64,000 nucleotides of DNA from Rhodocollybia butyracea (lineage: Eukaryota > Basidiomycota > Agaricomycetes > Agaricales > Omphalotaceae). The notes under the pieces are model-generated. The model was given only the letters and a program-made list of their open reading frames with translations. It was not told where the DNA came from and did no database searches. The stretch is taken from positions 123,118 through 187,117 of the forward strand of contig JADNRY010000117.1 of the NCBI GenBank assembly GCA_015501585.1, given 5' to 3'. Below are positions 1-64,000 of the stretch, piece by piece; position 1 is the stretch's first letter; the number at the start of each line of letters is the position of its first letter. Both the position numbers and the translations under genes were made by a program.

Positions 1-1074
1 CTTTGTGAATGTGTTCCAAGTGCTGTTCTGGATTGTTGAGGATGACGTCCAGGTAAACTATGACGCAGACATTGAGCATGTCCAAAAATATGTTGTTAAT
101 GAACCTTTGAAAAGCCGCGGGAGCGTTAGTAAGACCAAAGGGCATAACTAACCATTCATAGGAACCCCATTGGGTTCGAAAAGTAGTCTTCCATTCGTTG
201 CCATCGGCAATTCGGATAAGATGATAGGCATGGGCCAGGTCAAGTTTGGTGTAGATTTTAGCTATTTTCGGAGCATCCAAAAGGTCTGAGATTAGAGGCA
301 GCAGGTAGCGATCCTTCTTGGTAATCTTGTTTAATCCTTGGAAGTCCACACAAAGCCGAAGTTTACCATCCTTGTTTGGTACAAAGAGGACCGGAGCACC
401 ATGCGGAGAGGAAGAGGGTCAAATGACACCAGTAGCGAGTTGCTTATCCAAGAAATCGCAAAGAGCCTGCTGCTCTGTCGGAGAGAGAGGGTAAAGGCGA
501 CCGAATGGGGGCTCAGCACCTTATACCAGATCAATTTTGAGGTCAAAAGAACAATGTTCAGGAAGAACCTCGGACGCGACTTCATTGAAAATGTCGGCAA
601 AGTCAAGGTAGTCTGCAGGGATCGGAAGTGCCTTGGAAGAAGCACTCCTGGCCAAAGGGCCAGATGCTGCATAGTGTGCCGATACTTTGGGGTCAATAAC
701 CCGGAGAAGAGTTGGTTCCCTACCTGAATCTTGACAAGCCCTATGGAAGGCGGCAGCACCGACTAATGTGATATCGACTTCAGGAGTCTCCAAACGCAAA
801 GCCATTTGTGCAACCGAAGGGTAGGAATAGATTGGTTCGAAAGGAAACCTGTCCGATAGAGGACGAGGTTGGCGAGAGCAAGTTTGAGTTGGCGGCAAAG
901 GTGCGGGCCGAATTGGGATAGTAGGTGGTTTTGAGGAGGAAACCGGTGCTTTCGGTCCTAATGCGGATCCGAAAAGCGAAGACGTCTGAGTGGAAACAGG
1001 GTGCTCAGTGTTACAGAAAGTAATGGTTCTGGTGACCCAGTCAATAAACAGATTGTAGCAGGACAAGAAACTGT
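1..1074 (-). pseudogene. Ty3/gypsy pol fragment: protease tail, linker and reverse transcriptase N-half
   Basis: Read on the minus strand, the frame runs from the region after the protease (YNLFIDWVTRTITF, near 1060-1010) through the linker preceding RT (DFADIFNEVASEVLPEH) into reverse transcriptase ([49 protein letters not shown]). This order is typical of Ty3/gypsy pol. Two in-frame stops interrupt it, TAA at 521-523 and TGA at 419-421. The catalytic box, usually YLDD in this family, reads YLDV (codon at 44-46), so one metal-binding Asp is lost. The frame leaves the window at position 1. The gene cannot make an active polymerase; it continues the gag/protease frame to the right across the inserted foldback element. 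Family identification is secure; the exact clade is not. Confidence 0.9.
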
Positions 1075-1745
1075 CACTGCCAGTACATCAGTATATTACC
1101 TTTGAAAAAGGGATAGAAGTATAATATATTTTTCCCCTGAATTTTAACAAATTTTTCCAATGAAAAAGAGTGAATATTGCCCCGGAAATAGGCATGTGAA
1201 AATAAGTACTTTTTCGGCGGCTATTTCACCCGAAATAGGGCGCTAAATATGCCATCAATTTCGTCTGATTTATTAGTAATTTTTCGGCATCAATTTCTTT
1301 CATATTTCTTTAGACAATGGAAATATGTTAACTATTTCGGCTGCAAAAAGAAACGGGGATTGAGCGGCGGGCCGCCCGGGCCGGTCAAAGGGCTCTTTGG
1401 CCCATTCAATGGGCATTCAATGCCCGTTGCTTTTAGCGGCCGAAATAGTTAACATATTACAATTGAAATATATTTTCTATTGCCACTCATATTTCCAAGG
1501 AAATATCAAAGAGATTACAAAGGAAAAATATACCGAAAAATTTCTAATAAATCAGGCGAAATTGATGGCATATTTAGCGCCCTATTTTGGGCGAAATAGC
1601 CGCCGAAAAAGTACTTATTTTCCCATGCCTATCCCCAGGGCAATATTCACTCTTTTTCATTGGAAAAATTTGTTAAAATTCAGGGGAAAAATATGTCATA
1701 CTTCTATCCCTTTTTCAGAGGTACTATACTGAGGTACTGGCAGTG
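1075..1745. mobile_element. CACTG-ended foldback MITE (non-autonomous CACTA/Plavaka type)
   Basis: The ends are CACTGCCAGTAC (1075) and its complement GTACTGGCAGTG (to 1745). Nearly the whole 671 bp folds back: about 280 bp of left arm (for example the AAAGTACTTATTTTC region read in both directions) matches the right arm, leaving a GC-rich loop near 1365-1440. The interruption falls inside the gypsy protease/pol frame; removing it with a 2-3 bp duplication (GT/TGT on the plus strand) rejoins GY to SFLSCYN, the conserved order in gypsy elements. CACTG termini and 2-3 bp duplications fit the CACTA superfamily, which in mushrooms is mainly Plavaka. There is no internal coding region. ORFs read across it are meaningless. 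Confidence 0.8.
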
Positions 1746-2166
1746 TGTATCCTATAACAGCTTTACAAGATGAGTCCAAAGAAGTGACATAAAATGCCAG
1801 AGGTAGCAGCTCGCCGGATGGAAACCAAACTTCCAAATGCAACTTCGGAAATTGGTTTCAGAGAAAGAGAACCATCGAAGAGTCGGAGATTGATCAGCAG
1901 AATCGAAGAGGTTGGAATAGAGTTTAAATTGACATAACGGGAATCAAGGAAACAATCGGTAGAACCGGAGTCTACAAGAGTAATATACTTTAAAAGAGCG
2001 GAAGATTCATCGGAATCTTTGGGAAGAGGGAATTCAGTAGATAAAGAAATTGTAAGTGATCATTCATAATCAGAAAGAGCGGACGCGTTGAGATAGACTT
2101 CCCCAGAGGCACAAACCTGATCAACACAGCTCCTGTTTCATACTGGGGTCCAGGAGCTGCGGACTA
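1746..2166 (-). pseudogene. Ty3/gypsy aspartic protease segment
   Basis: The minus-strand frame contains LVDSGSTDCFLDSRYV (around 1940-1980), the active-site loop of retroelement aspartic proteases with Asp-Ser-Gly in place of Asp-Thr-Gly. It is preceded by a Ser/Thr-rich linker after the zinc knuckle and followed by the sequence broken by the foldback insertion at 1745. A TAG stop at 2164-2166 separates it from the gag frame, although the reading register is otherwise kept. It belongs to the same element as the gag to its right and the pol to its left. Confidence 0.85.
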
Positions 2167-3816
2167 TTTTTCTGAACCGGTATTGGTCGGATTAGTTGCA
2201 GATTCCTCAGTTGAAGTGGCCCAGGCATGAGAATCCCCTGACCTCTTCTTATCGCAGTTCTCCGCTTTATGCTTTCCACCACAAATCATGCACAGGCCTC
2301 CCTTCTTTCGGCGTTCCACTTCGGAAGGCTTGAGTCAACCGTTGGCGCCGAGAAGGTTGGCGCAAGGCTTCGGTGCAGAGCTGACTGAAGATCCAGATTT
2401 GTTGAAACCAGAACCTGAAGGGCCCGATTTGTTGTTGTTGTTCCAAGGTTTTTTCAGTTGCTGTCCGGAGCCTTGGGAGGAATTGTTATTGTTCAGCTTG
2501 TTTGAGCCGGAAGCCTGTGAAGAGTTATTTTGAGAGGAAGAGTTCGAAGAACCCTTTTTCATCGGAGAGGAAGTTTTACCGCCGGAGCCACCTCCGGTAG
2601 TCCTTGCGACCTCTATTTTATGTTCTTCTTTGTGCCGCCAGTGCCGATTGTCGATTTCAAGCACCTTCACGTGATACACGGAAAGTGAAGCCGGCGTCAG
2701 ACCGTGAACCATTTCATCCTTGATCCTAGTGGCCAAGCCACGCTGATAAGCCCATTTAAGAGCAATGTTGTCCCAACCTGTCATTGCCGCCAAGGTATTG
2801 AATCGGGTGTTATACTTCCGAACCTGTTCATTCTCCTTCATCCGAATATTACTGAGCTTATCCTCGGCTTCACCCTGGGCGTTGAAAAGACCAAAATGGT
2901 CTTGAAGTTCCTTCACGAGTGCTGAGAAGGAGTTCATCCATGCCGGGGGGCTTATCGTGTTCGGATCCAGGATGTCTGGTATGAACCATTCCAAAGCGGA
3001 TCCACTAATGAAGGAAAGAGCATACATGACCTTTTTCTGGTCAGTAAAGTATGAAGGGCAGTCAATAAAGACTAAGGAAAGGGAAAGGAGAAACTCCTTG
3101 AGTTTCCAAGGTTTGGAGCCCTCGAAAATGTTGGGCTCCTTGACTTTGGCTTTGGCTTCCGAGGGTTCAGTAGACTTGCCACCGAGGATGGTCAAAGCAT
3201 TTGTGATGGAATCAATAGATCCTCCGAATTTGTCCATCAGTTCCAATACTGCGCCGGCATCAGGCTGGCCGCAAGCATTGAGAAATCTACCACTGCGGCG
3301 GGGACCGCCGGGGGTACCTGGGGAGGAGGCGGAGGAGGACCACCACCACCACCGTTATTGGGGTCCAGGAGGATCAGGGGGAGCATCCCCATCACCACCA
3401 TCAGGGTTGTTAGGAGGGTTGTCGGAAGGATTATCATCCGGATTCTCACCTTCATCTGCAAATTCTCCTTCTCCTGTGTCCTCTGGTTGTTCGACAATCG
3501 GAGGCCAATCGTCACCCATGGTGGTACGAGATTGGTTCGAGAAGAGAGCTCCTTGGAGCTGTTTGGCAAAGGAAGGGGAAGGTGCCGAAGCGATCCTTCC
3601 ACGACGAGGAGTAAGGACTAGTGCAGTACCACTAGCACTGGGAATTTCCTTAATGTCGTATTGGTCGACATTGATGTTACCTAGGACTGCCTCATTAGAG
3701 ACAGAAGTGTTTGGAACAGCTGTTGTGGGTCCAAAGCCACCTGAGCCATGTCGGCGAGTGTTTCCAGCCGCAGAAACAGAATTGTTGTAAGGCACAAATG
3801 ACTGAGCACTGGGCAC
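2164..3816 (-). pseudogene. Ty3/gypsy gag with CCHC-type zinc knuckle
   Basis: Minus-strand capsid/nucleocapsid gene. The N-terminal part is acidic and proline/aspartate-rich (3355-3816). The central part, starting near 3246, carries the capsid-like region (KPWKLKEFLLSLSLVF, ALEWFIPDI, FSALVKELQDHFG, KYNTRFNTLAAMTGW), followed by a low-complexity Gly/Asn/Ser stretch and the knuckle CMICGGKHKAENC near 2280-2250. Spacing is C-x2-C-x3-H-x4-C, one residue shorter than the canonical retroviral form. One register is kept through three in-frame stops: TAA 3355-3357, TGA 2335-2337 and TAG 2164-2166. The start codon is unclear: the frame stays open upstream of 3816 towards about 3885. The gene is dead but only moderately diverged. 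Confidence 0.9.
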
Positions 3817-3869
3817 AAAGGGATTAGGAGTCTCGGTTGGCTGGATCCGAGTCTCAGAGACTGTCCAAT

Positions 3870-4605
3870 GACACGCCGAAATTCAAGCGAAATGTCATCA
3901 TTTAAAAGACCCCGTGAAACACGTCACGTCACTACCTAGGGTATGTTATGTATTAGACACTTTGAAGGTCCACTTCAGGTATCTAGTATGTAGAAACCCA
4001 TTTGAAGGGAGATACACTATGTTTTAAGAGGCTACATTACTGTGCAAGGATGCATCGTTGACCCACAAACTCAAAATCAATCAAATTGATTTACCTAGAT
4101 TGATTTAGGCTTGCCAGATCTAAAGTCTATTCAATTAATACTACCTACTACAAAAAGTCCTATACAGGGATATACAAGACAGGATTAAAATAGATGAAGA
4201 GAGACAAATGAGGGCAAGCATAATGCGAACCCATATCCGTTTAAAGTAAGAGAATTGAAGCACTGGTTCCCTGGAACAAATCACAGAGAGAAACTAGACA
4301 ATTAATGATGAATTAGGCGCCGGGGATCAAAGTGGCCCGGCGCCGGCAGTAAAAGAAAGGCGGGGCGCGTCCTAGCAACATGCCTATAATAAAATTTATT
4401 CGGACCGACCTATGGGACGGTCCACATGTATACAAGTACCCGGTAGGACCCGGGAGGAGAAGAGAAAAGGGGAGATACGGAACGACGCCGCAAACTTGAA
4501 CCGCGGGACGGACGGACCGCCCGGCGCTTAAATCGCATCAAAGTCGAACCACTCATCGGGAATGCATTGTTCTTCCCTCCCCTCCGTTACTTATTAAATA
4601 AAAGG
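3870..4605 (-). other. Probable 3' end of a second minus-strand gypsy element and LTR-like spacer
   Basis: A short minus-strand frame ends EEQCIPDEWFDFDAI then TAA near 4530, followed on that strand by a GC-rich stretch with inverted repeats (GCGCCGGG and CCCGGCGC near 4320-4350). Position and acidic ending resemble the pol C-terminus of a gypsy element lying head-to-tail behind the gag at 3816. The intervening 3870-4500 region is probably untranslated/LTR sequence; I could not find LTR ends or a target duplication. This is inferred from layout. Confidence 0.3.
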
Positions 4606-5160
4606 TGTAGAAAAGGTGTAATATGGGTAGAGGACCCATGACACAAAGATATAGAGCCCTGGGGACAGTGTAGGAACCAGGGGAACACTTATAAGCTCAG
4701 TTATGGCTAACAAGGGCAACATGAGATTTATCTTCTTGGCTCTTGGCAAGCCAAGAGAGTCTTACCAACCCATGGTACCTTAATTAAGAAAATTTCAAGG
4801 ACCTAGGAGTATAAAAAGGCAAGGAAATGAAGAGAAAAGCATTCTTTCTTACCCCCACCAGGTGTAGCAGCTCCTTATCAGGCTACTACTAAAAGATTGA
4901 ATTGATATTTGTTTGACAGCTCAGAGCTTGGGGATCAGTTTAAATAAGTCTGTACTTTGAAAGGGAAGGCACTTAGTGAAATAACACTCAGTGTAGCAAG
5001 GAAGCACTTGAATAGATTGAAGTTTTAAATAAATATTATTTGGCTGAACTAAAAACCTGAACTGAGTAATAAGTTGTGTGTGTGTTTGGTGTGGTTGTGT
5101 AAGCCATTTCTAAGTTCACCCCAGTTTAGACCTCTCACCGAATTCTAGGAGGTTTTCTTG
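4606..5160 (+). other. LTR-like, promoter-bearing segment (possible solo LTR)
   Basis: The segment begins TGTAATATGG near 4617 and contains a TATA-box-like TATAAAAAGG at 4810-4819, followed about 35 bp later by a pyrimidine-rich stretch resembling a retrotransposon start region. It interrupts the minus-strand gypsy tail at about 4600. No matching right end or target duplication was found, so the right boundary is arbitrary. Confidence 0.3.
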
Positions 5161-6076
5161 GAGGCATTTGTTTTTTTTAAAAAACAGTTTTGTCAGATAC
5201 GGCGTTAACGAGTACAAGTTTAAATATACTGTTAAGATTGTGCAAGGCCAAAGGGATCCGATTGGTATCCAAAAGGTATGTATTGACAAAGTAGGTCTCG
5301 GACCGATATTGGAGATCGAAGATGAAGTGGGACGTGCGGTATAGCTATTAGCTAGACCCTCATCACGCCGAATAGTCCCGAGATGAAGTTCAAGAGACAA
5401 AGATAGATTTGGCCGATGTAACAGCCAACGAGTAAGACGGAAGAAGAATAGACTAGGGCAGAACTTAGTCGGACGGAAGGTCTTGTTTATCCAAGTTGAT
5501 ATTTAAACTGAGGTCTACTGTACAAAGTACTCCTACTTAAATACTTGTGGAAAAGACAATAGTCGGAGACAAGTTTGGGAGACCGAAGTATTAATATCAA
5601 TATAAGACAATAGAAATGAATGGATCGGAAAGGGAATATAATCGAAAGATAATAAGAACCAATTAGAAGGTAATCTGAAAGGTCCGATGGCGGTACGACA
5701 TTGGACAAAGATAAGAGATAAGGGATAAGATAATGAAAAGAGATAAGATGACGGGAATGAATGGAATAGAATCAGAATGATGCCGGAATGATTGTAAAGG
5801 TGATCCGATGATGATCCGAGAGAAGCCGATGCGGCATGATTGTAACAGTCCTCTGAAGGCCACATTGAGGCATAACAAGTACTAGATGTTTTGGAACAAA
5901 GCTGTATCATTTCATTTGTCAAGAGAAACACATGACCATCAACAAACATGGCTATATTACTACAACCCTCTAGCATAAATGGTAAAGAATCTGCAGCACT
6001 AAATATTGTGACCAATTCCACTGCCGTTGGTTCTCATCTTATGGCTATAAAGGCTTCACTATTTGCATATGCGTGT
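5161..6076. other. No recognisable gene; repetitive-looking DNA
   Basis: The stretch is rich in GAT/AAGAGATAAG-like short words (for example 5700-5760). The open frames on both strands have no recognisable domain and no conserved start context. I see nothing here that supports a gene. Confidence 0.4.
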
Positions 6077-6140
6077 TTGAGCTCAGGACACAGATATAAT
6101 AATTATCTACTTGCTATTAGTAAGTATTAGCTTGTATGAC
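6077..6140 (+). repeat. Dispersed repeat, copy 1 (open frame ending YNNYLLAISKY)
   Basis: About 57 bp, from a GAGCTCAGGACACA motif to AGTATTAGCTTGTATGA, occurs again in inverted orientation at about 49,086-49,146. In both places it can be read as the end of an open frame finishing YNNYLLAISKY and a stop, while the upstream sequences differ. This suggests the shared 3' end of a transposon family, or a short element. Confidence 0.6.
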
Positions 6141-6159
6141 CCCTAACCTAACCTAACCT

Positions 6160-6275
6160 AATAAAAAAGAATAACAAAATGTTACCAGTAAGGATTGAAC
6201 TACCAACCCGCTGATCACACCCTCGTGATCCCGTTGACAGCAGCAGAGCCACTCTGCCATACGGTCTCAGATGCC
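6160..6275 (-). other. tRNA-derived (SINE-like) Pol III unit, degenerate
   Basis: On the minus strand there is an A-box-like TGGCAGAGTGGC (near 6262), a B-box-like GTTCAATCC (near 6195) and then a T-run (TTCTTTTTTATT, near 6170) that could terminate Pol III. The acceptor and T stems do not pair properly, so this is not a functional tRNA; a serine/leucine-like ancestor or SINE head is possible. TTAGGT repeats follow (about 6150). Confidence 0.4.
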
Positions 6276-6292
6276 ATTCATGGTGCCTATTA

Positions 6293-6514
6293 CAGTGGCT
6301 CAAAAAACTGTCCACATGTTTGACACTTTGGGAAAGATCCTAAATTTACAAGATAAATATCACATATATTAAAAAGTAACCAGTGGTGGCTAGAATACCC
6401 GGGATCCTGGCTCTATGTCCATATCCAGCTTGCCATCTCTTGATCAAAAGTGATTGAGATATAGTTAATTTAATTCAGTTACTCATGTGGACAATTTTTT
6501 GAACTTGGCTTTGA
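6293..6514. mobile_element. Short Tc1/mariner-type MITE
   Basis: Imperfect inverted repeats flank about 170 bp: CAGTGGCTCAAAAAACTGTC (left, 6293) with CCACATG following, and CATGTGGACAATTTTTTGAA (right, from 6484). The left end is preceded by TA, and CAGTG after TA is a usual start for fungal Tc1-like elements. The right terminus is eroded. There is no coding capacity. Confidence 0.55.
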
Positions 6515-6671
6515 ATATATCTTTTCTTCAATTCTGAGGCCTACATGATGACATAATTACCCAAGCTGTATGATGACGTCGTTTTGATGTCATAGTAATG
6601 CCATATAAGCTTCCTGATCTATACACAATGAAATCTCACTGATTTGTGGTTCTAACAAAATTAAGAGACCT

Positions 6672-7139
6672 CTAAAAAGAAAATGTTCTCTCTCTGCTCC
6701 ACATTAGATGTTTGACATGGGAATTTTTTGCTGAGGCAGAGGTATCTAGGTCAAAAATTCTATATCTGGCTGCATAAGCACTCCAGACAAAAAGAGCCAT
6801 TCCACAGGCCACTCTAGAAAGTTTTCTACTACTGATAAACTTGCTATTATCAAACAAATCCTTACCAACAGGGCTAAGAATGCAGGACAGGTCGCCAAGA
6901 TCATGGACACACTCCTCTTCCAGCCAGTCTCCCCACAGGCTACCCAAAACATCCCTCCAAAAGCCAGTGTCAAGCTCTGCAAAAAGCAAAGAAAATGCAT
7001 ACTCACCACAGGTCAGAGGAACAGATGTTTGGCATGTGCTCAGTGGTATCTGGAATGGACTGTCTGATCCATATCTATTGATTTTGCTCCCATCTGACCA
7101 AATAACCATTTCCCACTCACCTGGATGTCCCTCTCACCA
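6672..7139 (-). pseudogene. Open frame containing a Tc1/mariner-like transposase motif
   Basis: Read on the minus strand, residues near the start are EWEMVIWSDGSKINRYGSD (about 7113-7057). This closely resembles the second catalytic Asp box of Tc1-like DDE transposases, typically of the form W-x-x-V-x-WSDE-[ST]-KIN-R-x-GSDG. The rest (ELDTGFWRDVLGSLWGDWLE and onward) is not recognisable as transposase. The segment lies directly downstream of the multi-exon gene at 7140-8320 and may be a fusion scrap or part of that gene's 3' exons. Only about 20 residues support the Tc1 call. Confidence 0.35.
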
Positions 7140-8320
7140 TAGTTAAACCGGCTGTCTTCAAGAAGCCAACCCACGAGGTCCTTGACCACAGGAGCACCCA
7201 TTTTGCCAGGGATCCCAAAGCAACTAGGGACCCATTCCCTAGCCTTGCCAATCCAGAGAACAAGCCGCTTCTAGCATAACCCAACTGTCATGCAAGTACC
7301 CCAGGTCAACTACATTTGAGAGCAGATAGTGAATATAACTCACAAAGGAGACAAGAGCACGTTGAAGGTCTTCACTTGCTAAGATGCATGAGAATGCCCG
7401 TACCAGGAAATCATCATCCTTATTGTCCTTGATGACTTACTGGAGAACATCCAGGAAAGTTGCATGCTTGTCAGCAGGAAAGGGTTCCTTGACAGCTGTA
7501 GTGAGCCTGGCTCTCTGCTTGCTGAGTAAGGCAACGCAGAGAGTGTTTGGTGTGAAGTTGCTATTGGTAATCTTACCTTTGAAGCTGCGACTAGGAGGGG
7601 TGAGAAGCTTGGCCGAAAGGCTGGACCGAGAGCGAGAACGGGAGGGCGAGCTAGAAAGACCCTGGAGGAGAAGAGGACACAAGTATCTATGAAAATATTA
7701 GCCAAAAGAAAAACAAAAAAACCTTGTACTTGCATTGTTGCTAGGCACATTAACGTCCATCTCGTCATCAGCTCCATGTCCAAGGCCAGCTGCAGTGCCG
7801 TTGACATTGTTGTCGTTGTTGTCATAGGCATTGGGGTCGCAGCGGCCTCATCATCTGAGCTTCCACCTCCTAAATGAGATAGATAGTTAATGATAAATAT
7901 ATGGAATAAAACATAAACTACAGGCAAAAGATTCCTTGAACATCAACACATCCGGATCCTGGTCACAGAGATCAAAATCCGCCTGTTCTTTGTCCTCCTC
8001 ATAGATAAGAGCACCAGGGGATGCACTAGCATGACAACCATCAAGGTTGTTGTCATCCTGGCCATCAAGGTCAGGTTCCGCACTGTCATCCTCTTGCTTG
8101 CTTTTGGCGGCCGCCATGGCCTTAGCACATGCATGAACCTCTGCAAAGTATGGAAGGTGGTTAAAAGACCTGTGAAAAATAAAAGAAACCTTGCATACCT
8201 TGTGCCTTCAAGAGTCTTCATGTTTGGAGATGTCACAAAGATCCTGCTGTGGATATCAGGATAGTGCATACCAACAAGACTATCATGTGATTTGAGCATC
8301 AGGGACTGTGATACTTCCAT
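7140..8320 (-). CDS. Multi-exon protein related to the gene at 32.9-35.8 kb (DUF6532-like)
   Basis: A plausible start is ATG at 8318-8320 (MEVSQSLMLKSHDSLVGMHY). Introns of fungal size are visible: donor GTATGC near 8199, acceptor TTTGCAG near 8140, then one at about 7927-7879 and others further down. The protein has an acidic region (EDDSAEPDLDGQDDNN), an Arg/Ser-rich stretch (SPSRSRSRSSLSAKLL), then SKQRARLTTAVKEPFPADKH and finally VVKDLVGWLLEDSRFNYGER near 7180-7145. The last two blocks align in order with SKQAVRKAICLQDMFPSDKM and AELANWLMGEGRYHCEGVDF in the 32.9-kb gene. The reading frame between them needs splicing or a frameshift and the 3' end is unclear, so it may be a pseudogene. The family name DUF6532 is a guess from general shape. 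Confidence 0.45.
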
Positions 8321-8329
8321 TAGCAGTCA

Positions 8330-10380
8330 ACAATTTACTCTTTTGAGAATATCTTACCATTGAATTAAACGAGGGATAACTACAACAACGAAACAAGCTT
8401 TTGGAGATTAATCAAATACAGAAATCCTCTAACAACAGAAAAGTGAAAGAAAAAAGACATTGTTAAGTACCTGGGCCACTTTGGAATAGAGATAACTTAC
8501 CTTGCCATTGTGAACACCAGAGACAAGAGATATCAACAATGTGCAGTCAGAGATACTCAGTTTAAAATGCTCTCTTCAATGTATAGTCGAACAAGAGTGG
8601 CACCAAGAATAATGAGAATAATCGGCATAAAGATGATTATTCACTATTAGTAAAAGGGTGAGGAGGGAGGGTGATAGAAAAGTGGCTTGATCAAGCTAGA
8701 TCTAAGCCAGATAACAATTAGTATACTTCTACAGACATCAGCCCTGATCTGTACACACTGAGAGCCTTGATATCCAAAGATCTAACAGCTAGATTGATTT
8801 AAGATGCAGTATAGGTGTATAGATCTGTATGGATGTGTTATAGGCTCTGTTCAGTGTAAGATCAGTGAAAGACTCGAAATGCATACCTAATCCTTGTATC
8901 TAAAGCACTGTATGCAGAGCTAGTACTTGTATAGATTTAAGGATTGTCTATAAAGGTGATGTTCGAGCTATCAGAGCTGTGGAAAGGGGACAGATGTCCT
9001 TACCAGCCACCAGAGGCAAGCAAGATGATGGGGGAAGGGAAGGAAGGAGCAATGATTCGACTCAGAGGCTTTTCTGGCGACCACAGGCCTCTGCAAAGGT
9101 CCCTGGAACCTGTGGAAACCAGCCACTGAATATACACACTGCTCCAACATCTGTCAAAACTCGAACTTGTGATATCTTTGGAACGAGTTGGCAGAATCCT
9201 TAGGTTGTTAAGCCGTTGGATTCGTATTAGAAATGCGCTCATAATGATACCAGATATGACCTATAACTGTTGTTGAGCGAAAAGTGCAGCACTGCTGCAA
9301 GGTTGTACAACTTTAAGCTCATCAAGAAGGTCATATCTTGGGAGGTTCTTCTCAGAATATTTTGGGAGTGGTACTGTTGGATTCCCCTCTAAAATACGAT
9401 GAGAATGACACCCCAAATGTCCTAGGATAAGCGGAACAATGATGTCCCACTTGCACATTTCTGTTAGCTAACTTGAAATGTGAATAGTTCAACAGTGAAT
9501 GAAGTTATTGACAAGGAAAAAAGTGGGTCTTGAAGCTGGGATTCAGCTTGTACAAGCAATGCAGGAGTGAGGCATTATAGTTATGCCAGAGCTGTGACAA
9601 GTAGAGAGAGATCATGTACACCATAGGTGATGAGCTGTACTCTCTACTTGTCAGAATGGATCTGTTGTTTGCAGAGGCCTTCAGAAAGTCTCCCTACCCT
9701 TGGAATCCGCCTTCATGTCGAACAGTGGCGGCCTAGAGCTGCACACTGAGACAATTGAGATGATTTTAGGTCTCGAGAACGAAACAACTGTGGGTTGGCC
9801 TTGAGGAAAGAGCTGGAAGTGGGGAGGGTAAAGAAGGGGTGGTGGGAGTTAAGAACACAAAGAAAAGCTAAAGTTTAAACTGCTTAAGCCGAAGCGCTAA
9901 TGCTTTGGGCAGGCGCTTTGAGTCATATTTTCTTACTCTTTGCCACTTCTCCAACTTTCCAATTCCTCGCCATGTCAATGAACGGCCTCATCCACTGAGA
10001 ACTTATGGTGGTGCATTTCTGAACCTGAGCTATATGCCCAGGCCAGTTTGTTCTTGCCTCTGCTGAACTTTATGTCCAGCTGAGCATGGCATTCCTCAGA
10101 CTGAACTTTACGTCCAGCTGAGTCCATTATATGCCTTTGACAGACTACAAAGGTAGAAGTGTTTGTTTTAGCACTTAGGCTCCTCATACTGACACTCTTT
10201 CCTTGAGGTTCCCTTGTTGGTATTAATACTCCCACCTTGATGAATTGTCATACATTGTATTCCTAACGTTTTCAGACATTGTTGCTAACACTATGTTCCC
10301 AGAAGTCTTCTCTGCACTGAAGTAGTCTGACCAAAGGTGTATGTTGTATTCCTAACATTTATAGACATAGTTACTGACAG
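8330..10380. other. Non-coding flank of the Plavaka region; one strong hairpin
   Basis: No recognisable protein. The one clear structure is an inverted repeat, TGACAAGTAGAGAG at 9595-9608 and its complement at 9640-9653, with a nested GTACA/TGTAC pair. Around 10,060-10,130 the word ACTTTAYGTCCAGCTGAG occurs twice as direct copies. This stretch may be the subterminal region of the Plavaka element; no terminal inverted repeats were found. Confidence 0.4.
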
Positions 10381-13300
10381 CCTGAGAGTGGGGATATTGA
10401 AGCCCGTTTGGAAGGAGAAGACACGGAAGAGGATGATGAACTTGACAGTGACAATTGTGCAACTTTACTATTGTCTCCTGACTCTGGTATGTCCAGCTTT
10501 ATTTGAATATCTTCTCGTGGTACTGGTTGGCAACTAATTGAATGAATCATGAATACAGTCTCAGAGTGTGCTCAGGACTTGTCTGAAAAAGAAATTGAAG
10601 AGGCCTACATTACAGAACCAGATGTGTCAATGCCAGAGGAAGCAGAAGCCAGGTTTGACTTCCTACCTCGCTTGAAACCGGCCAGTTCAAACTTTGATAT
10701 TTCAACACTTCAGAGTGACACTCACTCTGATTTCTCTTATTCTTCAGATTTGGAGATGGCGGAGGTCTCGTCTGACTCTGACTTGGACATGGGTGAAGTC
10801 TCCTCTGATTCTTCAGGTTCAGACCTAGTACTACTAGAGGCCTCTTCTCAGGCCAATGCCTCAGAATCTGAGGCTTCTCTGGCAGCTCATCCAAGTTACA
10901 ATTTGGGCCGCACCCTCAGCAGTGCTGATAATGATGAAGATAAGCCAAGGGAATGGCTGTGGCATTCTACTGCTGGTAAGGTGATCGGCCAGCAATACAA
11001 CATTCATCAGCAGTGGAAAAATATTTTGCAATCAAAGAAGCAACAAAGTACTAGCCTTCAAGATCATGTTCAAGCTGATCATGAGTGCTACAAACTTTTT
11101 ACTTCCCGGTTGGATTGGGAAATAGCGCACTGGGCAGTTACAGAAAAGATTTCTCAAAAGGCTCTTGATCATCTGCTTCAAGTTCCTCAGGTAACTCAGT
11201 CTCTCAGTTCTTCAATTTTGGTGACTTGCCATCTGACTTGCCACTGCTTGGTAGTCGTTGAGAAGTTATAATATTCAAGCTGGCTGACTTTTCAACTTTC
11301 ACTGACAGGTACAGCAAAAATTAGGCCTAACCTACAAAAACTCTAAAGGTATGCTGAAGTGCATTGATGAAATTCCTGAGAGATGCGGCAATTGGTACAC
11401 TAAGCAATTCTCATTCCGCGATAAACCTGATGAACAGTTTACTGTGCATCATCGGAACCCTGTAGAAGCCATCAAAGCACTGTGGGGCGATCCCGCCTTT
11501 GCCGAAAACTTGGTGTATAGGCCAGGAAAGCTTTTTCGTGGAGGGGAAGCAAAGACTGAAGATAACCGTATCTTCTCCGAAATGTGGACTACAGGTTTCT
11601 GGAACGCAGTACAGGTATGTACTGCCAGCGTTACTACTAAGATAAATTGAACTTAGCATGGGACATCCTACTTGAACTTATCTCAAACCAGCATGCAATT
11701 CCAGAAGGAGGAACAGTCTGCCCTGTGATTATAGCCTCCGATAAAACTAACCTAACCAGGTTCTCAGGGAACAAATCTGCATATCCCGTCTATCTCACCA
11801 TTGGCAATTTGCCTAAGGCATTGAGGCAAAAGCCCAGTGCTTGGGCATGTGCGCTTATTGCTTATCTCTCTGTTGATAAGCCTGATAAAAAATGCATCAC
11901 AAAAAAAGATTCCAAATTAAGAGCATATGAGATTTTTCATCGTTCTATGGCTCATGTATTGGCACCATTAAAATCTGCTGGAAATCCGCAAACAGGGGGA
12001 ATAGAAATGGTTGGAGGTGATGGTGATGTGAGGATGGTCTATCCCTTGCTTTCTATATATGTGGCAGACTATCCTGAGCAGTGTCTTGTAACATGCACCA
12101 AGTATGGCACCTGTCCAAAGTGCAAAAAAAAAAGCACAAGAGCTGTCCCATGCAGTAACTGGAGATCTACGGACACAGTCATGGACTCAAAAAATAATCA
12201 ATAAAGCTTATAAGGACGCTGTAGCTAATCAGTCTTCTGCTACTGTATCAAGGGCAAAAAGTCATGCACATACATCTGCTATGAAGGAGCACAATGTTGC
12301 TGGGGGATTTGAGCCTTTTTGGGCAGGATTTCTCTAACAGACATACATCAGTGCATTACACCCGATATTCTTCACCAATGCTACCAAGGAGTCTTTGTGC
12401 ATCTGCTTAAATGGGTACAAGAACTTGTAGGTGTGAATGAACTTGATGAGCGATTTCAAGTGCTACCGCCTACATGTGGTGTCCGTCATTTCAAAAAAGG
12501 GATAGCAGATTTCAGCCAGATAACTGGGACTGAGCATAAGCACATAGCACGTATTCTCCTCGCATCTCTAACAGGAAAAGTTGATGCAAAAGGCATCGCA
12601 GCTTGCAAAGCTTTGTTGAATTTCATTCATCTTGCTCAGTACCCTTCACATGACCAGGAGACTCTAGACTATATGGATGCAGAGCTACAAACATGGCACA
12701 AAAACAAGGCCTACTTTGTCACGGAAGGTGTTTAAGATCACTTGAACATTCCAAATTTCACTCTCTGGTTCATTATGTAGATTCCATCAAGTGGCTTGGC
12801 ACAACTGATAACTACAACACAGAAGCATTTGAGTGTTTGCACATAGATATGGCAAAAGAAGCCTGGGATGCAACCAATAAACGTAATCACTTCCCTCAGA
12901 TGACCCAATGGCTTTCAAGACAAGAAAAAATGATGTCATATGAGTTTTATAGAAACTGGATTGATTCAACTACTATGGCACATGATGAAGATACTGAAGA
13001 AGACAAGTCGGAAGAGGATACTACTGCTCTTATCCTTGATGTTGCCAAACTTGGCAAAAAGAGACAGACTCAGGTTAAAAGAGCTCCCACTGCTAATGCT
13101 GCTAGTAAAGTTGAAACCCAATCTGGGTCCGAACTGCTGCAGACCAACATCCGAATAGCTAAACATCCGCATGAGCAAAGAAAAAGTCTTAACGCAATTG
13201 TTAATTCTCATAATGTGCCTGGTTTTATACCAGCACTGAAGCTCTATATAAACTCTCATCTTCCGAAAGAAGAACAGGCTACAAAAAAAGAAGCTATAGC

Positions 13301-13886
13301 AAATGGATGTCTTCCTTTTACTTTGCTTGACGTTTGGCACCATTTCAAATTTACACCAGTTAATCTGTTCGATGATGACTCAGATGTGCCAAAAGAAATA
13401 GTAAAAGCCATCCCGTCTGGCACCAACTTGAGAACCTCTCAGTCAGGACCTAGATATGATACAGTGATAGTGTTAGTCAACGATGAAGCCGAATCTACAG
13501 CAGTAATAGGTTGTAGAGTTGCCAGGCTTAGGGTCATATTTCAGCTTCCTGAAAAAGTAAAAAGACTTGGGCAAGGATTTGGAATACTAGAAGAGCCTGC
13601 TCCCTCAAACTGGCCCAGAACCCCTCTTGCATACATTACATGGTTTTCTCACTTTAAAAGTGGACCTGATAGTAAAAATGGGATGTGTCATGTAAAACCC
13701 TCAGCCTTGAACGGCATTCCGCAAGGTGGAATTATCTCTTTGTCAGATATTAGGCAGAGCTGTATGTTGGTACCAAGCTCAAATGAGTGGAGCAGAAGTT
13801 GGATTTCAGACAATATTCTGGATGAATGTCCCTCATTCTTTGTGAATAACTTTCAGAGTAAATATACGTATCAGACAATATATTAA
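10381..13886 (+). pseudogene. Plavaka (CACTA superfamily) DDE transposase, frameshifted
   Basis: Five exon pieces read in order: about 10,381-10,486; 10,559-11,190; 11,309-11,614; 11,692-12,121; then 12,122-13,886. Family blocks are AIPEGGTVCPVIIASDKTNL, FSGNKSAYPVYLTIGNLPKA, TPDILHQCYQGVFVHLLKW, HYVDSIKWLGTTDNYNTEAF, and a C-terminal region with PRTPLAYITWFSHF and DECPSFFVNNF, all in the order usual for mushroom Plavaka proteins. The N-terminus is acidic; no C2H2 finger was seen and the first exon is probably missing. Breaks: a one-base shift at an A10 run (about 12,122-12,132), another near 12,331 (WAGF to LTDIH), and a TAA plus a shift near 12,733-12,760. These could be decay or homopolymer assembly errors. 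It would act on DNA transposition in the nucleus. Confidence 0.9.
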
Positions 13887-16260
13887 TTATCAATCTGTTT
13901 TAAATTTCATGAGCTGAAGATTAACCAGGAGATTAACACAATGTGTGGGGGTGGTAAAGCACTAGTGCGTACCAAAACCCACTCAAAGCAGATGTGAGCT
14001 CAGCTACAAAATTTCACGCAGACGTGGATCAAAAGCCACCTTGCCTTATTTATTGATCCACGAGACGCGAATATGCATAGCTTTTTGCTGCTTTGAGTCT
14101 TGTAAGACTTTTGCTTCCACTCATGTCAGTAATGCTTATGACAGAGTCATTCCTCAGCACTGTGCTGTCATAGCAGCAGTTGCTGTGTGGGACAGCTCAG
14201 GCTTCAGCCCTCCAATGTGGAAGAGTTCATCTAACGGCCCCCCTCATTTGAAAAATGACAAATCTTTGCCAGTGGATGAGGCCAAAGCTGTTTTCACAAC
14301 CTAATTGGGAAATGACCAAACTGAACACAAAAAACTGTTTGTACTCTTTCCGTGAGGACAATAACATGTAGTAAACATCCAGATCTCTTCACTATACATA
14401 GGATAGGTTGCTCATCCAAAATGAAGCCAATCCTGTGGTGGGAAGGGGTTGCATTGCAAAATATTTTTTGGATAACCTTTGATTTTAGTGGATGAGGCCA
14501 AAGCTGTATGTCCATAAAAGAAAATCAATGAAAAGTGTTGAGTCTAAAGATTGCTTGATATAACATGCAGATTGCAATGGATAAGGCTGATCCTTTTCAT
14601 CCCCTGATGCCCTTATATGCTCTCTACCCTTTCTGGGTCTCAGATATATTTAGATGGCCCCTGGGAGATCAGTCTTTATTGATCTTTAAACTTTCCCATC
14701 AAAACCCTCATTTTTTCGAAATTAGAGAATAAGTATCAGAGTATCCAGGGCAGGGTGGGCCACAGGCTTCTAGGACACTGTACCTTGGTATAATAGGTAC
14801 ATTCAAACGACTCAGGAGTAGCTTATGCTGTGATGGGAAAGTGGGTAATAAGTGATATCTGTCTAATTAGGCATAAATTTTGTGTATGCATTGGGTGGGT
14901 AGAAACTAGACTGACAATCTAGTGTTGATGTCTCTGGGCACATTGAGTATCCTCGCTAGCTTAGTATCAGACTACCCTTGTAGGCATATCATCACGGCTC
15001 GCTGAGTATTATTGCTGAGATACTAAGCCTTAGCTACAGTTATCATGTTTGGGCTCCGTATAACCCTCTTATTGTATGTATAGCACATATACATTGTCAA
15101 AATATATGGCTACAAGCCTAAGTGCAAAATCTGTGTATTAGTGTCCAAAACCAAATAATCAAAACCAAAACCAATACAACAAAACTAAGATTCTCCTAGG
15201 CAAACTCTGGCACTAGCTAGAATAGTAACTTTGAGGTTTGTCAACAACCCTAGGCCAACTCTGGCACTAGCTGCTGTGACACCATAAAGTCCTTGACCAA
15301 ACTCTGGGCCAAGCTACAATATTGTGAGTGAACTTAATCACTAGGAACTCGTACCACAATCTTAGTGGCTCGCCTAACTTCACAGGGAAGTCAACTAAGG
15401 AACCCCCACTCTGGAGCCAAATAATTCCATTAGAAACTGCCCCCTCTAAGGAAGCAACTAGATTTAAGGTTGATCTGGAGTTCAAGGGAACTCACATGCT
15501 CAAGACTCGATCAAATTCTCAAGTGGGCCAAAGGAAGTTTGTGAAATTCTATTACAGGCCAAATTCTGCCAAGCAAGTAATATGACAGTAAATCAAACTC
15601 CTTGAAGAAACTATCAGTCACTCTGCGGTAAAGCGTTGAGACTGCCTAACAACTTTGTGAAGCAACTAACACTTCTCCACGGGAACACATAGAGAGGTGA
15701 CAAGCTACTTACTACATCAGGAAAAACACTTCTGACCTAGGCTTTCCAAGGTTCACCTCATGGTGCAGAGGCTATCCAAGGTGCCCAAGTTACTTTGGCA
15801 CCCGAGGTTTTGAGGTCAATTCCTATGTCTCTTTATTATATCTTTGAAGTGCCTGTAGCAAGTGTAGGGTTTGCTTTAAGTGGGCCTCATGTTGCTGTAG
15901 TTCTTTAGTCTCTCCAGATATCCTATGTACATTAGGTCATCTATGTCTCCCAGGGAAGCCCTAGGAAATTTGTAGAGAAGCCATAGAGAAGCCCCAAGAA
16001 GGCCCAGGGAAGTCGTAGAGAAGCCCCAAGAAGCCCCGAGAAGCCCCAGGGAAGTCGGATCTTCATAAGTATACCTTTGATTATGTATCATGACAAACAT
16101 CATATTATCAAAATGTGAGCTAAACATTGTGAGAAGTGCGACACTCTCAAGATAAACCGAAGTGAAAAGCCAGCTACTATCTATTGCACAAGACATACAC
16201 TTTGATTATTTTTACGCAACACCATACAGCCATATATACAGATATGTACTTGCTAGGATA
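13887..16260. other. No recognisable gene; short direct repeats
   Basis: AGTGGATGAGGCCAAAGCTG occurs at about 14,271 and 14,489. Near 15,200-15,270 the phrase CCAACTCTGGCACTAGCT is repeated. At 15,950-16,060 there is an imperfect tandem repeat built from AGAAGCCCC units. None of the open frames has a recognisable domain. The region may be the 3' subterminal part of the Plavaka element or of a neighbouring one. Confidence 0.4.
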
Positions 16261-16269
16261 GACCAGCAT

Positions 16270-17600
16270 CTGAGAGCATCTCATGTGCCAGCCTCAAATG
16301 TTTGCCTACCATAGTATCTGTGAATTTGAGATGATTTGGCTGACAATCGTCCCCAAGATTGACCTGGCGAAATTCCAAAATGTGTCGAAGATGCCACAAT
16401 AAGTGAACCCCACAATTGTACCTGTTAGGCTGGAAATGAACCTGAGAATTGATGAATGTGGGCAGAAATTATGATGCAAGTCTAAGACAAACCTCGAAGT
16501 GGGGATTGAATATCCACCCACAGTCCACATTATTTTTGAGGTTGATGTCTTGGCCTCAAATACTACCTAAGACTTCTGTAACCCATAATAAAAGCTAATG
16601 GTTCACTTGAACATTTGAGAGTAGTAGTATGAATGGAATGAAAATGTACCATCATCAACTTAGCATTCTTCCTAAGGAGCGGTGGGTTTTTTCGATTGTT
16701 TACACATGTAGGCTTCCAACTTTCATAGATATTGATTTGCTGGTCAAGGAAATCGATACTCGCAGAGTACCAATGGTGCTTATCGTTGATAGGAATGAAG
16801 ACACTATCCCAGTCCCTGAGCTCCTGCAATAGCTACAGAAAACACTGAGAGTTCATACAAACACCTGGGACAAAAAGCACTTACTATGGCTTTACAACAC
16901 CACTTAGAGATCATTTCCTTGTCCGTTTGTGTCAGGATTCCATCCTCCAGGGGAACAAAGTCATTTGACATAAAAAGGCACTTAGAAGCGAAAAATGAGG
17001 AGAGCCCAAGAGTAGTGCCAGATTCAGTGCACCACTTGCCGACAAAATAGTTGACAACTTCATCATTGATCCAACGGTTAATGCCAAGCATCCGAAAGTC
17101 GGAGAGCTGAACATGGCTAAACTTGGAGGTGATTATTTCAGGGCTGTAGGATGACTAGGACGATTAAGACGAGGGATGAGAGAAACAGCATGTCGCATAC
17201 CAAGTCCAGCAAAACTCTTAGCCTGGCCTCTGCCTCCTCCGGATATTCATCGAGGCCTTTCCACAAAGCATTTTCTATGGCTATCCTTTTCCTACTAATA
17301 CACCCATGCAGAGTCTTCAAATTACAAAGGGCGCATAGAGCACTGTTATCAGAAGGGATGGTGTAGTGGTACTTTAGGCGACGATTAAGGGCGGCCTCAA
17401 CGCAGGTCGCCGTGGCAAGAATCCTGACAGTTTCGTGTAGTTGGGTCATTTGAAACGTTGAGTCTGGGTAGAATCGACTATTGGATGCGGACAGTATTGT
17501 AAAAGTCAAGTCGACAAGAGCATCGAGTTGGTCAATAGTTGTCAGATTGAAGAGTTGCTGAAGGGAGAGAGATGGAAAAAAAGTCTTGCAGTCTTTTATG
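16270..17600 (-). pseudogene. Ulp1/SENP-like (C48) cysteine protease, transposon-associated type
   Basis: Minus-strand exons: about 17,590-17,201; 17,143-16,885; 16,832-16,681; 16,625-16,490; and about 16,441-16,270, each joined by GT-AG introns of about 50-60 bp. Blocks: INRWINDEVVNYFVGKWC (substrate-groove start), WDSVFIPINDKHHWYSASID (catalytic His in HHW), INIYESW, and VHFQPNRYNCGVHLLWHLRH (oxyanion Gln and nucleophile Cys). The Asp of the usual IYDSW block is Glu here. An in-frame TGA after VTEVLGSI (about 16,550) is the only clear break; an Arg codon turned to TGA is likely. Such proteases remove SUMO-like modifiers and are often carried by Plavaka/KDZ-type elements; here it lies 2.4 kb from the Plavaka transposase but on the other strand, so linkage is not shown. 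Confidence 0.8.
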
Positions 17601-18208
17601 ATATTGACTATATCTCGAAGGACTGGTAGTGTACAACTTCAACTGGGTCCAAACGGTTCAAAGTTGGCAGGCAGACAATTTTTGTGAGATTTCGCGAGTT
17701 GGGAAAATGAAGGCAAATTTTGATACATTGTTCTATTTGCTTTCAGGTTTGAGTGCTGAGGAGGAAACTCTGAGAACTCACCTTGTGGTAGATACAGACA
17801 TTGCTTAAAATGACTCATCTAGCGGCGTGATGTTAATTATTGCCGGAATTTTGCCCGAAAATGAACGTGAATTGTAAATCATAAATCGTAAATGGTAAAT
17901 CGAGAGGTCATCTTCCAACACGGATATCTCACGATGGTCTGGATAGTATCATCTAAGTCCTTTGTTTAAGCTGCAGAATATATAGTACTAGGACACAAAT
18001 CCGAAATATCAGAGAAAAAGTAGAACTAGATGATATAACTGTTGTCTCTCCGATTTATTGAACAGAAAATGCAAACAATTAAAATGAAGGAGTTTCAAAA
18101 ACAAAGGCAAAAGAGAAGCGCAAGTGGTAGGAGATGTAGATAATCTCCAGAACGATAAAGCGGGAGGCTGAAGTCACAGTAAGCATCGACACCACTGATC
18201 ATTCCCCA
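17601..18208. other. Intergenic; nothing recognised
   Basis: AT-rich stretch between the Ulp1-like gene and the kinase fragment. ATCATAAATCGTAAATGGTA near 17,878 is a short ATCRTAAAT-type direct repeat. No gene or structure is supported. Confidence 0.4.
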
Positions 18209-19060
18209 CTATCCTTCTTCATCCACCCAAATCGTTATTATCCCCAGGGATCTGGGCTTCACCAAAGGCAGGAGCAAGCATCTGGTACACCCCCTTGCAT
18301 GCAGCGCGACCACTAGCTTCCTTGGAGTCTTCCTTGGAGTCAATGTCATAGTACTCTGTTCTGGTGGTAACAAACTGCTCATATTCTGCACCGATCTTCA
18401 ACTTCTTGCATATAACCTCGGTACTCTGAAACTGGGTAGCCATCTCCTGGTCAGCCCAGTCAGGAGAAGTCGCCCTCCATGACTCATCCCTCAAAGTGTT
18501 GCTAAAGCAAGTAATCATATATTCATGGCTTTCCAAATTTCGCTCGGCATTGAGGAGCTTGGGACTGAACATGATGTTTAAGTCTTCTGGGGGGCAATAT
18601 AGGACACAAACAGCAATGCCTATTTCATTTATGAGTTTCTGGAAATGCAGTGTGTTCCAGCCCCAAAGAATGCGTCCGGGGCCAATGGTGTCTCTCTTGC
18701 CGGTAGCTCCTTCTCTGAAGGCATTGAGAGCCCCAGTCCACAAGAACTTATTGTTTCGGTAGGCCCGCATGTGAATCGAAGTCAAGGGAGCGGATGCATA
18801 GTGGTTGGCCATGAACAACATGACATAAAAGAACGACTCGAGGTCATCACAAACTTGGTGGGGGGAATCTGGGTCCTCTAAAAGTTTAATGGACATGAAT
18901 TGTCATGTGCCCTGACAGGATATTGAGGATCTTCAAACAGAGGGAGAAGAAGGGTAACTCACAGTTCTTTCCGCCCTCAATTTGAGGAGATCGGAGCCTT
19001 CGTTAAACTTGTTGTTAAAGGTAGTCTTCCTAGCAACGTGCCAGTTATTACTACTGCAGC
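18209..19060 (-). pseudogene. FunK1 fungal protein kinase, C-lobe fragment
   Basis: The minus-strand frame 18,896-18,219 begins MSIKLLEDPDSPHQVCDDLE and continues SFFYVMLFMANHY, matching the region after the activation segment in FunK1 kinases (of the form GTWQFMS then a DDLES-type block). An upstream piece (about 19,060-18,963, ARKTTFNNKF to AERT) joins through a GTGAGT...GTCAG intron. At the junction GTWQFMS is read GT-stop-QFMS, because the Trp codon is TGA. The N-lobe and the catalytic loop are absent. The fragment is therefore not an active kinase, though translation from the downstream Met could give a 225-residue C-lobe. FunK1 genes are heavily amplified in Agaricomycetes. Confidence 0.75.
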
Positions 19061-19358
19061 ATGTGCACCAGGTGAAGCTATGCATGCACTTTGCACATTG
19101 TTGGGGATGAATGGAGCTTCCTTTGGACTGTAATACAATATTACACAGCCCATGCCAGCTGAAAGTGCCAGTCCCATACAGGTCCCTATGCCGACGCAGG
19201 CGGCGAGCTCGACTCCGGTAAAGAAGGTAAACTACGAGGCCAACGCAGGGATGGTACTAGCCAATGCCCGTAAAGACTAGCTGTTACAGCTACCTATCTA
19301 ATTCTACCCTAACATGATTATGATCTTATTAGTACTAATGTAGAGAAGTACTACCAAG

Positions 19359-19439
19359 GTCCAATAGTGTAGAGGTTAACATGCACGATGGCTTGATGAT
19401 AGACCTCCGTGAGATCCAGGTTCGAGTCCTGGTTGGACC
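19359..19439 (+). other. tRNA-like sequence (diverged copy A)
   Basis: The ends GGTCCAA and TTGGACC form a perfect 7-bp acceptor stem. D-arm GTGTAGAGGTTAACAT and T-arm CCAGGTTCGAGTCCTGG are intact, so Pol III A and B boxes are present. The anticodon arm is about 10 nt longer than normal and lacks a T at position 33, so no anticodon can be assigned. No T-run follows closely. It shares acceptor, T-arm and CCGTGAGAY with the copy at 26,522, so the two form a family, with a Gln-like overall body. A pseudogene or SINE head is more likely than a working tRNA. Confidence 0.5.
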
Positions 19440-19856
19440 GTACCGTCAACCAGGACTTATGGCCTTGTATTTTGATTTCTTTTGGCAGTGACTCAAAGTA
19501 ATTTTCTTTGTGAGCTATGAAATGGCTATGTTATACTGGAAGATGAGTTGCTTTGCGTACTGTCCGATGCGTGTCATATTCTCCTTCTCCTCACAAAAGC
19601 TTATAACAACATAACTTTCATGTGATTTCGGACTCTTTCAATTTCACTGCCATTTCCAGTCGTCAACCATCATCATGACACTGACAGCCATCTCTTTCCA
19701 CCTCGCCTGCACGGGCCCCACAGAGTTTCAACCAATCGCTGGCCTTCCTGGAAACTGAAAGAGATTTTTTGTCACTGATAAGTGTAAGCTTTCGCACATT
19801 TGACATCTTTCTTGCTTTAGCTTTTGCTTATTGCTGAAAAGCTTTAGATGTAGACA

Positions 19857-20630
19857 TGGATTCACCGGTATGCTCTGTCAATGTGGATGAGGGGATCCTC
19901 CTGCCGAGCCTCCAGACAACTCCAGCTGTGTATCCAGTGTTTCCGCAACAGGTGTCCCTCAGGCACAAAGCGTTTGTTAGCACAATCTCTTTCAATCTTG
20001 ATTGTCATTACTGTAGCTGACACGGTCTACTGTTTTCTCCACCCCAAGCGTTTTATCGGAAAAGGCTACCAACTCTGATAAACTCGGATGCACAATTAGC
20101 TCACAACCTCACTGGTGCGTAATGCCAATCTCGCTTTCTTTTCATTACTTGTTCGTTATCTCTTCCATTTCACACCTGAGTTTTGATGTTCATCGCTCAG
20201 CAATGATGCTACCACTATGAACGTCGAGAACGCTGATGTTTCTTCTGGTCACCAGATCTTGATCTCAAGTGATGTTCCCTTGTGATGACTAATCAGGGTC
20301 AGTGGTGTCATTTCTCTGCTTCCTTGAGTGGTATCCCATACCTCTTTACAGAAAAAATCCACTCGACATTCTTCGGTTATATCCATGCATACATCTCACC
20401 CTCTTCAATGCAAAAAAGGTGACTCTACAGTAAGCGACGCACACTTCGTTTCCTTACATCTTTACATGTCGTTCACATATATCACTTTGTCGACATTTCC
20501 TCACAATCATATGTGGTTGGTGGCAGTGACAAAGGCCAAAGTCGATGAACAACGGAAAAGGCATAACAAGGGGTGTGTATCCTATCTTATAATACATTTC
20601 CATTTACTAATCTGAGAGCACTCTCTGCTT
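19857..20630 (+). other. Possible 5' exons of an unrecognised gene
   Basis: ATG at 19,857 opens MDSPVCSVNVDEGILLPSLQ and reaches CCGCAACAG just before a GTGTCC donor-like site, with a plausible acceptor TACTGTAG near 20,015. No domain is recognisable and later exons are unclear. The stretch from 19,440 to 20,930 holds nothing else I can support. Confidence 0.2.
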
Positions 20631-20936
20631 GACTTGTGAAGGGATCAACAACCGCTCGGAACTCTCAGCCGCTGAGTCGCTGGGTCTAGGAGTTGTATGA
20701 ATTATAGGCTCCCTCCTTTTGCCCTTCTAGCCGAAGACGCGATGGTTAAAAACACTTGTTGTAAATGCCGCAATTTGGTCGCTTGGTCGTCGTAGTTTTG
20801 ATACTTATCTTGTCATCATTTGACCTCCGACTCCTGGCCGGAAATACATAGATTTTTAGACAAACCAGGGATGTCGCAGATGAAGAGACTGTCAATTTCA
20901 CTGAGACAGCGGTCAGTTGCATCAGGAAATGGCTAA

Positions 20937-23900
20937 TAGACTCAAGCCAACTTGAGCCAACTTGAGGCCAACTTGAGTATATTTGCTAACTTGAGGCCAA
21001 CCTGAGTATATTTGTCAACTTGAGGTTGACAAGGGCCAACTTGAGTATATTTGTCAACTTGAGGTTGACCTGGGCCAACTTGAGGCTAACCTGGGTCAAC
21101 TTGAGTAGATTTGGTAGCCTGAGATCAACCAGGGTCAACCTCAGTAGATTTGTCAACTTGAGGTTAACTTGAGATTAACTGAAGTCAACTTGAGCTTAAC
21201 CTGGTATAAGGCATGTACTGAGTTCAACTGTAGAGTAGTAATGCCCAAAGTTGCTATTTAAGTTGAACTTGAATGAGGTTTAGGTTTAAAAAAGATCAAT
21301 TGTGTAGACAGAGGTCATTAGGTATCTAGACAAATTCTATACAACTGGGGGTAGTGTGGGATGGGACCAGGGTAGGAAAGTGCAAAGACAGGAAGTGAAT
21401 AAAGGAACATAGAGAGGCTCCCTAGAGACTGTGAATGTGCCCTACATTTAAAATGAGAGAAAACCAAGGGAGAGATGGCAAAAACATCAAAAATCACCTA
21501 AGTGAGACTGACCAGGGGGAGATGGCCCAGATGGAAAGTGACCAGGAACTGAGTGGAGGAGCATAGAGAGGGTCCTAAGCGAATGTGAATGGGCCCTACC
21601 TCGGAAAAATTGAATGAAAATTGAAGGAGTTATGGCAAAAACATTGAAAATCACCTATATGACGAGAGAGTGATGGAAAAAATTGGGAATTGCTCTAGCG
21701 TGAGTAAGGCGATAGTGAGGGGGTACCTAGGGGATCTAAACGAGCCCTGGACGAAAGAAACTGAATAAGAACTGATGGAAATATGGCAAAAACAGCGAAA
21801 ATCACCTAAGTGAGACTGACCAGGGGGAGATGACCAAGATGGAAAGTGACCAAGAACTGAGTAGAGGAGCATGGAGAGGGTCCTAAGCGAATGTGAATGG
21901 GCCCTACCTCGGAAAAATTGAGTGAAAATTGAAGAAGTTATGGCAAAAACATTGAAAATCACCTATATGACGAGAGAGTGATGGAAAAAGTTGATAATTG
22001 CTCTAGCGTGAGTAAAGGCGATAGTGAGGGGGTACCTAGGGGATCTAAACGAGCTCTGGACAAAAGAAATCGAATGGAAACTGATGGAATTATGGCAAAA
22101 ACAGCGAAAATCACTTAAGTGAGAATGAACTGAGGAGTGCTGAACAACATGGGGAACTGATCATATGAGATCAAAGCAGCATAGAGAATGTCTTTAGGCA
22201 ATGTGAGTGAGCCCTACTTTGAAGAAATTGCATGAAAACTGCAGGAGATATAATAAGAAGACAAAAAAAATGCCTAAGTCTGATGGTCATGTGTTAACTT
22301 ATGACAAATCATTCAACTCGCATGTTCTCACTCCTCCACCATCATCTCTGGGATTCCCTGCTGTGTTGCCAACAAATCCATCCACCATTAGTCTTTCTTT
22401 ATTACCCATTTGTTTTGTTTATTTTCTCACTGTAACTGTCTTTCTCGAGAGGCCGAGCTTGGACATGGTTAAGATAGCACAGTTACAGGCAGCTGCCACC
22501 TTTCTTGAGGTTCTTTGGAACTGGTCATGATAGAGCGTTGCATTTTTACTCCTTCTTACTGTTCCTCTCTGCCTCTTTAATCTTGTCTCAGCAACTCCCC
22601 ATACTGTCTGTCCCACTTAGGTGAGTTTTGGTGTTCTTGTCATATCTCCTTCAGTTTTCACTCAATTTCTTCGATGTAGAGCTCGTTTAGATCCCCTAGG
22701 GACCCTCTCCCCACCGCTTCAATATTGTTTGAATAGCTCCCCATCGTGGTTACTGTCCCCAGGTCAGTCTCACTTAGGTGATTTTTCGCTGTTTTTGCCA
22801 TAATTCCATCAGTTCTTATTCAATTTCTTTCGTCCAGGGCTCGTTTAGATCCCCTAGGTACCCCCTCACTATCGCCCCACTCACGCCAGAGAAATTCCCA
22901 ACTTTTTCCATCACTCTCTCGTCATATAGGTGATTTTCAATGTTTTTTGCCATAACTCCTTCAATTTTCACTCAATTTTTCCGAGGTAGGGCCCGTTCAC
23001 ATTCGCTTAGGACCCTCTCCATGCTCCTCTACTCACTTCTTGGTCACCTTCCATCTTGGTCATCTCCCCCTGGTCAGTCTCACTTAGGTGATTTTCGCTG
23101 TTTTTTGCCATAATTCCATCAGTTCTTATTCAATTTCTTTCATCCAGGGCTCGTTTAGATCCCCTAGGTACCCCCTCACTATCGCCTTACTCACGTTAGA
23201 GCAATTCCCAACTTTTTCCATCACTCTCTTGTCATATAGGTGATTTTTCAATGTTTTTTGCCATAACTCCTTCAATTTTCACTCAATTTTTCCGAGGTAG
23301 GGCCCGTTCACATTCGCTTAGGACCCTCTCCATGCTCCTCTACTCACTTCTTGATCACCTTTCATCTTGGTCATCTCCCCCTGGTCAGTCTCACTTAGGT
23401 GATTTTCGCTGTTTTTGCCATATTTCCCTCAGTTCTCATTCAACTTCTTTCGTCCAGGGCTTGTTTAGATCCCCTAGGTACCCCCTCACTGTCGCTGTAC
23501 TCACGCTAGAGCAATTCACAACCTTTTCCATCACTCTCTTGTCATATAGGTGATTTTCAATGTTTTTGCCATAACTCCTTCAATTTTCACTCAATTTTGC
23601 CGAGGTAGGGCCCATTCACATTCGCTTAGGACCCTCTCCATGCTCCTCCAATCACTTCTTGGTCACTTTCCATCTTGGTCATCTCACCCTGGTCAGTCTC
23701 ATTTAGGTGGTTTTTCCTGTTTTTGCCATATTCCCCTCAGTTTTCATTCCATTTCTTTGTTATAGGGTTCGTTTAGATTCCCTAGGTACCCCCTTACTAT
23801 TGCTGTACTCACGCTAAACTTTGCCATTATCTTATGTTATTATCATTTATTTTGTACTTTGTTTGTATACAAATTACATCATTTGAACACTTAGTTGTTG

Positions 23901-24110
23901 TGACTTGAATGTTCTTGAAGTAATATGTTGCCTACTCACAGGTGGCTTGAGATTGACTTGGGACTACTCTAGCTGAGTTCAGGCTGACTTGAGACTGACT
24001 TGAGTTGCCTTGAAGTTGCTCAAGTTACCCAAGTTGGCTTGAAGTTGGCTTGAAGCTGGTTTGAAGTTGGTTTGAAGTTGGCTTCAGTGGATTGAAATAG
24101 ATCAACCTTG
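20937..24110. mobile_element. 3.2-kb foldback element with tandem repeats in both arms
   Basis: The outer arms are short-period repeats of CCAACTTGAG type (left, 20,945-21,210) and GGCTTGAAGTTGG type (right, 23,940-24,100), complementary to each other. The inner arms carry longer direct repeats of about 300 bp: on the left (21,490-22,240) units read GTGAGACTGACCAGGGGGAG ... ATGGCAAAAACATTGAAAAT; on the right (22,620-23,820) their reverse complements recur at least three times. The centre, about 22,280-22,610, is unique sequence. Open frames of about 100 residues (21,651-21,962 minus; 23,251-23,553 and 23,550-23,765 plus) are the same repeat read from opposite arms and are not genes. I found no target duplication or transposase. 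Confidence 0.8.
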
Positions 24111-24120
24111 CATTGAGTGC

Positions 24121-24154
24121 TGTATGGCCCCCAATGACCATTGGGGGCCATACA
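24121..24154. repeat. Perfect 16-bp stem hairpin
   Basis: TGTATGGCCCCCAATG and its exact complement are separated by AC. It lies just outside the right arm of the foldback element, about 570 bp upstream of the dioxygenase start codon. Function unknown. Confidence 0.8.
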
Positions 24155-24691
24155 GCCCTCAGGCTGGCTGAAGGGTCATCCAGGTTGGCTCAACTCTCCT
24201 TGAGTAAAGGGGGTATTTTCCTGATGTGGGAGAAGTATCGATCTTGCCGTTATAAGAAAGCTTTCGAAAACTTGGTTAACGTCAACGCTGAGCGCTCATG
24301 CACATACCACGTGATGCACAATAATAAATTCCTATTTGTCGCGGGAGTTACCGCTTCCCTTCAACATTCAGGTTGCGCTATGCGCTTACATCTGGTACTT
24401 CTGCTTATACTTTCTCTCCTTAACATTCAGGCCCATGGGATGACGACCCAATGTAATACCATCTCCTGTTGTTTCATTCGTCTTTGCTACTACCTTACCC
24501 GCACTGCAAGCATACCCTGAGGGCTCGTCTTTGTGGCCTGGCGGATTCTACCTCCTTACCATTAACGCCCTGAGCCGACTTATCCTTGTCGCATTCTCTA
24601 CTGCATTTCTGACTACTTCTACCTCACAGTACGCTCAGGAAAAGAGTTTAGAGCGTATGCGCTTTCTCCCGGCCTGCCAATCTGCGGGCCT

Positions 24692-26451
24692 ATGGAGTAC
24701 GACATGTCTCTGGCTCTTGACCGGTATATTGACTCCCTCTCTGACGACGAAGGCGACCACAACGTAGACCTAGAGAGCGACTGCGATGACTGCAACTATT
24801 GCGTCGAAGGCGCACCTTCTTTTCCACCTTCCGCTGCTAGCCACGGCTCGCCTCCAGCGTCCTCTGCTGCAGGAGACCGCAGCTGCTACGAGTTCTCCTC
24901 TGTCGCCCACGCCCCTTCTTCTGTGCACAGCGATGAAACCTCGTTCTCTTCTGCCCCTGGGAGCCGCGCGTCTCCCTCTCCTGAGGGCGACCCCGGCGCT
25001 TTCCCGCTTCCATCTTTTGGGCTCGTTCATCCGCTTCTTCACACAGCAGAAAGCGATGCCCTAAAAGCACCAATGCCTGACCCGCAGAAGCCTCCTCGAG
25101 GGGATGCTGCTCAGCTGCCTCTGGATCAAGGGAAGGCAGCTCAAAGGAAGAGAAAATCCCAAAGAAAGCATGAGCAGCGAAGCGTTAAACGAAAGGTTGA
25201 TCAGCCGGCCCAACCTCTTCTACAGAAGGCTCTGAAAGAGGTTGCATGCCGTCGTGCTGCAGAGGCACAAACCCTCAGCACCGGCGATTCTTTTTCCACT
25301 GAAGACCTTCCTGTCAACAAGGGTGCATGGTCGGGGCTCAGGCAAATCTTTGAGAAAATACTTCCAGACATTGCTGCGCTTACTGGTGAGGAATATAAGC
25401 TGGAGCTTGTTCCATGGAATGGAAAGTGAGTGGGTCCATGCCTTCGAATTTGTTTTATTTGCTTACGCAGCACAAACTGCTCTAGGGATTGTTATGTTGT
25501 CGTAGATAAAGCAGGCCGTATCATCACAGTTCTTGCCGGCAAACCTAGGGATGATAATTGGGATGCAGTTATGACCGAACTTACAGCCCAAATCAAAGAT
25601 GCTCGCAGCAGTATGACATTCAGTAAGAAACAGGAAGCTCATAAAAAGAGGGAAGTTTCCTTCGGTTGCTGTAGGTACATTGTTTGGCGGGGGTAGTAAG
25701 GTATAGGCGCTGATTCTCCATCCCATCCCCAGCTAATTTTTCAACCGCAGAGACCTGGTACAATGGCTTTCTATGGTGTAGCCAATCGTGCCATCCTTGT
25801 CAGCCTTATTGCGTCTTCTGGCTTCCGTTGTCTTGTTGGGTTTGCAAACTGTAAGCTACTCCCTCCTTTTATTGATATTTAATTTCTAATTGTTTTCTTC
25901 TATAGCCATCTTCCAATGCTTTGTGGCGAATACATTTGGATTGTACAACGAAAACCTCAACAACCTTTTTGCTTCCAATCCTAGACTTACTCGATGGTTC
26001 AACAGTGTTTTCGCAGGCGTTTTCTTTAACCTCGGCCCATGTACAGTCACCTGGCCTCATACTGACTGCCACAACCTTGCTTTCGGATGGTGTGCTATCA
26101 CTGCTCTAGGTAACTTTGATCCAGATTGCGGCGGGCATATGATTCTCTGGGACCTTGGTCTTGTCATACGCTTTCCTCCTGGATCTACGATTCTCATTCC
26201 CTCCGCACTGCTGACCCACTCGAATGTGCCCATTCAACCTGGAGAAGAACATTACTCAATTATTCAGTATTCGTCTTCAGGTCTTTTTCGTTGGGTTTAC
26301 AACGGCTTTCCAGTCTGATAAAGACTTCATGGCAACTGCGACGCCTGAGATGAAGATGAAGAGAGAGGAGGGTCAAAAAGCCAGGTGGGGAAATGGGCTT
26401 CAGATGTTCTCTATATGGGATGACCTTTGTAATCAGTACACTAAAAAGTAA
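24692..26451 (+). CDS. TET/JBP-like 2-oxoglutarate/Fe(II) dioxygenase (Agaricomycete type)
   Basis: Exons: 24,692-25,425; 25,486-25,700; 25,751-25,850; 25,906-26,451, with GTGAGT, GTATAG and GTAAGC donors. An acidic, Ser/Pro-rich N-terminus and a basic stretch (AAQRKRKSQRKHEQRSVKRK) precede the catalytic core: VTWPHTDCHNLAFGWCAITA has the HxD iron ligands, ILIPSALLTHSNV the distal His, and SIIQYSSSGLFRW the Arg expected to bind 2-oxoglutarate. GGHMILWDLGLVIRFPPGST is typical of the fungal TET/JBP subfamily that oxidises 5-methylcytosine and expands beside KDZ transposons. Two one-base shifts, at an A5 run near 25,642 and at CTTTCC near 26,309, must be bridged to read core and C-terminus (RWGNGLQMFSIWDDL). 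Both are homopolymers, so the gene may be intact in reality. All core ligand residues are present. Confidence 0.85.
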
Positions 26452-26521
26452 TCGTGTTGGTATCAATTTTTTCGTTGGCTTCGGAGCAGTCAAATATCTC
26501 TGCAAAAGAAATAATTACATT

Positions 26522-26611
26522 GGTCCAATGGTGTAGTGGTTAGCACGCATGGCGGTAGTGGACGGCGGAAGGCTGTCCCGTGAGGCCCAGGTTCGAGTCC
26601 TGGTTGGACCA
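26522..26611 (+). other. tRNA-like sequence with Pol III terminator (copy B)
   Basis: The perfect acceptor stem GGTCCAA/TTGGACC, D-arm GTGTAGTGGTTAGCAC and T-arm CCAGGTTCGAGTCCTGG are followed at once by an 11-T run (about 26,616), a good Pol III terminator. Between D and T arms there are about 17 extra bases including a hairpin GACGGC-GGAAG-GCTGTC, which could be an intron, but splicing it out does not give a standard anticodon loop (no T33). The body resembles fungal glutamine tRNA. It shares its 3' half with the copy at 19,359. I therefore call it tRNA-like, not a specific tRNA. Confidence 0.55.
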
Positions 26612-26861
26612 TTCCTTTTTTTTTTTCAAATTACTTTCAACATAGATCTTTTTTGGGTTTCTCAAGGGATTCTGTTATGACCCGGATCTAAATCCTATAC
26701 ACCCAATCTTTTTTCTTCTGTAACCAACTATGAACACTATCATTAATACTTCTACTTAACATTTTACATTCATTAGTTATTCAACACCATTTGGGTTAAT
26801 GCTGCACACATTCTTCCAGAACACCAGAATGATCTTTAACAGTCACTGCACAGTCTGCACA

Positions 26862-27140
26862 GTCATGACATCATTCTAGCTCCACAACTATGATGTCATC
26901 TTGCTACTCCACAATCATGATGTCATTCCATTGCTCCGCAGTTATGATATCACATCACTGCTCCACAGCTATGACATCATTGCATAGCCTCTTTACATCA
27001 ATGACTCAATATCAGTCATTGCACAGCCAGATATCTGAGTCAACTACGGTTCCGCATACATGACTCAATATTAGTCATTGCACCGCATTACATAGTCAGA
27101 CTGACTCATCCACAGTATTTCCGCAGTTATGACTCAAATC
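26862..27140 (+). promoter_or_regulatory. Array of bZIP-type sites in LTR U3
   Basis: ATGACATCAT or ATGATGTCAT occurs near 26,864, 26,890, 26,917 and 26,971 (CREB/ATF-like), in units containing CCACA or CCGCA. Further on, TGACTCA or its complement TGAGTCA (Gcn4/AP-1 consensus) occurs near 27,002, 27,036, 27,061, 27,102 and 27,130, three of them paired with a downstream AGTCAT half-site. The TATA box lies 40-50 bp further. This looks like a stress/amino-acid-response type enhancer, by analogy with known bZIP sites; binding is inferred. Confidence 0.55.
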
Positions 27141-27293
27141 TAGTCATTCCGCAGCATTTCCTAACTAGTACACATTGCACAGTATATAAGTAGTCTAGAT
27201 TTACCAATGTACGTTAGACGTATTATTTTTCTTAAATCCAAACCCCCACTTGTTTGCTGTTATCACTTGTGTGAATCACCAGACCAACTCATT

Positions 27294-27655
27294 GTATCTT
27301 GTTGAGCTATCTCCAAGCTACAATACACATTTATACATCTTGTTGAGCTAACTCCAAGTTGTATCCACTAATATTCACCTGTTGAGCTATCTCCTAGTGA
27401 ATACTTCTTTAATTGCCACTTGTTGAGCTATCTCCGAGTTGCAACTTCCTATTACTTGTTGAGCTATCTCCGAGTATTAGACATCACACTCACTATTACT
27501 TGTTGAGCTATCTCCGAGTATTAGACACCATACTCACTACTACTTGTCGAGCCATCTCCGAGTATTAGTTCTGATTCATATTACTGCTTGTCGAGCCATC
27601 TCCGAGGGTAATCTTATTATTATTTGTCGAGCTATCTCCAAATAATAACTTCTGT
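27294..27655 (+). repeat. Nine-unit hairpin array with constant 14-nt loop and variable stems
   Basis: The core GTTGAGCTATCTCC (variants GTTGAGCTAACTCC, GTCGAGCCATCTCC, GTCGAGCTATCTCC) recurs nine times, near 27,300, 27,341, 27,380, 27,421, 27,458, 27,501, 27,546, 27,590 and 27,627. Each copy is flanked by sequences that pair with each other but differ from unit to unit: ATTGTATCTT/AAGCTACAAT, ATACATCTT/AAGTTGTAT, ATTCAC/GTGAAT, CTATTACTT/GAGTATTAG, TTATTATTT/AAATAATAA. Stems are 6-10 bp, most with one central mismatch and a G-T pair next to the loop. The sequence changes keep pairing, as expected of selected RNA or DNA hairpins. Confidence 0.85.
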
Positions 27656-28094
27656 GAGTTTCGTATTACAAACTAGTTACTAACTTTACTTGAACCTAGT
27701 TGTTTGAGTATATATTTTTTGCCTAGCGGTTTCAACGAACGGAAAGGCTTGCTCTATAATCTCATTAATTTCTCTTATCATTTTTACTGCCGAGTTACGT
27801 ACTGTGAAGGTTTGGACGAGACTATTGATCGAGTCATAACAGATTCTCAAGGGCTTCGCGGTCAAGGTTGCATTTTTTCAAGGACAACAGGCAAGTGTAT
27901 TGGAGTTGTAATACAATGTTAGAGAGAATGCTATTTCTCACCCTTGAGTGCTCATTTGTTTCAACCCATGACAGCACTTAGCTCACAGAGCTTGTTTAAA
28001 GCTTGACGATAAAGACATAAATGAACAGCTTCAATCTTTCTCGGGCCCCTCTGTTGTTTCAGAGGCGCAAAAAGTAATTCAACTGGTATCGAAT

Positions 28095-29552
28095 GTGATG
28101 GATGAAGACATCAAAATTGTTGAGGCTCAGATGGAGAAACTTGATGCTCAAATCGAGGTTCTGTTTTCTGACCGATGTAACCTTGGCCATGAAATGGAGA
28201 TACCGCGAAAGCAGAGAGAAAAAATCAAATATTTGCCATCTCCCTTTTGGATGGTGCCGGACGAAATATTAGCAATAATTATGGAGTACGCATGCGCAGA
28301 AAATTATCTGAAGAGCCACTGCTACACCTCTCTCCCTGACATTGCAATAGGTTCCGTTTGTCATCGTTGGTACAAAATTGTAAAAGGATTACCGAAACTC
28401 TGGTCCAACTTAACAGTAGAGACAACCATTTCTAGGCCGGAAAACTGGGGAGCGCCTGAATGTTCAGTGGCTAGCTTTTCAGATAGGATCATCAGGTTTC
28501 TGGAGAAATCTCATCAGGTTCCGTTAAACATAACATTGCTTGCAAAGGGTACACAGCCCCTTCACTGGCATGGCCCTCTTACCTTTCCTGGCCTAACTAT
28601 GCTCACAAACGAAAGTCATTGTTGGAAGATGTTCAGATACACTGGAGATAATTCAATCTCTGGTTATAATATACTCTCTGGCCTTGAATTTCCCCTTCTT
28701 GTTGAGCTGGATATCGGTGGTGGAAAAGGTGCCAGTGCCGCCGATCTTTGTCGGTTTGAAACTTCCCCAAAACTTCGTACAGTTCGGGGTTTTGTTGAAC
28801 CAACGTCTCTACTGCCAATCCCCACCATCATCTGCCAAAAGATTACAAAATTTTGTGTCAACGGACACTTAGAGTCCCTGGAAACATTGAAGAAAGTTCT
28901 GGATTGCTGCATTTCTCTGACTTTTCTCGAGATCAGTTTCATAGAAGACTCTATCAGACTTGAGAAAGCCAGCAAATACCCCAACATCACTTCACTTGCT
29001 ACAAGAGATATAGTCTCACTAGAGGCTTTATTTCTCTCCTTCAATTTTCCTTCTCTGGCCAAGCTCGTGGTTGATGGTGGCAAGGAGTGGTCAACCGAGG
29101 CATTTGAATCCTTCGTGTCGAGATCAGAATGCATGATCACTGCATTTGTTATCAAAAGGATATCTCTAACTGATGATAACCTTCCACGAACCCTCCATCT
29201 CGTGCCATCTCTAACTTCCCTCAAAATTGAGGACGCCGCCACAATTTACCGCAATCATCAGAGACAAAGTCCAGTCACTTTAAGGCTGATGTCAGCGCTC
29301 ACTGTTTGGGATGATATCTCCCTTGTTCCGAAACTACACAGTCTCTACCTGTCTTCTGATAGCTGTTGCAGCCACTCTGAACTCGTTTCAATGGTTCAAT
29401 CACACTGGTTTCCACTGGGTTCAGAGCGGTCTGCAGCAATGTCAAGGGGACAAGGCTGCATATGGTCTGTTATTCTCAAGTTTCCGCTCGGCACAGTCGA
29501 TCGCGAAGTTTATGAGCCGTTAGAGAATTTGGATAGACGTGAAGGTTTGTGA
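28095..29552 (+). CDS. F-box protein with LRR-like C-terminal region
   Basis: 485 residues, uninterrupted. The N-terminus is a predicted coiled coil (IKIVEAQMEKLDAQIEVLFS), followed by the F-box (LPSPFWMVPDEILAIIMEYA then IGSVCHRWYKIVKGLPKLWS, residues about 50-110) and a long C-terminal half with leucine-rich spacing (LVELDIGG, LTFLEISF, LAKLVVDGG, LTSLKIED, LHSLYLSS). This is the common Agaricomycete F-box layout; the F-box would bind Skp1 in an SCF ubiquitin ligase, with the repeat region choosing the target. The frame is open upstream of the chosen ATG to about 27,990 (LDDKDINEQLQSFSGPSVVS), so the true start may be in an earlier exon beyond an acceptor near 27,975. Among the most intact genes of the window. 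Confidence 0.85.
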   Translation: MMDEDIKIVEAQMEKLDAQIEVLFSDRCNLGHEMEIPRKQREKIKYLPSPFWMVPDEILAIIMEYACAENYLKSHCYTSLPDIAIGSVCHRWYKIVKGLPKLWSNLTVETTISRPENWGAPECSVASFSDRIIRFLEKSHQVPLNITLLAKGTQPLHWHGPLTFPGLTMLTNESHCWKMFRYTGDNSISGYNILSGLEFPLLVELDIGGGKGASAADLCRFETSPKLRTVRGFVEPTSLLPIPTIICQKITKFCVNGHLESLETLKKVLDCCISLTFLEISFIEDSIRLEKASKYPNITSLATRDIVSLEALFLSFNFPSLAKLVVDGGKEWSTEAFESFVSRSECMITAFVIKRISLTDDNLPRTLHLVPSLTSLKIEDAATIYRNHQRQSPVTLRLMSALTVWDDISLVPKLHSLYLSSDSCCSHSELVSMVQSHWFPLGSERSAAMSRGQGCIWSVILKFPLGTVDREVYEPLENLDRREGL

Positions 29553-30127
29553 GTAGTGCTATTAGAATTTGTGCGGGATGATGACTGGGTCTGTTATAGT
29601 TCTATTTTTCTTTGTACATTTTTGCTGACGGTATTGGTAGTGGTAGCGGTAGTATAACCAACATGGTCCCATTTAGGAACTGCCAGGGCCCCATATCACG
29701 CTAAATACTTGCCTGGGATGCGTAGCCAATGCGTAGCTATGACTTGAGCTGTGATCAGCACTCGCAGTGCCATATTTATAGTAGACCCAAATTCGAAGGT
29801 ATCAGGAGTTTTAAAAACATATGTTGCAGTGCGTTTGTGGCGTGACAAGCATAAGAACAATGATTCAACATGAAAAAGAAACTAATTCATAGTTGTGGCT
29901 TTCATCGATAGGGCTCGTTAATAGATCACGTGCTTATGACTAACAAGCGCTGGGTTTTGTATCTTGCTTCAAACTGTTCACCGATGAAAATAAAAATAGA
30001 GTCTACTGCAAGACTTGGTACGTATTTCTTGCTTTTGTGCTCCATTATCGCTGAAAAGCTCCATCCTTCTTTAGTGGACATGATGGTCGCAACCTACAAG
30101 AAGTGGGAGATTCGGTGTCTCCTAAAC
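29553..30127. other. Intergenic or unrecognised leader of the chimeric fragment
   Basis: From 29,930 an open frame (MLMTNKRWVLYLASNCSP) runs into the CDC48-like segment but has no recognisable domain before about 30,140. It may be further captured sequence. Confidence 0.3.
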
Positions 30128-30139
30128 GGAATCAACTTT

Positions 30140-30395
30140 ATGCTAGTTATCAAACATGGGAAGCATGTGCATATCTTACTTTTTGACGGCTCTATTGAGA
30201 GGTTGAGCATAAAATTCCTCGACGTGTACTCAAAGCCATACTTTTGTGAATGCACATTGCTGCATTCGCTTCAACAATCATTTTTAACTAATTTTGCAAA
30301 AGCCTATCGTCCCGTTCACAATGGCAACACTTTCCTTGTGCGAGAAGGAATGCGTGCTGTGGAATTCAAAGCCGTTGAGCCCAATTGTTGCACAA
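30140..30395 (+). pseudogene. CDC48/p97 N-domain fragment
   Basis: The plus-strand frame reads VIKHGKHVHILLFDGSIERL, FLDVYSKPYF, then after a probable retained intron (donor GTGAAT 30,246, acceptor ending 30,302) AYRPVHNGNTFLVREGMRAV and EFKAVE. In CDC48 the corresponding order is an IKYGKRIHVLPFDD-type block, an FDVYLKPYF-type block and an AYRPV-KGD-FLVRGGMR-VEFKVVE-type block in the double-psi barrel N domain. Only about 65 residues remain, with no AAA ATPase domains. Retention of the intron means it was copied as DNA rather than from mRNA. It runs without an obvious boundary into the SPT16 fragment. Confidence 0.75.
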
Positions 30396-30459
30396 GCTAC
30401 TGCCATCTGCACAGGTTCAAATCTTGTATCCATCCGCCTGAAAAAATCTTACTAAAATG

Positions 30460-31500
30460 TTTTACTTGCAGAGGACGATCCAGCGAAGGTGATTTTACCT
30501 ACCTTCGAATCTATTTCCAGACGCCGGGTCAAGTCGTTGGTAAGTAATAAGTACTTTTAAATGTAGCCGTTGAAGATCCCGATGCTCCCTTTGTTCGGTC
30601 AATCTCATACCGTTCAACAGATGGACATCGTTTTGACTTGATCAATAAACAAATCAACGCGCTGAAAAGGGACGTAAACGAACGGGAGGCGCAGAAGAAG
30701 GAAGTGATTGATGTTATTGAGCAAGAATTGCTTGTTGTCTGCTCCAGATGGTAAAAGGCTTACACAAGGAAATTAAGGCGACTGCAGAAGCTGCTTCCTC
30801 ATCTGTAAGTCGCATGCCCTCACTTGCACACTGCTTCATCTCATTTGAGATTCCGCAGAATGGAGAAACACTGGAGTTTGACATTCTTTTCTGAGAACCA
30901 GCTTTCGAAGGTGTCCCCTTCCGTACTTCCGTTTGACTAGCCTACGACAGACTGCTTAATTCATCTCACGGATCCTCTATTTTTGTTTGTCACTCTGTCC
31001 CATAGAGATTGCTTCACTTGAGCGTGTGCAGTACAGTCTCAAGCAATTTGATCTGTGTTTGATTTTCAAGAATTTTACCAAGCTACCGTTGCATATCCAC
31101 TTAATCTCAAAGCTTGTCAACGGACAATGTCAAAAATTGGCTAGAGTGAGTTGATTTTCTTTCTACATCAAGTTGTGCTAATCGCGTCTTTTGAAAAAAA
31201 GTTCTGTGGACACTGCGATGGCTGAAGGTCCTGTCAACTTGAACTGGGATCCTATCATGAAGCATATCAACAAATCACCGTATGAGTTTTTCCAAGGGAG
31301 TTGGACCTTCCTGTGCAGCACTACCCAAGGAGTGGAGGTATGTACCTCTTCTGTCTTAAGAACGAGAATATCCCTGATGCCACCCTCATCTCATAGAGCA
31401 AAGCATCCAATGCTTCAGATTCAGATTCAGAGTTTGTGGCCAAACCAGACGAATTGGTGGAGTCCACTAGCAGCGCCGGGGCGAGCAACTTCTCTGACGC
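30460..31500 (+). pseudogene. SPT16 (FACT complex) C-terminal half, broken
   Basis: Blocks in SPT16 order: EGDFTYLRIYFQTPGQ (about 30,487-30,534), intron, VEDPDAPFVRSISYRSTDGH and INALKRDVNEREAQKKEV, VIEQELLV; then LHKEIKATAEAASS, intron, NGETLEFDILF, FEGVPFRT, IEIASLERVQYSLKQFD, FKNFTKLPLHI, intron, AEGPVNLNWDPIMKHINKSP, YEFFQGSWTFL, and an acidic tail DSDSEFVAKPDE. About 180 residues (the PH-like middle) are deleted between VIEQELLV and LHKEIK (near 30,740). In-frame stops (near 30,891 and 30,937) and a one-base shift near 31,005 break it. Introns are kept. SPT16 is a histone chaperone; this copy cannot encode it. Confidence 0.85.
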
Positions 31501-31518
31501 CTCTCCTCGATCCGTCGT

Positions 31519-31798
31519 CCATTTCCTCATACATCGCACAAGAAAAGCAGCTGGCTGCTACTCTCGAGCGTACTCGACTTGTTCAGATTAGTTCAAAATA
31601 TATTGTTTCTTTGGAAACCCAACATTTACTCCTGAACAGTGGTGATGCAACCGATCTTCCATTTCCTCATACATTGCACAAGAAAAGGAGCTGGCTGCTA
31701 CTCTCGAGCATACTCGACTTTTTCAGATTAGTTCAAGATATATTGTTTGTTTGGAAACCCAACATTTACTCCTGAACAGTGGTGATGCAACTGATCTT
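31519..31798 (+). repeat. Tandem duplication, 140-bp unit x2
   Basis: CCATTTCCTCATACATYGCA ... GATCTTC repeats with few differences. It directly follows the SPT16 acidic tail, so the duplication probably copied the 3' flank. Confidence 0.8.
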
Positions 31799-32880
31799 CC
31801 TACAGAGTGGTGAACATTTGCAGCCACTGCGCCGCTGTTACTGTCCCTACCCGGTGCAAGGCGGCGATATTCTATACCAATGTGGCATATTGTATTACCC
31901 CAGTGCACCCAGCTCAGCGGAACGCTCTCTGCTTGGCATGGGAGGGGAAGGGAAGTCAGGGCAGAGTACGCAGTGTACTTTGTGCTTGCATCCCCAATTT
32001 ACAAGTAGCAGGGCCTCTGGGCCCTGCTCAACCCTGCTGACATGTGTCGACAACTTCTTCGCTATTTCCTTGGACCTTGAAGGAGATGAGACGATTCTCC
32101 ACGTCCCCGCTGTATTGAGAGCGTCCCTCGCCCTTACCCATCGCGAAGACAGGTCTTCTTTGAAATCTTTGACTTTTTTTTTGTGTCATATCCCGCGCAG
32201 CTGGTTCCTTCGCTGCCCGCCTCTCCTTAATTCCACGCTGCCTTTTGTTCTCTTGCCAAGACCAGTTTCACTCTCGCCCTTTTGTTTCTTGTGCATCTTG
32301 CTGACCCTAATCGTCATGCGAAGTGCCTTGTCGTCGTTCTTCCTTTTTGACACTTCTCATTCGCCGTCTGGTTATCGGTTTCGCGCGCCACAATGCGCTA
32401 CATCGCCATTGTTCCGCTTTGACGCTTCATATTCACCATCTGATTATATTGCATTGCCATTCCTCTGTTTCGACTACTTTTGTTCGCTGTGCTTGTTTGT
32501 TTCCGATTTGCTGTCGCATTGGCTCACTCTCGCCTGCCATTAGCATTGCGCTACGACTCCGACTCTGACTCCGACATCGTCCTTCCATTGTCTTTCATTG
32601 TTCACACTAGCGCGTCTAGTTGCTGTACGCCTACTCGCTCTCCTGATTCTTCAGTATATCTTACTTGTCATTCCAAACTCAAAGGATGCTTAGATGGTGC
32701 TTAAGTAAATTACTTGTATTCCAGTAGTTTTGGTTAAGGATGGTTGCCTGGACATCTAATAAACTTTCTTCATGTACAGAAGACAGTCTGAAAGACTGAT
32801 GAAGGTGCAGATCCATCATTTCTTTTAAGCTTTTCCAAGCGCCGTCATGTGGTTATTTTCGCGTCTTTCTTCCTTCTTTC
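31799..32880. other. No recognised gene
   Basis: Pyrimidine-rich plus strand with long open frames of low-complexity composition (32,000-32,700) but no recognisable domain. It could be captured fragments or the 5' flank of the gene that starts at 32,881. Confidence 0.35.
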
Positions 32881-35795
32881 ATGTCTGGCGGAAACAAATG
32901 TCGTAACTCTGCTTCAGTTCATTCTCAGAAAAAGCCAAAAACCTCCGGCTCGCAACCCTCTAAAAATGCAAATGGCCCCAAAAAGCCAAGACAGGTGGGC
33001 CACGTCCAAGCCTATGTGAGGACGTTCGATGCATCTGCAGAGGGCGCAATACTGAAAGGTAAGTTGTTGGACCTCTTTGTAGAAGCAGCCAGTTTATCTT
33101 GTTCTGCGAGCGCTTAGAATTGAGAAAAGATGGATTGGGTTGGTTCATCTTATAAGGTTTCCATACCGCACATACTACAACAGAACTTAATGACCAAGAA
33201 CAGGCTTACCTTCGACGGTTTCGCGCAGGCACTTCAGGAAACGGTGGGTGATCCGTGCTCCAAGGCGGAATAGTTGCTGACAGGTTCGGCATTACTACCT
33301 CACAAGATAGTACTTTGGATATTCCGCATACCTTGGATGATGAGACCCAGCAAGACAGCGACATTACAATGGAATATGGTGAAGGAGACGAAGGAGGCAA
33401 TGGAGACAATGGAGATGAAGGAGACGAAGGAGACGATGGAGATGAAGGAGATGATGTGAGCAAAAATCTACTTCTTTTGATTTTTCCACTAATGTATATA
33501 CATTCCATTTCTTCAGATGGTTATCAAGGACGTGACGAAGGAGAACAAGAACAAGAACAAACAGAATGGAACCAGGGCAAAAGTCCTTCAAAGCGATCTT
33601 GCTTCCGATGCGCTTGCAAAGATAAGTAAACAGGCGGTGAGAAAGGCGATCTGCCTTCAGGATATGTTTCCTTCTGACAAGATGTTTGCCTGGGAAGTAC
33701 TGGAAGAGGAGTTGGTTTTGCAGTAAGGTGATGATAACCAGATACTCAAGGATTTACGTGAGACCAAGAAGGATCCTCAGGCACTGGATAAGTTGCTACG
33801 CTGGGTGAATTCCTTCTGCTCTTCCAATGCTCCCATTCTAAACCCTCTTACCAGATGGGTTATAGCAAATCTGATGTTTGTTATGCCTTAGTGCAACAGA
33901 CCAGAACACTCGTGGATCCTTATTTCGGTTTTAGCTCAGTGGATGAGGGAGGGCCTCAGGTAAAGGCTTCTTCCTTTTTATTTCCTTTAATTGCTCTAAG
34001 AATGTTTTCTCGAGGCAGAATTGGCCAACTGGCTGATGGGCGAAGGCCGATACCACTGTGAAGGTGTCGACTTCAAGGTAATTCTTTTGTCTTTTCCCTA
34101 TCTTTTTCGTCACTGGTTTTGTTTTATTCAGGAAAAGAAGTCGGGAAAGCCTTTCTATTCTTTGCTCATTGCCCAAATCCTTCGTGCATTCTTAGTCAAC
34201 GCGCAAAATAAGACAACTTATCGCCTCATAACTACAGAACTGCATTGACTCCAACGTGTGCCAGGACGTCTGATAGCTGCAGTGACGGCGACGGTATTTG
34301 TTTCAACTTCTTGTCGACCTGCTCTAACCCTCATTTGCAGATCTATCACTGTATAACAGAGCATGCGAGTGGAATGAGGCAGAGTATACATATCTCAGCA
34401 AAAAATCTCCAGGATCAGTCAGTGAACAACAGTCCATTGGTTTACTGTCACTAACTTGCTTTATCATAATTTTGCTGTAGATACAATGCCATATGGGAAA
34501 GCATTGACAGGATTCGGGTGAACTCTCTGCCATACTTTGATTTTCTAGAGAAAAAAACTTATGAAAGAATGAGGTAGCTAGGCCCTCATATGTAATAACA
34601 CTTTAGAGCACCCAGCCATTCGCTTCTTTCTGTTCAAACATTCGATTATGACACATTGTCATCTTTTGCAGAAAATGAGGAGAAGAAGGACGAGGAGAAG
34701 AATGACAAGGAGAAGAAGAAGGAGGCGGCAGAGAAGAAGGAAGTGAAGAAGAAGAAGGAGGAGGCAAAGAAGAAGGAGGAGGTGAAAAAACCAGCGAAGA
34801 AGAATGAGGAGACAAAGAAAGGAATGAAGCCGCTGAAGAAGAAGGAGGGGGCAAAGAAACCAGCGAAGCCGGCAAAGAAGAGGGAGGAGGAGGAGAAGCC
34901 GACAAAGCGGAAGCCAGAGGCGAGGATTCCAGAGATAGCGTCGAAGAAGGCAGAGAACAAGAATGTGATAAAGCTAAAGGCGACAAAAGAGGTGAAGACG
35001 GCAGGGAAGATGATGAGCAAAATGGAGGAGAACTTGAGGAAGGCGGCTAAGAGCAAGAAGGGGGAACCGGATCCCAAGAGGAGGAGCATGGAGAAGCGAA
35101 GGATAAACTCAAGCAATGGCGAGAGGTCTGACGCAGAGTATAACCGTGACAGTGAGGGCGCTGAGTCCGATGAAGCGCCCAACCGAGACAGCGAAGGCTT
35201 TGACCATGCGTCCGGCGGCAACAACGGCAACAGCGACGACAACAGCGACAACAGCGACAACGGCAACGGCAGCGGAAACAACAATGACAACGAGGGCTCC
35301 AAGCTCAAACACGAGGACTCGGATGGAAAGTCCAGCCATGAGGGTGAGGGGTTTGACGAAGGGTCCAACCGCAATAGTAAGGGGCCCGGCGACAGTGGCA
35401 GCCGCAGGTCCAATGCTGGAGACAAGGGGTTTACAGTGAAGACACAGGAACTCCCAAGGTGCCCATTGACGGGGCGGAGGAAGGTGGAGGGATCAGATCA
35501 TCGCCCAGACAATAGCCCAAAACTGGATGTTAGGAAGGAAATTGGGAGCAAGATGGGGATAATGGATTTAGAAGACGTGATAGAGCTCGACAGTAACAAC
35601 GATGCGGATGGAAAGGAGGGAAAGATACAATCCCTGAGCACGAGCAGGAATTCTGGCAAGGTGGAAGAACAAGACATGGGAGGGAAGAAACCCAAAGGGC
35701 GAAAAAACACCAGAGGAGCAAAAAGCGCCGGGAACACTGGGGTGCAGAGAAATCTAAGATCCAAGACAATGGCTGGAAGCAATGAGGGTCGGTGA
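32881..35795 (+). CDS. Multi-exon DUF6532-like protein with long Lys/Glu-rich tail
   Basis: Start ATG at 32,881 (MSGGNKCRNSASVHSQKKPK). Exons: 32,881-33,058; 33,184-33,243; 33,284-33,455; from 33,517; then pieces around 33,855-33,959, 34,017-34,077, 34,133-34,292, 34,341-34,440, 34,482-34,576; last exon 34,672-35,795, all with short GT-AG introns. An acidic repeat (GDEGDDGDEGDD) is followed by a helical region (SKQAVRKAICLQDMFPSDKM, LLRWMGYSKSDVCYALVQQT, AELANWLMGEGRYHCEGVDF, KKSGKPFYSLLIAQILRAFL, VPGRLIAAVTATDLSLYNRA) and ~370 residues of KKEEVKK-type charged repeats then Asn/Ser/Asp repeats. TAA at 33,724 and TGA at 34,246 interrupt the model, so it may be broken or my exon ends wrong. The tail could bind chromatin; function unknown. 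Confidence 0.55.
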
Positions 35796-36110
35796 CACAA
35801 AATATTCAGTCATTTTTCGCTACTCTTTGCATATTCCATTTGCTTCATTCACTGTCTGCTCCATTCATCATTTGCTTTATTCGCCTTTCATATCTGCATT
35901 TGCTCATTCTGCTGTATATATATTGTCCTATCAAATATTATTTGAGTACAGGAATAATCCTGCTGTCGCTTATTTCAGGAAAGCAAAAATGATTTCAGAA
36001 CTAAATTTAAAACTGCCAGCAGCTCTGTTGAGCTTCCTTGGGTCATTGTTTGAAAGTCGGGGCTCAGCCATAGCTGTTCTGAGGTATGTCTGGGGGTTTG
36101 AAGAGACGTT
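35796..36110. other. 3' flank, nothing recognised
   Basis: Pyrimidine-rich sequence after the stop codon of the DUF6532-like gene; no feature supported. Confidence 0.3.
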
Positions 36111-36245
36111 CTGCGACAGCCCGAAGACAGACCACAACATCCCTGGGACAGCCTAGGAACATCCCGAGACATTCCTGCAACAGCCTAAGAACATCCTGAG
36201 ACATTCCTGGGACAGCCCAGGAACACCCATGGGATGTTCTAGACA
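36110..36245. repeat. Minisatellite of GACAGCCTAGGAACATCCCGAGACATTC type units
   Basis: Three to four imperfect tandem units of about 33-36 bp, each with GGAACA or AGAACA followed by GAGACATTCCTG. The open frames across it are low-complexity shadows. Confidence 0.7.
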
Positions 36246-38240
36246 GTACTGTAGGAAAGTTCAAGTGCAGCCATAGCTATTTGAAGATATATCTGAGGGA
36301 TTCACAGAGGCATTAGGGATGCTTCCTGGGCAGGACAGGAGGCAAGTCAGTTTCTTCTTCACAAACCTCAACTGCTCACAGAGTATTAAGAATTTTCCAA
36401 AGGCATTTTGAAAGCTCTGCATGGAACCTTTGTAATAATCAAAGGATGTTTCTCTGTAACCTCTGATAGGTATTGTCCTCTCAAGAGATATCTCAGAGGT
36501 ACTCTAATTATCCTCCAGGCTCCTTGACTGTTCTTTAGCCACACCTGAAGCTTACAAAAGCTACTTGAGGGACATCTTGAGGATAGCCTAAAAGTACTCT
36601 CCTGGGTCTCCTTTGTTGCCTAGAAACTGAGGGAATTATAGCTCGTCCCCTGGCAGCCTATGAAATCTAGAGCTTCCAGGTCATTGGGAGCACCTGGTAG
36701 CTCCTCAGGAAGATGTGAATCATCCTTGGCAAAGGGGTGTTTTTCCGGATTTAGGTGAAGAAACTAACAACCGACTCATAGATAAGTAGAGCAGTTCAGT
36801 CACCCACTTTTTCCTTCTACTTAAATTACACTTTTGTGCCATTGACCTGGCTAATTAGAAGCAGAGACCTAGGCATGACCTAGAGGCTAGGTCATGACCT
36901 AGGTAGGTTAGGTCATGACCTGGATGAGTTAGGTCATGACCTAAAATGGATAAGGAGATGCTTTGGGATGGGTTGGGGCATGCCAGGAATGGCAATGCAT
37001 GGCCTGGGGAAGTAAGATATGAGCTGGAGATGCAGGAATGACCTAGGGAAGTCAAGATGAGAATAAAACTAAGGATAGCAGGTACATGGGGAATGGGGAA
37101 TGGAAGAGTAGAATACAAGAAGATAAGACTTATGGAAAAAATTAAACTTGGCAAAAAACATGAATGGATCTAACCATATAATTGGGATGTAATATACAGC
37201 CCATAAATTGGCCAGCTCCTGATCAACCTCAGTTGGCACCATCACCTGGCACCACAAACCACTTGAAACTCAAACCACACTGCAATAGCCTCAGGCCAGA
37301 GTCAGACAGTGAGTTTGGGGGGGGCACTGAACTACTTAGTACAATACCTTCAATAGTTATTTGTTGTAGGTATCCGGCGCAGTGGGGACTCAGAGCCTCA
37401 CGGCTCAGGCTTGAGGCAATGAGGGATAAGAGAAGATAACTGTTATAATACCTGCCCTACAGCACAGCTACTCTAGAGTAATCTACGAGGTTCTACTACC
37501 TTGGTAAGTACTTAGTAAGTAGATCGGTAATCAACGTCGGAAGAGAATCAGTACCAGATTGACATGATGTCATTGTTGGATCGGCAACTACAACATTATT
37601 TTACTCCCACAATATTCTGCTATTGCAGTAGAGTGCTGTTTCTTCAAGGTCAGAAGGGATATCATTCCACTGTTATGCTTGTTTGAGGTGAGCAAAGGCT
37701 TGTCTACTGATGCTATGTGGGCATGGACTAAAACTTGAAGTGTGAAAGTGTATATGCAAATTCACATAACCATACTGTAAGTGGAATTTTGGATCCTTTC
37801 ACAGTTACAGTTATTGCTCTACCCAAGGCTCTACCTATCTACCGCTGGTCTAGTAACATAAAATTAGAATTTACAGTGGAGATCTCCACAAAATAGTATA
37901 TTTTTTGTAAAATACTGTCGCCACAGGCCCATGTTGAGTGAACAACTCTATATTAGTAAATGGATCATACCTGTAAGACAAGTTAATAATGTATCTAATA
38001 AACATAGATTAATAAAAGTACATAAGATAGCGGAGGATGAATACGCCCAGGAACACGTTGAGTGAGCAACCAGTGGGGTGCTAAGTAATAAGTAAACCAC
38101 CCTGACTTGGAGTAGTTACGAGTCCTGAATGAAATGAAGGCTCATCCTTATGATGGGTTTCGGCGTGAGAATCTGTCCTGATTGAGCCTGATTTCGTCCA
38201 AATCGAGTTGACCTAATAAGGAGATTTAGTTTCGATATAT
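36246..38240. other. Gene-free stretch with palindromic repeats
   Basis: At 36,888-36,942 the palindrome AGGTCATGACCT occurs three times, spaced about 20 bp apart, with TAGG/CCTA flanks. The rest of 36,246-38,240 has no recognisable coding sequence. Confidence 0.5.
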
Positions 38241-38245
38241 TTGGG

Positions 38246-39076
38246 ATGTCAAAGCAATTGCCATGTGATCTGGTAGTTGCTCATCTCCGCACCTTTTGTG
38301 CAGCTTCTCGTCGTTCCTTTAAATCTATTTCTCGTTTTCTCGTTTCGCTTTGTATACACCGCTGCTTTGTATGTGTTATATGCTCAGTGCACATACACCT
38401 CAGGGATTTGTGGGCTCAGTCTTTCTTTGATCTTGATTTTTTGGCGACATATGTGAGTTTAATTCTATCCTTTTTGTGTTCCATTTCGTGCACCACTACC
38501 TCCGCTGATGTTATATTTTCTTCCCTTGAACTTGTTGCACTAAAAGTAAAAGCTGTTTCTGTTGCAGGTTGCAGGCCTCTCATGCGCGAATTCTCGATGC
38601 AATCGATGCAATAATGCCACACGGCGTTTATCTTACCTATTTGCGACTCCATTCTTTACCTCCTCGGATTTTCATCTTCTATCGGCGGTGGTTGAAGCTG
38701 TGTCTCTTTCAGGGTATTTATTGCTCTCGGTGGCGACTTCATCCTCTAATTACTTCACTTGTTTTTTTTTAGTTCTGCACCTTGCACACAAAATGCTGAC
38801 TATCACTTCCTGCAAGTACTAATTGGGCATCTTTCTTATCCCTTGGGCTGATTTTTTACTTTTGCAGTGCCCACCGAGATTACTACAAAAATTTTGAGAG
38901 CCTATGTCTCATTTTATCTTATTCCGTCCTTCGACATCACTCAAGTTCCTGCAAATGACAGTTCCACACTTGAATCCCGTCGCTCTGCCGAACGCCTAGA
39001 GTTGCTTGCAATGCTATCTGTTTCCCGGTCGTTTGCTGCAGTGCTGCATCTAAACGATTGTTTTTTCAAAAAATGA
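38246..39076 (+). pseudogene. F-box protein N-terminal fragment, probably spliced
   Basis: The last exon, 38,869-39,076, reads VPTEITTKILRAYVSFYLIP ... ERLELLAMLSVSRSFAAVLH, an F-box-like pattern: the VPTEI start and the LxxVSRSF second half with an unusual insertion between. It follows a TTTTGCAG acceptor. Earlier possible exons at 38,246-38,454 (MSKQLPCDLVVAHLRTFCAA) and 38,569-38,724 (QASHARILDAIDAIMPHGVY) join through GT-AG signals. It stops after FFKK with no C-terminal domain, so it looks like a truncated member of the F-box family seen at 28.1 kb. Confidence 0.45.
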
Positions 39077-40510
39077 TTGTCTCAGACAATTAAATTCATT
39101 GTTTTTCCTTCCCGTAGTGGGAAGAAGGAATTTCACTTTGGTCTATGAATGTTATATGCCTACTTCAGTCAAGCTGAAGGTGTATGTAGGGCTTTGTGGA
39201 TTTTATCTGTACAGTATTATTACTGAATAAATAACTATTTACAACTGTTTTTAGATTCTAATAGCTCTGTAATATGAAGTCGTAGTACTACTGGGTCTGG
39301 TACTACCGGTCTGCCAACATGTTATGGACGTTTCATCAATTACTAATATTTATTAACTTGAGTGCTAAATAAATGAACCTGGTTTGGGACCATGAATCCA
39401 TGCTAATGTTAAGTTTGCTACTCCCAAGACCTTGGTATTACCGAGCTTGGTACTGCCGAGTTTGGTACTGCCGAGTTTGGTACTACCGAGTTTGGTACTA
39501 CCAGGGCTTGGTATTACCGAGTATGGTACTAACAGTCTTGGAAGACCTGGGTATAATATTACTGTCTCGGTTCAGTGGTTCCAATAGCATGACCTGCATC
39601 AAGGAGTGGATGCCATTGTGAACATTGGACAGGGAACAAAGGCTGGCTGGCTTCTGCACAATTCTAGTAGTAATAGCCTATACATGTACTTTCAAATTCC
39701 AATAACCTCAGATAATGTTCAAGCTATACAAATTAATTTACATACACATATGTTGTGTAGCTGTCTATTCAGGATTGTAGCACAATTCAGTTCATCAAAA
39801 AATTAGAAGCACATAGTTATAAATTATGAGTGGAAGAATCATTGTTGGTGTGATCATCTTTCAACATCAACACGGGATGCCAATGACTGAGAAAATCATA
39901 ACTTTCCACATACATCACAAACAGAACAATTTGAGATGTCTATTTGGCCTTGTACTACAGTCCACAGTCCACAGTAGACTATACTATAATTTCTTTTTTT
40001 CCACATAAGTGGCATTTTGCAATGGAACATGGTACAAACTGTAAATTTTAATATATATATATCCCACTCTAGATACTAGATAGTCTAGGGATAGTAGTGG
40101 CTAGTAGGGATGCCCTCAGCTCAGAAAACAGCCTTTAAAAATTCAATCTGGCAGCAGGAATCATCATGTAGCAGTCAGATAATGATCAGGCTGTGAGCCT
40201 ATTTAGCAGGCAAACAATGCCCAATGCATAGTCTAGTGCAAGGGATGACTGGTAGGGGTTGAAGGGGATGCAGAAGGGATGACTCTGGGCTCCCGCAAAG
40301 ACATTTGAAAAATTCAATCTGCTAGTACCGAGGTGGTAGTACCAGACCAGGACCCCTGGCACCTGGGCCTTGGTATTACCGACCTTGGTATTACCAGACC
40401 TTGGTACTATCAATCCGGTCGGTAAATGCCCGGTACTGCCTGCCCCAGGGGGTCAATATTTGATGAAAAATTGGCCCTAAGTTGGGACATTGAAAGGGGT
40501 GACTGAAGTG
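39077..40510. repeat. AT-rich spacer with GGTACTACC/GGTATTACC repeats
   Basis: At 39,420-39,540 the phrase CGAGTTTGGTACTGC recurs six to seven times with a period of about 15 bp. Related words lie at 39,285-39,310 and, partly inverted, at 40,325-40,440 (GTACCGAGGTGGTAGTACCA; TTGGTATTACCGACCTTGG). The outer copies might be the ends of one foldback element of about 1.15 kb. No gene. Confidence 0.5.
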
Positions 40511-41576
40511 AGTTACGAGGTAACTTCGGTTCATTGTTAATGTTCACCGCGCTTTGCGGTGATCAAGATTTGGTGACAGGTAATGGCCTGGGACCTCGCA
40601 GTGTCAGAGACACTGCCTCCGCATTGGGGTCTCATGTGGGATGTGTTGATGGGTGTCGGTGTAGTTACTGACAATGGTGTGTATTCCTGTTGGAATACAG
40701 GAACATGACGGGGTGACTTGGTCATCCCTTGTGAATACTGTTCGTCCAACAGTGATTGTTGGACTGACAGTGCCTTGGGCACAGTCTCACGCCATTGGTG
40801 TACCGAGATGAACAGATGGTGTTGCATTGTGCAATACCAGCAGTGTGACGGCAGGCCGTCTCGGTGTGGGTGCAGCAATAGTGATTCTATTGCTGTTTCT
40901 TGATGAAGAAGATCTTTCTTCATCAGATTGGATGCTAGATGCATCCCATTTCTCAGTTATAATGAAAATATGATTGAGTACTTGCATACTCTTGTCGAGT
41001 GATGCCGCTACATCTTGTAGCGCAGAAGAAATCTAGTGCCATCCTTCAGATGCACGCACAGAATGAGTCGCTGATGCGACTGAATAGATTGAGTGTGGTG
41101 ACACGTCACCACAACTGGAAGGTGCGCGATCGCGCACACTCTGATGTGACTTCTCTGATTGATTTCGAGAGGTCATGGGGAGAGCAAATGATATAGTGAG
41201 AAGGAAAAATGGAGCGGGTTTGTATAGCTTGTGAAGCGAGTTGGAATAATGATTGTTATACTTGGTAGTATAACTGTTTTTAGCTTGTTTTGACTAATAG
41301 CTTTGTGTTATTCACACAATAGTAATTTTTTGATGTTCAAAAAAGTATAACGTGCCCTATGGGCAAAGTCCTTATAAACACCGGTGAACACAACAAATGG
41401 GATACTATTGTGTGTACGATGGTGTAAAAGACTAACTAGACTCTTAAGTAATTGTACGATACTTATAGTAACGGATTTATTATATAATTAATAATAAATA
41501 GAAAGATAAGATAGACCGTTTGGTGTATCGGCGGCGTCTAGGATGACTGTATTGCCGGATACGGTCAGTGGTGATT
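40511..41576. repeat. Dense tract of short perfect hairpins
   Basis: From 40,511 to 41,137 almost every 25-35 bp contains a new inverted repeat with a 2-6 nt loop, for example TCACCGC/GCGGTGA 40,544-40,562; GCAGTGTC/GACACTGC 40,598-40,616; TGTATTCC/GGAATACA 40,680-40,699; GTCCAACA/TGTTGGAC 40,744-40,764; GACGGC/GCCGTC 40,847-40,860; CAGCAATAG/CTATTGCTG 40,873-40,895; TGATGAAGAA/TTCTTCATCA 40,901-40,925; CGCTACA/TGTAGCG 41,006-41,022; TGTGGTGAC/GTCACCACA 41,094-41,113; GTGCGCGATCGCGCAC 41,122-41,137. Sparser ones follow, GTTATAC/GTATAAC near 41,255, TTTTTTGA/TCAAAAAA near 41,330 and TGACTGTAT/ATACGGTCA near 41,543-41,566. Stems are unrelated to each other. The tract ends where gypsy pol begins. 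No coding frame is credible. Confidence 0.8.
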
Positions 41577-41584
41577 ATGGAGAG

Positions 41585-43345
41585 GCAAAGGCATTACAGA
41601 ACATGTCAAAGAAGTCTTCCGGCGGCTCTGCAAAAATGGATTGTTTGTTAATCCAAAGAAATGTGACTTCACAAAGGACACTGTTGAATACTTAGGCTAC
41701 ATCCTTTCACCGGAAGGCCTTCGGATGTCCGAAGAGAAAATCAAAACCATTGTTGCATGGCCTACTCCTAGAAAGGTCAAAGATGTTCAGTCTTTTCTAG
41801 GGTTTGCTAATTTTTATTGTTGTTTCATTTATGGCTATTCTGATATCATTGTACCACTAACCTGACTAGTGTGAAAACATGTACAGTGGAACTGGACTGT
41901 TGAATGTGAAGCTGCCTTTTGCTTCTTACTATGCGAAGCCTTCACAAAAGCTCCAGTACTAGCTCATTGGATACCTGATCAACCAAATCATTGTGGAAAC
42001 CAATGCTTCCGACTATGCCATAGCAGCTATTCTATCACTTCAGTTCAATGACACTAGTGAAATACATCCCATGGCTTTTTATTCTCGGACCCTACATGCG
42101 GCTGTACTTAATTACAATATTCACAACAAAGAACTACTAGCAGTATTTGATGGTTTTAAAACCTGGCATCACTATTTGGAGGGTTCTGCAACCAGCTGAT
42201 TCTGTAAAGCCTTTCTAAAGGCACCCGATGATGGTCATACCAGGGTTTACAAAGGCACAGAATGACGCTTTGATCACCCTAAACAGGAAGCCTTTCTCCT
42301 GGCAGAGGAAACTTGCGTTGGCTATATCTCGGGAATGAGGCCTTGTGGGAAAAAACTAACACCCCGCCTGCCCCCCTATCAGTCATCTCTACCTATTGGC
42401 CCTGGCTGCCTAACCCTAACCCTAGCCATTGACCCGGAACCAAACCCCAACCCTAAAAACCAGCCCCTAACCCCTAGCAAAAACCTAACCCTAAACCTAA
42501 CCCCTAACCCCTAACTCGCAGTTTGGGCACTGTTTTGGACAGCTCTCGTTAGGGTAGAACAGTGCTTAATAAGTGTTTCATAGCTTCCTACTTACAGTGG
42601 TCAAAGTGTCATCCTATGCCTTTGTAAACCCCGCTACAACCATCATCGGATGCCTTTAGAAAGGCTATACAGAATCTGGTGCCACAACCCCAATACAGGT
42701 TATTACTGACCATAAAAATCTCGAGTACTTTTCCACTACTAAAGTTCTGAGTTGTCGGCAAGTTCAGTAGTCCGAATATCTCTCTTCTTTTAACCTCACT
42801 ATTTGCTATCATCCTGGTAAGCTGGGGATAGAACCTGATGCTATGACTAGATGATGGGATGTCTGCCCTAAAGAGGGGGATACAGGATACGCTAGTGCAA
42901 ATCCGCACAATTTCTGACCTTTATTCACTGAAGAACAGCTCAAGTCATCATTACGTGCTACATTCTTAGAAGGCCCTGTTCTTTGTCCCAGTGTCATTAT
43001 GGATTTTGACAACCTTCACCAATCAATCAACGACAGTTACAAGTCAGATCCCGATGCGGAATCCGGTTTACTGTTGGCAAAAGATGATTCTAATAAAAGG
43101 TGGTCAATTGATGACTCTGGTTTCTTGTGCTATGATCCTAGAATTTATGTTCCTAATGCTGCTAACCTTCGACTACAAATTCTTTGTTATTATCAGGATC
43201 ATCCTTTAGCTGGTCATTTTGGCCAAAATCGGACCCTACACGCAATCCAAAAGGGTTATACTTGGCCTAATATTTGCACTTTTGTGCAAGACTACATTCA
43301 TTCTTGTACTGACTGTGGATGTAACAAGTCTCGCCAACATTGACA
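41585..43345 (+). pseudogene. Ty3/gypsy pol: RT end, RNase H, connection and integrase zinc domain
   Basis: Plus-strand blocks: ITEHVKEVFRRL, GLFVNPKKCDFTKDTVEYLG (RT thumb), VKDVQSFLGFANFY; RNase H with ETNASDYAIAAILSL (catalytic-type Asp region), HPMAFYSRTLHAAVLNYNIH and NKELLAVFDGFKTWHHYLEG; after a MITE insertion, [37 protein letters not shown]; and the integrase HHCC-type region HPLAGHFGQNRTLHAIQKGY, TFVQDYIHSCTDCGCNKSRQ. Stops occur at about 41,863 and 41,872, with a frameshift near 41,985. It ends abruptly after the HHCC module at 43,345, where repeat DNA with TTTCACGG words begins. It differs in orientation and sequence from the gypsy at 1-3.8 kb. Confidence 0.9.
42196..42678. mobile_element. 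Foldback MITE inside RNase H, with telomere-like core
   Basis: Terminal inverted repeats of about 80 bp start CTGATTCTGTAAAGCCTTTC and end in the near complement AAAGGCTATACAGAATCTG. It splits the gypsy frame exactly between HYLEGSAT and [23 protein letters not shown] on the left and TGGTGCCACAACC on the right suggest an 8-10 bp target duplication, as for Mutator-like elements. The core (42,410-42,525) is a run of CCCTAA/CCTAACC repeats. Confidence 0.75.
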
Positions 43346-43690
43346 CCACGGTCCGGGGGGTTTTTCCATTTCTGGAAAATGACTGGGAAACGTTGGTGGA
43401 AATTTTACCTGTCGCAGTAAGTTTCACGGTCGGAAAAATACATCTATCCCAGCCGTGAAAACTTTCCGGAAATTATAACTTTCACGCCAAATTTCCTGTT
43501 TCAGATTATCTCGGCAATTGATTGCCTTTCACAGTCAGCATAAATTTCCTTTCACGGTAGAAATATAGCCTGGGAAATCATCCCAAAATTATCCCCTTTC
43601 ACAGAATGTTTCCTTTTTGAGTAATATATACTATCCCGGCCGTGAAAAATATTGATATAATTGCCCTTTCACGCTTGAAATTAATCAAAT
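43346..43690. repeat. Subterminal-type repeats (TTTCACGG / CCGTGAAA words)
   Basis: TTTCAC followed by GGTCGG, AGTCAG or GGTAGA, and the inverse CCAGCCGTGAAAA or CCGGCCGTGAAAA, recur about seven times in both orientations in 340 bp, often followed by TTTCC or GGGAAAT. Such arrays are typical of transposase binding regions near the ends of large DNA transposons. Confidence 0.5.
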
Positions 43691-44439
43691 TTCCCGGCCA
43701 TACAAGAAATTGGGTGATGATTGGGTGATGAATGGGCAACAATCGTCTGCTCAACGGGTTCTCAATGGAAGCGGAGGATGCTTGGGTTCACAGTGGGACG
43801 TTGGGTGGACACCTGAGCCACTCACTAAGCCATTATCCCGTAGATTCTTCGGTTGCTTTATTGTCTGTACAGGCTCAAACTATTCACTACCCTGACGACC
43901 ACCTTAGGTCCTTCTACGGTGGTGCGCAAACTCACCTACAACAGCCTACAACTTCCCAGTATTCTCCCATCAGCCTCCTTATGACCTCCTTACATTGATG
44001 TTATGCTGTACCTATCCTACGTTGTTTGGAATGGTTTCCTCACCCTCGGCTTGTGGATGGTAAAAAAGGACAGTCTGGTCAGAATTTCCAGGGTACAGTT
44101 ATATGAAGTCCAGCCAAGAGTAGCTGTGGCTCAGCCTGACCAACTCGACCAAACAAGCCAACCAAGCTAAAGCCTCATTCGCACCGCCCCCTCCACTCTG
44201 GACATAATCGACCTGAAGTTTGATTCTACATGTTGGTGCAACACATCCCGGCAGATGGTCCATCAAGGTTATACGCCACATTTCTCTTTCCTTGGAGATG
44301 CACACAGCTTCAGGTTTTGTCTCTTGAGGTGACCAAGAGGATGATGCTGATGTTGTATTCTAGGTGTCACCCTGAGGCAGCGGTGACTCCCTGAAGGATT
44401 TTAGATCTAATGAACTAGGGTACCAAGTAGTACAAGAGG

Positions 44440-44640
44440 GCGATGAAGGAAATTAACACACAGTGAGCCTCCTCACATCCTCCTCACATTTCACGCCTCC
44501 CCGCATTTTCCATTGAATCTGGCTTTACGATCATGTATCAGCGAAGGAAATTAACACACAGTAAGCTCACACCCCACGCCTCCCCACATTTTCCATTGAA
44601 TGCGGCTCGCAGAATGGGATGCTTTACGGTTCAAAGGCTT
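44440..44640 (+). repeat. Direct duplication of about 90 bp
   Basis: GAAGGAAATTAACACACAGT, then CACGCCTCCCC and ACATTTTCCATTGAAT or CGCATTTTCCATTGAAT, occurs twice in tandem with small differences. It lies between modules A and B of the composite element; the remaining 44,170-45,240 has no recognisable gene. Confidence 0.6.
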
Positions 44641-45639
44641 GGAGTTCTCATTTTCAGTTTCTAGTGTCTCTCCCAAATAAATGAAGATGCCTTCTGCGAA
44701 GTCTCTTTGTCCAGCAATGCCTAGCTGCCCTAGCGGCTATGGTAGGCAAGACATCCACGGTTCAATTTTAAATTGAGTATTGGTCCAGCTGATGTGCCAC
44801 TAATCAACTGTCATTTTGTTCACCTAGGAAGGGATTTAGGCAGACACAGGGAGCCGTCCTGAACACTGCCAGCAACAACTCCCTAGGATAGATTACTAGT
44901 TAGTAGGGCAAAGGTGGGTGTAGTCTCGAGAACCAGACTCTGAAATACCTACGCACTGTGTAATTATTAGAAAAGAGAGGAAATTTCTTAGTGGTAATTA
45001 TTTGTCTGAGATAAGCTGCAGGCATGTTGGGCAAGAGGGCAGACTTGATCCCACTAGAGAGGCTCTCAAACTAGCGCTGGGGCACAAGCTTAAAGAGAAG
45101 GAGAGCGGTGTTCTCAGCATGCGGAATGCATTGGTGCGAGGCTGCAATCTCTTCGATCCTTCAGGCTTTGTGATCCTTGGTAGCACTAGCATGAGGAATC
45201 ACACAGTAGCCTTATCACACAAAGCTGGGGGATTTTAGTGCTGAAAGTGCCGTTGCAACTTAATCACCTTCACTATACCTTGTTTCCTTTTGTCAATACT
45301 TTCATTGATCTCTATTATAAATTTTACTACTGTTTTGCTCCTTATGTTCAATCTTCCCCATACTTCACTCCATACTGCTCTACACTATTAACTACCTTGA
45401 TGACCACCTTAGGACCTTCTATGGTGGCGCATACACTCACCTCCTCCCAGTATTCTCCCATCAGTCTCCTTACAACCTCCTTACGCTTCAATCAATCTCT
45501 CAGATCTCTATTGATTTATTGATCAAATTGACGTTATGCTGTACGCTGGTACTAGACCGACTTATCCTACGTCGTTTGGAATGGATACCTCACCCCCCAG
45601 TTTGTGGATGGTAAAAGTGGACGGTCTTGTCCTGATAAT

Positions 45640-46890
45640 GCGTTGGCTTGAAGAGCTGAGGATTCTAAGATTCAGATCTCTGTATTCTTTGTAGTGTGTG
45701 TTTCACTATCTTTGTGCCTTACCCATTATTCCTCTCCCGCTCTTGAAGCTTCTCTGTACTACCTAGGGTGTTTATAATGTTGGTACAGGGATTCGTCAAT
45801 CCTTTCTGTCCTCCCTGATTGTGGTAAAATCTGTTTCTGGTTCCTTAGGAAGTCTCGCATTCATTGATCCTCACTTGGATCATATATTATCTTTATTCAA
45901 CGCAGGTGATCTAATGTTGTGGATATTTGAAGGATGTTAAACAGTCCATCCGCTCCAGCATTTAATGATCGGGTTCTGGTCGGGTTTCAACAAATCGCTC
46001 AATCTGAAATTGAAATTCACTTTGGACTTCATATAAATCAAGGCTTCAAGGAATGACGACTTGCCAGAGGACCCCTGATTATGGTAGGCGCACCCAGTGA
46101 CCCCTCCAGGGTAGCCTTTCACTTTGGCCCAAAAGTACCTGATTTTTGCCCAAAAATTCACCTGTGGGCAGAGGCCACAAGTTGCCTAGTTACTTGGAAC
46201 CAATACCAGCTACCCCAAATAGCTAAATCTGCCAGAAATCTGCCAGAATTTTGCCCGAAAAATCGCACTGAGTCTGCGTCAATGGCAGCCATTTTTGCCC
46301 AAACTTAGACCTCAGATGAGGTCAAAGATGATCTATGTTAAGCCCATGAGTGACTGGTGCAGCCAAATAGACCCAGTATTAGTAAAATTAGAAGACTTGT
46401 ATCCTATTTGAACTACAATGAAACCCGTGAGATTACTGAGAGCTTACTTAACTATCCTGGTATCGTTGAGAGGCTTTAGCTCGTTTGATAGCCTGGACGT
46501 TAGTGGCCTGTGCTACCATACTTACTAAGTAGTAAGACTGGGATGTTTGGCGTTCAGGATTGAGATCGAACCAGTGCCTTATATTCGGGTTCATCATGGG
46601 CTCTTATCTACCCCTTAGAGGCATTTATTTTATTATCTATACGGAAGGTTGTGAAGCGGCAATTTACATTACGCCTCATGCAACCAGATGAAGATTCATG
46701 ACATTCCATCAATGTACACTCTCTGGGTCCCCATTGACCAAATTTTTTCATCCCAGTTAGCTGCACATTCAGAGCGCTCCTTGACAAGTCAGAAAATATC
46801 CTGCACATTTCTTGGAACCGTAGAAATAATCCGGAGATCATGCTCCTAATTATCAAGTTCAAAATTCTGGAAACTTAGAAACCCCGCAGC
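45640..46890. other. Interior of the composite element; possible GTPase P-loop scrap
   Basis: On the minus strand near 46,085-46,040 an open frame reads HNQGSSGKSSFLEALI, resembling the dynamin-type P-loop (of the form GDQSSGKSSVLEAL) but with the first Gly missing. No other dynamin motif (DxxG, TKxD) follows. It may be a captured exon fragment or chance. Nothing else in this stretch is recognisable. Confidence 0.25.
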
Positions 46891-47759
46891 ACCAAAGTGG
46901 CAAATGATCAGGTTTTGGTTGAGTTCTGGTCAGGTTCAAGTTTTGGTCCGGCTGAGCCACAGCTACTCCCGACGGGACTTCATATAACTGTACCCTGGAA
47001 ATCCTGATCAGATCGTCCTTTTTTACCATCCACAAGCTGAGGGGTGAGGAAACCATTCCAAACAATGTAGGATAAGTCGGCCTAGTACCAGTGTACAGCA
47101 TAATGTCAATTTGATCAATAAATCAATAGAGATCTGAGAGATTGATTGAAGCATAAGGAGGTTGTAAGGAGACTGATGGGAGAATACTGGGAGGAGGTGA
47201 GTGTGCATGCCGCCATAGAAGGTCCCAAGGTGGTTGTCAAGATAGTGAATAGCGTAGAGCAGTATAATTCCATCTATACGAGTATTAGATATCAATGAAA
47301 AGTATTGACGAAAGGAAACAAGGTATAGTGAAGGTGAATAGAGCGGTATGGACCATGGTACACTAGTATATAGTGAAATAGTGAAATGTGAGTAATGAGA
47401 GAAGTGTAGAGCTAGCTGCCGCTAGCTGGGCAGCACTACCACACCTTACTCCCTTCATCCTTCTGCTCTCCTCTTGTCACCCTGTTGGTGACGCATGCGC
47501 GAAGAGATAAGTTGATAAACTTAGATTCTCCAATTTGTTAAGCCTGTACAGACAATAAAGCAACACAAAAGTCTACGGGATAATGGCTTAGTGAGTGGCT
47601 CAGATATCCACCCAACGTCCCACTGTGAACCCGAGCATCCTCCGCTTCCATTGAGAACCCGTTGAGCGGACAATTGTCGCCCACTCATTGCCCGATTTCT
47701 TTTACGGCCGGGAAAATTGATCAACGTGTTTGGCGTTTGACACATCACCTGACCCTGCG

Positions 47760-48640
47760 GGACTTATATAAAGTCCCGCAACTTCGCTTCCATCCCCATT
47801 CCTCCCCAGGTAAGTTGTAGGTAGTATTAATATGACTGTAAGTATTTGTAGGCATTGATTATTATCAGGATATGTGACTAACAAAGTTGCGGGCTGCTTT
47901 TAAGCCCATATTAATTAGGGTAAATAGTTAGTACTGATTCTAAAGGGCCGGCATGAGTGAGGGATTGGTCTTAGAGGGCCGCCGTGAGTGAGTTTGATGC
48001 TGACAAATATTCACGCGCATTCAAATATATTTTACATACTTCATTCATGACATTTGAATGTTGGGCATTCGGCATTCATGGCATTTGAATGACTGCTTCC
48101 ATGAATGCCCATTCGGGTTGGCAAGTCATTCGAGTGCAAATATGGACTTTTGGAGGTCCATATTCGCACCAAGAATGGCGAATGCATTTGAATGCCCAAT
48201 CATGCCCAGCTCAGCATTCCGCTAACTCTCGCTGCCCAGTCTTAACACTCACAAAGAAAAGAAACTTCTGACATCTGAGAACAAAGAGTCAGTCATGATA
48301 CAAACAGCAAGGAAAAAACACACCATGTCAAGCAAAGGAAAGAAAGTACACACACATCAAACAATAATCCAATCTTTAAATCACTCACTGAATCTAGGGA
48401 CACACAGCGCCGAAACTGTTGAACCGATAGTACAACATGTATATTTTGAATAAATATTGAAACAAGAAAAATATCACAAGAAAAAACAAAAAAAAAATCA
48501 AATTTTTTTTGGTAGGGATTGAAGCAAAAAGATCTGGGGTCCATTGGTCCGCAATAAGCAATGAGTAGAAATACTAAAACTCATTACGAGTAGGCTAGAT
48601 GAGGGACTGACACAGTTCAATGAAAAATCTTCAGAAATAC
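47760..48640. other. CATTYG-rich repeat DNA, no gene
   Basis: Between 48,000 and 48,220 CATTCGAATG-related words (CATTTGAATG, CATTCATGG, CCATTCGGG) recur many times in both orientations, with a perfect hairpin ATATGGAC/GTCCATAT at about 48,139-48,162. The minus-strand frame at 48,293-48,544 is low-complexity. Confidence 0.4.
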
Positions 48641-48642
48641 TC

Positions 48643-48800
48643 ATACATAGTACTTAGCAATAGCCTCCTCCACTGCCCAGACTGCACTTTGATTGTCGTC
48701 AGGAGGGAACGGCTGCTGCAATGCCTGTGGTTTCAGTCCCAGCCATCCTTTCAGCAAGTCAAACATTGCGTTAACTAGAGATGTCCATGAGTCCAAGTCT
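48643..48800 (-). other. Short open frame, likely a transposon exon
   Basis: The minus strand reads EDLDSWTSLVNAMFDLLKGW, LGLKPQALQQPFPPDDNQSA, VWAVEEAIAKY then a stop near 48,645, about 50 residues of well-behaved protein without a start codon. It looks like a terminal exon but I cannot name the family. Confidence 0.3.
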
Positions 48801-48825
48801 TCACAAGTACTCGCAGGTAAGATCC

Positions 48826-48920
48826 GTAGGGTTAGGGTTATGGTTAGGGTTATGGTTAGGGGTTAGGTGCCGCCGCAGGCGGCTCGCGAAAGTTAGAGGT
48901 TAGGGTTGGGGATATTTTGA
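48826..48920 (+). repeat. Interstitial telomere-like repeats
   Basis: GGTTAGGGTTATGGTTAGGG followed by further TTAGGG-like units, interrupted by a GC-rich GCCGCCGCAGGCGGC hairpin and resuming as GTTAGAGGTTAGGGTTGGGG. The fungal telomere unit is TTAGGG. Confidence 0.7.
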
Positions 48921-50570
48921 CAGCGTAAACGAGGCTTTAGCATGCCTGCCGACAACTTCCCGGCTTGGGGGACCCCCCCGAAGGGGAGGGGACGGCAGCG
49001 GAGGCAGGCCCGAAGTTTACGCGCCTGCGGGATTAATGATTACAATATGATAATTATAAACCTGTCTTGTTATAACAATAAAAAATCATACAAGCTAATA
49101 CTTACTAATAGCAAGTAGATAATTATTATATTTGTGTCCTGAGCTCCTCTGGATGACATTTCTTCGCCATGATGCCAATGTAAAATTGCCATGGCTGCAG
49201 TGCAATGAATGGGTGCAGAGATGGGAAAAGGGAAAGCAAAAGGAGGATGAAGGGCGCCGCGGTGAAGCTTCGCGTACTCGGAACACCATGAATGCATTTC
49301 CATGGGCTATGCCCAAGTTTGGACTGTCACGGCCTCAACCCTGGCCCAATGTCTGTCTTCTCCATGAACTGTACTGCTTGATGGATAGGTAGATGCTTTG
49401 GGGTATTCTGAAGCTCCCTGCAAACCTTCAGATACCATGTCTGACTCCATGCCTGGTAACAATGCTCTAAGTAATGTGCCCTTTTGGAAGTGCAGTCTAC
49501 ACCTGGGGAGACATAATGACCGTTGACTGGCTGGGCACATTGACGCCAAATCCTTCTGCTCACTGAGTATAGAATAACAAGCATCTCCAATGATAGCATT
49601 CTACTCAGTAGTTCCGAGTAGTGAAGTGCCGGCTGGGGCCCGGCTCAAAAGCCCCGGCTACGGCCAGGCTCATGAGGGCCAGGGCTTGCCAAAATCCTGA
49701 GTCGGGCCCGGCTGGGGGCCTACTCAGCCTCAGGCCCTGGAATATGTAATATGTTGTTTCAGTATCCTCTCAGTGTCCTTCAGACTAAATCAACTTTTGT
49801 CATGGACCTAACCCATAAATGGAGTGTGATGTTGAACACTGGCCCAATTCTGTTGTCACTTTTAAGTGTAAATGATTCTATGCTGGTCTTGGACTACATT
49901 TGGCGTGTATAACAGTATTTCTGATTGCATTTATATTATTTAAAACATTCATATTTAGATGTGATGACTCTGTGATGAGCCACCCATGTTGCAGGTGGAC
50001 CATTGATGAAATCATTTAACTAAGGCAGCCCAATACCCTCTAGTACCAAGACTTGGCTGGTGGGTTACAAAGGCTCCTTGACAAGGAATCTTCAGTCTCA
50101 GCAGTCTAGCTAGTAGCAACAGTATGCCCATCCTTGAGCACTGGTGGACTGACTCAGCCCTTACTGAGTTGGTGAGTGCAAGCCCCTTATCTGACCTGAG
50201 TGAAGATAAGCAGGCTTACTGGAATTGGGCCAGTGATTATTGCTATGATATCAGATAAACAGCTATGATAAAATATCAAAACAGCATATTCCCACACCTA
50301 TAGGCTATGCAGAAGGGTATTTAATAGGCAATATAAGGAACAGATAGACATACATCCAAGGAATGTTAGTTCATCCCTATCTTCAGGGAAATACCTGGGA
50401 CTTTTTTACAAGCCCTAGAAGCTGGTTGTCCACGAGGAGTTATTCTTGGAGTTAATCTATAGTGATTCACTCCTTGGCTTATATGGAAGAAAACATGGTA
50501 CATCTAAATTTCTCACTGATATACACTCCTTTTTATTGTACTTATATTACTTATCTTTGCTTGCAATAGT
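48921..50570. other. Repeat-rich stretch; dispersed repeat copy 2
   Basis: 49,086-49,146 is the inverted copy of the repeat at 6,077-6,140 (minus-strand frame ending YNNYLLAISKY). The minus frame 49,599-49,327 (GHYVSPGVDCTSKRAHYLEH and onward) looks protein-like and may belong to the same unknown element. GC-rich words (GGCCCGGCT) lie at 49,640-49,730. No named gene. Confidence 0.4.
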
Positions 50571-51243
50571 CCAGCTTTTGTGCTATAGCCCCTGGAAGTC
50601 CACTAGTCAATGCTGGGATATCATAGATGTATCCAGGAGAAATGAGAACAAGAGTGGAGCAAGCAGGACTGTTCGGGAGTCTGCACCATCTCACATATAC
50701 AAAATAGGGTCCTCTCTTCCTTGGCAAATTGAGCCAAAAAGCTGTAATCAAGTTAGGGGCGCACCTTAGGCATATAATAAAATTGGAGTGGAGGCTACAG
50801 AAAGCAATCTCACAGATATGATATAGGGTCTTCTCTTCCTTGGCCAATTGATCCAAAAGTTTGTAATTTGGTTAGGGGACCTCCCTGGGCATATAATAAA
50901 GTTGTAGTGGAGGCTGGAGGGAGCAAGAGACACCATTGAGGAGCACCACAATCAAGTACTCAACCCACCAACATTTAGGGCTTGATGACTCAAAAGCACG
51001 TGGACCAGATGCAGATGCCTCAGTACTATTACAAGACAGAAATTCAAGTCAGTGCAACCACTTAATAGTATCAAAGGCTGAAAAGTTACGGGTCCACTGG
51101 GAGTTTATGGGCAAAAAATCGAAGTTTCCGGGGATAAATTTATGGGGCAAAAAAAAAATGAAAGTTTACAGGGCAAAAAAGTGAAAGTTTATGGGGGACA
51201 TTCAAAGTTTATGGCGGGTAATTTTTGTGCAATTTGAAAAGCA
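50571..51243. mobile_element. 3'-terminal part of the TIR element family found at 58.4-62.0 kb
   Basis: About 670 bp matches 61,347-62,041 in order and orientation: AGTCCACTAGTCAATSYTGG, TAGGGTCCTCTCTTCCTTGG (twice), GGCATATAATAAA (twice), then AAAGTTTATGGG and GAAAGTTTACGGG-type repeats and the terminus TGCAATTTGAAAAGCA at 51,243, followed by TA. No left terminus was found, so it is truncated. It abuts the KDZ transposase fragment, as if it had inserted at a TA in that gene. Confidence 0.75.
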
Positions 51244-51883
51244 TATTTGGACCTGAAGTAATTCCCATGGATCATTTGTTTGACTTAGATGTGGATGATA
51301 GTATCTGGCAAGATGTTGGATTGGATGAAACAAATGATGCTGCAGAACTGCCTTTGTGGCTGTGTAATGAAAGAGTGCGGTCAGGAATATGGGCAGTTGT
51401 GGTAAGAGACGGGTGTAATGAAGAAATCCAACGGGTGTTGCTAGAACAAAGAGCATTGCATGAGTGGTTTGAAGAAGAATGGAAAGTGGTAGTTGACAGT
51501 ATACATGAGATATCAAGTCCAGGTGAGTATTTGACAAAGAGTTGTTTCAATGATAATCTAAAGGCTGGCAGATATATTGGACCAGCTGGAGGAGCGAAAA
51601 AAAACACCTTATACATCTTTATATAGACTGGGATAAGTCTCTTAACACTTTACCCGAAGATGATACAATGCCTGAGTGGGGTCCTTTGGCCAAAGATCTG
51701 GAGATTGCAGCTACATCAATGAATAGAGCTGTGAACAGCATAAGCAGTGATGAGATGAAGAAGATTCTGAAAACTCTGACGAATTTGAAGAATATGATGA
51801 TGGGTTGGATGTGGGGTTAACAGAGGCTCTTGATGCTATGAGGATTACATATGATACTGATGAGAATACCGATAAAATATAGT
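51244..51883 (+). pseudogene. KDZ transposase, C-terminal fragment
   Basis: Reads FDLDVDDSIWQDVGL, ELPLWLCNERVRSGIWAVVV, RDGCNEEIQRVLLEQRALHE, WFEEEWKVVVDSI; then, after a probable intron starting GTGAGT near 51,522, DWDKSLNTLPEDDTMPEWGP and, in a shifted frame, the acidic tail DEEDSENSDEFEEYDDGLDV ending at TAG near 51,881. These blocks are the standard C-terminus of Kyakuja-Dileera-Zisupton transposases of Agaricomycetes. The catalytic core lies further upstream in the family and is absent here because a TIR element copy abuts at 51,243. Confidence 0.85.
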
Positions 51884-52698
51884 TAAATACACAATCTGCC
51901 CGACTTGTACAATTACATTATATGTTTGGAAGTGTCAGGAAAAGTCAACCAGTAACTGAGGCCAACTTGGTCTTGACCTAGTTGAGGTTGGTCAAGATCT
52001 TGACCTAGTTGAGGTTGGTCAAGATCTTGGTCAACAAAATAGTCTGTAATCTTAGTCACCCCAACAGCAAAATAACTTCAGATTGCAAACATTTAATTCA
52101 TAGTAAGTGTAAATTTTTCATATCTACACTCATATATTTACTCCCAGATCATGATAACGCAGAGCATCCCTTACCATGCCTGTTCTGTAGCCCTACCACT
52201 TCCATCACATATTCCATCGCATCCTAGCCTACCCTTTGCATGATGTGCTCTACCACTCCTATGGCACACCCTCCAATTCGAAGGTATGGATACTGTACCC
52301 CTTACAAGGACATGCCATACCCAGGATACTCTACCATACCAGGTATACTTACCCGCCTTACAGTGTACAAAATTCCTCAGTTTACTGGCTATTATAATTT
52401 AGTAGTACTTTAACATGTTTATGCATATCTAGGCCATAGCTCCAAATGCTATGTCTATATAGCGGACATCAACCGATCAATTGGGCTTATATATATATAG
52501 GTACTTGGAATTAACAGGTGTGAAAATTAGATAAAGATATCGAGTTTCCTTGAACTTATTCTAGGACTCCTAGGAGTAAGGCAAGGTGTTAGCAAACTGA
52601 GTGAAATGTTGGGTTAGCATGCTTGGATACGGTAAGTGTTCACCCGGTGGGTATTTTCGGCGGTTGCTTACTTGCTATGACAATTTACAAAGATTGTG
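51884..52698. other. No gene recognised
   Basis: Contains two adjacent copies of TTGACCTAGTTGAGGTTGGTCAAG-like sequence (51,974-52,030), otherwise AT-rich with no recognisable coding sequence. Confidence 0.4.
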
Positions 52699-52706
52699 TG
52701 CAGTGT

Positions 52707-53217
52707 TAGGGTTCAAAAGTGCAGTTCATATAACTGATGAAAACCGCAAATTGCACCGCACTGAACCGCAGTGCACCCTTATGTAATGCTGCACCGGTGC
52801 GGGGGTGCACTGCAGTTCAGTGCAAGGTTTTGTAAAATCTTGAAATTTACAGAACCGGTAATAACCGGTGCAGTGCAGTTCCGCTATTTGAGGCGCTAAG
52901 ATAGGCGCCTAAGCGTCGCCGTGAGCTGTACACAATCAAAAAGCTACTCACAAGGTTAGTTTTAATTTATAACTATCAAAGAACTATCAGTACAGTAATA
53001 ATAATTATAAGTGATGTTTTACTACCTAATATTATACTGTTTACAATGTTGTGAGTGGTACATAACTGCAGTTTTCACCGGGTGCAAACTGAACCTGCAC
53101 CGGTGCAGCGGTTTGCATCAGTTCAGTGCAAGGTTTGGTCAGATTTGGAAATTATAGCACCGGTGCAGTTCTCGGTTTTTCCCAAAAAACCGAACTGAAC
53201 CGAACTTTAAAACCCTA
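52707..53217. mobile_element. hAT-type MITE with exact 8-bp target duplication
   Basis: The ends are TAGGGTTCAAAAGT (left) and AACTTTAAAACCCTA (right). TGCAGTGT flanks both sides (52,699-52,706 and 53,218-53,225). The interior contains several GCACCGGTGCAG palindromes in both orientations. TAGGG-type ends and 8-bp duplications are the hAT signature. It has no coding capacity. Confidence 0.85.
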
Positions 53218-53225
53218 TGCAGTGT

Positions 53226-54231
53226 ATATTTTCCGCGTTTTTCATATGGTATGCCAAGATGTACCAGTACTATTTAGACAGATATGATGGTAAGCATAAG
53301 CGGACAGATAAGCTTTATAAGCAAATGTAGGTAAGTGTGATTATTGTAATGTTTCTCAAAGGTCATTGATTAGTGCAAGAAATGTAGCAGATGCGAGGCA
53401 AGTGGGTAGCAATGAGCTGTGAGGGCTGGGACCCACCTCAAGGTGTCTGAGGCGCTGGCCATGGAACTAAGATACCAGCTGTATACTATATAGTAAGCAC
53501 AATCGTTAACAAGGAAGGTGAAATGTCAAAGCTATGTACATATCATCCATAGGCAGATACAGAGTATACTCTAACATTGCCCATACATACAATACAAGTA
53601 AATATACCAACAAAGTACCTACATACTTATAATCTAGGCCACAGGAGTGCTTGAACGCAAATACTGAATGAAATCAACTAACTAACCCACTGACTGACAA
53701 AGTCATGGGATGTCTCTGATGAGACTGTACAGTCAAGTGGATCACTGTACTGTTTGATCATTTTTAATGTCAGTGGGGAAATGACAATCTGAGGCATGGA
53801 TCCATTGTTTATTTTAGGGTAATAAAAGTTGATCTTCCTTCACAAAAGGTTCTCTCATTGCTGTCATGTGTATTTTGTGGGCAGAGGCATACTATATTGT
53901 TGCATTGTTTGCATTTGAAGCCGGAGCTCAATTAGGCCCTGGTAATTACTATACCAAAATTTTGTTGATATTGCTTGGCACTGTTGATGCGGAGTAAGGT
54001 TTAGATTACTTTAGTTATCTAGTCGAGTAGTTATTACTTCTCATAGTTTTGTGCACAAAATCTTTTATTAAAGATTTTTGATGCTCTACAAAGTAGGCAA
54101 GAGTCTTACGTTCACACAAAAGAGCACAACAAAGGCTATGCAATTGTGTACTTGTAGTGTAGAAGAACTACAGTGATTTATGTAATTTGACTAGTTATAG
54201 TAATTGAAATGAATAGAATAGAAATGATATC
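53226..54231. other. No gene recognised
   Basis: AT-rich; may contain remains of the Copia element whose gag begins to the right. No motif is supported. Confidence 0.35.
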
Positions 54232-55270
54232 CTATTGTGTGATAAGATAAGATAAGCGTCGCAATGCGACAACAGCATCCATTACACAAGCATAGTCATC
54301 CGGCTCTTCAACCACAGCCGCCGCAGGCTTAGCCGCTGGCTTTGAAGATCCCTGTCCTTTACCTCTTTTACCACCTCGGCCGCCTTGTTGGTAAGGAACT
54401 TTTCCTTTGGAACCACCTCCATGAGCCCAGCAGTTTGGTTTTGTGTGACCTGTCCTCTGGCAGTTTTCACATAGTAGGTGCAAGCGGTCTTCCCCCGGAT
54501 TCTTCCTTTCCTCTTGCTTCCCTTTAGGACTAGATGGTCAGCCTTAGCTGCTGCAAGGGCGGAGTTAGTTGCGTCATCCTCCTTCTCAAGCACCTTCTCG
54601 TCTGCGGCTTGTCGAGCTTTCTCGATCAAGTACTGGCTTGTAAGCTGAGTACTGGGTAATTCTGCGGCAGCAGAGAGCACTTTGAAGAGGTTGCGGTATG
54701 AGGGTCCACATTATTGGCAAATAAAGGTCATGTACGAGTCGTCAGGTAAATTATAACCCATTCCAGAGAGTTCCTCGTACCAAGTCTGGAGTTGGGTGAG
54801 TGTCTCGCAAATATCTCTGTCTTTGGGTGTACAAAGATTCATCATCTTGTTCTGAAGAGCGTTGATGCTGAGTGGAGTTTTATCTTCAATGACTGAGCAA
54901 AGCTGTTTCCGAACAAGGTAGGAAGTGGCTTCAGCCTTTATGCAAAGAAAAAGCGAGTTTGGGATAGTCTGATAGATGACTTCCCGAAGCTGTGCCTCTT
55001 TCATCTCGTACTTGTCCTGAGCATTGAGATGCTTCTGGATCTCTACTTCTGTCAACTGCGTAGCGTTTCCCGGCAAATACCAGTCTCCTGTGATCTCGGC
55101 AATGATTTTTGGTGTCTTTGCCGTTCCGTTAAGGTGACGGCTCCCTGAGATCTAGCGGCATTGGGTAAGCGGGACTTGTAAGTTACCCAATTACTGAGGT
55201 CATCCACGAGTGCGGGGATGTTAAGGAGCTTGAGATTCATAGTAGAGGACATGGTGCCGGGGCCCATAAC
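54232..55270 (-). pseudogene. Ty1/Copia gag fragment (family 1) with CCHC knuckle
   Basis: Minus-strand blocks: LKLLNIPALVDDLSNWVTYK (N-terminal), DKYEMKEAQLREVIYQTIPN, IKAEATSYLVRKQLCSVIED, LTQLQTWYEELSGMGYNLPD and the knuckle CENCQRTGHTKPNC (C-x2-C-x4-H-x4-C, near 54,470-54,430) followed by a Gly/Lys-rich stretch. It is split over three frames, so at least two shifts (near 55,070 and between about 54,715 and 54,480) have occurred. No protease or integrase follows to the left. Confidence 0.85.
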
Positions 55271-55499
55271 CTGTTAAGCAGTGGACCAGGTTAGAAGGGA
55301 TGTGTGAGAAAAGCACAGCGACTAAGAAGAATAAGTAGATATATCTACACATATAGTCAGTAAAGAACTAAGGGATAGACAAGTACTCACATCTCAGTGG
55401 GCGTAGAGCACTGAGATGTGCTGGCAACAAAAAATAGGCTACGTACATGTAGGTAATCATTGGAAATAAATATTGAAAATAGGCTCGTAGGCTCGTAAG

Positions 55500-56830
55500 T
55501 TCAACAAACCCTTGGGACTTTCTGACTTGTTAGTCTGGGAAATGTCACAAAAGTGCTGACTAATTTATCCTGGAGCCAGGTTGCCTGGAGTGCCCCCTGG
55601 CAAACTGTTCTGATAGTACAGTACAGCTGTGTAACCATTTTGCTTTGCAAGTAGGAACAGAGAAAGAAGATTGTTGAGGAGAGTAGGTACATGAAATACA
55701 TCACAAAAATTATTTATGCAGCCTCCTCCTTCTGGTTGAAAGTCAACTGTTCCAATCCCTTCAGAATGAATGAGTGAATTGTCTGCTAGTTGAATAGGTA
55801 CGATGCATGACGTGCAAGATTCAAACCACTGGCGGTGTGGTGTCATATGGGCAGAGGCTCCTGTATCGGTATTCCAGAGAAAAATAACAGGGAGAGAAAT
55901 AACAGGGAGAGAAGAGTCAACACTTGCTTGTGTGGCATGTTCTTCAGTGACGGCAGCATTTGCCTTCTTCGGCTTTTATTCTGCGCCAGCTTCCGTATGC
56001 TCTTCTTTGTGAAGCATTTGTCCTCTATGTGACCATTGTGACTACACCAGTCGCAATGTTTGGTAGCAGGTGAAGGAGAGATAGTGGAGATGGCATTGGC
56101 AGCGAGAGCTGCTGGAAGAGCGGCGGTAGCAGTGGCGGCTCGTTTCGCTTGCGCCTTCTGCTGGTTTTTTCATTGAAGAATGCTGCTTTAAGCTTGGGAG
56201 ATGAAACTGCTGTATTGAGCGGGAAGTGAATGGATGAGTGCCATGGCCTCTAATTCACTGTCAAGATTGTGAATTGGTTACATCTCTGGTCATAAGTCAC
56301 GTATTGACTGTACGGCCTTGGACACATGGCCTGCGAGATCAAGAAGTGACTCGTTGTCATCTTTGGTGATTCCGAATAATGTGTCGTAAGCTGTGAAGTG
56401 TGTTCCTGGTTTCTTCTGCTGATGAAGAGACTGAAGAGTTGTCCATATGGCGCAAGGATCATCCTTGATATGGGACTTTTGTGATTCATTGAGAGATAAG
56501 TGAAGATATCCAGCGGCCTGGTGCGATGCCAAGTCCGGATTTCCTTGGTTTCAGCTGATGTAGGAGCTCCAGTCCTGTCAGGAACTGGTTCCACCCTTTA
56601 CCTTCAGGTATGCTTCCATTTCGGTTTTCCGTGGTGTAATTTTCGGACGTGAGTTTGTCAAAATTGTGCCAAAATAAATGGAATCTGCTGGCATAGTAAA
56701 AACGGCCCTTTGGAGGCGGGAGCAGTGACGTCGACGCGATTAAGGAAATGTCAGATGACCGAGTTAAGTCAGTTATCTGAAGGACGGGCCAATAGCCTGT
56801 TGAGAACAAAGTGCTAGGACACAAAGGTCA
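55500..56830 (-). pseudogene. Ty1/Copia gag-protease fragment (family 2)
   Basis: The minus-strand gag reads NFDKLTSENY, QAAGYLHLSLNESQKSHIKD, WTTLQSLHQQKKPGTHFTAY, LFGITKDDNESLLDLAGHVS; a knuckle CDWCSHNGHIEDKC near 56,055-56,015; and a protease with DTGASAHMTPHRQWFESC near 55,870-55,820, then LADNSLIHSEGIGTVDF and FHVPTLLNNLLSLFLLAKQN. Several frame changes break it. It ends near 55,500 before integrase. The sequence is clearly different from the neighbouring gag at 54.2-55.3 kb, so two Copia families are stacked in the same orientation. Confidence 0.85.
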
Positions 56831-57180
56831 ATGCTAAAGAGCGTTAACCTTCGAGTCCATGCTGTAAGCTAGTAATTACATAATCTAATTAAGTACCGTG
56901 TTCTGTATGTAGTGAGTTCGTATAATCTAACAATAATGAGACATCAACTTCATGAGAAAACCAAAGCTTATCCTGAATTTCATCAAGATATAAAGCAGGA
57001 TTGGTGTCCAGGATACTGCAATTATACCCCTTGTCAGCCATTGTCAGGATGCAAGGACGTCCAAGAGCACAGGTGTCAGAATTGATATATGCTCCCGTGT
57101 TAACATAGAGATTGGCTATATTGCGTACGGTCTTCTCACAACATCTTGAAAGTAATGCAATCTCAGTGTCTCTCTGGCCA

Positions 57181-57567
57181 CATCAGGAAAAGCCGTTTTT
57201 GCCTAGGTGACCCCAGAGTGGCCTAAAGCAAACTAGGTGACCTATGAATCCTATGGCATCCTAGGAATTTGGGCTCGTCCCTTGCCAGTCAAGGCTCTTG
57301 AGGATTCCCTAGGGCATCCTAGGCAAACCCAGGGCAAGCCTAAGTTTGCCCAGGTTTGCCCAGGTGTTCCCCAGGAGCACCTGGGCAAACCTGGGTGGGC
57401 AAACTTAGGCTTGCCCTGGGTTTGCCTAGGATGCCCTAGGGAATCCTCAAGAGCCTTGACTGGCAAGGGACGAGCCCAAATTCCTAGGATGCCGTAGGAT
57501 TCATAGGTCACCTAGTTTGCTTTAGGCCACTCTGAGGTCACCTAGGCAAAAACGGCTTTTCCTGATG
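57181..57567. mobile_element. 387-bp near-perfect palindrome (foldback MITE)
   Basis: The arms CATCAGGAAAAGCCGTTTTT ... (from 57,181) and its complement (to 57,567) pair over about 185 bp each with very few mismatches, the centre being near 57,374. The plus frame 57,237-57,497 and minus frame 57,251-57,511 encode almost the same peptide (MTYESYGILGIWARPLPVKA), a trivial result of the symmetry and not genes. No clear target duplication. Confidence 0.9.
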
Positions 57568-58434
57568 CACCGACGTCTTTGTTCTCTCTCTCCTCCATGT
57601 GGCACTTCAGATCACCTAGTATTTCTACCTCTGGGGACTAATTTGGTGAGCTTGCATTTTCTAGCTGTATCTTTCTCTATTGCACTTCAGGTCGCCTGCG
57701 TATTTCATCTCTAACAACTACTTGGTCGACTGCTGATGTGAGACTGATTAGGGATCCGCACCGTAACCGCACCGTATAAGGCTTGGAAAGCTAGTTTACG
57801 GTTACGGTTACAGTACTGCCGTATACCGTATATTGACTCACATCAGCAAATCTCCACAATCGTGATCGGGTATATTTAGTATATATATATCCCCATCACA
57901 CCCGATTATACACATTTCGGGAGGTAAGGCCCCGAGTGCATAATGGATATACCGAGTTATGCATGTTTATACGCCCAGCCTTTGTCTGATTATACGGCTT
58001 TATACAGTCATTTATACCAAGTATACCAGATTATACCCTTCATTTATACCTATTTATACCACCATTATACCGGCGTACAATTTTCATCACTCATTATGCT
58101 TTCAAAAATGTAATAAAACAATTATTATTGCTTCTGAATATGTACAGTAATACATGCTAGAACCCTTGATACCACTACCGTTGGCCATGCCCGACTACTG
58201 AGAAGTCTCAAGCACAATTGACTACCGACCGTTTGGACGCACAAAAACTTCAGCAGATCCGCTGAGCCATTTCTCGCTGACGCTCGCTCCTGAGACGACT
58301 CTAGTGTTGACTTGAGACCTTGACCTGAGCGAACCAGCCACTCTCGTCACCGAACACCCTTGAGGCTTGAGGACTCGCGCGGTGATTGCGCTGTCAAAAA
58401 CATCACCGAGCGGGATTTGGTAGCAGGACATCTA
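57568..58434. other. No gene; CCGTA-rich inverted repeats and TTATACC repeats
   Basis: 57,725-57,860: GATGTGAGACTGAT and GACTCACATCAGC form an inverted repeat around CCGTAACCGCACCGTATA-type words, possibly a small hAT-like MITE (TTAGGGATCC start). 57,955-58,080 has repeated TTTATACC/ATTATACC words. Confidence 0.4.
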
Positions 58435-59071
58435 TGCTGTTCAAGTTGCACAAAAATTAGGCCCCCCGTAAACTTTCACCTGCCCAGAAAACTTTAAAAT
58501 GCCTCCCCCCGTAAACTTTGGTCTTCCCGGAAAACTTCAAAATGTCCCCCCATAAAAACTTTGACTTTCTCGGAAAACTTTAAAAAGTTCCCTCGTAAAC
58601 TTTGAATTTTCCGGAAAACTTAAAATGTCCCCCCGTAAAACTTTGAATTTTCCGCAAACCTTAAAAGGTTCCCCTTGAAATGCCAAGTAAAATTACATCA
58701 CGTGCCGTAATCCTTTGCCTACATGCCGAAACGTTGAACTCTGTTAGGGCTGGATCACCAGAAAACAAAGCCGAGTCAAATGACGGCTGAAATGCGCACA
58801 ACACGCGCTACACCTCTCTAAACGGCACTCCTTCTACAGCCTCAGAGAATGCCAGAGGATCAAAAAACCACATGTTTTGTATATGTGTTCTTAAGGATCT
58901 TAAAGAGTTGAAACAGAATGGGGAGAGTTGATGGTGCGTTATTTTTGAATCACTTTGAACAGAACTGAGCTCAAGGGCGGTTAAGGATGCCTAGTTATTC
59001 ATTTGTCTACTTTTGCACTTGGGACTGCCTAAAAATCCTATAGAACACTTACTGTTGACCCTAGCTGATAT

Positions 59072-59825
59072 TTGGATGCACCTGATCCAGCTGAGCCTAT
59101 CCCAGAAAGCTTCACACCAGACCTACATGATCTGCAATATCTCAAAGAACAGGATTATGCACTAGCACACTACTTTCTTCAGCCAACAACTCCAGGGCCC
59201 ATTCATGCTTGTCCACATGGAAAGTATCTGTGTATAGCTGCCAGTTATGTGTGTGCTTGCATGCACATTGTAATTTAATACTGATATCTCCTGCAGCATG
59301 CAGTCACTGTCTCATGGGGCCTGGAAGGTCATCTCTGTTGCCTTCCACATGCAGATTATGATATGATTATAGACAACTCACTTGCCGGCCCTAATAAAGA
59401 TGCAAGGAAAGGCAGAAAACTCCGCCAATTTATTCTTCCTTCTCATTATGTGGAGCCAGACTCCTCACCGTTGCAAAGCCGCACAAACCAAATATTTGCA
59501 GCTATTGTCAACCCAGTCTATGCTTGGGTGTTTGTTGACTTTGTTTGCCTCATTAGGCTTTCACATCTCTAGACCGTTTTGGTGTGTGGAAGATCTTCTT
59601 GGCTCAACTGTGAGCTCATAATGTACTCTTTACCCTACTGTATATTCATGCTTCAGGTAGCTCTATGATTGCCTCTAGTCTGAGTTCAAGTTTAGTCCAG
59701 ATTGGCATGATGAGCAAGATCAAGCACATCAAGAGCTTGTACTTGTGGAATTTCTAGGATTTCTGTTAGGGGATCCAGTCAGTGTCCAATCAGGCGGTCA
59801 GTCCTGCCAGGATCCAACACAATAG
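59072..59825 (+). other. Possible transposon-encoded protein of unknown family
   Basis: The first exon reads DAPDPAEPIPESFTPDLHDL, QYLKEQDYALAHYFLQPTTP to CACATGGAAA; an intron GTATCT...CTGCAG (59,221-59,297) follows; the second exon reads ITVSWGLEGHLCCLPHADYD-like residues, LRQFILPSHYVEPDSSPLQS, and a later piece gives PDWHDEQDQAHQELVLVEFL, GFLLGDPVSVQSGG. There is no recognised domain. The lack of an obvious ATG other than 59,072 (non-ATG TTT-GAT before it) leaves the start open. Confidence 0.35.
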
Positions 59826-59879
59826 TAAGTACAGTTGAACAAGGTATTAAATACCTCGCAAATGCATGAGTACTACTGA

Positions 59880-60106
59880 TCAGGAAAAAGTCCTAAAGCC
59901 CAGGGTCCCCAGAGACACCCCCCAATTCTAGGCAACCTAGGGCAACCTAAGGCAGCCTGGGTTACCCAGGGCTCCCCAGGTTGTCCTGGGCTGCCCTGGG
60001 GTTGACCTGGGATGACCTGGGGGAGCCTGGGTATCCCAGGTTACCTCAGGTTGCCTAGGATTGGGGGGTGTCTCTGGGAAGCCTGGGCTTTAGGAACTTT
60101 TTCCTA
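59880..60106. mobile_element. 227-bp foldback element nested in the 3.6-kb transposon
   Basis: The arms TCAGGAAAAAGTCCTAAAGC ... and ... GCTTTAGGAACTTTTTCCTA pair over about 100 bp, enclosing CCCAGG/CCTGGG-rich sequence. The style (AGGAAAA ends, CCTAGG words) resembles the palindrome at 57,181, suggesting one MITE superfamily. Confidence 0.8.
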
Positions 60107-62041
60107 ATGGGAAAAGAGTCAAACCGTCTTGATCGTGAAACCGGGGTTGAAGCAGTGGGTGGTAGCGCCAGTGGAAAGAAAAAACTCATTGGCATAAGCA
60201 AACAGTCGGGAATCATGTTCGCCGGCGGGTTCATAGGGCTATGGTACTACATGCTAGCTTATATACTGTACATACTGTATAATATTGGTAATACAATGAG
60301 TAGGTATATGGACATACAAACATACCAATCCTGCTAAGTAATCTCTGGAGTTGCCTCATTGGCAAATATACAACAGTACTTAAGTATTACTGTACTTTGG
60401 TGCTCCCGGTACTTAACAATAAACATACTGACAACCGCACTATTTGTTGGTACTAATGGGTGATGAATCCCTCACTTTCAGCTTGTACAAGCACTGTGTA
60501 GTGCTAGGTAGTGCACCTAGTGGCCTAGTGCAGCCAGCTAACCCCCTTACTACCTAGGGCTACACAGTACATTATGAAATGTGTTCCTGAAGTAATTTGG
60601 CCTTATATATCCATAAACCTGTGATGTACTGTCAGAGCTTTGTCCAGGGTCCTCTCTCATAGGGTCCTTCCTGTTTCAGGCAAGGATCATTCACCATTGA
60701 GCAAGTTCCGTCCCTGAGGTTAAACCTCAATTCTGATTGCTCAATGGGCACAAAATTACAAAGAAAATAATCTTATTGCAGCTACTTATGTACTTAGACA
60801 TTAGTGAAGTAAAAACTCGAGGGACAGTAAGCTACAGTATGTAGGATATGATCAAATATATGTGCTGGTGAGCAGTATAGTTTCTATGTATAGAGTGACG
60901 AGTCGAGCCTAGAAAGTTAAAGGATAGGCGAAAAAGAGACTAGTCAAACTTGGTGAACCTTGGGGGTTTAAGTACATTACGGAGAGCGCCCTGCAGCTCT
61001 ACTACGGGCATAGCCTCTGAGCGAAACGATACCAGGTGCGGGAAGAGATCTTGAAATCACTGAATACAATTACCCTGAAGTTATGAGCCGAATATCCAAG
61101 TTGGTGGCTTAAATTCTGTCTGAGATGGCATCAACTTACTAGAGCTTACTAGGTGAACTATGGCACTAGGCGGTACTGTCTAGTAGGTGGGCTACTAGGT
61201 GGCTAAAAGCAAGCTCCAGATGTGGGGACACCATATGATCAATGATGGCCTTCATGCTCAATCCATATTCCCCAGGATGCCTGCTGTCTTATTGTACAAG
61301 GATGATCAGTCATTCCTGACCTTTGTCAAAGGTCTCTTTACAGATTTTGTGCTATACTGCCAGTGGAAGTCCACTAGTCAATCTTGGGATATCATAGATG
61401 TAATAATGTATCCATGAGAAGGAGAACAAGAGTGGAGCAGGACTGTTCAGTCTGCACCATTTCACATATACAATTATCAATATAGGGTCCTCTCTTCCTT
61501 GGCCAATTGAGCCAAAAGTCAGTAATTTAATTAGGGGAGCTCCCTGGGCATATAATAAAATTGTGGTGGAGGCTACAGAAAGCCAATCTCACAGATATGA
61601 TATAGGGTCTTCTCTTCCTTGGCCAATTAGGCCAAAAGTCTGTAATTCAGTTAGGGGAGCTCCCCAGTGGGCATATAATAAAACTGTAGTGGAGGCTGCA
61701 GAGAGCAAGAGACACCACTGAGCACCACAATCAAGTACTCAACCCATCAATCTTCATGGCTTGATAGCTCAAAAGCATATGGACCAGATGCAGATGCCTA
61801 AGTACAATTACAAGGTAGAAATTCAAGTCAGTGCAACCACTTGATAATATCAAAGACTGAAATGTTATGGGTCCACTAAAAGTTTATGGGCAAAAAATCA
61901 AAGTTTCTGGGGATAGATTTATGGGGGGAAAAAAATGAAAGTTTACTGGGCAAAAAACGAAAGTTTACGGGTCAAAAAAAAGAAAGTTTACGGGGGACAT
62001 TGAAGGTTTAGGCGGGTAATTTTTTTGCAATTTGAACAGCA

Positions 62042-62290
62042 TAGTCTGAAGCTTTCTTTGTGTGCCTCAACCAGGTCTGCAGTCAACTTTCAAGGAGTTT
62101 TTCACTCAATATTATGAGTGCCAAGCTGTTGCAAGTTCACTGATTTTACAGATGATCAAGCATGCCAAGAAAAAAGATTACAAGGCATGAAAAAAAACAC
62201 TGTCTCAAGGAAAATAATTGCATTCTGAGACAAGGAGAAACACTTCACATTTGGTTCTCCAGGAACAATAGACACAAGGCCTGAAATACC
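62042..62290 (+). other. Short protein-like exon after the transposon
   Basis: After a TTCTTTGTGTGCCTCAACCAG acceptor-like stretch, GLQSTFKEFFTQYYECQAVA, SSLILQMIKHAKKKDYKA then stop (about 62,081-62,190). It may be the gene into which the 3.6-kb element inserted. Family unknown. Confidence 0.25.
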
Positions 62291-62319
62291 TGGTGCACAG
62301 TGCTAAAAGTATACCCAAA

Positions 62320-62510
62320 AATTCTATGGGGTTCGGAGGTTCGAACCTCGGTGCACCTCGAACCCAGGTTCACAGACTTCCCGAACCTGCACCTGAACCT
62401 TGAGGTTCTATTCAAAGAAGTTGTCGAACCGCACCTGAACCTTAGGTTCGGTTCGGGTTCGAACCCGGTGCAGTAGGTTCTCGAACCGACCCGCGGCAAC
62501 ACTGGAGATG
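62320..62510. repeat. GGTTCGAACC-rich inverted repeats
   Basis: GAGGTTCGAACCTCGGTGCA, CGAACCTGCACCTGAACC and GGTTCGGTTCGGGTTCGAAC recur in both orientations; this resembles the interior of hAT-type MITEs such as the one at 52,707, but clear ends were not found. Confidence 0.5.
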
Positions 62511-62629
62511 GGCACAAATTACTTGGAAAATATGACCTTCAACATTGAATAGCTGTTGGAATTCTGATCAGAATGATATTAAACAGTACTGTATAATTAC
62601 AATCAGATGCTCCCATAACACGTAACAGT

Positions 62630-63070
62630 ACCCCCGAGCATGAGGGATTTTACATTTTGTCACGCGTAACAAGGGGGGTCTGAGCATAGTTACTTACAGA
62701 AACATAACAAAAATTTGTCAGCTGGCCTTTGGCCTGCCCATCCATTTGTACACAAATGCTAAGTGGAACGCCTAATGGCAGGCCCCTGAAAGGCTGTCGT
62801 TTTGTATCGACAGACACTTTGAAGTGGTCACACGATATTGACAAAACCACGGTTTATTCTCTGGCGAGACACGATGCTATGAGCGGCAGAAGAACTAAGA
62901 AGACGACGACTAAGCAAGAATAGGAAGAACGATCATGGTGGGTACTCTAAGGAAGAAGGATAACGAAACATAGATATAAAAGGACGGTGGCAGTGTGAGA
63001 GCATGTGTAAGTATACGCCATACTTACAGCCCCTAGCATGATCATCAAAATCAATGTGTAACACATCAAC
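62630..63070 (-). other. LTR-like sequence, minus orientation (tentative)
   Basis: On the minus strand a purine-rich CCCGGGGGTTGATG precedes TGTTACACATTG (near 63,067), the usual layout of a polypurine tract and LTR start, with a TATA-like TTTTATATC downstream (about 62,985). No matching end or duplication was identified. Confidence 0.25.
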
Positions 63071-64000
63071 CCCCGGGAGCATCTGCTCGTAACCATACAG
63101 TAAGCAATTTGGTGAAGAACTCCCAAACCTACAATAATTTCAACTTTTGATTACTTGTTGATCACTACTTGATACACAGAGGTGATAAATGTGCCATACT
63201 CGAATGTGTCACTCACAAATAGTGACCATAAAGTGATCAAGACTTGATAACATTGTAGTTTTGTGAGTTCTTGACCAAAGTGCTCACTGTTTAGTATCAT
63301 TCTGATAATTTTGACAGCTATTCATCAAATGACTTACGTTTGCAGACTCATCTGTGCTCATCTCATTATATTTTAAGTTTAAGAACTTCCATAGCCTCTC
63401 GGGTGTGAAAAAAAGCCATTGATTAATTCAGTGGTTTGCAGAAGCTGACAGTCCATTGTTTCACTGATCATCTGCTAAGTACTATTGAAGTGGTTGATAC
63501 CAAGTACTCAGGAGTGCAATATCTCTCACGTGATATGGTGAGTTCATAAGTAACAATACCACTTTTCCGCCGCATGTTCAGGAACCAGATCCTAAACATA
63601 CAGCTGTCTTGATAATTGTTGGTGGTTTGGAGATCCTCGAACAGTCCCCGAACGTGCGTGTTCTCCAACCCTAGTACAAGGCCATATGTATCTGAAATTA
63701 ATTTATCTGATGTTACCACCTTTTGTGCTGCTCCTGATTGACTTAGGTACGGAATAACAAAAGGGAGTACCCCTTAGGTATACTGTCCCATTTCAAACAG
63801 TTTGTCCTTCACATGTCACAAAGGGTATAAAATCAGCGAAATGTCACGTAGGTCACAGGTCACCAGGGCTCCTGATGAAATTGTAAAATGGACTGTCACA
63901 CAGGCAAAATCTACTTGTTTACTGCACTGCCCTTGTATTTTCATGATTTCCAGTGCACTGACCTGACGAAATGTTAAACAGGTCCCAAGTCCCAGTTGAA
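63071..64000. other. No gene recognised
   Basis: AT-rich with frequent CTTGATCACT/AGTGATCAAG words between 63,150 and 63,260. The open frame at 63,468-63,719 (minus) has no recognisable domain. Confidence 0.35.

Follow-up and report, generated by a model that had tools for sequence, protein, structure and literature searches.

The LTR and its surroundings

The window analysed here is a stretch of 64,000 nucleotides of the Rhodocollybia butyracea genome (contig JADNRY010000117.1, positions 123,118 to 187,117, forward strand). It contains a long terminal repeat of 1169 bp (TGTTATGACC...GTCATAACA) on the + strand at positions 26673-27841, of which both ends and the target-site duplication were read. 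GATTC is found to the left at 26668-26672 and to the right at 27842-27846 (no strand being assigned to either) and, because it flanks the repeat on both sides, the element is a solo LTR. The TATATAA motif at 27183-27189 (+ strand) is presumably the TATA box. The U3 region (26673-27183) displays 27-bp tandem repeats together with palindromic TGACTCA/AGTCAT and ATGATGTCAT motifs, which we take to resemble AP-1/Gcn4- and CRE-type sites.

An apparently intron-bearing tRNA gene lies about 60 bp upstream of the LTR (26521-26612), with an Rfam tRNA score of 51.5 bits and an isotype that ARAGORN could not name. It is the sole match of an Rfam scan of the 64-kb window, in which the array described below matches no family above the gathering score. 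Integration next to tRNA genes was considered as a form of targeting, and among 39 scanned loci, some of them overlapping, a tRNA gene was present only at the window copy (L031); since the 38 other loci are without one, no targeting is claimed. On the other side, an open frame of 526 aa (27972-29552) begins 131 bp past the LTR and resembles F-box proteins, with best matches in Rhodocollybia butyracea and then in Collybiopsis luxurians, and with no Pfam match at 0.001. The LTR could drive this F-box-like frame.

Nine hairpins in the LTR

The core pattern GTYGAGCYAWCTCC has nine exact matches, starting at 27301, 27342, 27381, 27422, 27458, 27502, 27546, 27590 and 27626 (span 27301-27639), and one match with two mismatches elsewhere; 2.19 matches are expected at up to two mismatches and none of 100 shuffles reached ten. 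Among the nine units the core reads GTTGAGCTATCTCC in five, GTCGAGCCATCTCC in two, and GTTGAGCTAACTCC and GTCGAGCTATCTCC in one each. When the + strand of 27286-27660 is folded alone, the minimum free energy (MFE) structure consists of nine consecutive hairpins (-85.9 kcal/mol, z -4.03, 0/100 shuffles as good) that together span 27291-27648, which bears out the first-pass annotation of nine hairpins in a solo LTR. Hairpins 1 (27291-27324), 2 (27333-27364), 4 (27413-27444), 5 (27449-27480), 7 (27536-27569) and 9 (27617-27648, a perfect TTATTATTT/AAATAATAA stem), all on the + strand as are the other three, were recovered both in this fold and in that of the whole leader of a full-length copy (L076). 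Hairpin 3 (27372-27403) has no inner stem, and C-A and U-U mismatches flank its core. Units 5-7 are 44-bp tandem duplicates, hairpin 6 (27493-27524) being the duplicate of hairpin 5, and hairpin 8 (27580-27612) belongs to the array fold. Eight of the nine hairpins are present in the whole-leader MFE of L076, unit 8 being rearranged, with a core-closing probability of 0.34 for both units 6 and 8. A mismatch, a bulge or a G-U pair is present in most stems.

The same annotation had described a constant 14-nt loop. The core is indeed nearly constant, but it is identical in only five of the nine units and is partly paired rather than open: the G and C at its outer ends form a base pair, and further in a tetraloop is closed by a short helix that UU or UC interrupts as a bulge or internal loop, RNAalifold giving a 2-bp helix with an internal loop inside the core. 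The comparison of fold energy with shuffled sequence is similarly mixed, for no shuffle of the array folds as well but a U3 control also folds better than its shuffles (z -3.33), which weakens such z-scores as proof of array structure. On the - strand, the array has a z of -1.78 with 4/100 shuffles as good, and the leaders of the relatives L083 (z -0.25) and L088 (z -1.38) are unremarkable in fold energy.

Compensation in the stems

An arm-swap test was performed in which the 3' arms were exchanged among units around one common core. On the + strand, own arms average -9.0 kcal/mol and foreign arms -5.2, with 3 of 200,000 permutations as good, and with 53 of 200,000 as good when the arms are taken alone without the core. 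Once the tandem duplicates are collapsed to seven distinct units, none of the other arrangements among the 5040 possible pairs as well as the real one. The - strand comparison also passes (-7.8 own, -4.3 foreign); as complementary arms are expected to pass on both strands, the test cannot distinguish between them.

Fifteen units of the window family, chosen by eye as distinct, were then aligned (A3: all nine of the window, five of the ten in one LTR of L061 and one of the twelve in L062). Of the cells of this alignment, 85.6% are paired against 75.1% after shuffling. Its covariation score of 0.312 compares with 0.131 in shuffles, and slid partners reach 0.110 at most. Pairs changed on both sides do not stand out (6 against 3.8 shuffled, 36/500 as high), further pair types show no excess (12 against 12.2), and G-U pairs are not in excess over A-C (9 against 8) in the window family. 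The first two of these belong to a set of five covariation measures, and both fail to exceed shuffles in A3 and likewise in A2, an alignment of diverged relatives presented below. The hairpin stems are self-compensating in the array, as had been proposed from the window alone: the real arrangement is the best of 5040, and A3 and, more tellingly, the diverged A2 covary. Two observations that would have spoken against it went the other way, as the stems of relatives change with compensation and the units pair better than direct repeats would.

A DNA-level element could be imagined instead, whereby the repeats would serve as a downstream promoter or as transcription-factor sites in the LTR, in keeping with a short repeated motif near the TATA box and with the repeated TGACTCA-like sites of U3. 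A DNA site, however, needs no complementary flanks differing from unit to unit, and we regard this reading as highly improbable.

Presumed leader position and self-priming

In the full-length copy L076, the primer binding site (PBS) is separated from the LTR by a single base and is complementary to a self-primer segment of the LTR; its reverse complement matches 13 nt of the copy's own LTR, and 0/300 shuffled PBS match as long. The window counterpart, AGACGTATTATT at 27216-27227 (+ strand, a 12-nt PBS complement), has its first base 33 bp past that of TATATAA and is the presumed RNA 5' end, and from this spacing we infer an RNA start at about 27216. After its 5' LTR, L076 reads TAATAATACGTCTC..., the gag ATG beginning 31 bases past the LTR end. 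No PBS of the tRNA type, with TGG, follows the LTR in the copies read, namely L076 (which has TAATAATACGTCTCTACCCGCCCC), L081 and L082. Self-primer/PBS complements occur in three families with three different sequences of 13, 12 and 16 nt; in the 12-nt family, complements as long were met in 1/300 shuffles for each of L081, L084 and L085 and in 0/300 for L086, and in the 16-nt family in 0/300. A second apparent PBS class (TCATAACATAAGATAATACG, 12 of 63 pattern matches) was set aside, as the one example examined, L080, has no cores at up to three mismatches and reads as unrelated.

In the self-priming of Tf1 and Tj1, the PBS of an element matches the beginning of its own transcript in complement (PMC4600332). 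The window family has a defining trait of a self-primed LTR retrotransposon of this Tf1/sushi type, a PBS complementary to the RNA 5' end, with that end placed by TATA spacing, and the primer complement of L076 just after the TATA box points to Tf1-like self-priming. It further resembles these fission yeast elements in that a relative carries a retroelement reverse transcriptase (RVT_1) and differs in its hairpin array, no such array being mentioned in the passages of PMC4600332 consulted.

The self-primer lying just past the TATA box, the array is placed inside a predicted AUG-free leader, which measures 657 nt in L076, and within the predicted primer:PBS helix, which has a probability of 1.00 in the MFE of that leader and encloses the array. 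The LTR part of the presumed leader (27216-27841, + strand) is free of ATG, the sole ATG after 27150 being at 27207, just upstream of the presumed start. Over the 624 nt of 27218-27841 there are 0 ATG, for a mean of 9.2 in shuffles and 0/2000 as low, while the upstream U3 has 14 for 10.6 expected. The array sits between the presumed transcription start and the gag AUG, as a packaging signal of the retroviral type does, with the start placed as above.

A comparison of U3 was made over ten copies, leaving out L065, L066 and L071, which have no recognisable LTR start and whose figures include flank. U3 is 99% identical to that of the window in L062, L063, L064 and L072 and has diverged in L061, L067 and L069 (68-72%). 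In these last three, the 35 bp from TATA to start are 79-89% identical, and from start to array 68/68, 67/67 and 67/67 positions agree, with zero mismatches throughout and one gap in each of L067 and L069. Identity is 97-99.5% in the array, where the alignments have 48, 3 and 0 gap columns respectively, and 97-98% in the rest. This conservation boundary near the presumed start supports a constraint on the leader and falls short of proof, because such a boundary might also result from subfamilies recombining with each other. The placement of the array in the RNA leader downstream of the TATA box, as annotated at first, is thus favoured by the self-primer/PBS complement, by the absence of ATG and by the boundary in three copies.

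These observations also bear on the possibility that the array has no RNA function and stems from tandem duplications of a palindromic DNA repeat, its complementarity being kept by template switching in replication or reverse transcription. Such an origin would agree with the tandem duplicates of units 5-7, with core numbers ranging from 6 to 12, with the palindromic repeats also present in the U3 of the window LTR and with the ability of template switching to create and repair hairpins (PMC8794818). However, the stems retain mismatches and G-U pairs and the tip is conserved, in three copies conservation is far higher in the leader than in U3, and the loss of ATG marks a translated leader. The absence of RNA function is therefore judged very unlikely; template switching may have helped to make the stems, leaving the tips and the ATG loss unexplained.

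Since no ATG is found where 9.2 are expected, scanning ribosomes probably cross the leader. Together with the length of the leader and the repetition of the motif, this would suit a translation or host-factor element, whose hairpins would be the target of an RNA-binding protein of the host or would influence the scanning, export or stability of the leader. Scanning is usually impeded by stable hairpins, though, and the motif varies between element lineages; such a role appears quite unlikely. Outside LTRs, the analysis covered one isolated core match (C1:280607, L001).

The window family and its gag-only copies

The genome searched comprises 95.6 Mb in 1381 contigs, and all relatives of the element were drawn from this one genome. 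Exact matches to the core pattern number 2909 in it, against 3 for a reversed control, which corresponds to about 320 LTR-sized arrays if nine cores per LTR are assumed; in the copies read, the number of cores per array ranges from 6 to 12. With the last 682 bp of the LTR, the best 40 of 373 candidate places are 99-100% identical, and the window family has therefore been recently active.

Six two-LTR copies (L061, L072-L076) hold gag, with no other + strand open reading frame of at least 150 aa between the LTRs and no tblastn match at 1e-3 to a 300-aa reverse transcriptase piece of L115, a diverged relative described below. These six copies thus have the make-up of a gag-only non-autonomous LTR element, with an LTR pair, gag and no pol found in between, the target-site duplication being read for the window LTR only. 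Both LTRs of five of them (L072-L076) align to the window LTR over the full length at 98.9-99.7%, and those of L061 do so at 79%. The Gag of L076 is 1138 aa long, with matches to Retrotrans_gag at 832-923 and zf-CCHC at 1075-1091. L075, whose LTRs are 99% identical to that of the window, encodes a 749-aa Gag variant (3498-5744, - strand) that aligns to the reference Gag (P0001) at 1-686 (53%) and 999-1135 (52%) and not across the stretch of the capsid match. This protein has no Pfam match at 0.05, and its CCHC residues are visible only in the alignment. L073 also carries a Gag-like 749-aa frame, both being two-LTR elements with an LTR-to-LTR spacing of about 4.67 kb; the protein alignment just described is that of L075. 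Nine relatives of the Gag were found, seven from Dendrothele bispora and one from Lentinula raphanica.

At C532:92127-96242, an LTR 99% identical to that of the window, with its PBS, precedes a Gag only 66-73% identical to P0001, a mismatch hinting at LTR exchange between subfamilies. A pattern of two cores was also looked for in IMG/VR and gave 23 stretches, of which three (L099, L103, L109) had at least four cores at up to two mismatches. L099 and L103 show the same 15-nt repeat, whereas in L109 a 23-nt repeat accounts for three cores and a further match stands alone; none of them is array-like.

Diverged relatives with other stems

The Gag search also gave further families at about 46% and 40% identity, plus weaker ones. 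In the 46% family, eight same-strand LTR pairs lie 11.4-13.9 kb apart, and in L115, the one whose interior was sampled, the second open piece contains RVT_1 and RNase H domains. We infer that the 46% lineage is autonomous, an assignment made for the lineage and not for the copy L115 because the reverse transcriptase of the latter is split over two frames. In this family, the leader of L081 has its own 12-nt self-primer, with 1/300 shuffles as long, and its own hairpin array. The stems of the lineage include ATTACTG/CAGTAAT, CTATATTG/CAATATAG, ACTATTG/CAATAGT and ATTATTG/CAATAAT around AGYNNNTTC-like tips.

Seven leaders of the 46% lineage gave 26 detected hairpins, whose 24 distinct strings make up alignment A2. 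The detection rule required TGA, a G-C closing pair and at least six pairs with G-U allowed, so that TGA in A2 is there partly by construction. In A2, 97.4% of cells are paired against 82.9% shuffled, 28 cells are changed on both sides for 8.0 in shuffles, and covariation scores 0.338, compared with 0.118 after shuffling and no more than 0.077 when partners are slid; pairs changed on both sides (4 against 3.7) and further pair types (10 against 10.0) show no excess over shuffles. A looser set of 40 places, chosen by motif only, has 174 of 240 outer pairs formed for 137.1 expected (sd 6.3), with 0/100,000 permutations as good, and its 21 distinct arm pairs have 89 of 126 for 71.6, with 5/100,000. 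The asymmetry of G-U over A-C pairs was dismissed as proof of strand, as the 7 against 0 of A2 is equalled in 164/2000 shuffles and the detection rule favours G-U.

When the seven leaders are aligned with no hairpin rule, CCA is invariant on the 3' side of three hairpins and TGA on the 5' side of two. The MAFFT whole-leader alignment (A1) splits the last hairpin between two blocks of columns, and covariation was scored on hairpin-level alignments. The motif TACTGAGNNNTTCCAGTA has 72 genomic occurrences against 0 for its control. At 10 of these places the sequence is TGAGCTATTCCA, which resembles TGAGCTATCTCCA of the window; the tips of the window family and of the 46% lineage are likely of common descent. 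With regard to ATG in the leaders of the 46% lineage, L084 has one inside its LTR part, L081, L083, L085 and L086 have theirs past the LTR end, and L087 has none; in L088 the LTR end was not located.

The 40% family, represented by L082, has the longest self-primer (16 nt, 0/300 shuffles), and its leader contains no core at up to three mismatches and no TGA hairpin of at least six pairs. From primer to gag ATG, it measures 358 nt against 657 in the window family. In L082 (C802) and related contigs, some LTR pairs are about 5.7 kb apart and others 11.5-15.8 kb, suggesting that this family may have short and long members.

The shorter leader of the array-less L082 is what would be expected if the hairpins were a compaction scaffold, merely shortening the path of about 620 nt between 5' end and PBS for self-priming, with the tip sequence irrelevant; the position of the array inside the loop closed by the primer:PBS helix is in line with this as well. 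Spacing, however, explains neither the near-identical tips of nine units nor the invariant CCA (three hairpins) and TGA (two) of the seven-leader alignment, and we hold compaction as the purpose to be unlikely.

A candidate role for the array

Taken together, the array is very probably a selected domain of the RNA leader. As read from sequence, compensating hairpins, nine in the window and 6-12 in other copies, present a near-constant tip between the presumed self-primer and the PBS in a predicted AUG-free leader, and a pol-bearing lineage related to the family retains such hairpins with different stems. A repeated tip on maintained stems has the look of a multivalent protein-binding RNA. As the leader lies between the RNA start and the gag AUG and Gag has a zinc knuckle, Gag would be the obvious ligand. 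The candidate role that follows, a multivalent docking array for Gag or its nucleocapsid part in packaging, is given about an even chance. In its favour were counted the zf-CCHC match of the L076 Gag and the alignment, at the knuckle region, of the variant lacking the capsid match; this knuckle argument is weak, because the N-terminal half of Gag is also conserved and the 749-aa protein has no Pfam match. Against docking was counted L082, which self-primes without an array.

The elements would be self-priming LTR elements of the Ty3/Gypsy type, with the array as a domain of their genomic RNA leader. Base pairing of the first 11-13 nt of the RNA to the PBS would make the leader a single closed domain, in which the apical motif (GAGCUAUCUCC in the window family, GAGY-N-UUCC-like in relatives) would be repeated because it is a binding site, most likely for the element's own Gag through its zinc-knuckle region. 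The array would then act as a multivalent signal for packaging and possibly for dimerisation. The primer:PBS helix would present it as one domain and sequester the 5' end, which fits a choice of packaging over translation. By this means, RNA of the gag-only window family would be taken up into particles, a pol-bearing relative providing the polymerase. In its widest form the proposal, which we offer tentatively and at somewhat less than even chances, is that of a modular domain in which a hairpin with a Gag-binding tip has been multiplied in tandem, its copy number evolving and its stems drifting under a pairing constraint. Such a docking platform, in a leader circularised by self-primer and PBS, might enable elements that have only gag, or even lack the capsid part, to move along with a relative that bears pol.

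Comparison with known systems

Like HIV TAR, the present hairpins have a stem with a bulge, keep their tip conserved and lie in the presumed leader of the RNA. They differ from it in their many copies, the first of which begins about 75 nt from the presumed RNA 5' end, and in that no second + strand open reading frame of at least 150 aa was found between the LTRs of the window family. With the TR-GAG elements of plants, the family shares two LTRs and gag with no reverse transcriptase found between the LTRs, whereas it is fungal, has a self-priming PBS and includes one variant that is also without capsid matches. HIV-1 Psi consists of a few different stem-loops, while the window family has up to twelve copies of one hairpin type in varying number. 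The likeness to Psi is one of position between RNA start and gag AUG and of a folded leader: the HIV-1 packaging signal lies in the leader, which when folded binds many copies of NC (PMC7395439). A structured, self-primed retroelement leader is therefore of a known kind, and what is new and unusual here would be a leader built from a multiplied hairpin. Among open-licence papers, no LTR leader with a covarying hairpin array was found, which is weak evidence of novelty.

To our knowledge, little has been established about the packaging signals that LTR retrotransposons use in organisms other than budding yeast. The present case is of interest in this respect: in a fungal family with recent activity, a single hairpin type with a conserved tip occurs in up to twelve copies, and pol-bearing relatives in the same genome have other stems, so that nature has in effect run the covariation experiment and a system for testing is at hand. 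The questions that it opens are whether the tip sequence determines the match between Gag and RNA in packaging and how gag-only elements borrow a polymerase. Independently of the array, self-primer/PBS complements are documented in three LTR families of one agaric fungus.

Other repeats and retroelement remains in the window

Two observations were made away from the LTR. On the - strand of 521-3354, open frames are present that by eye resemble Gag and a further piece of a different retroelement, and a 310-bp tandem repeat of 3.4 copies with 92% matches occupies 22757-23816.
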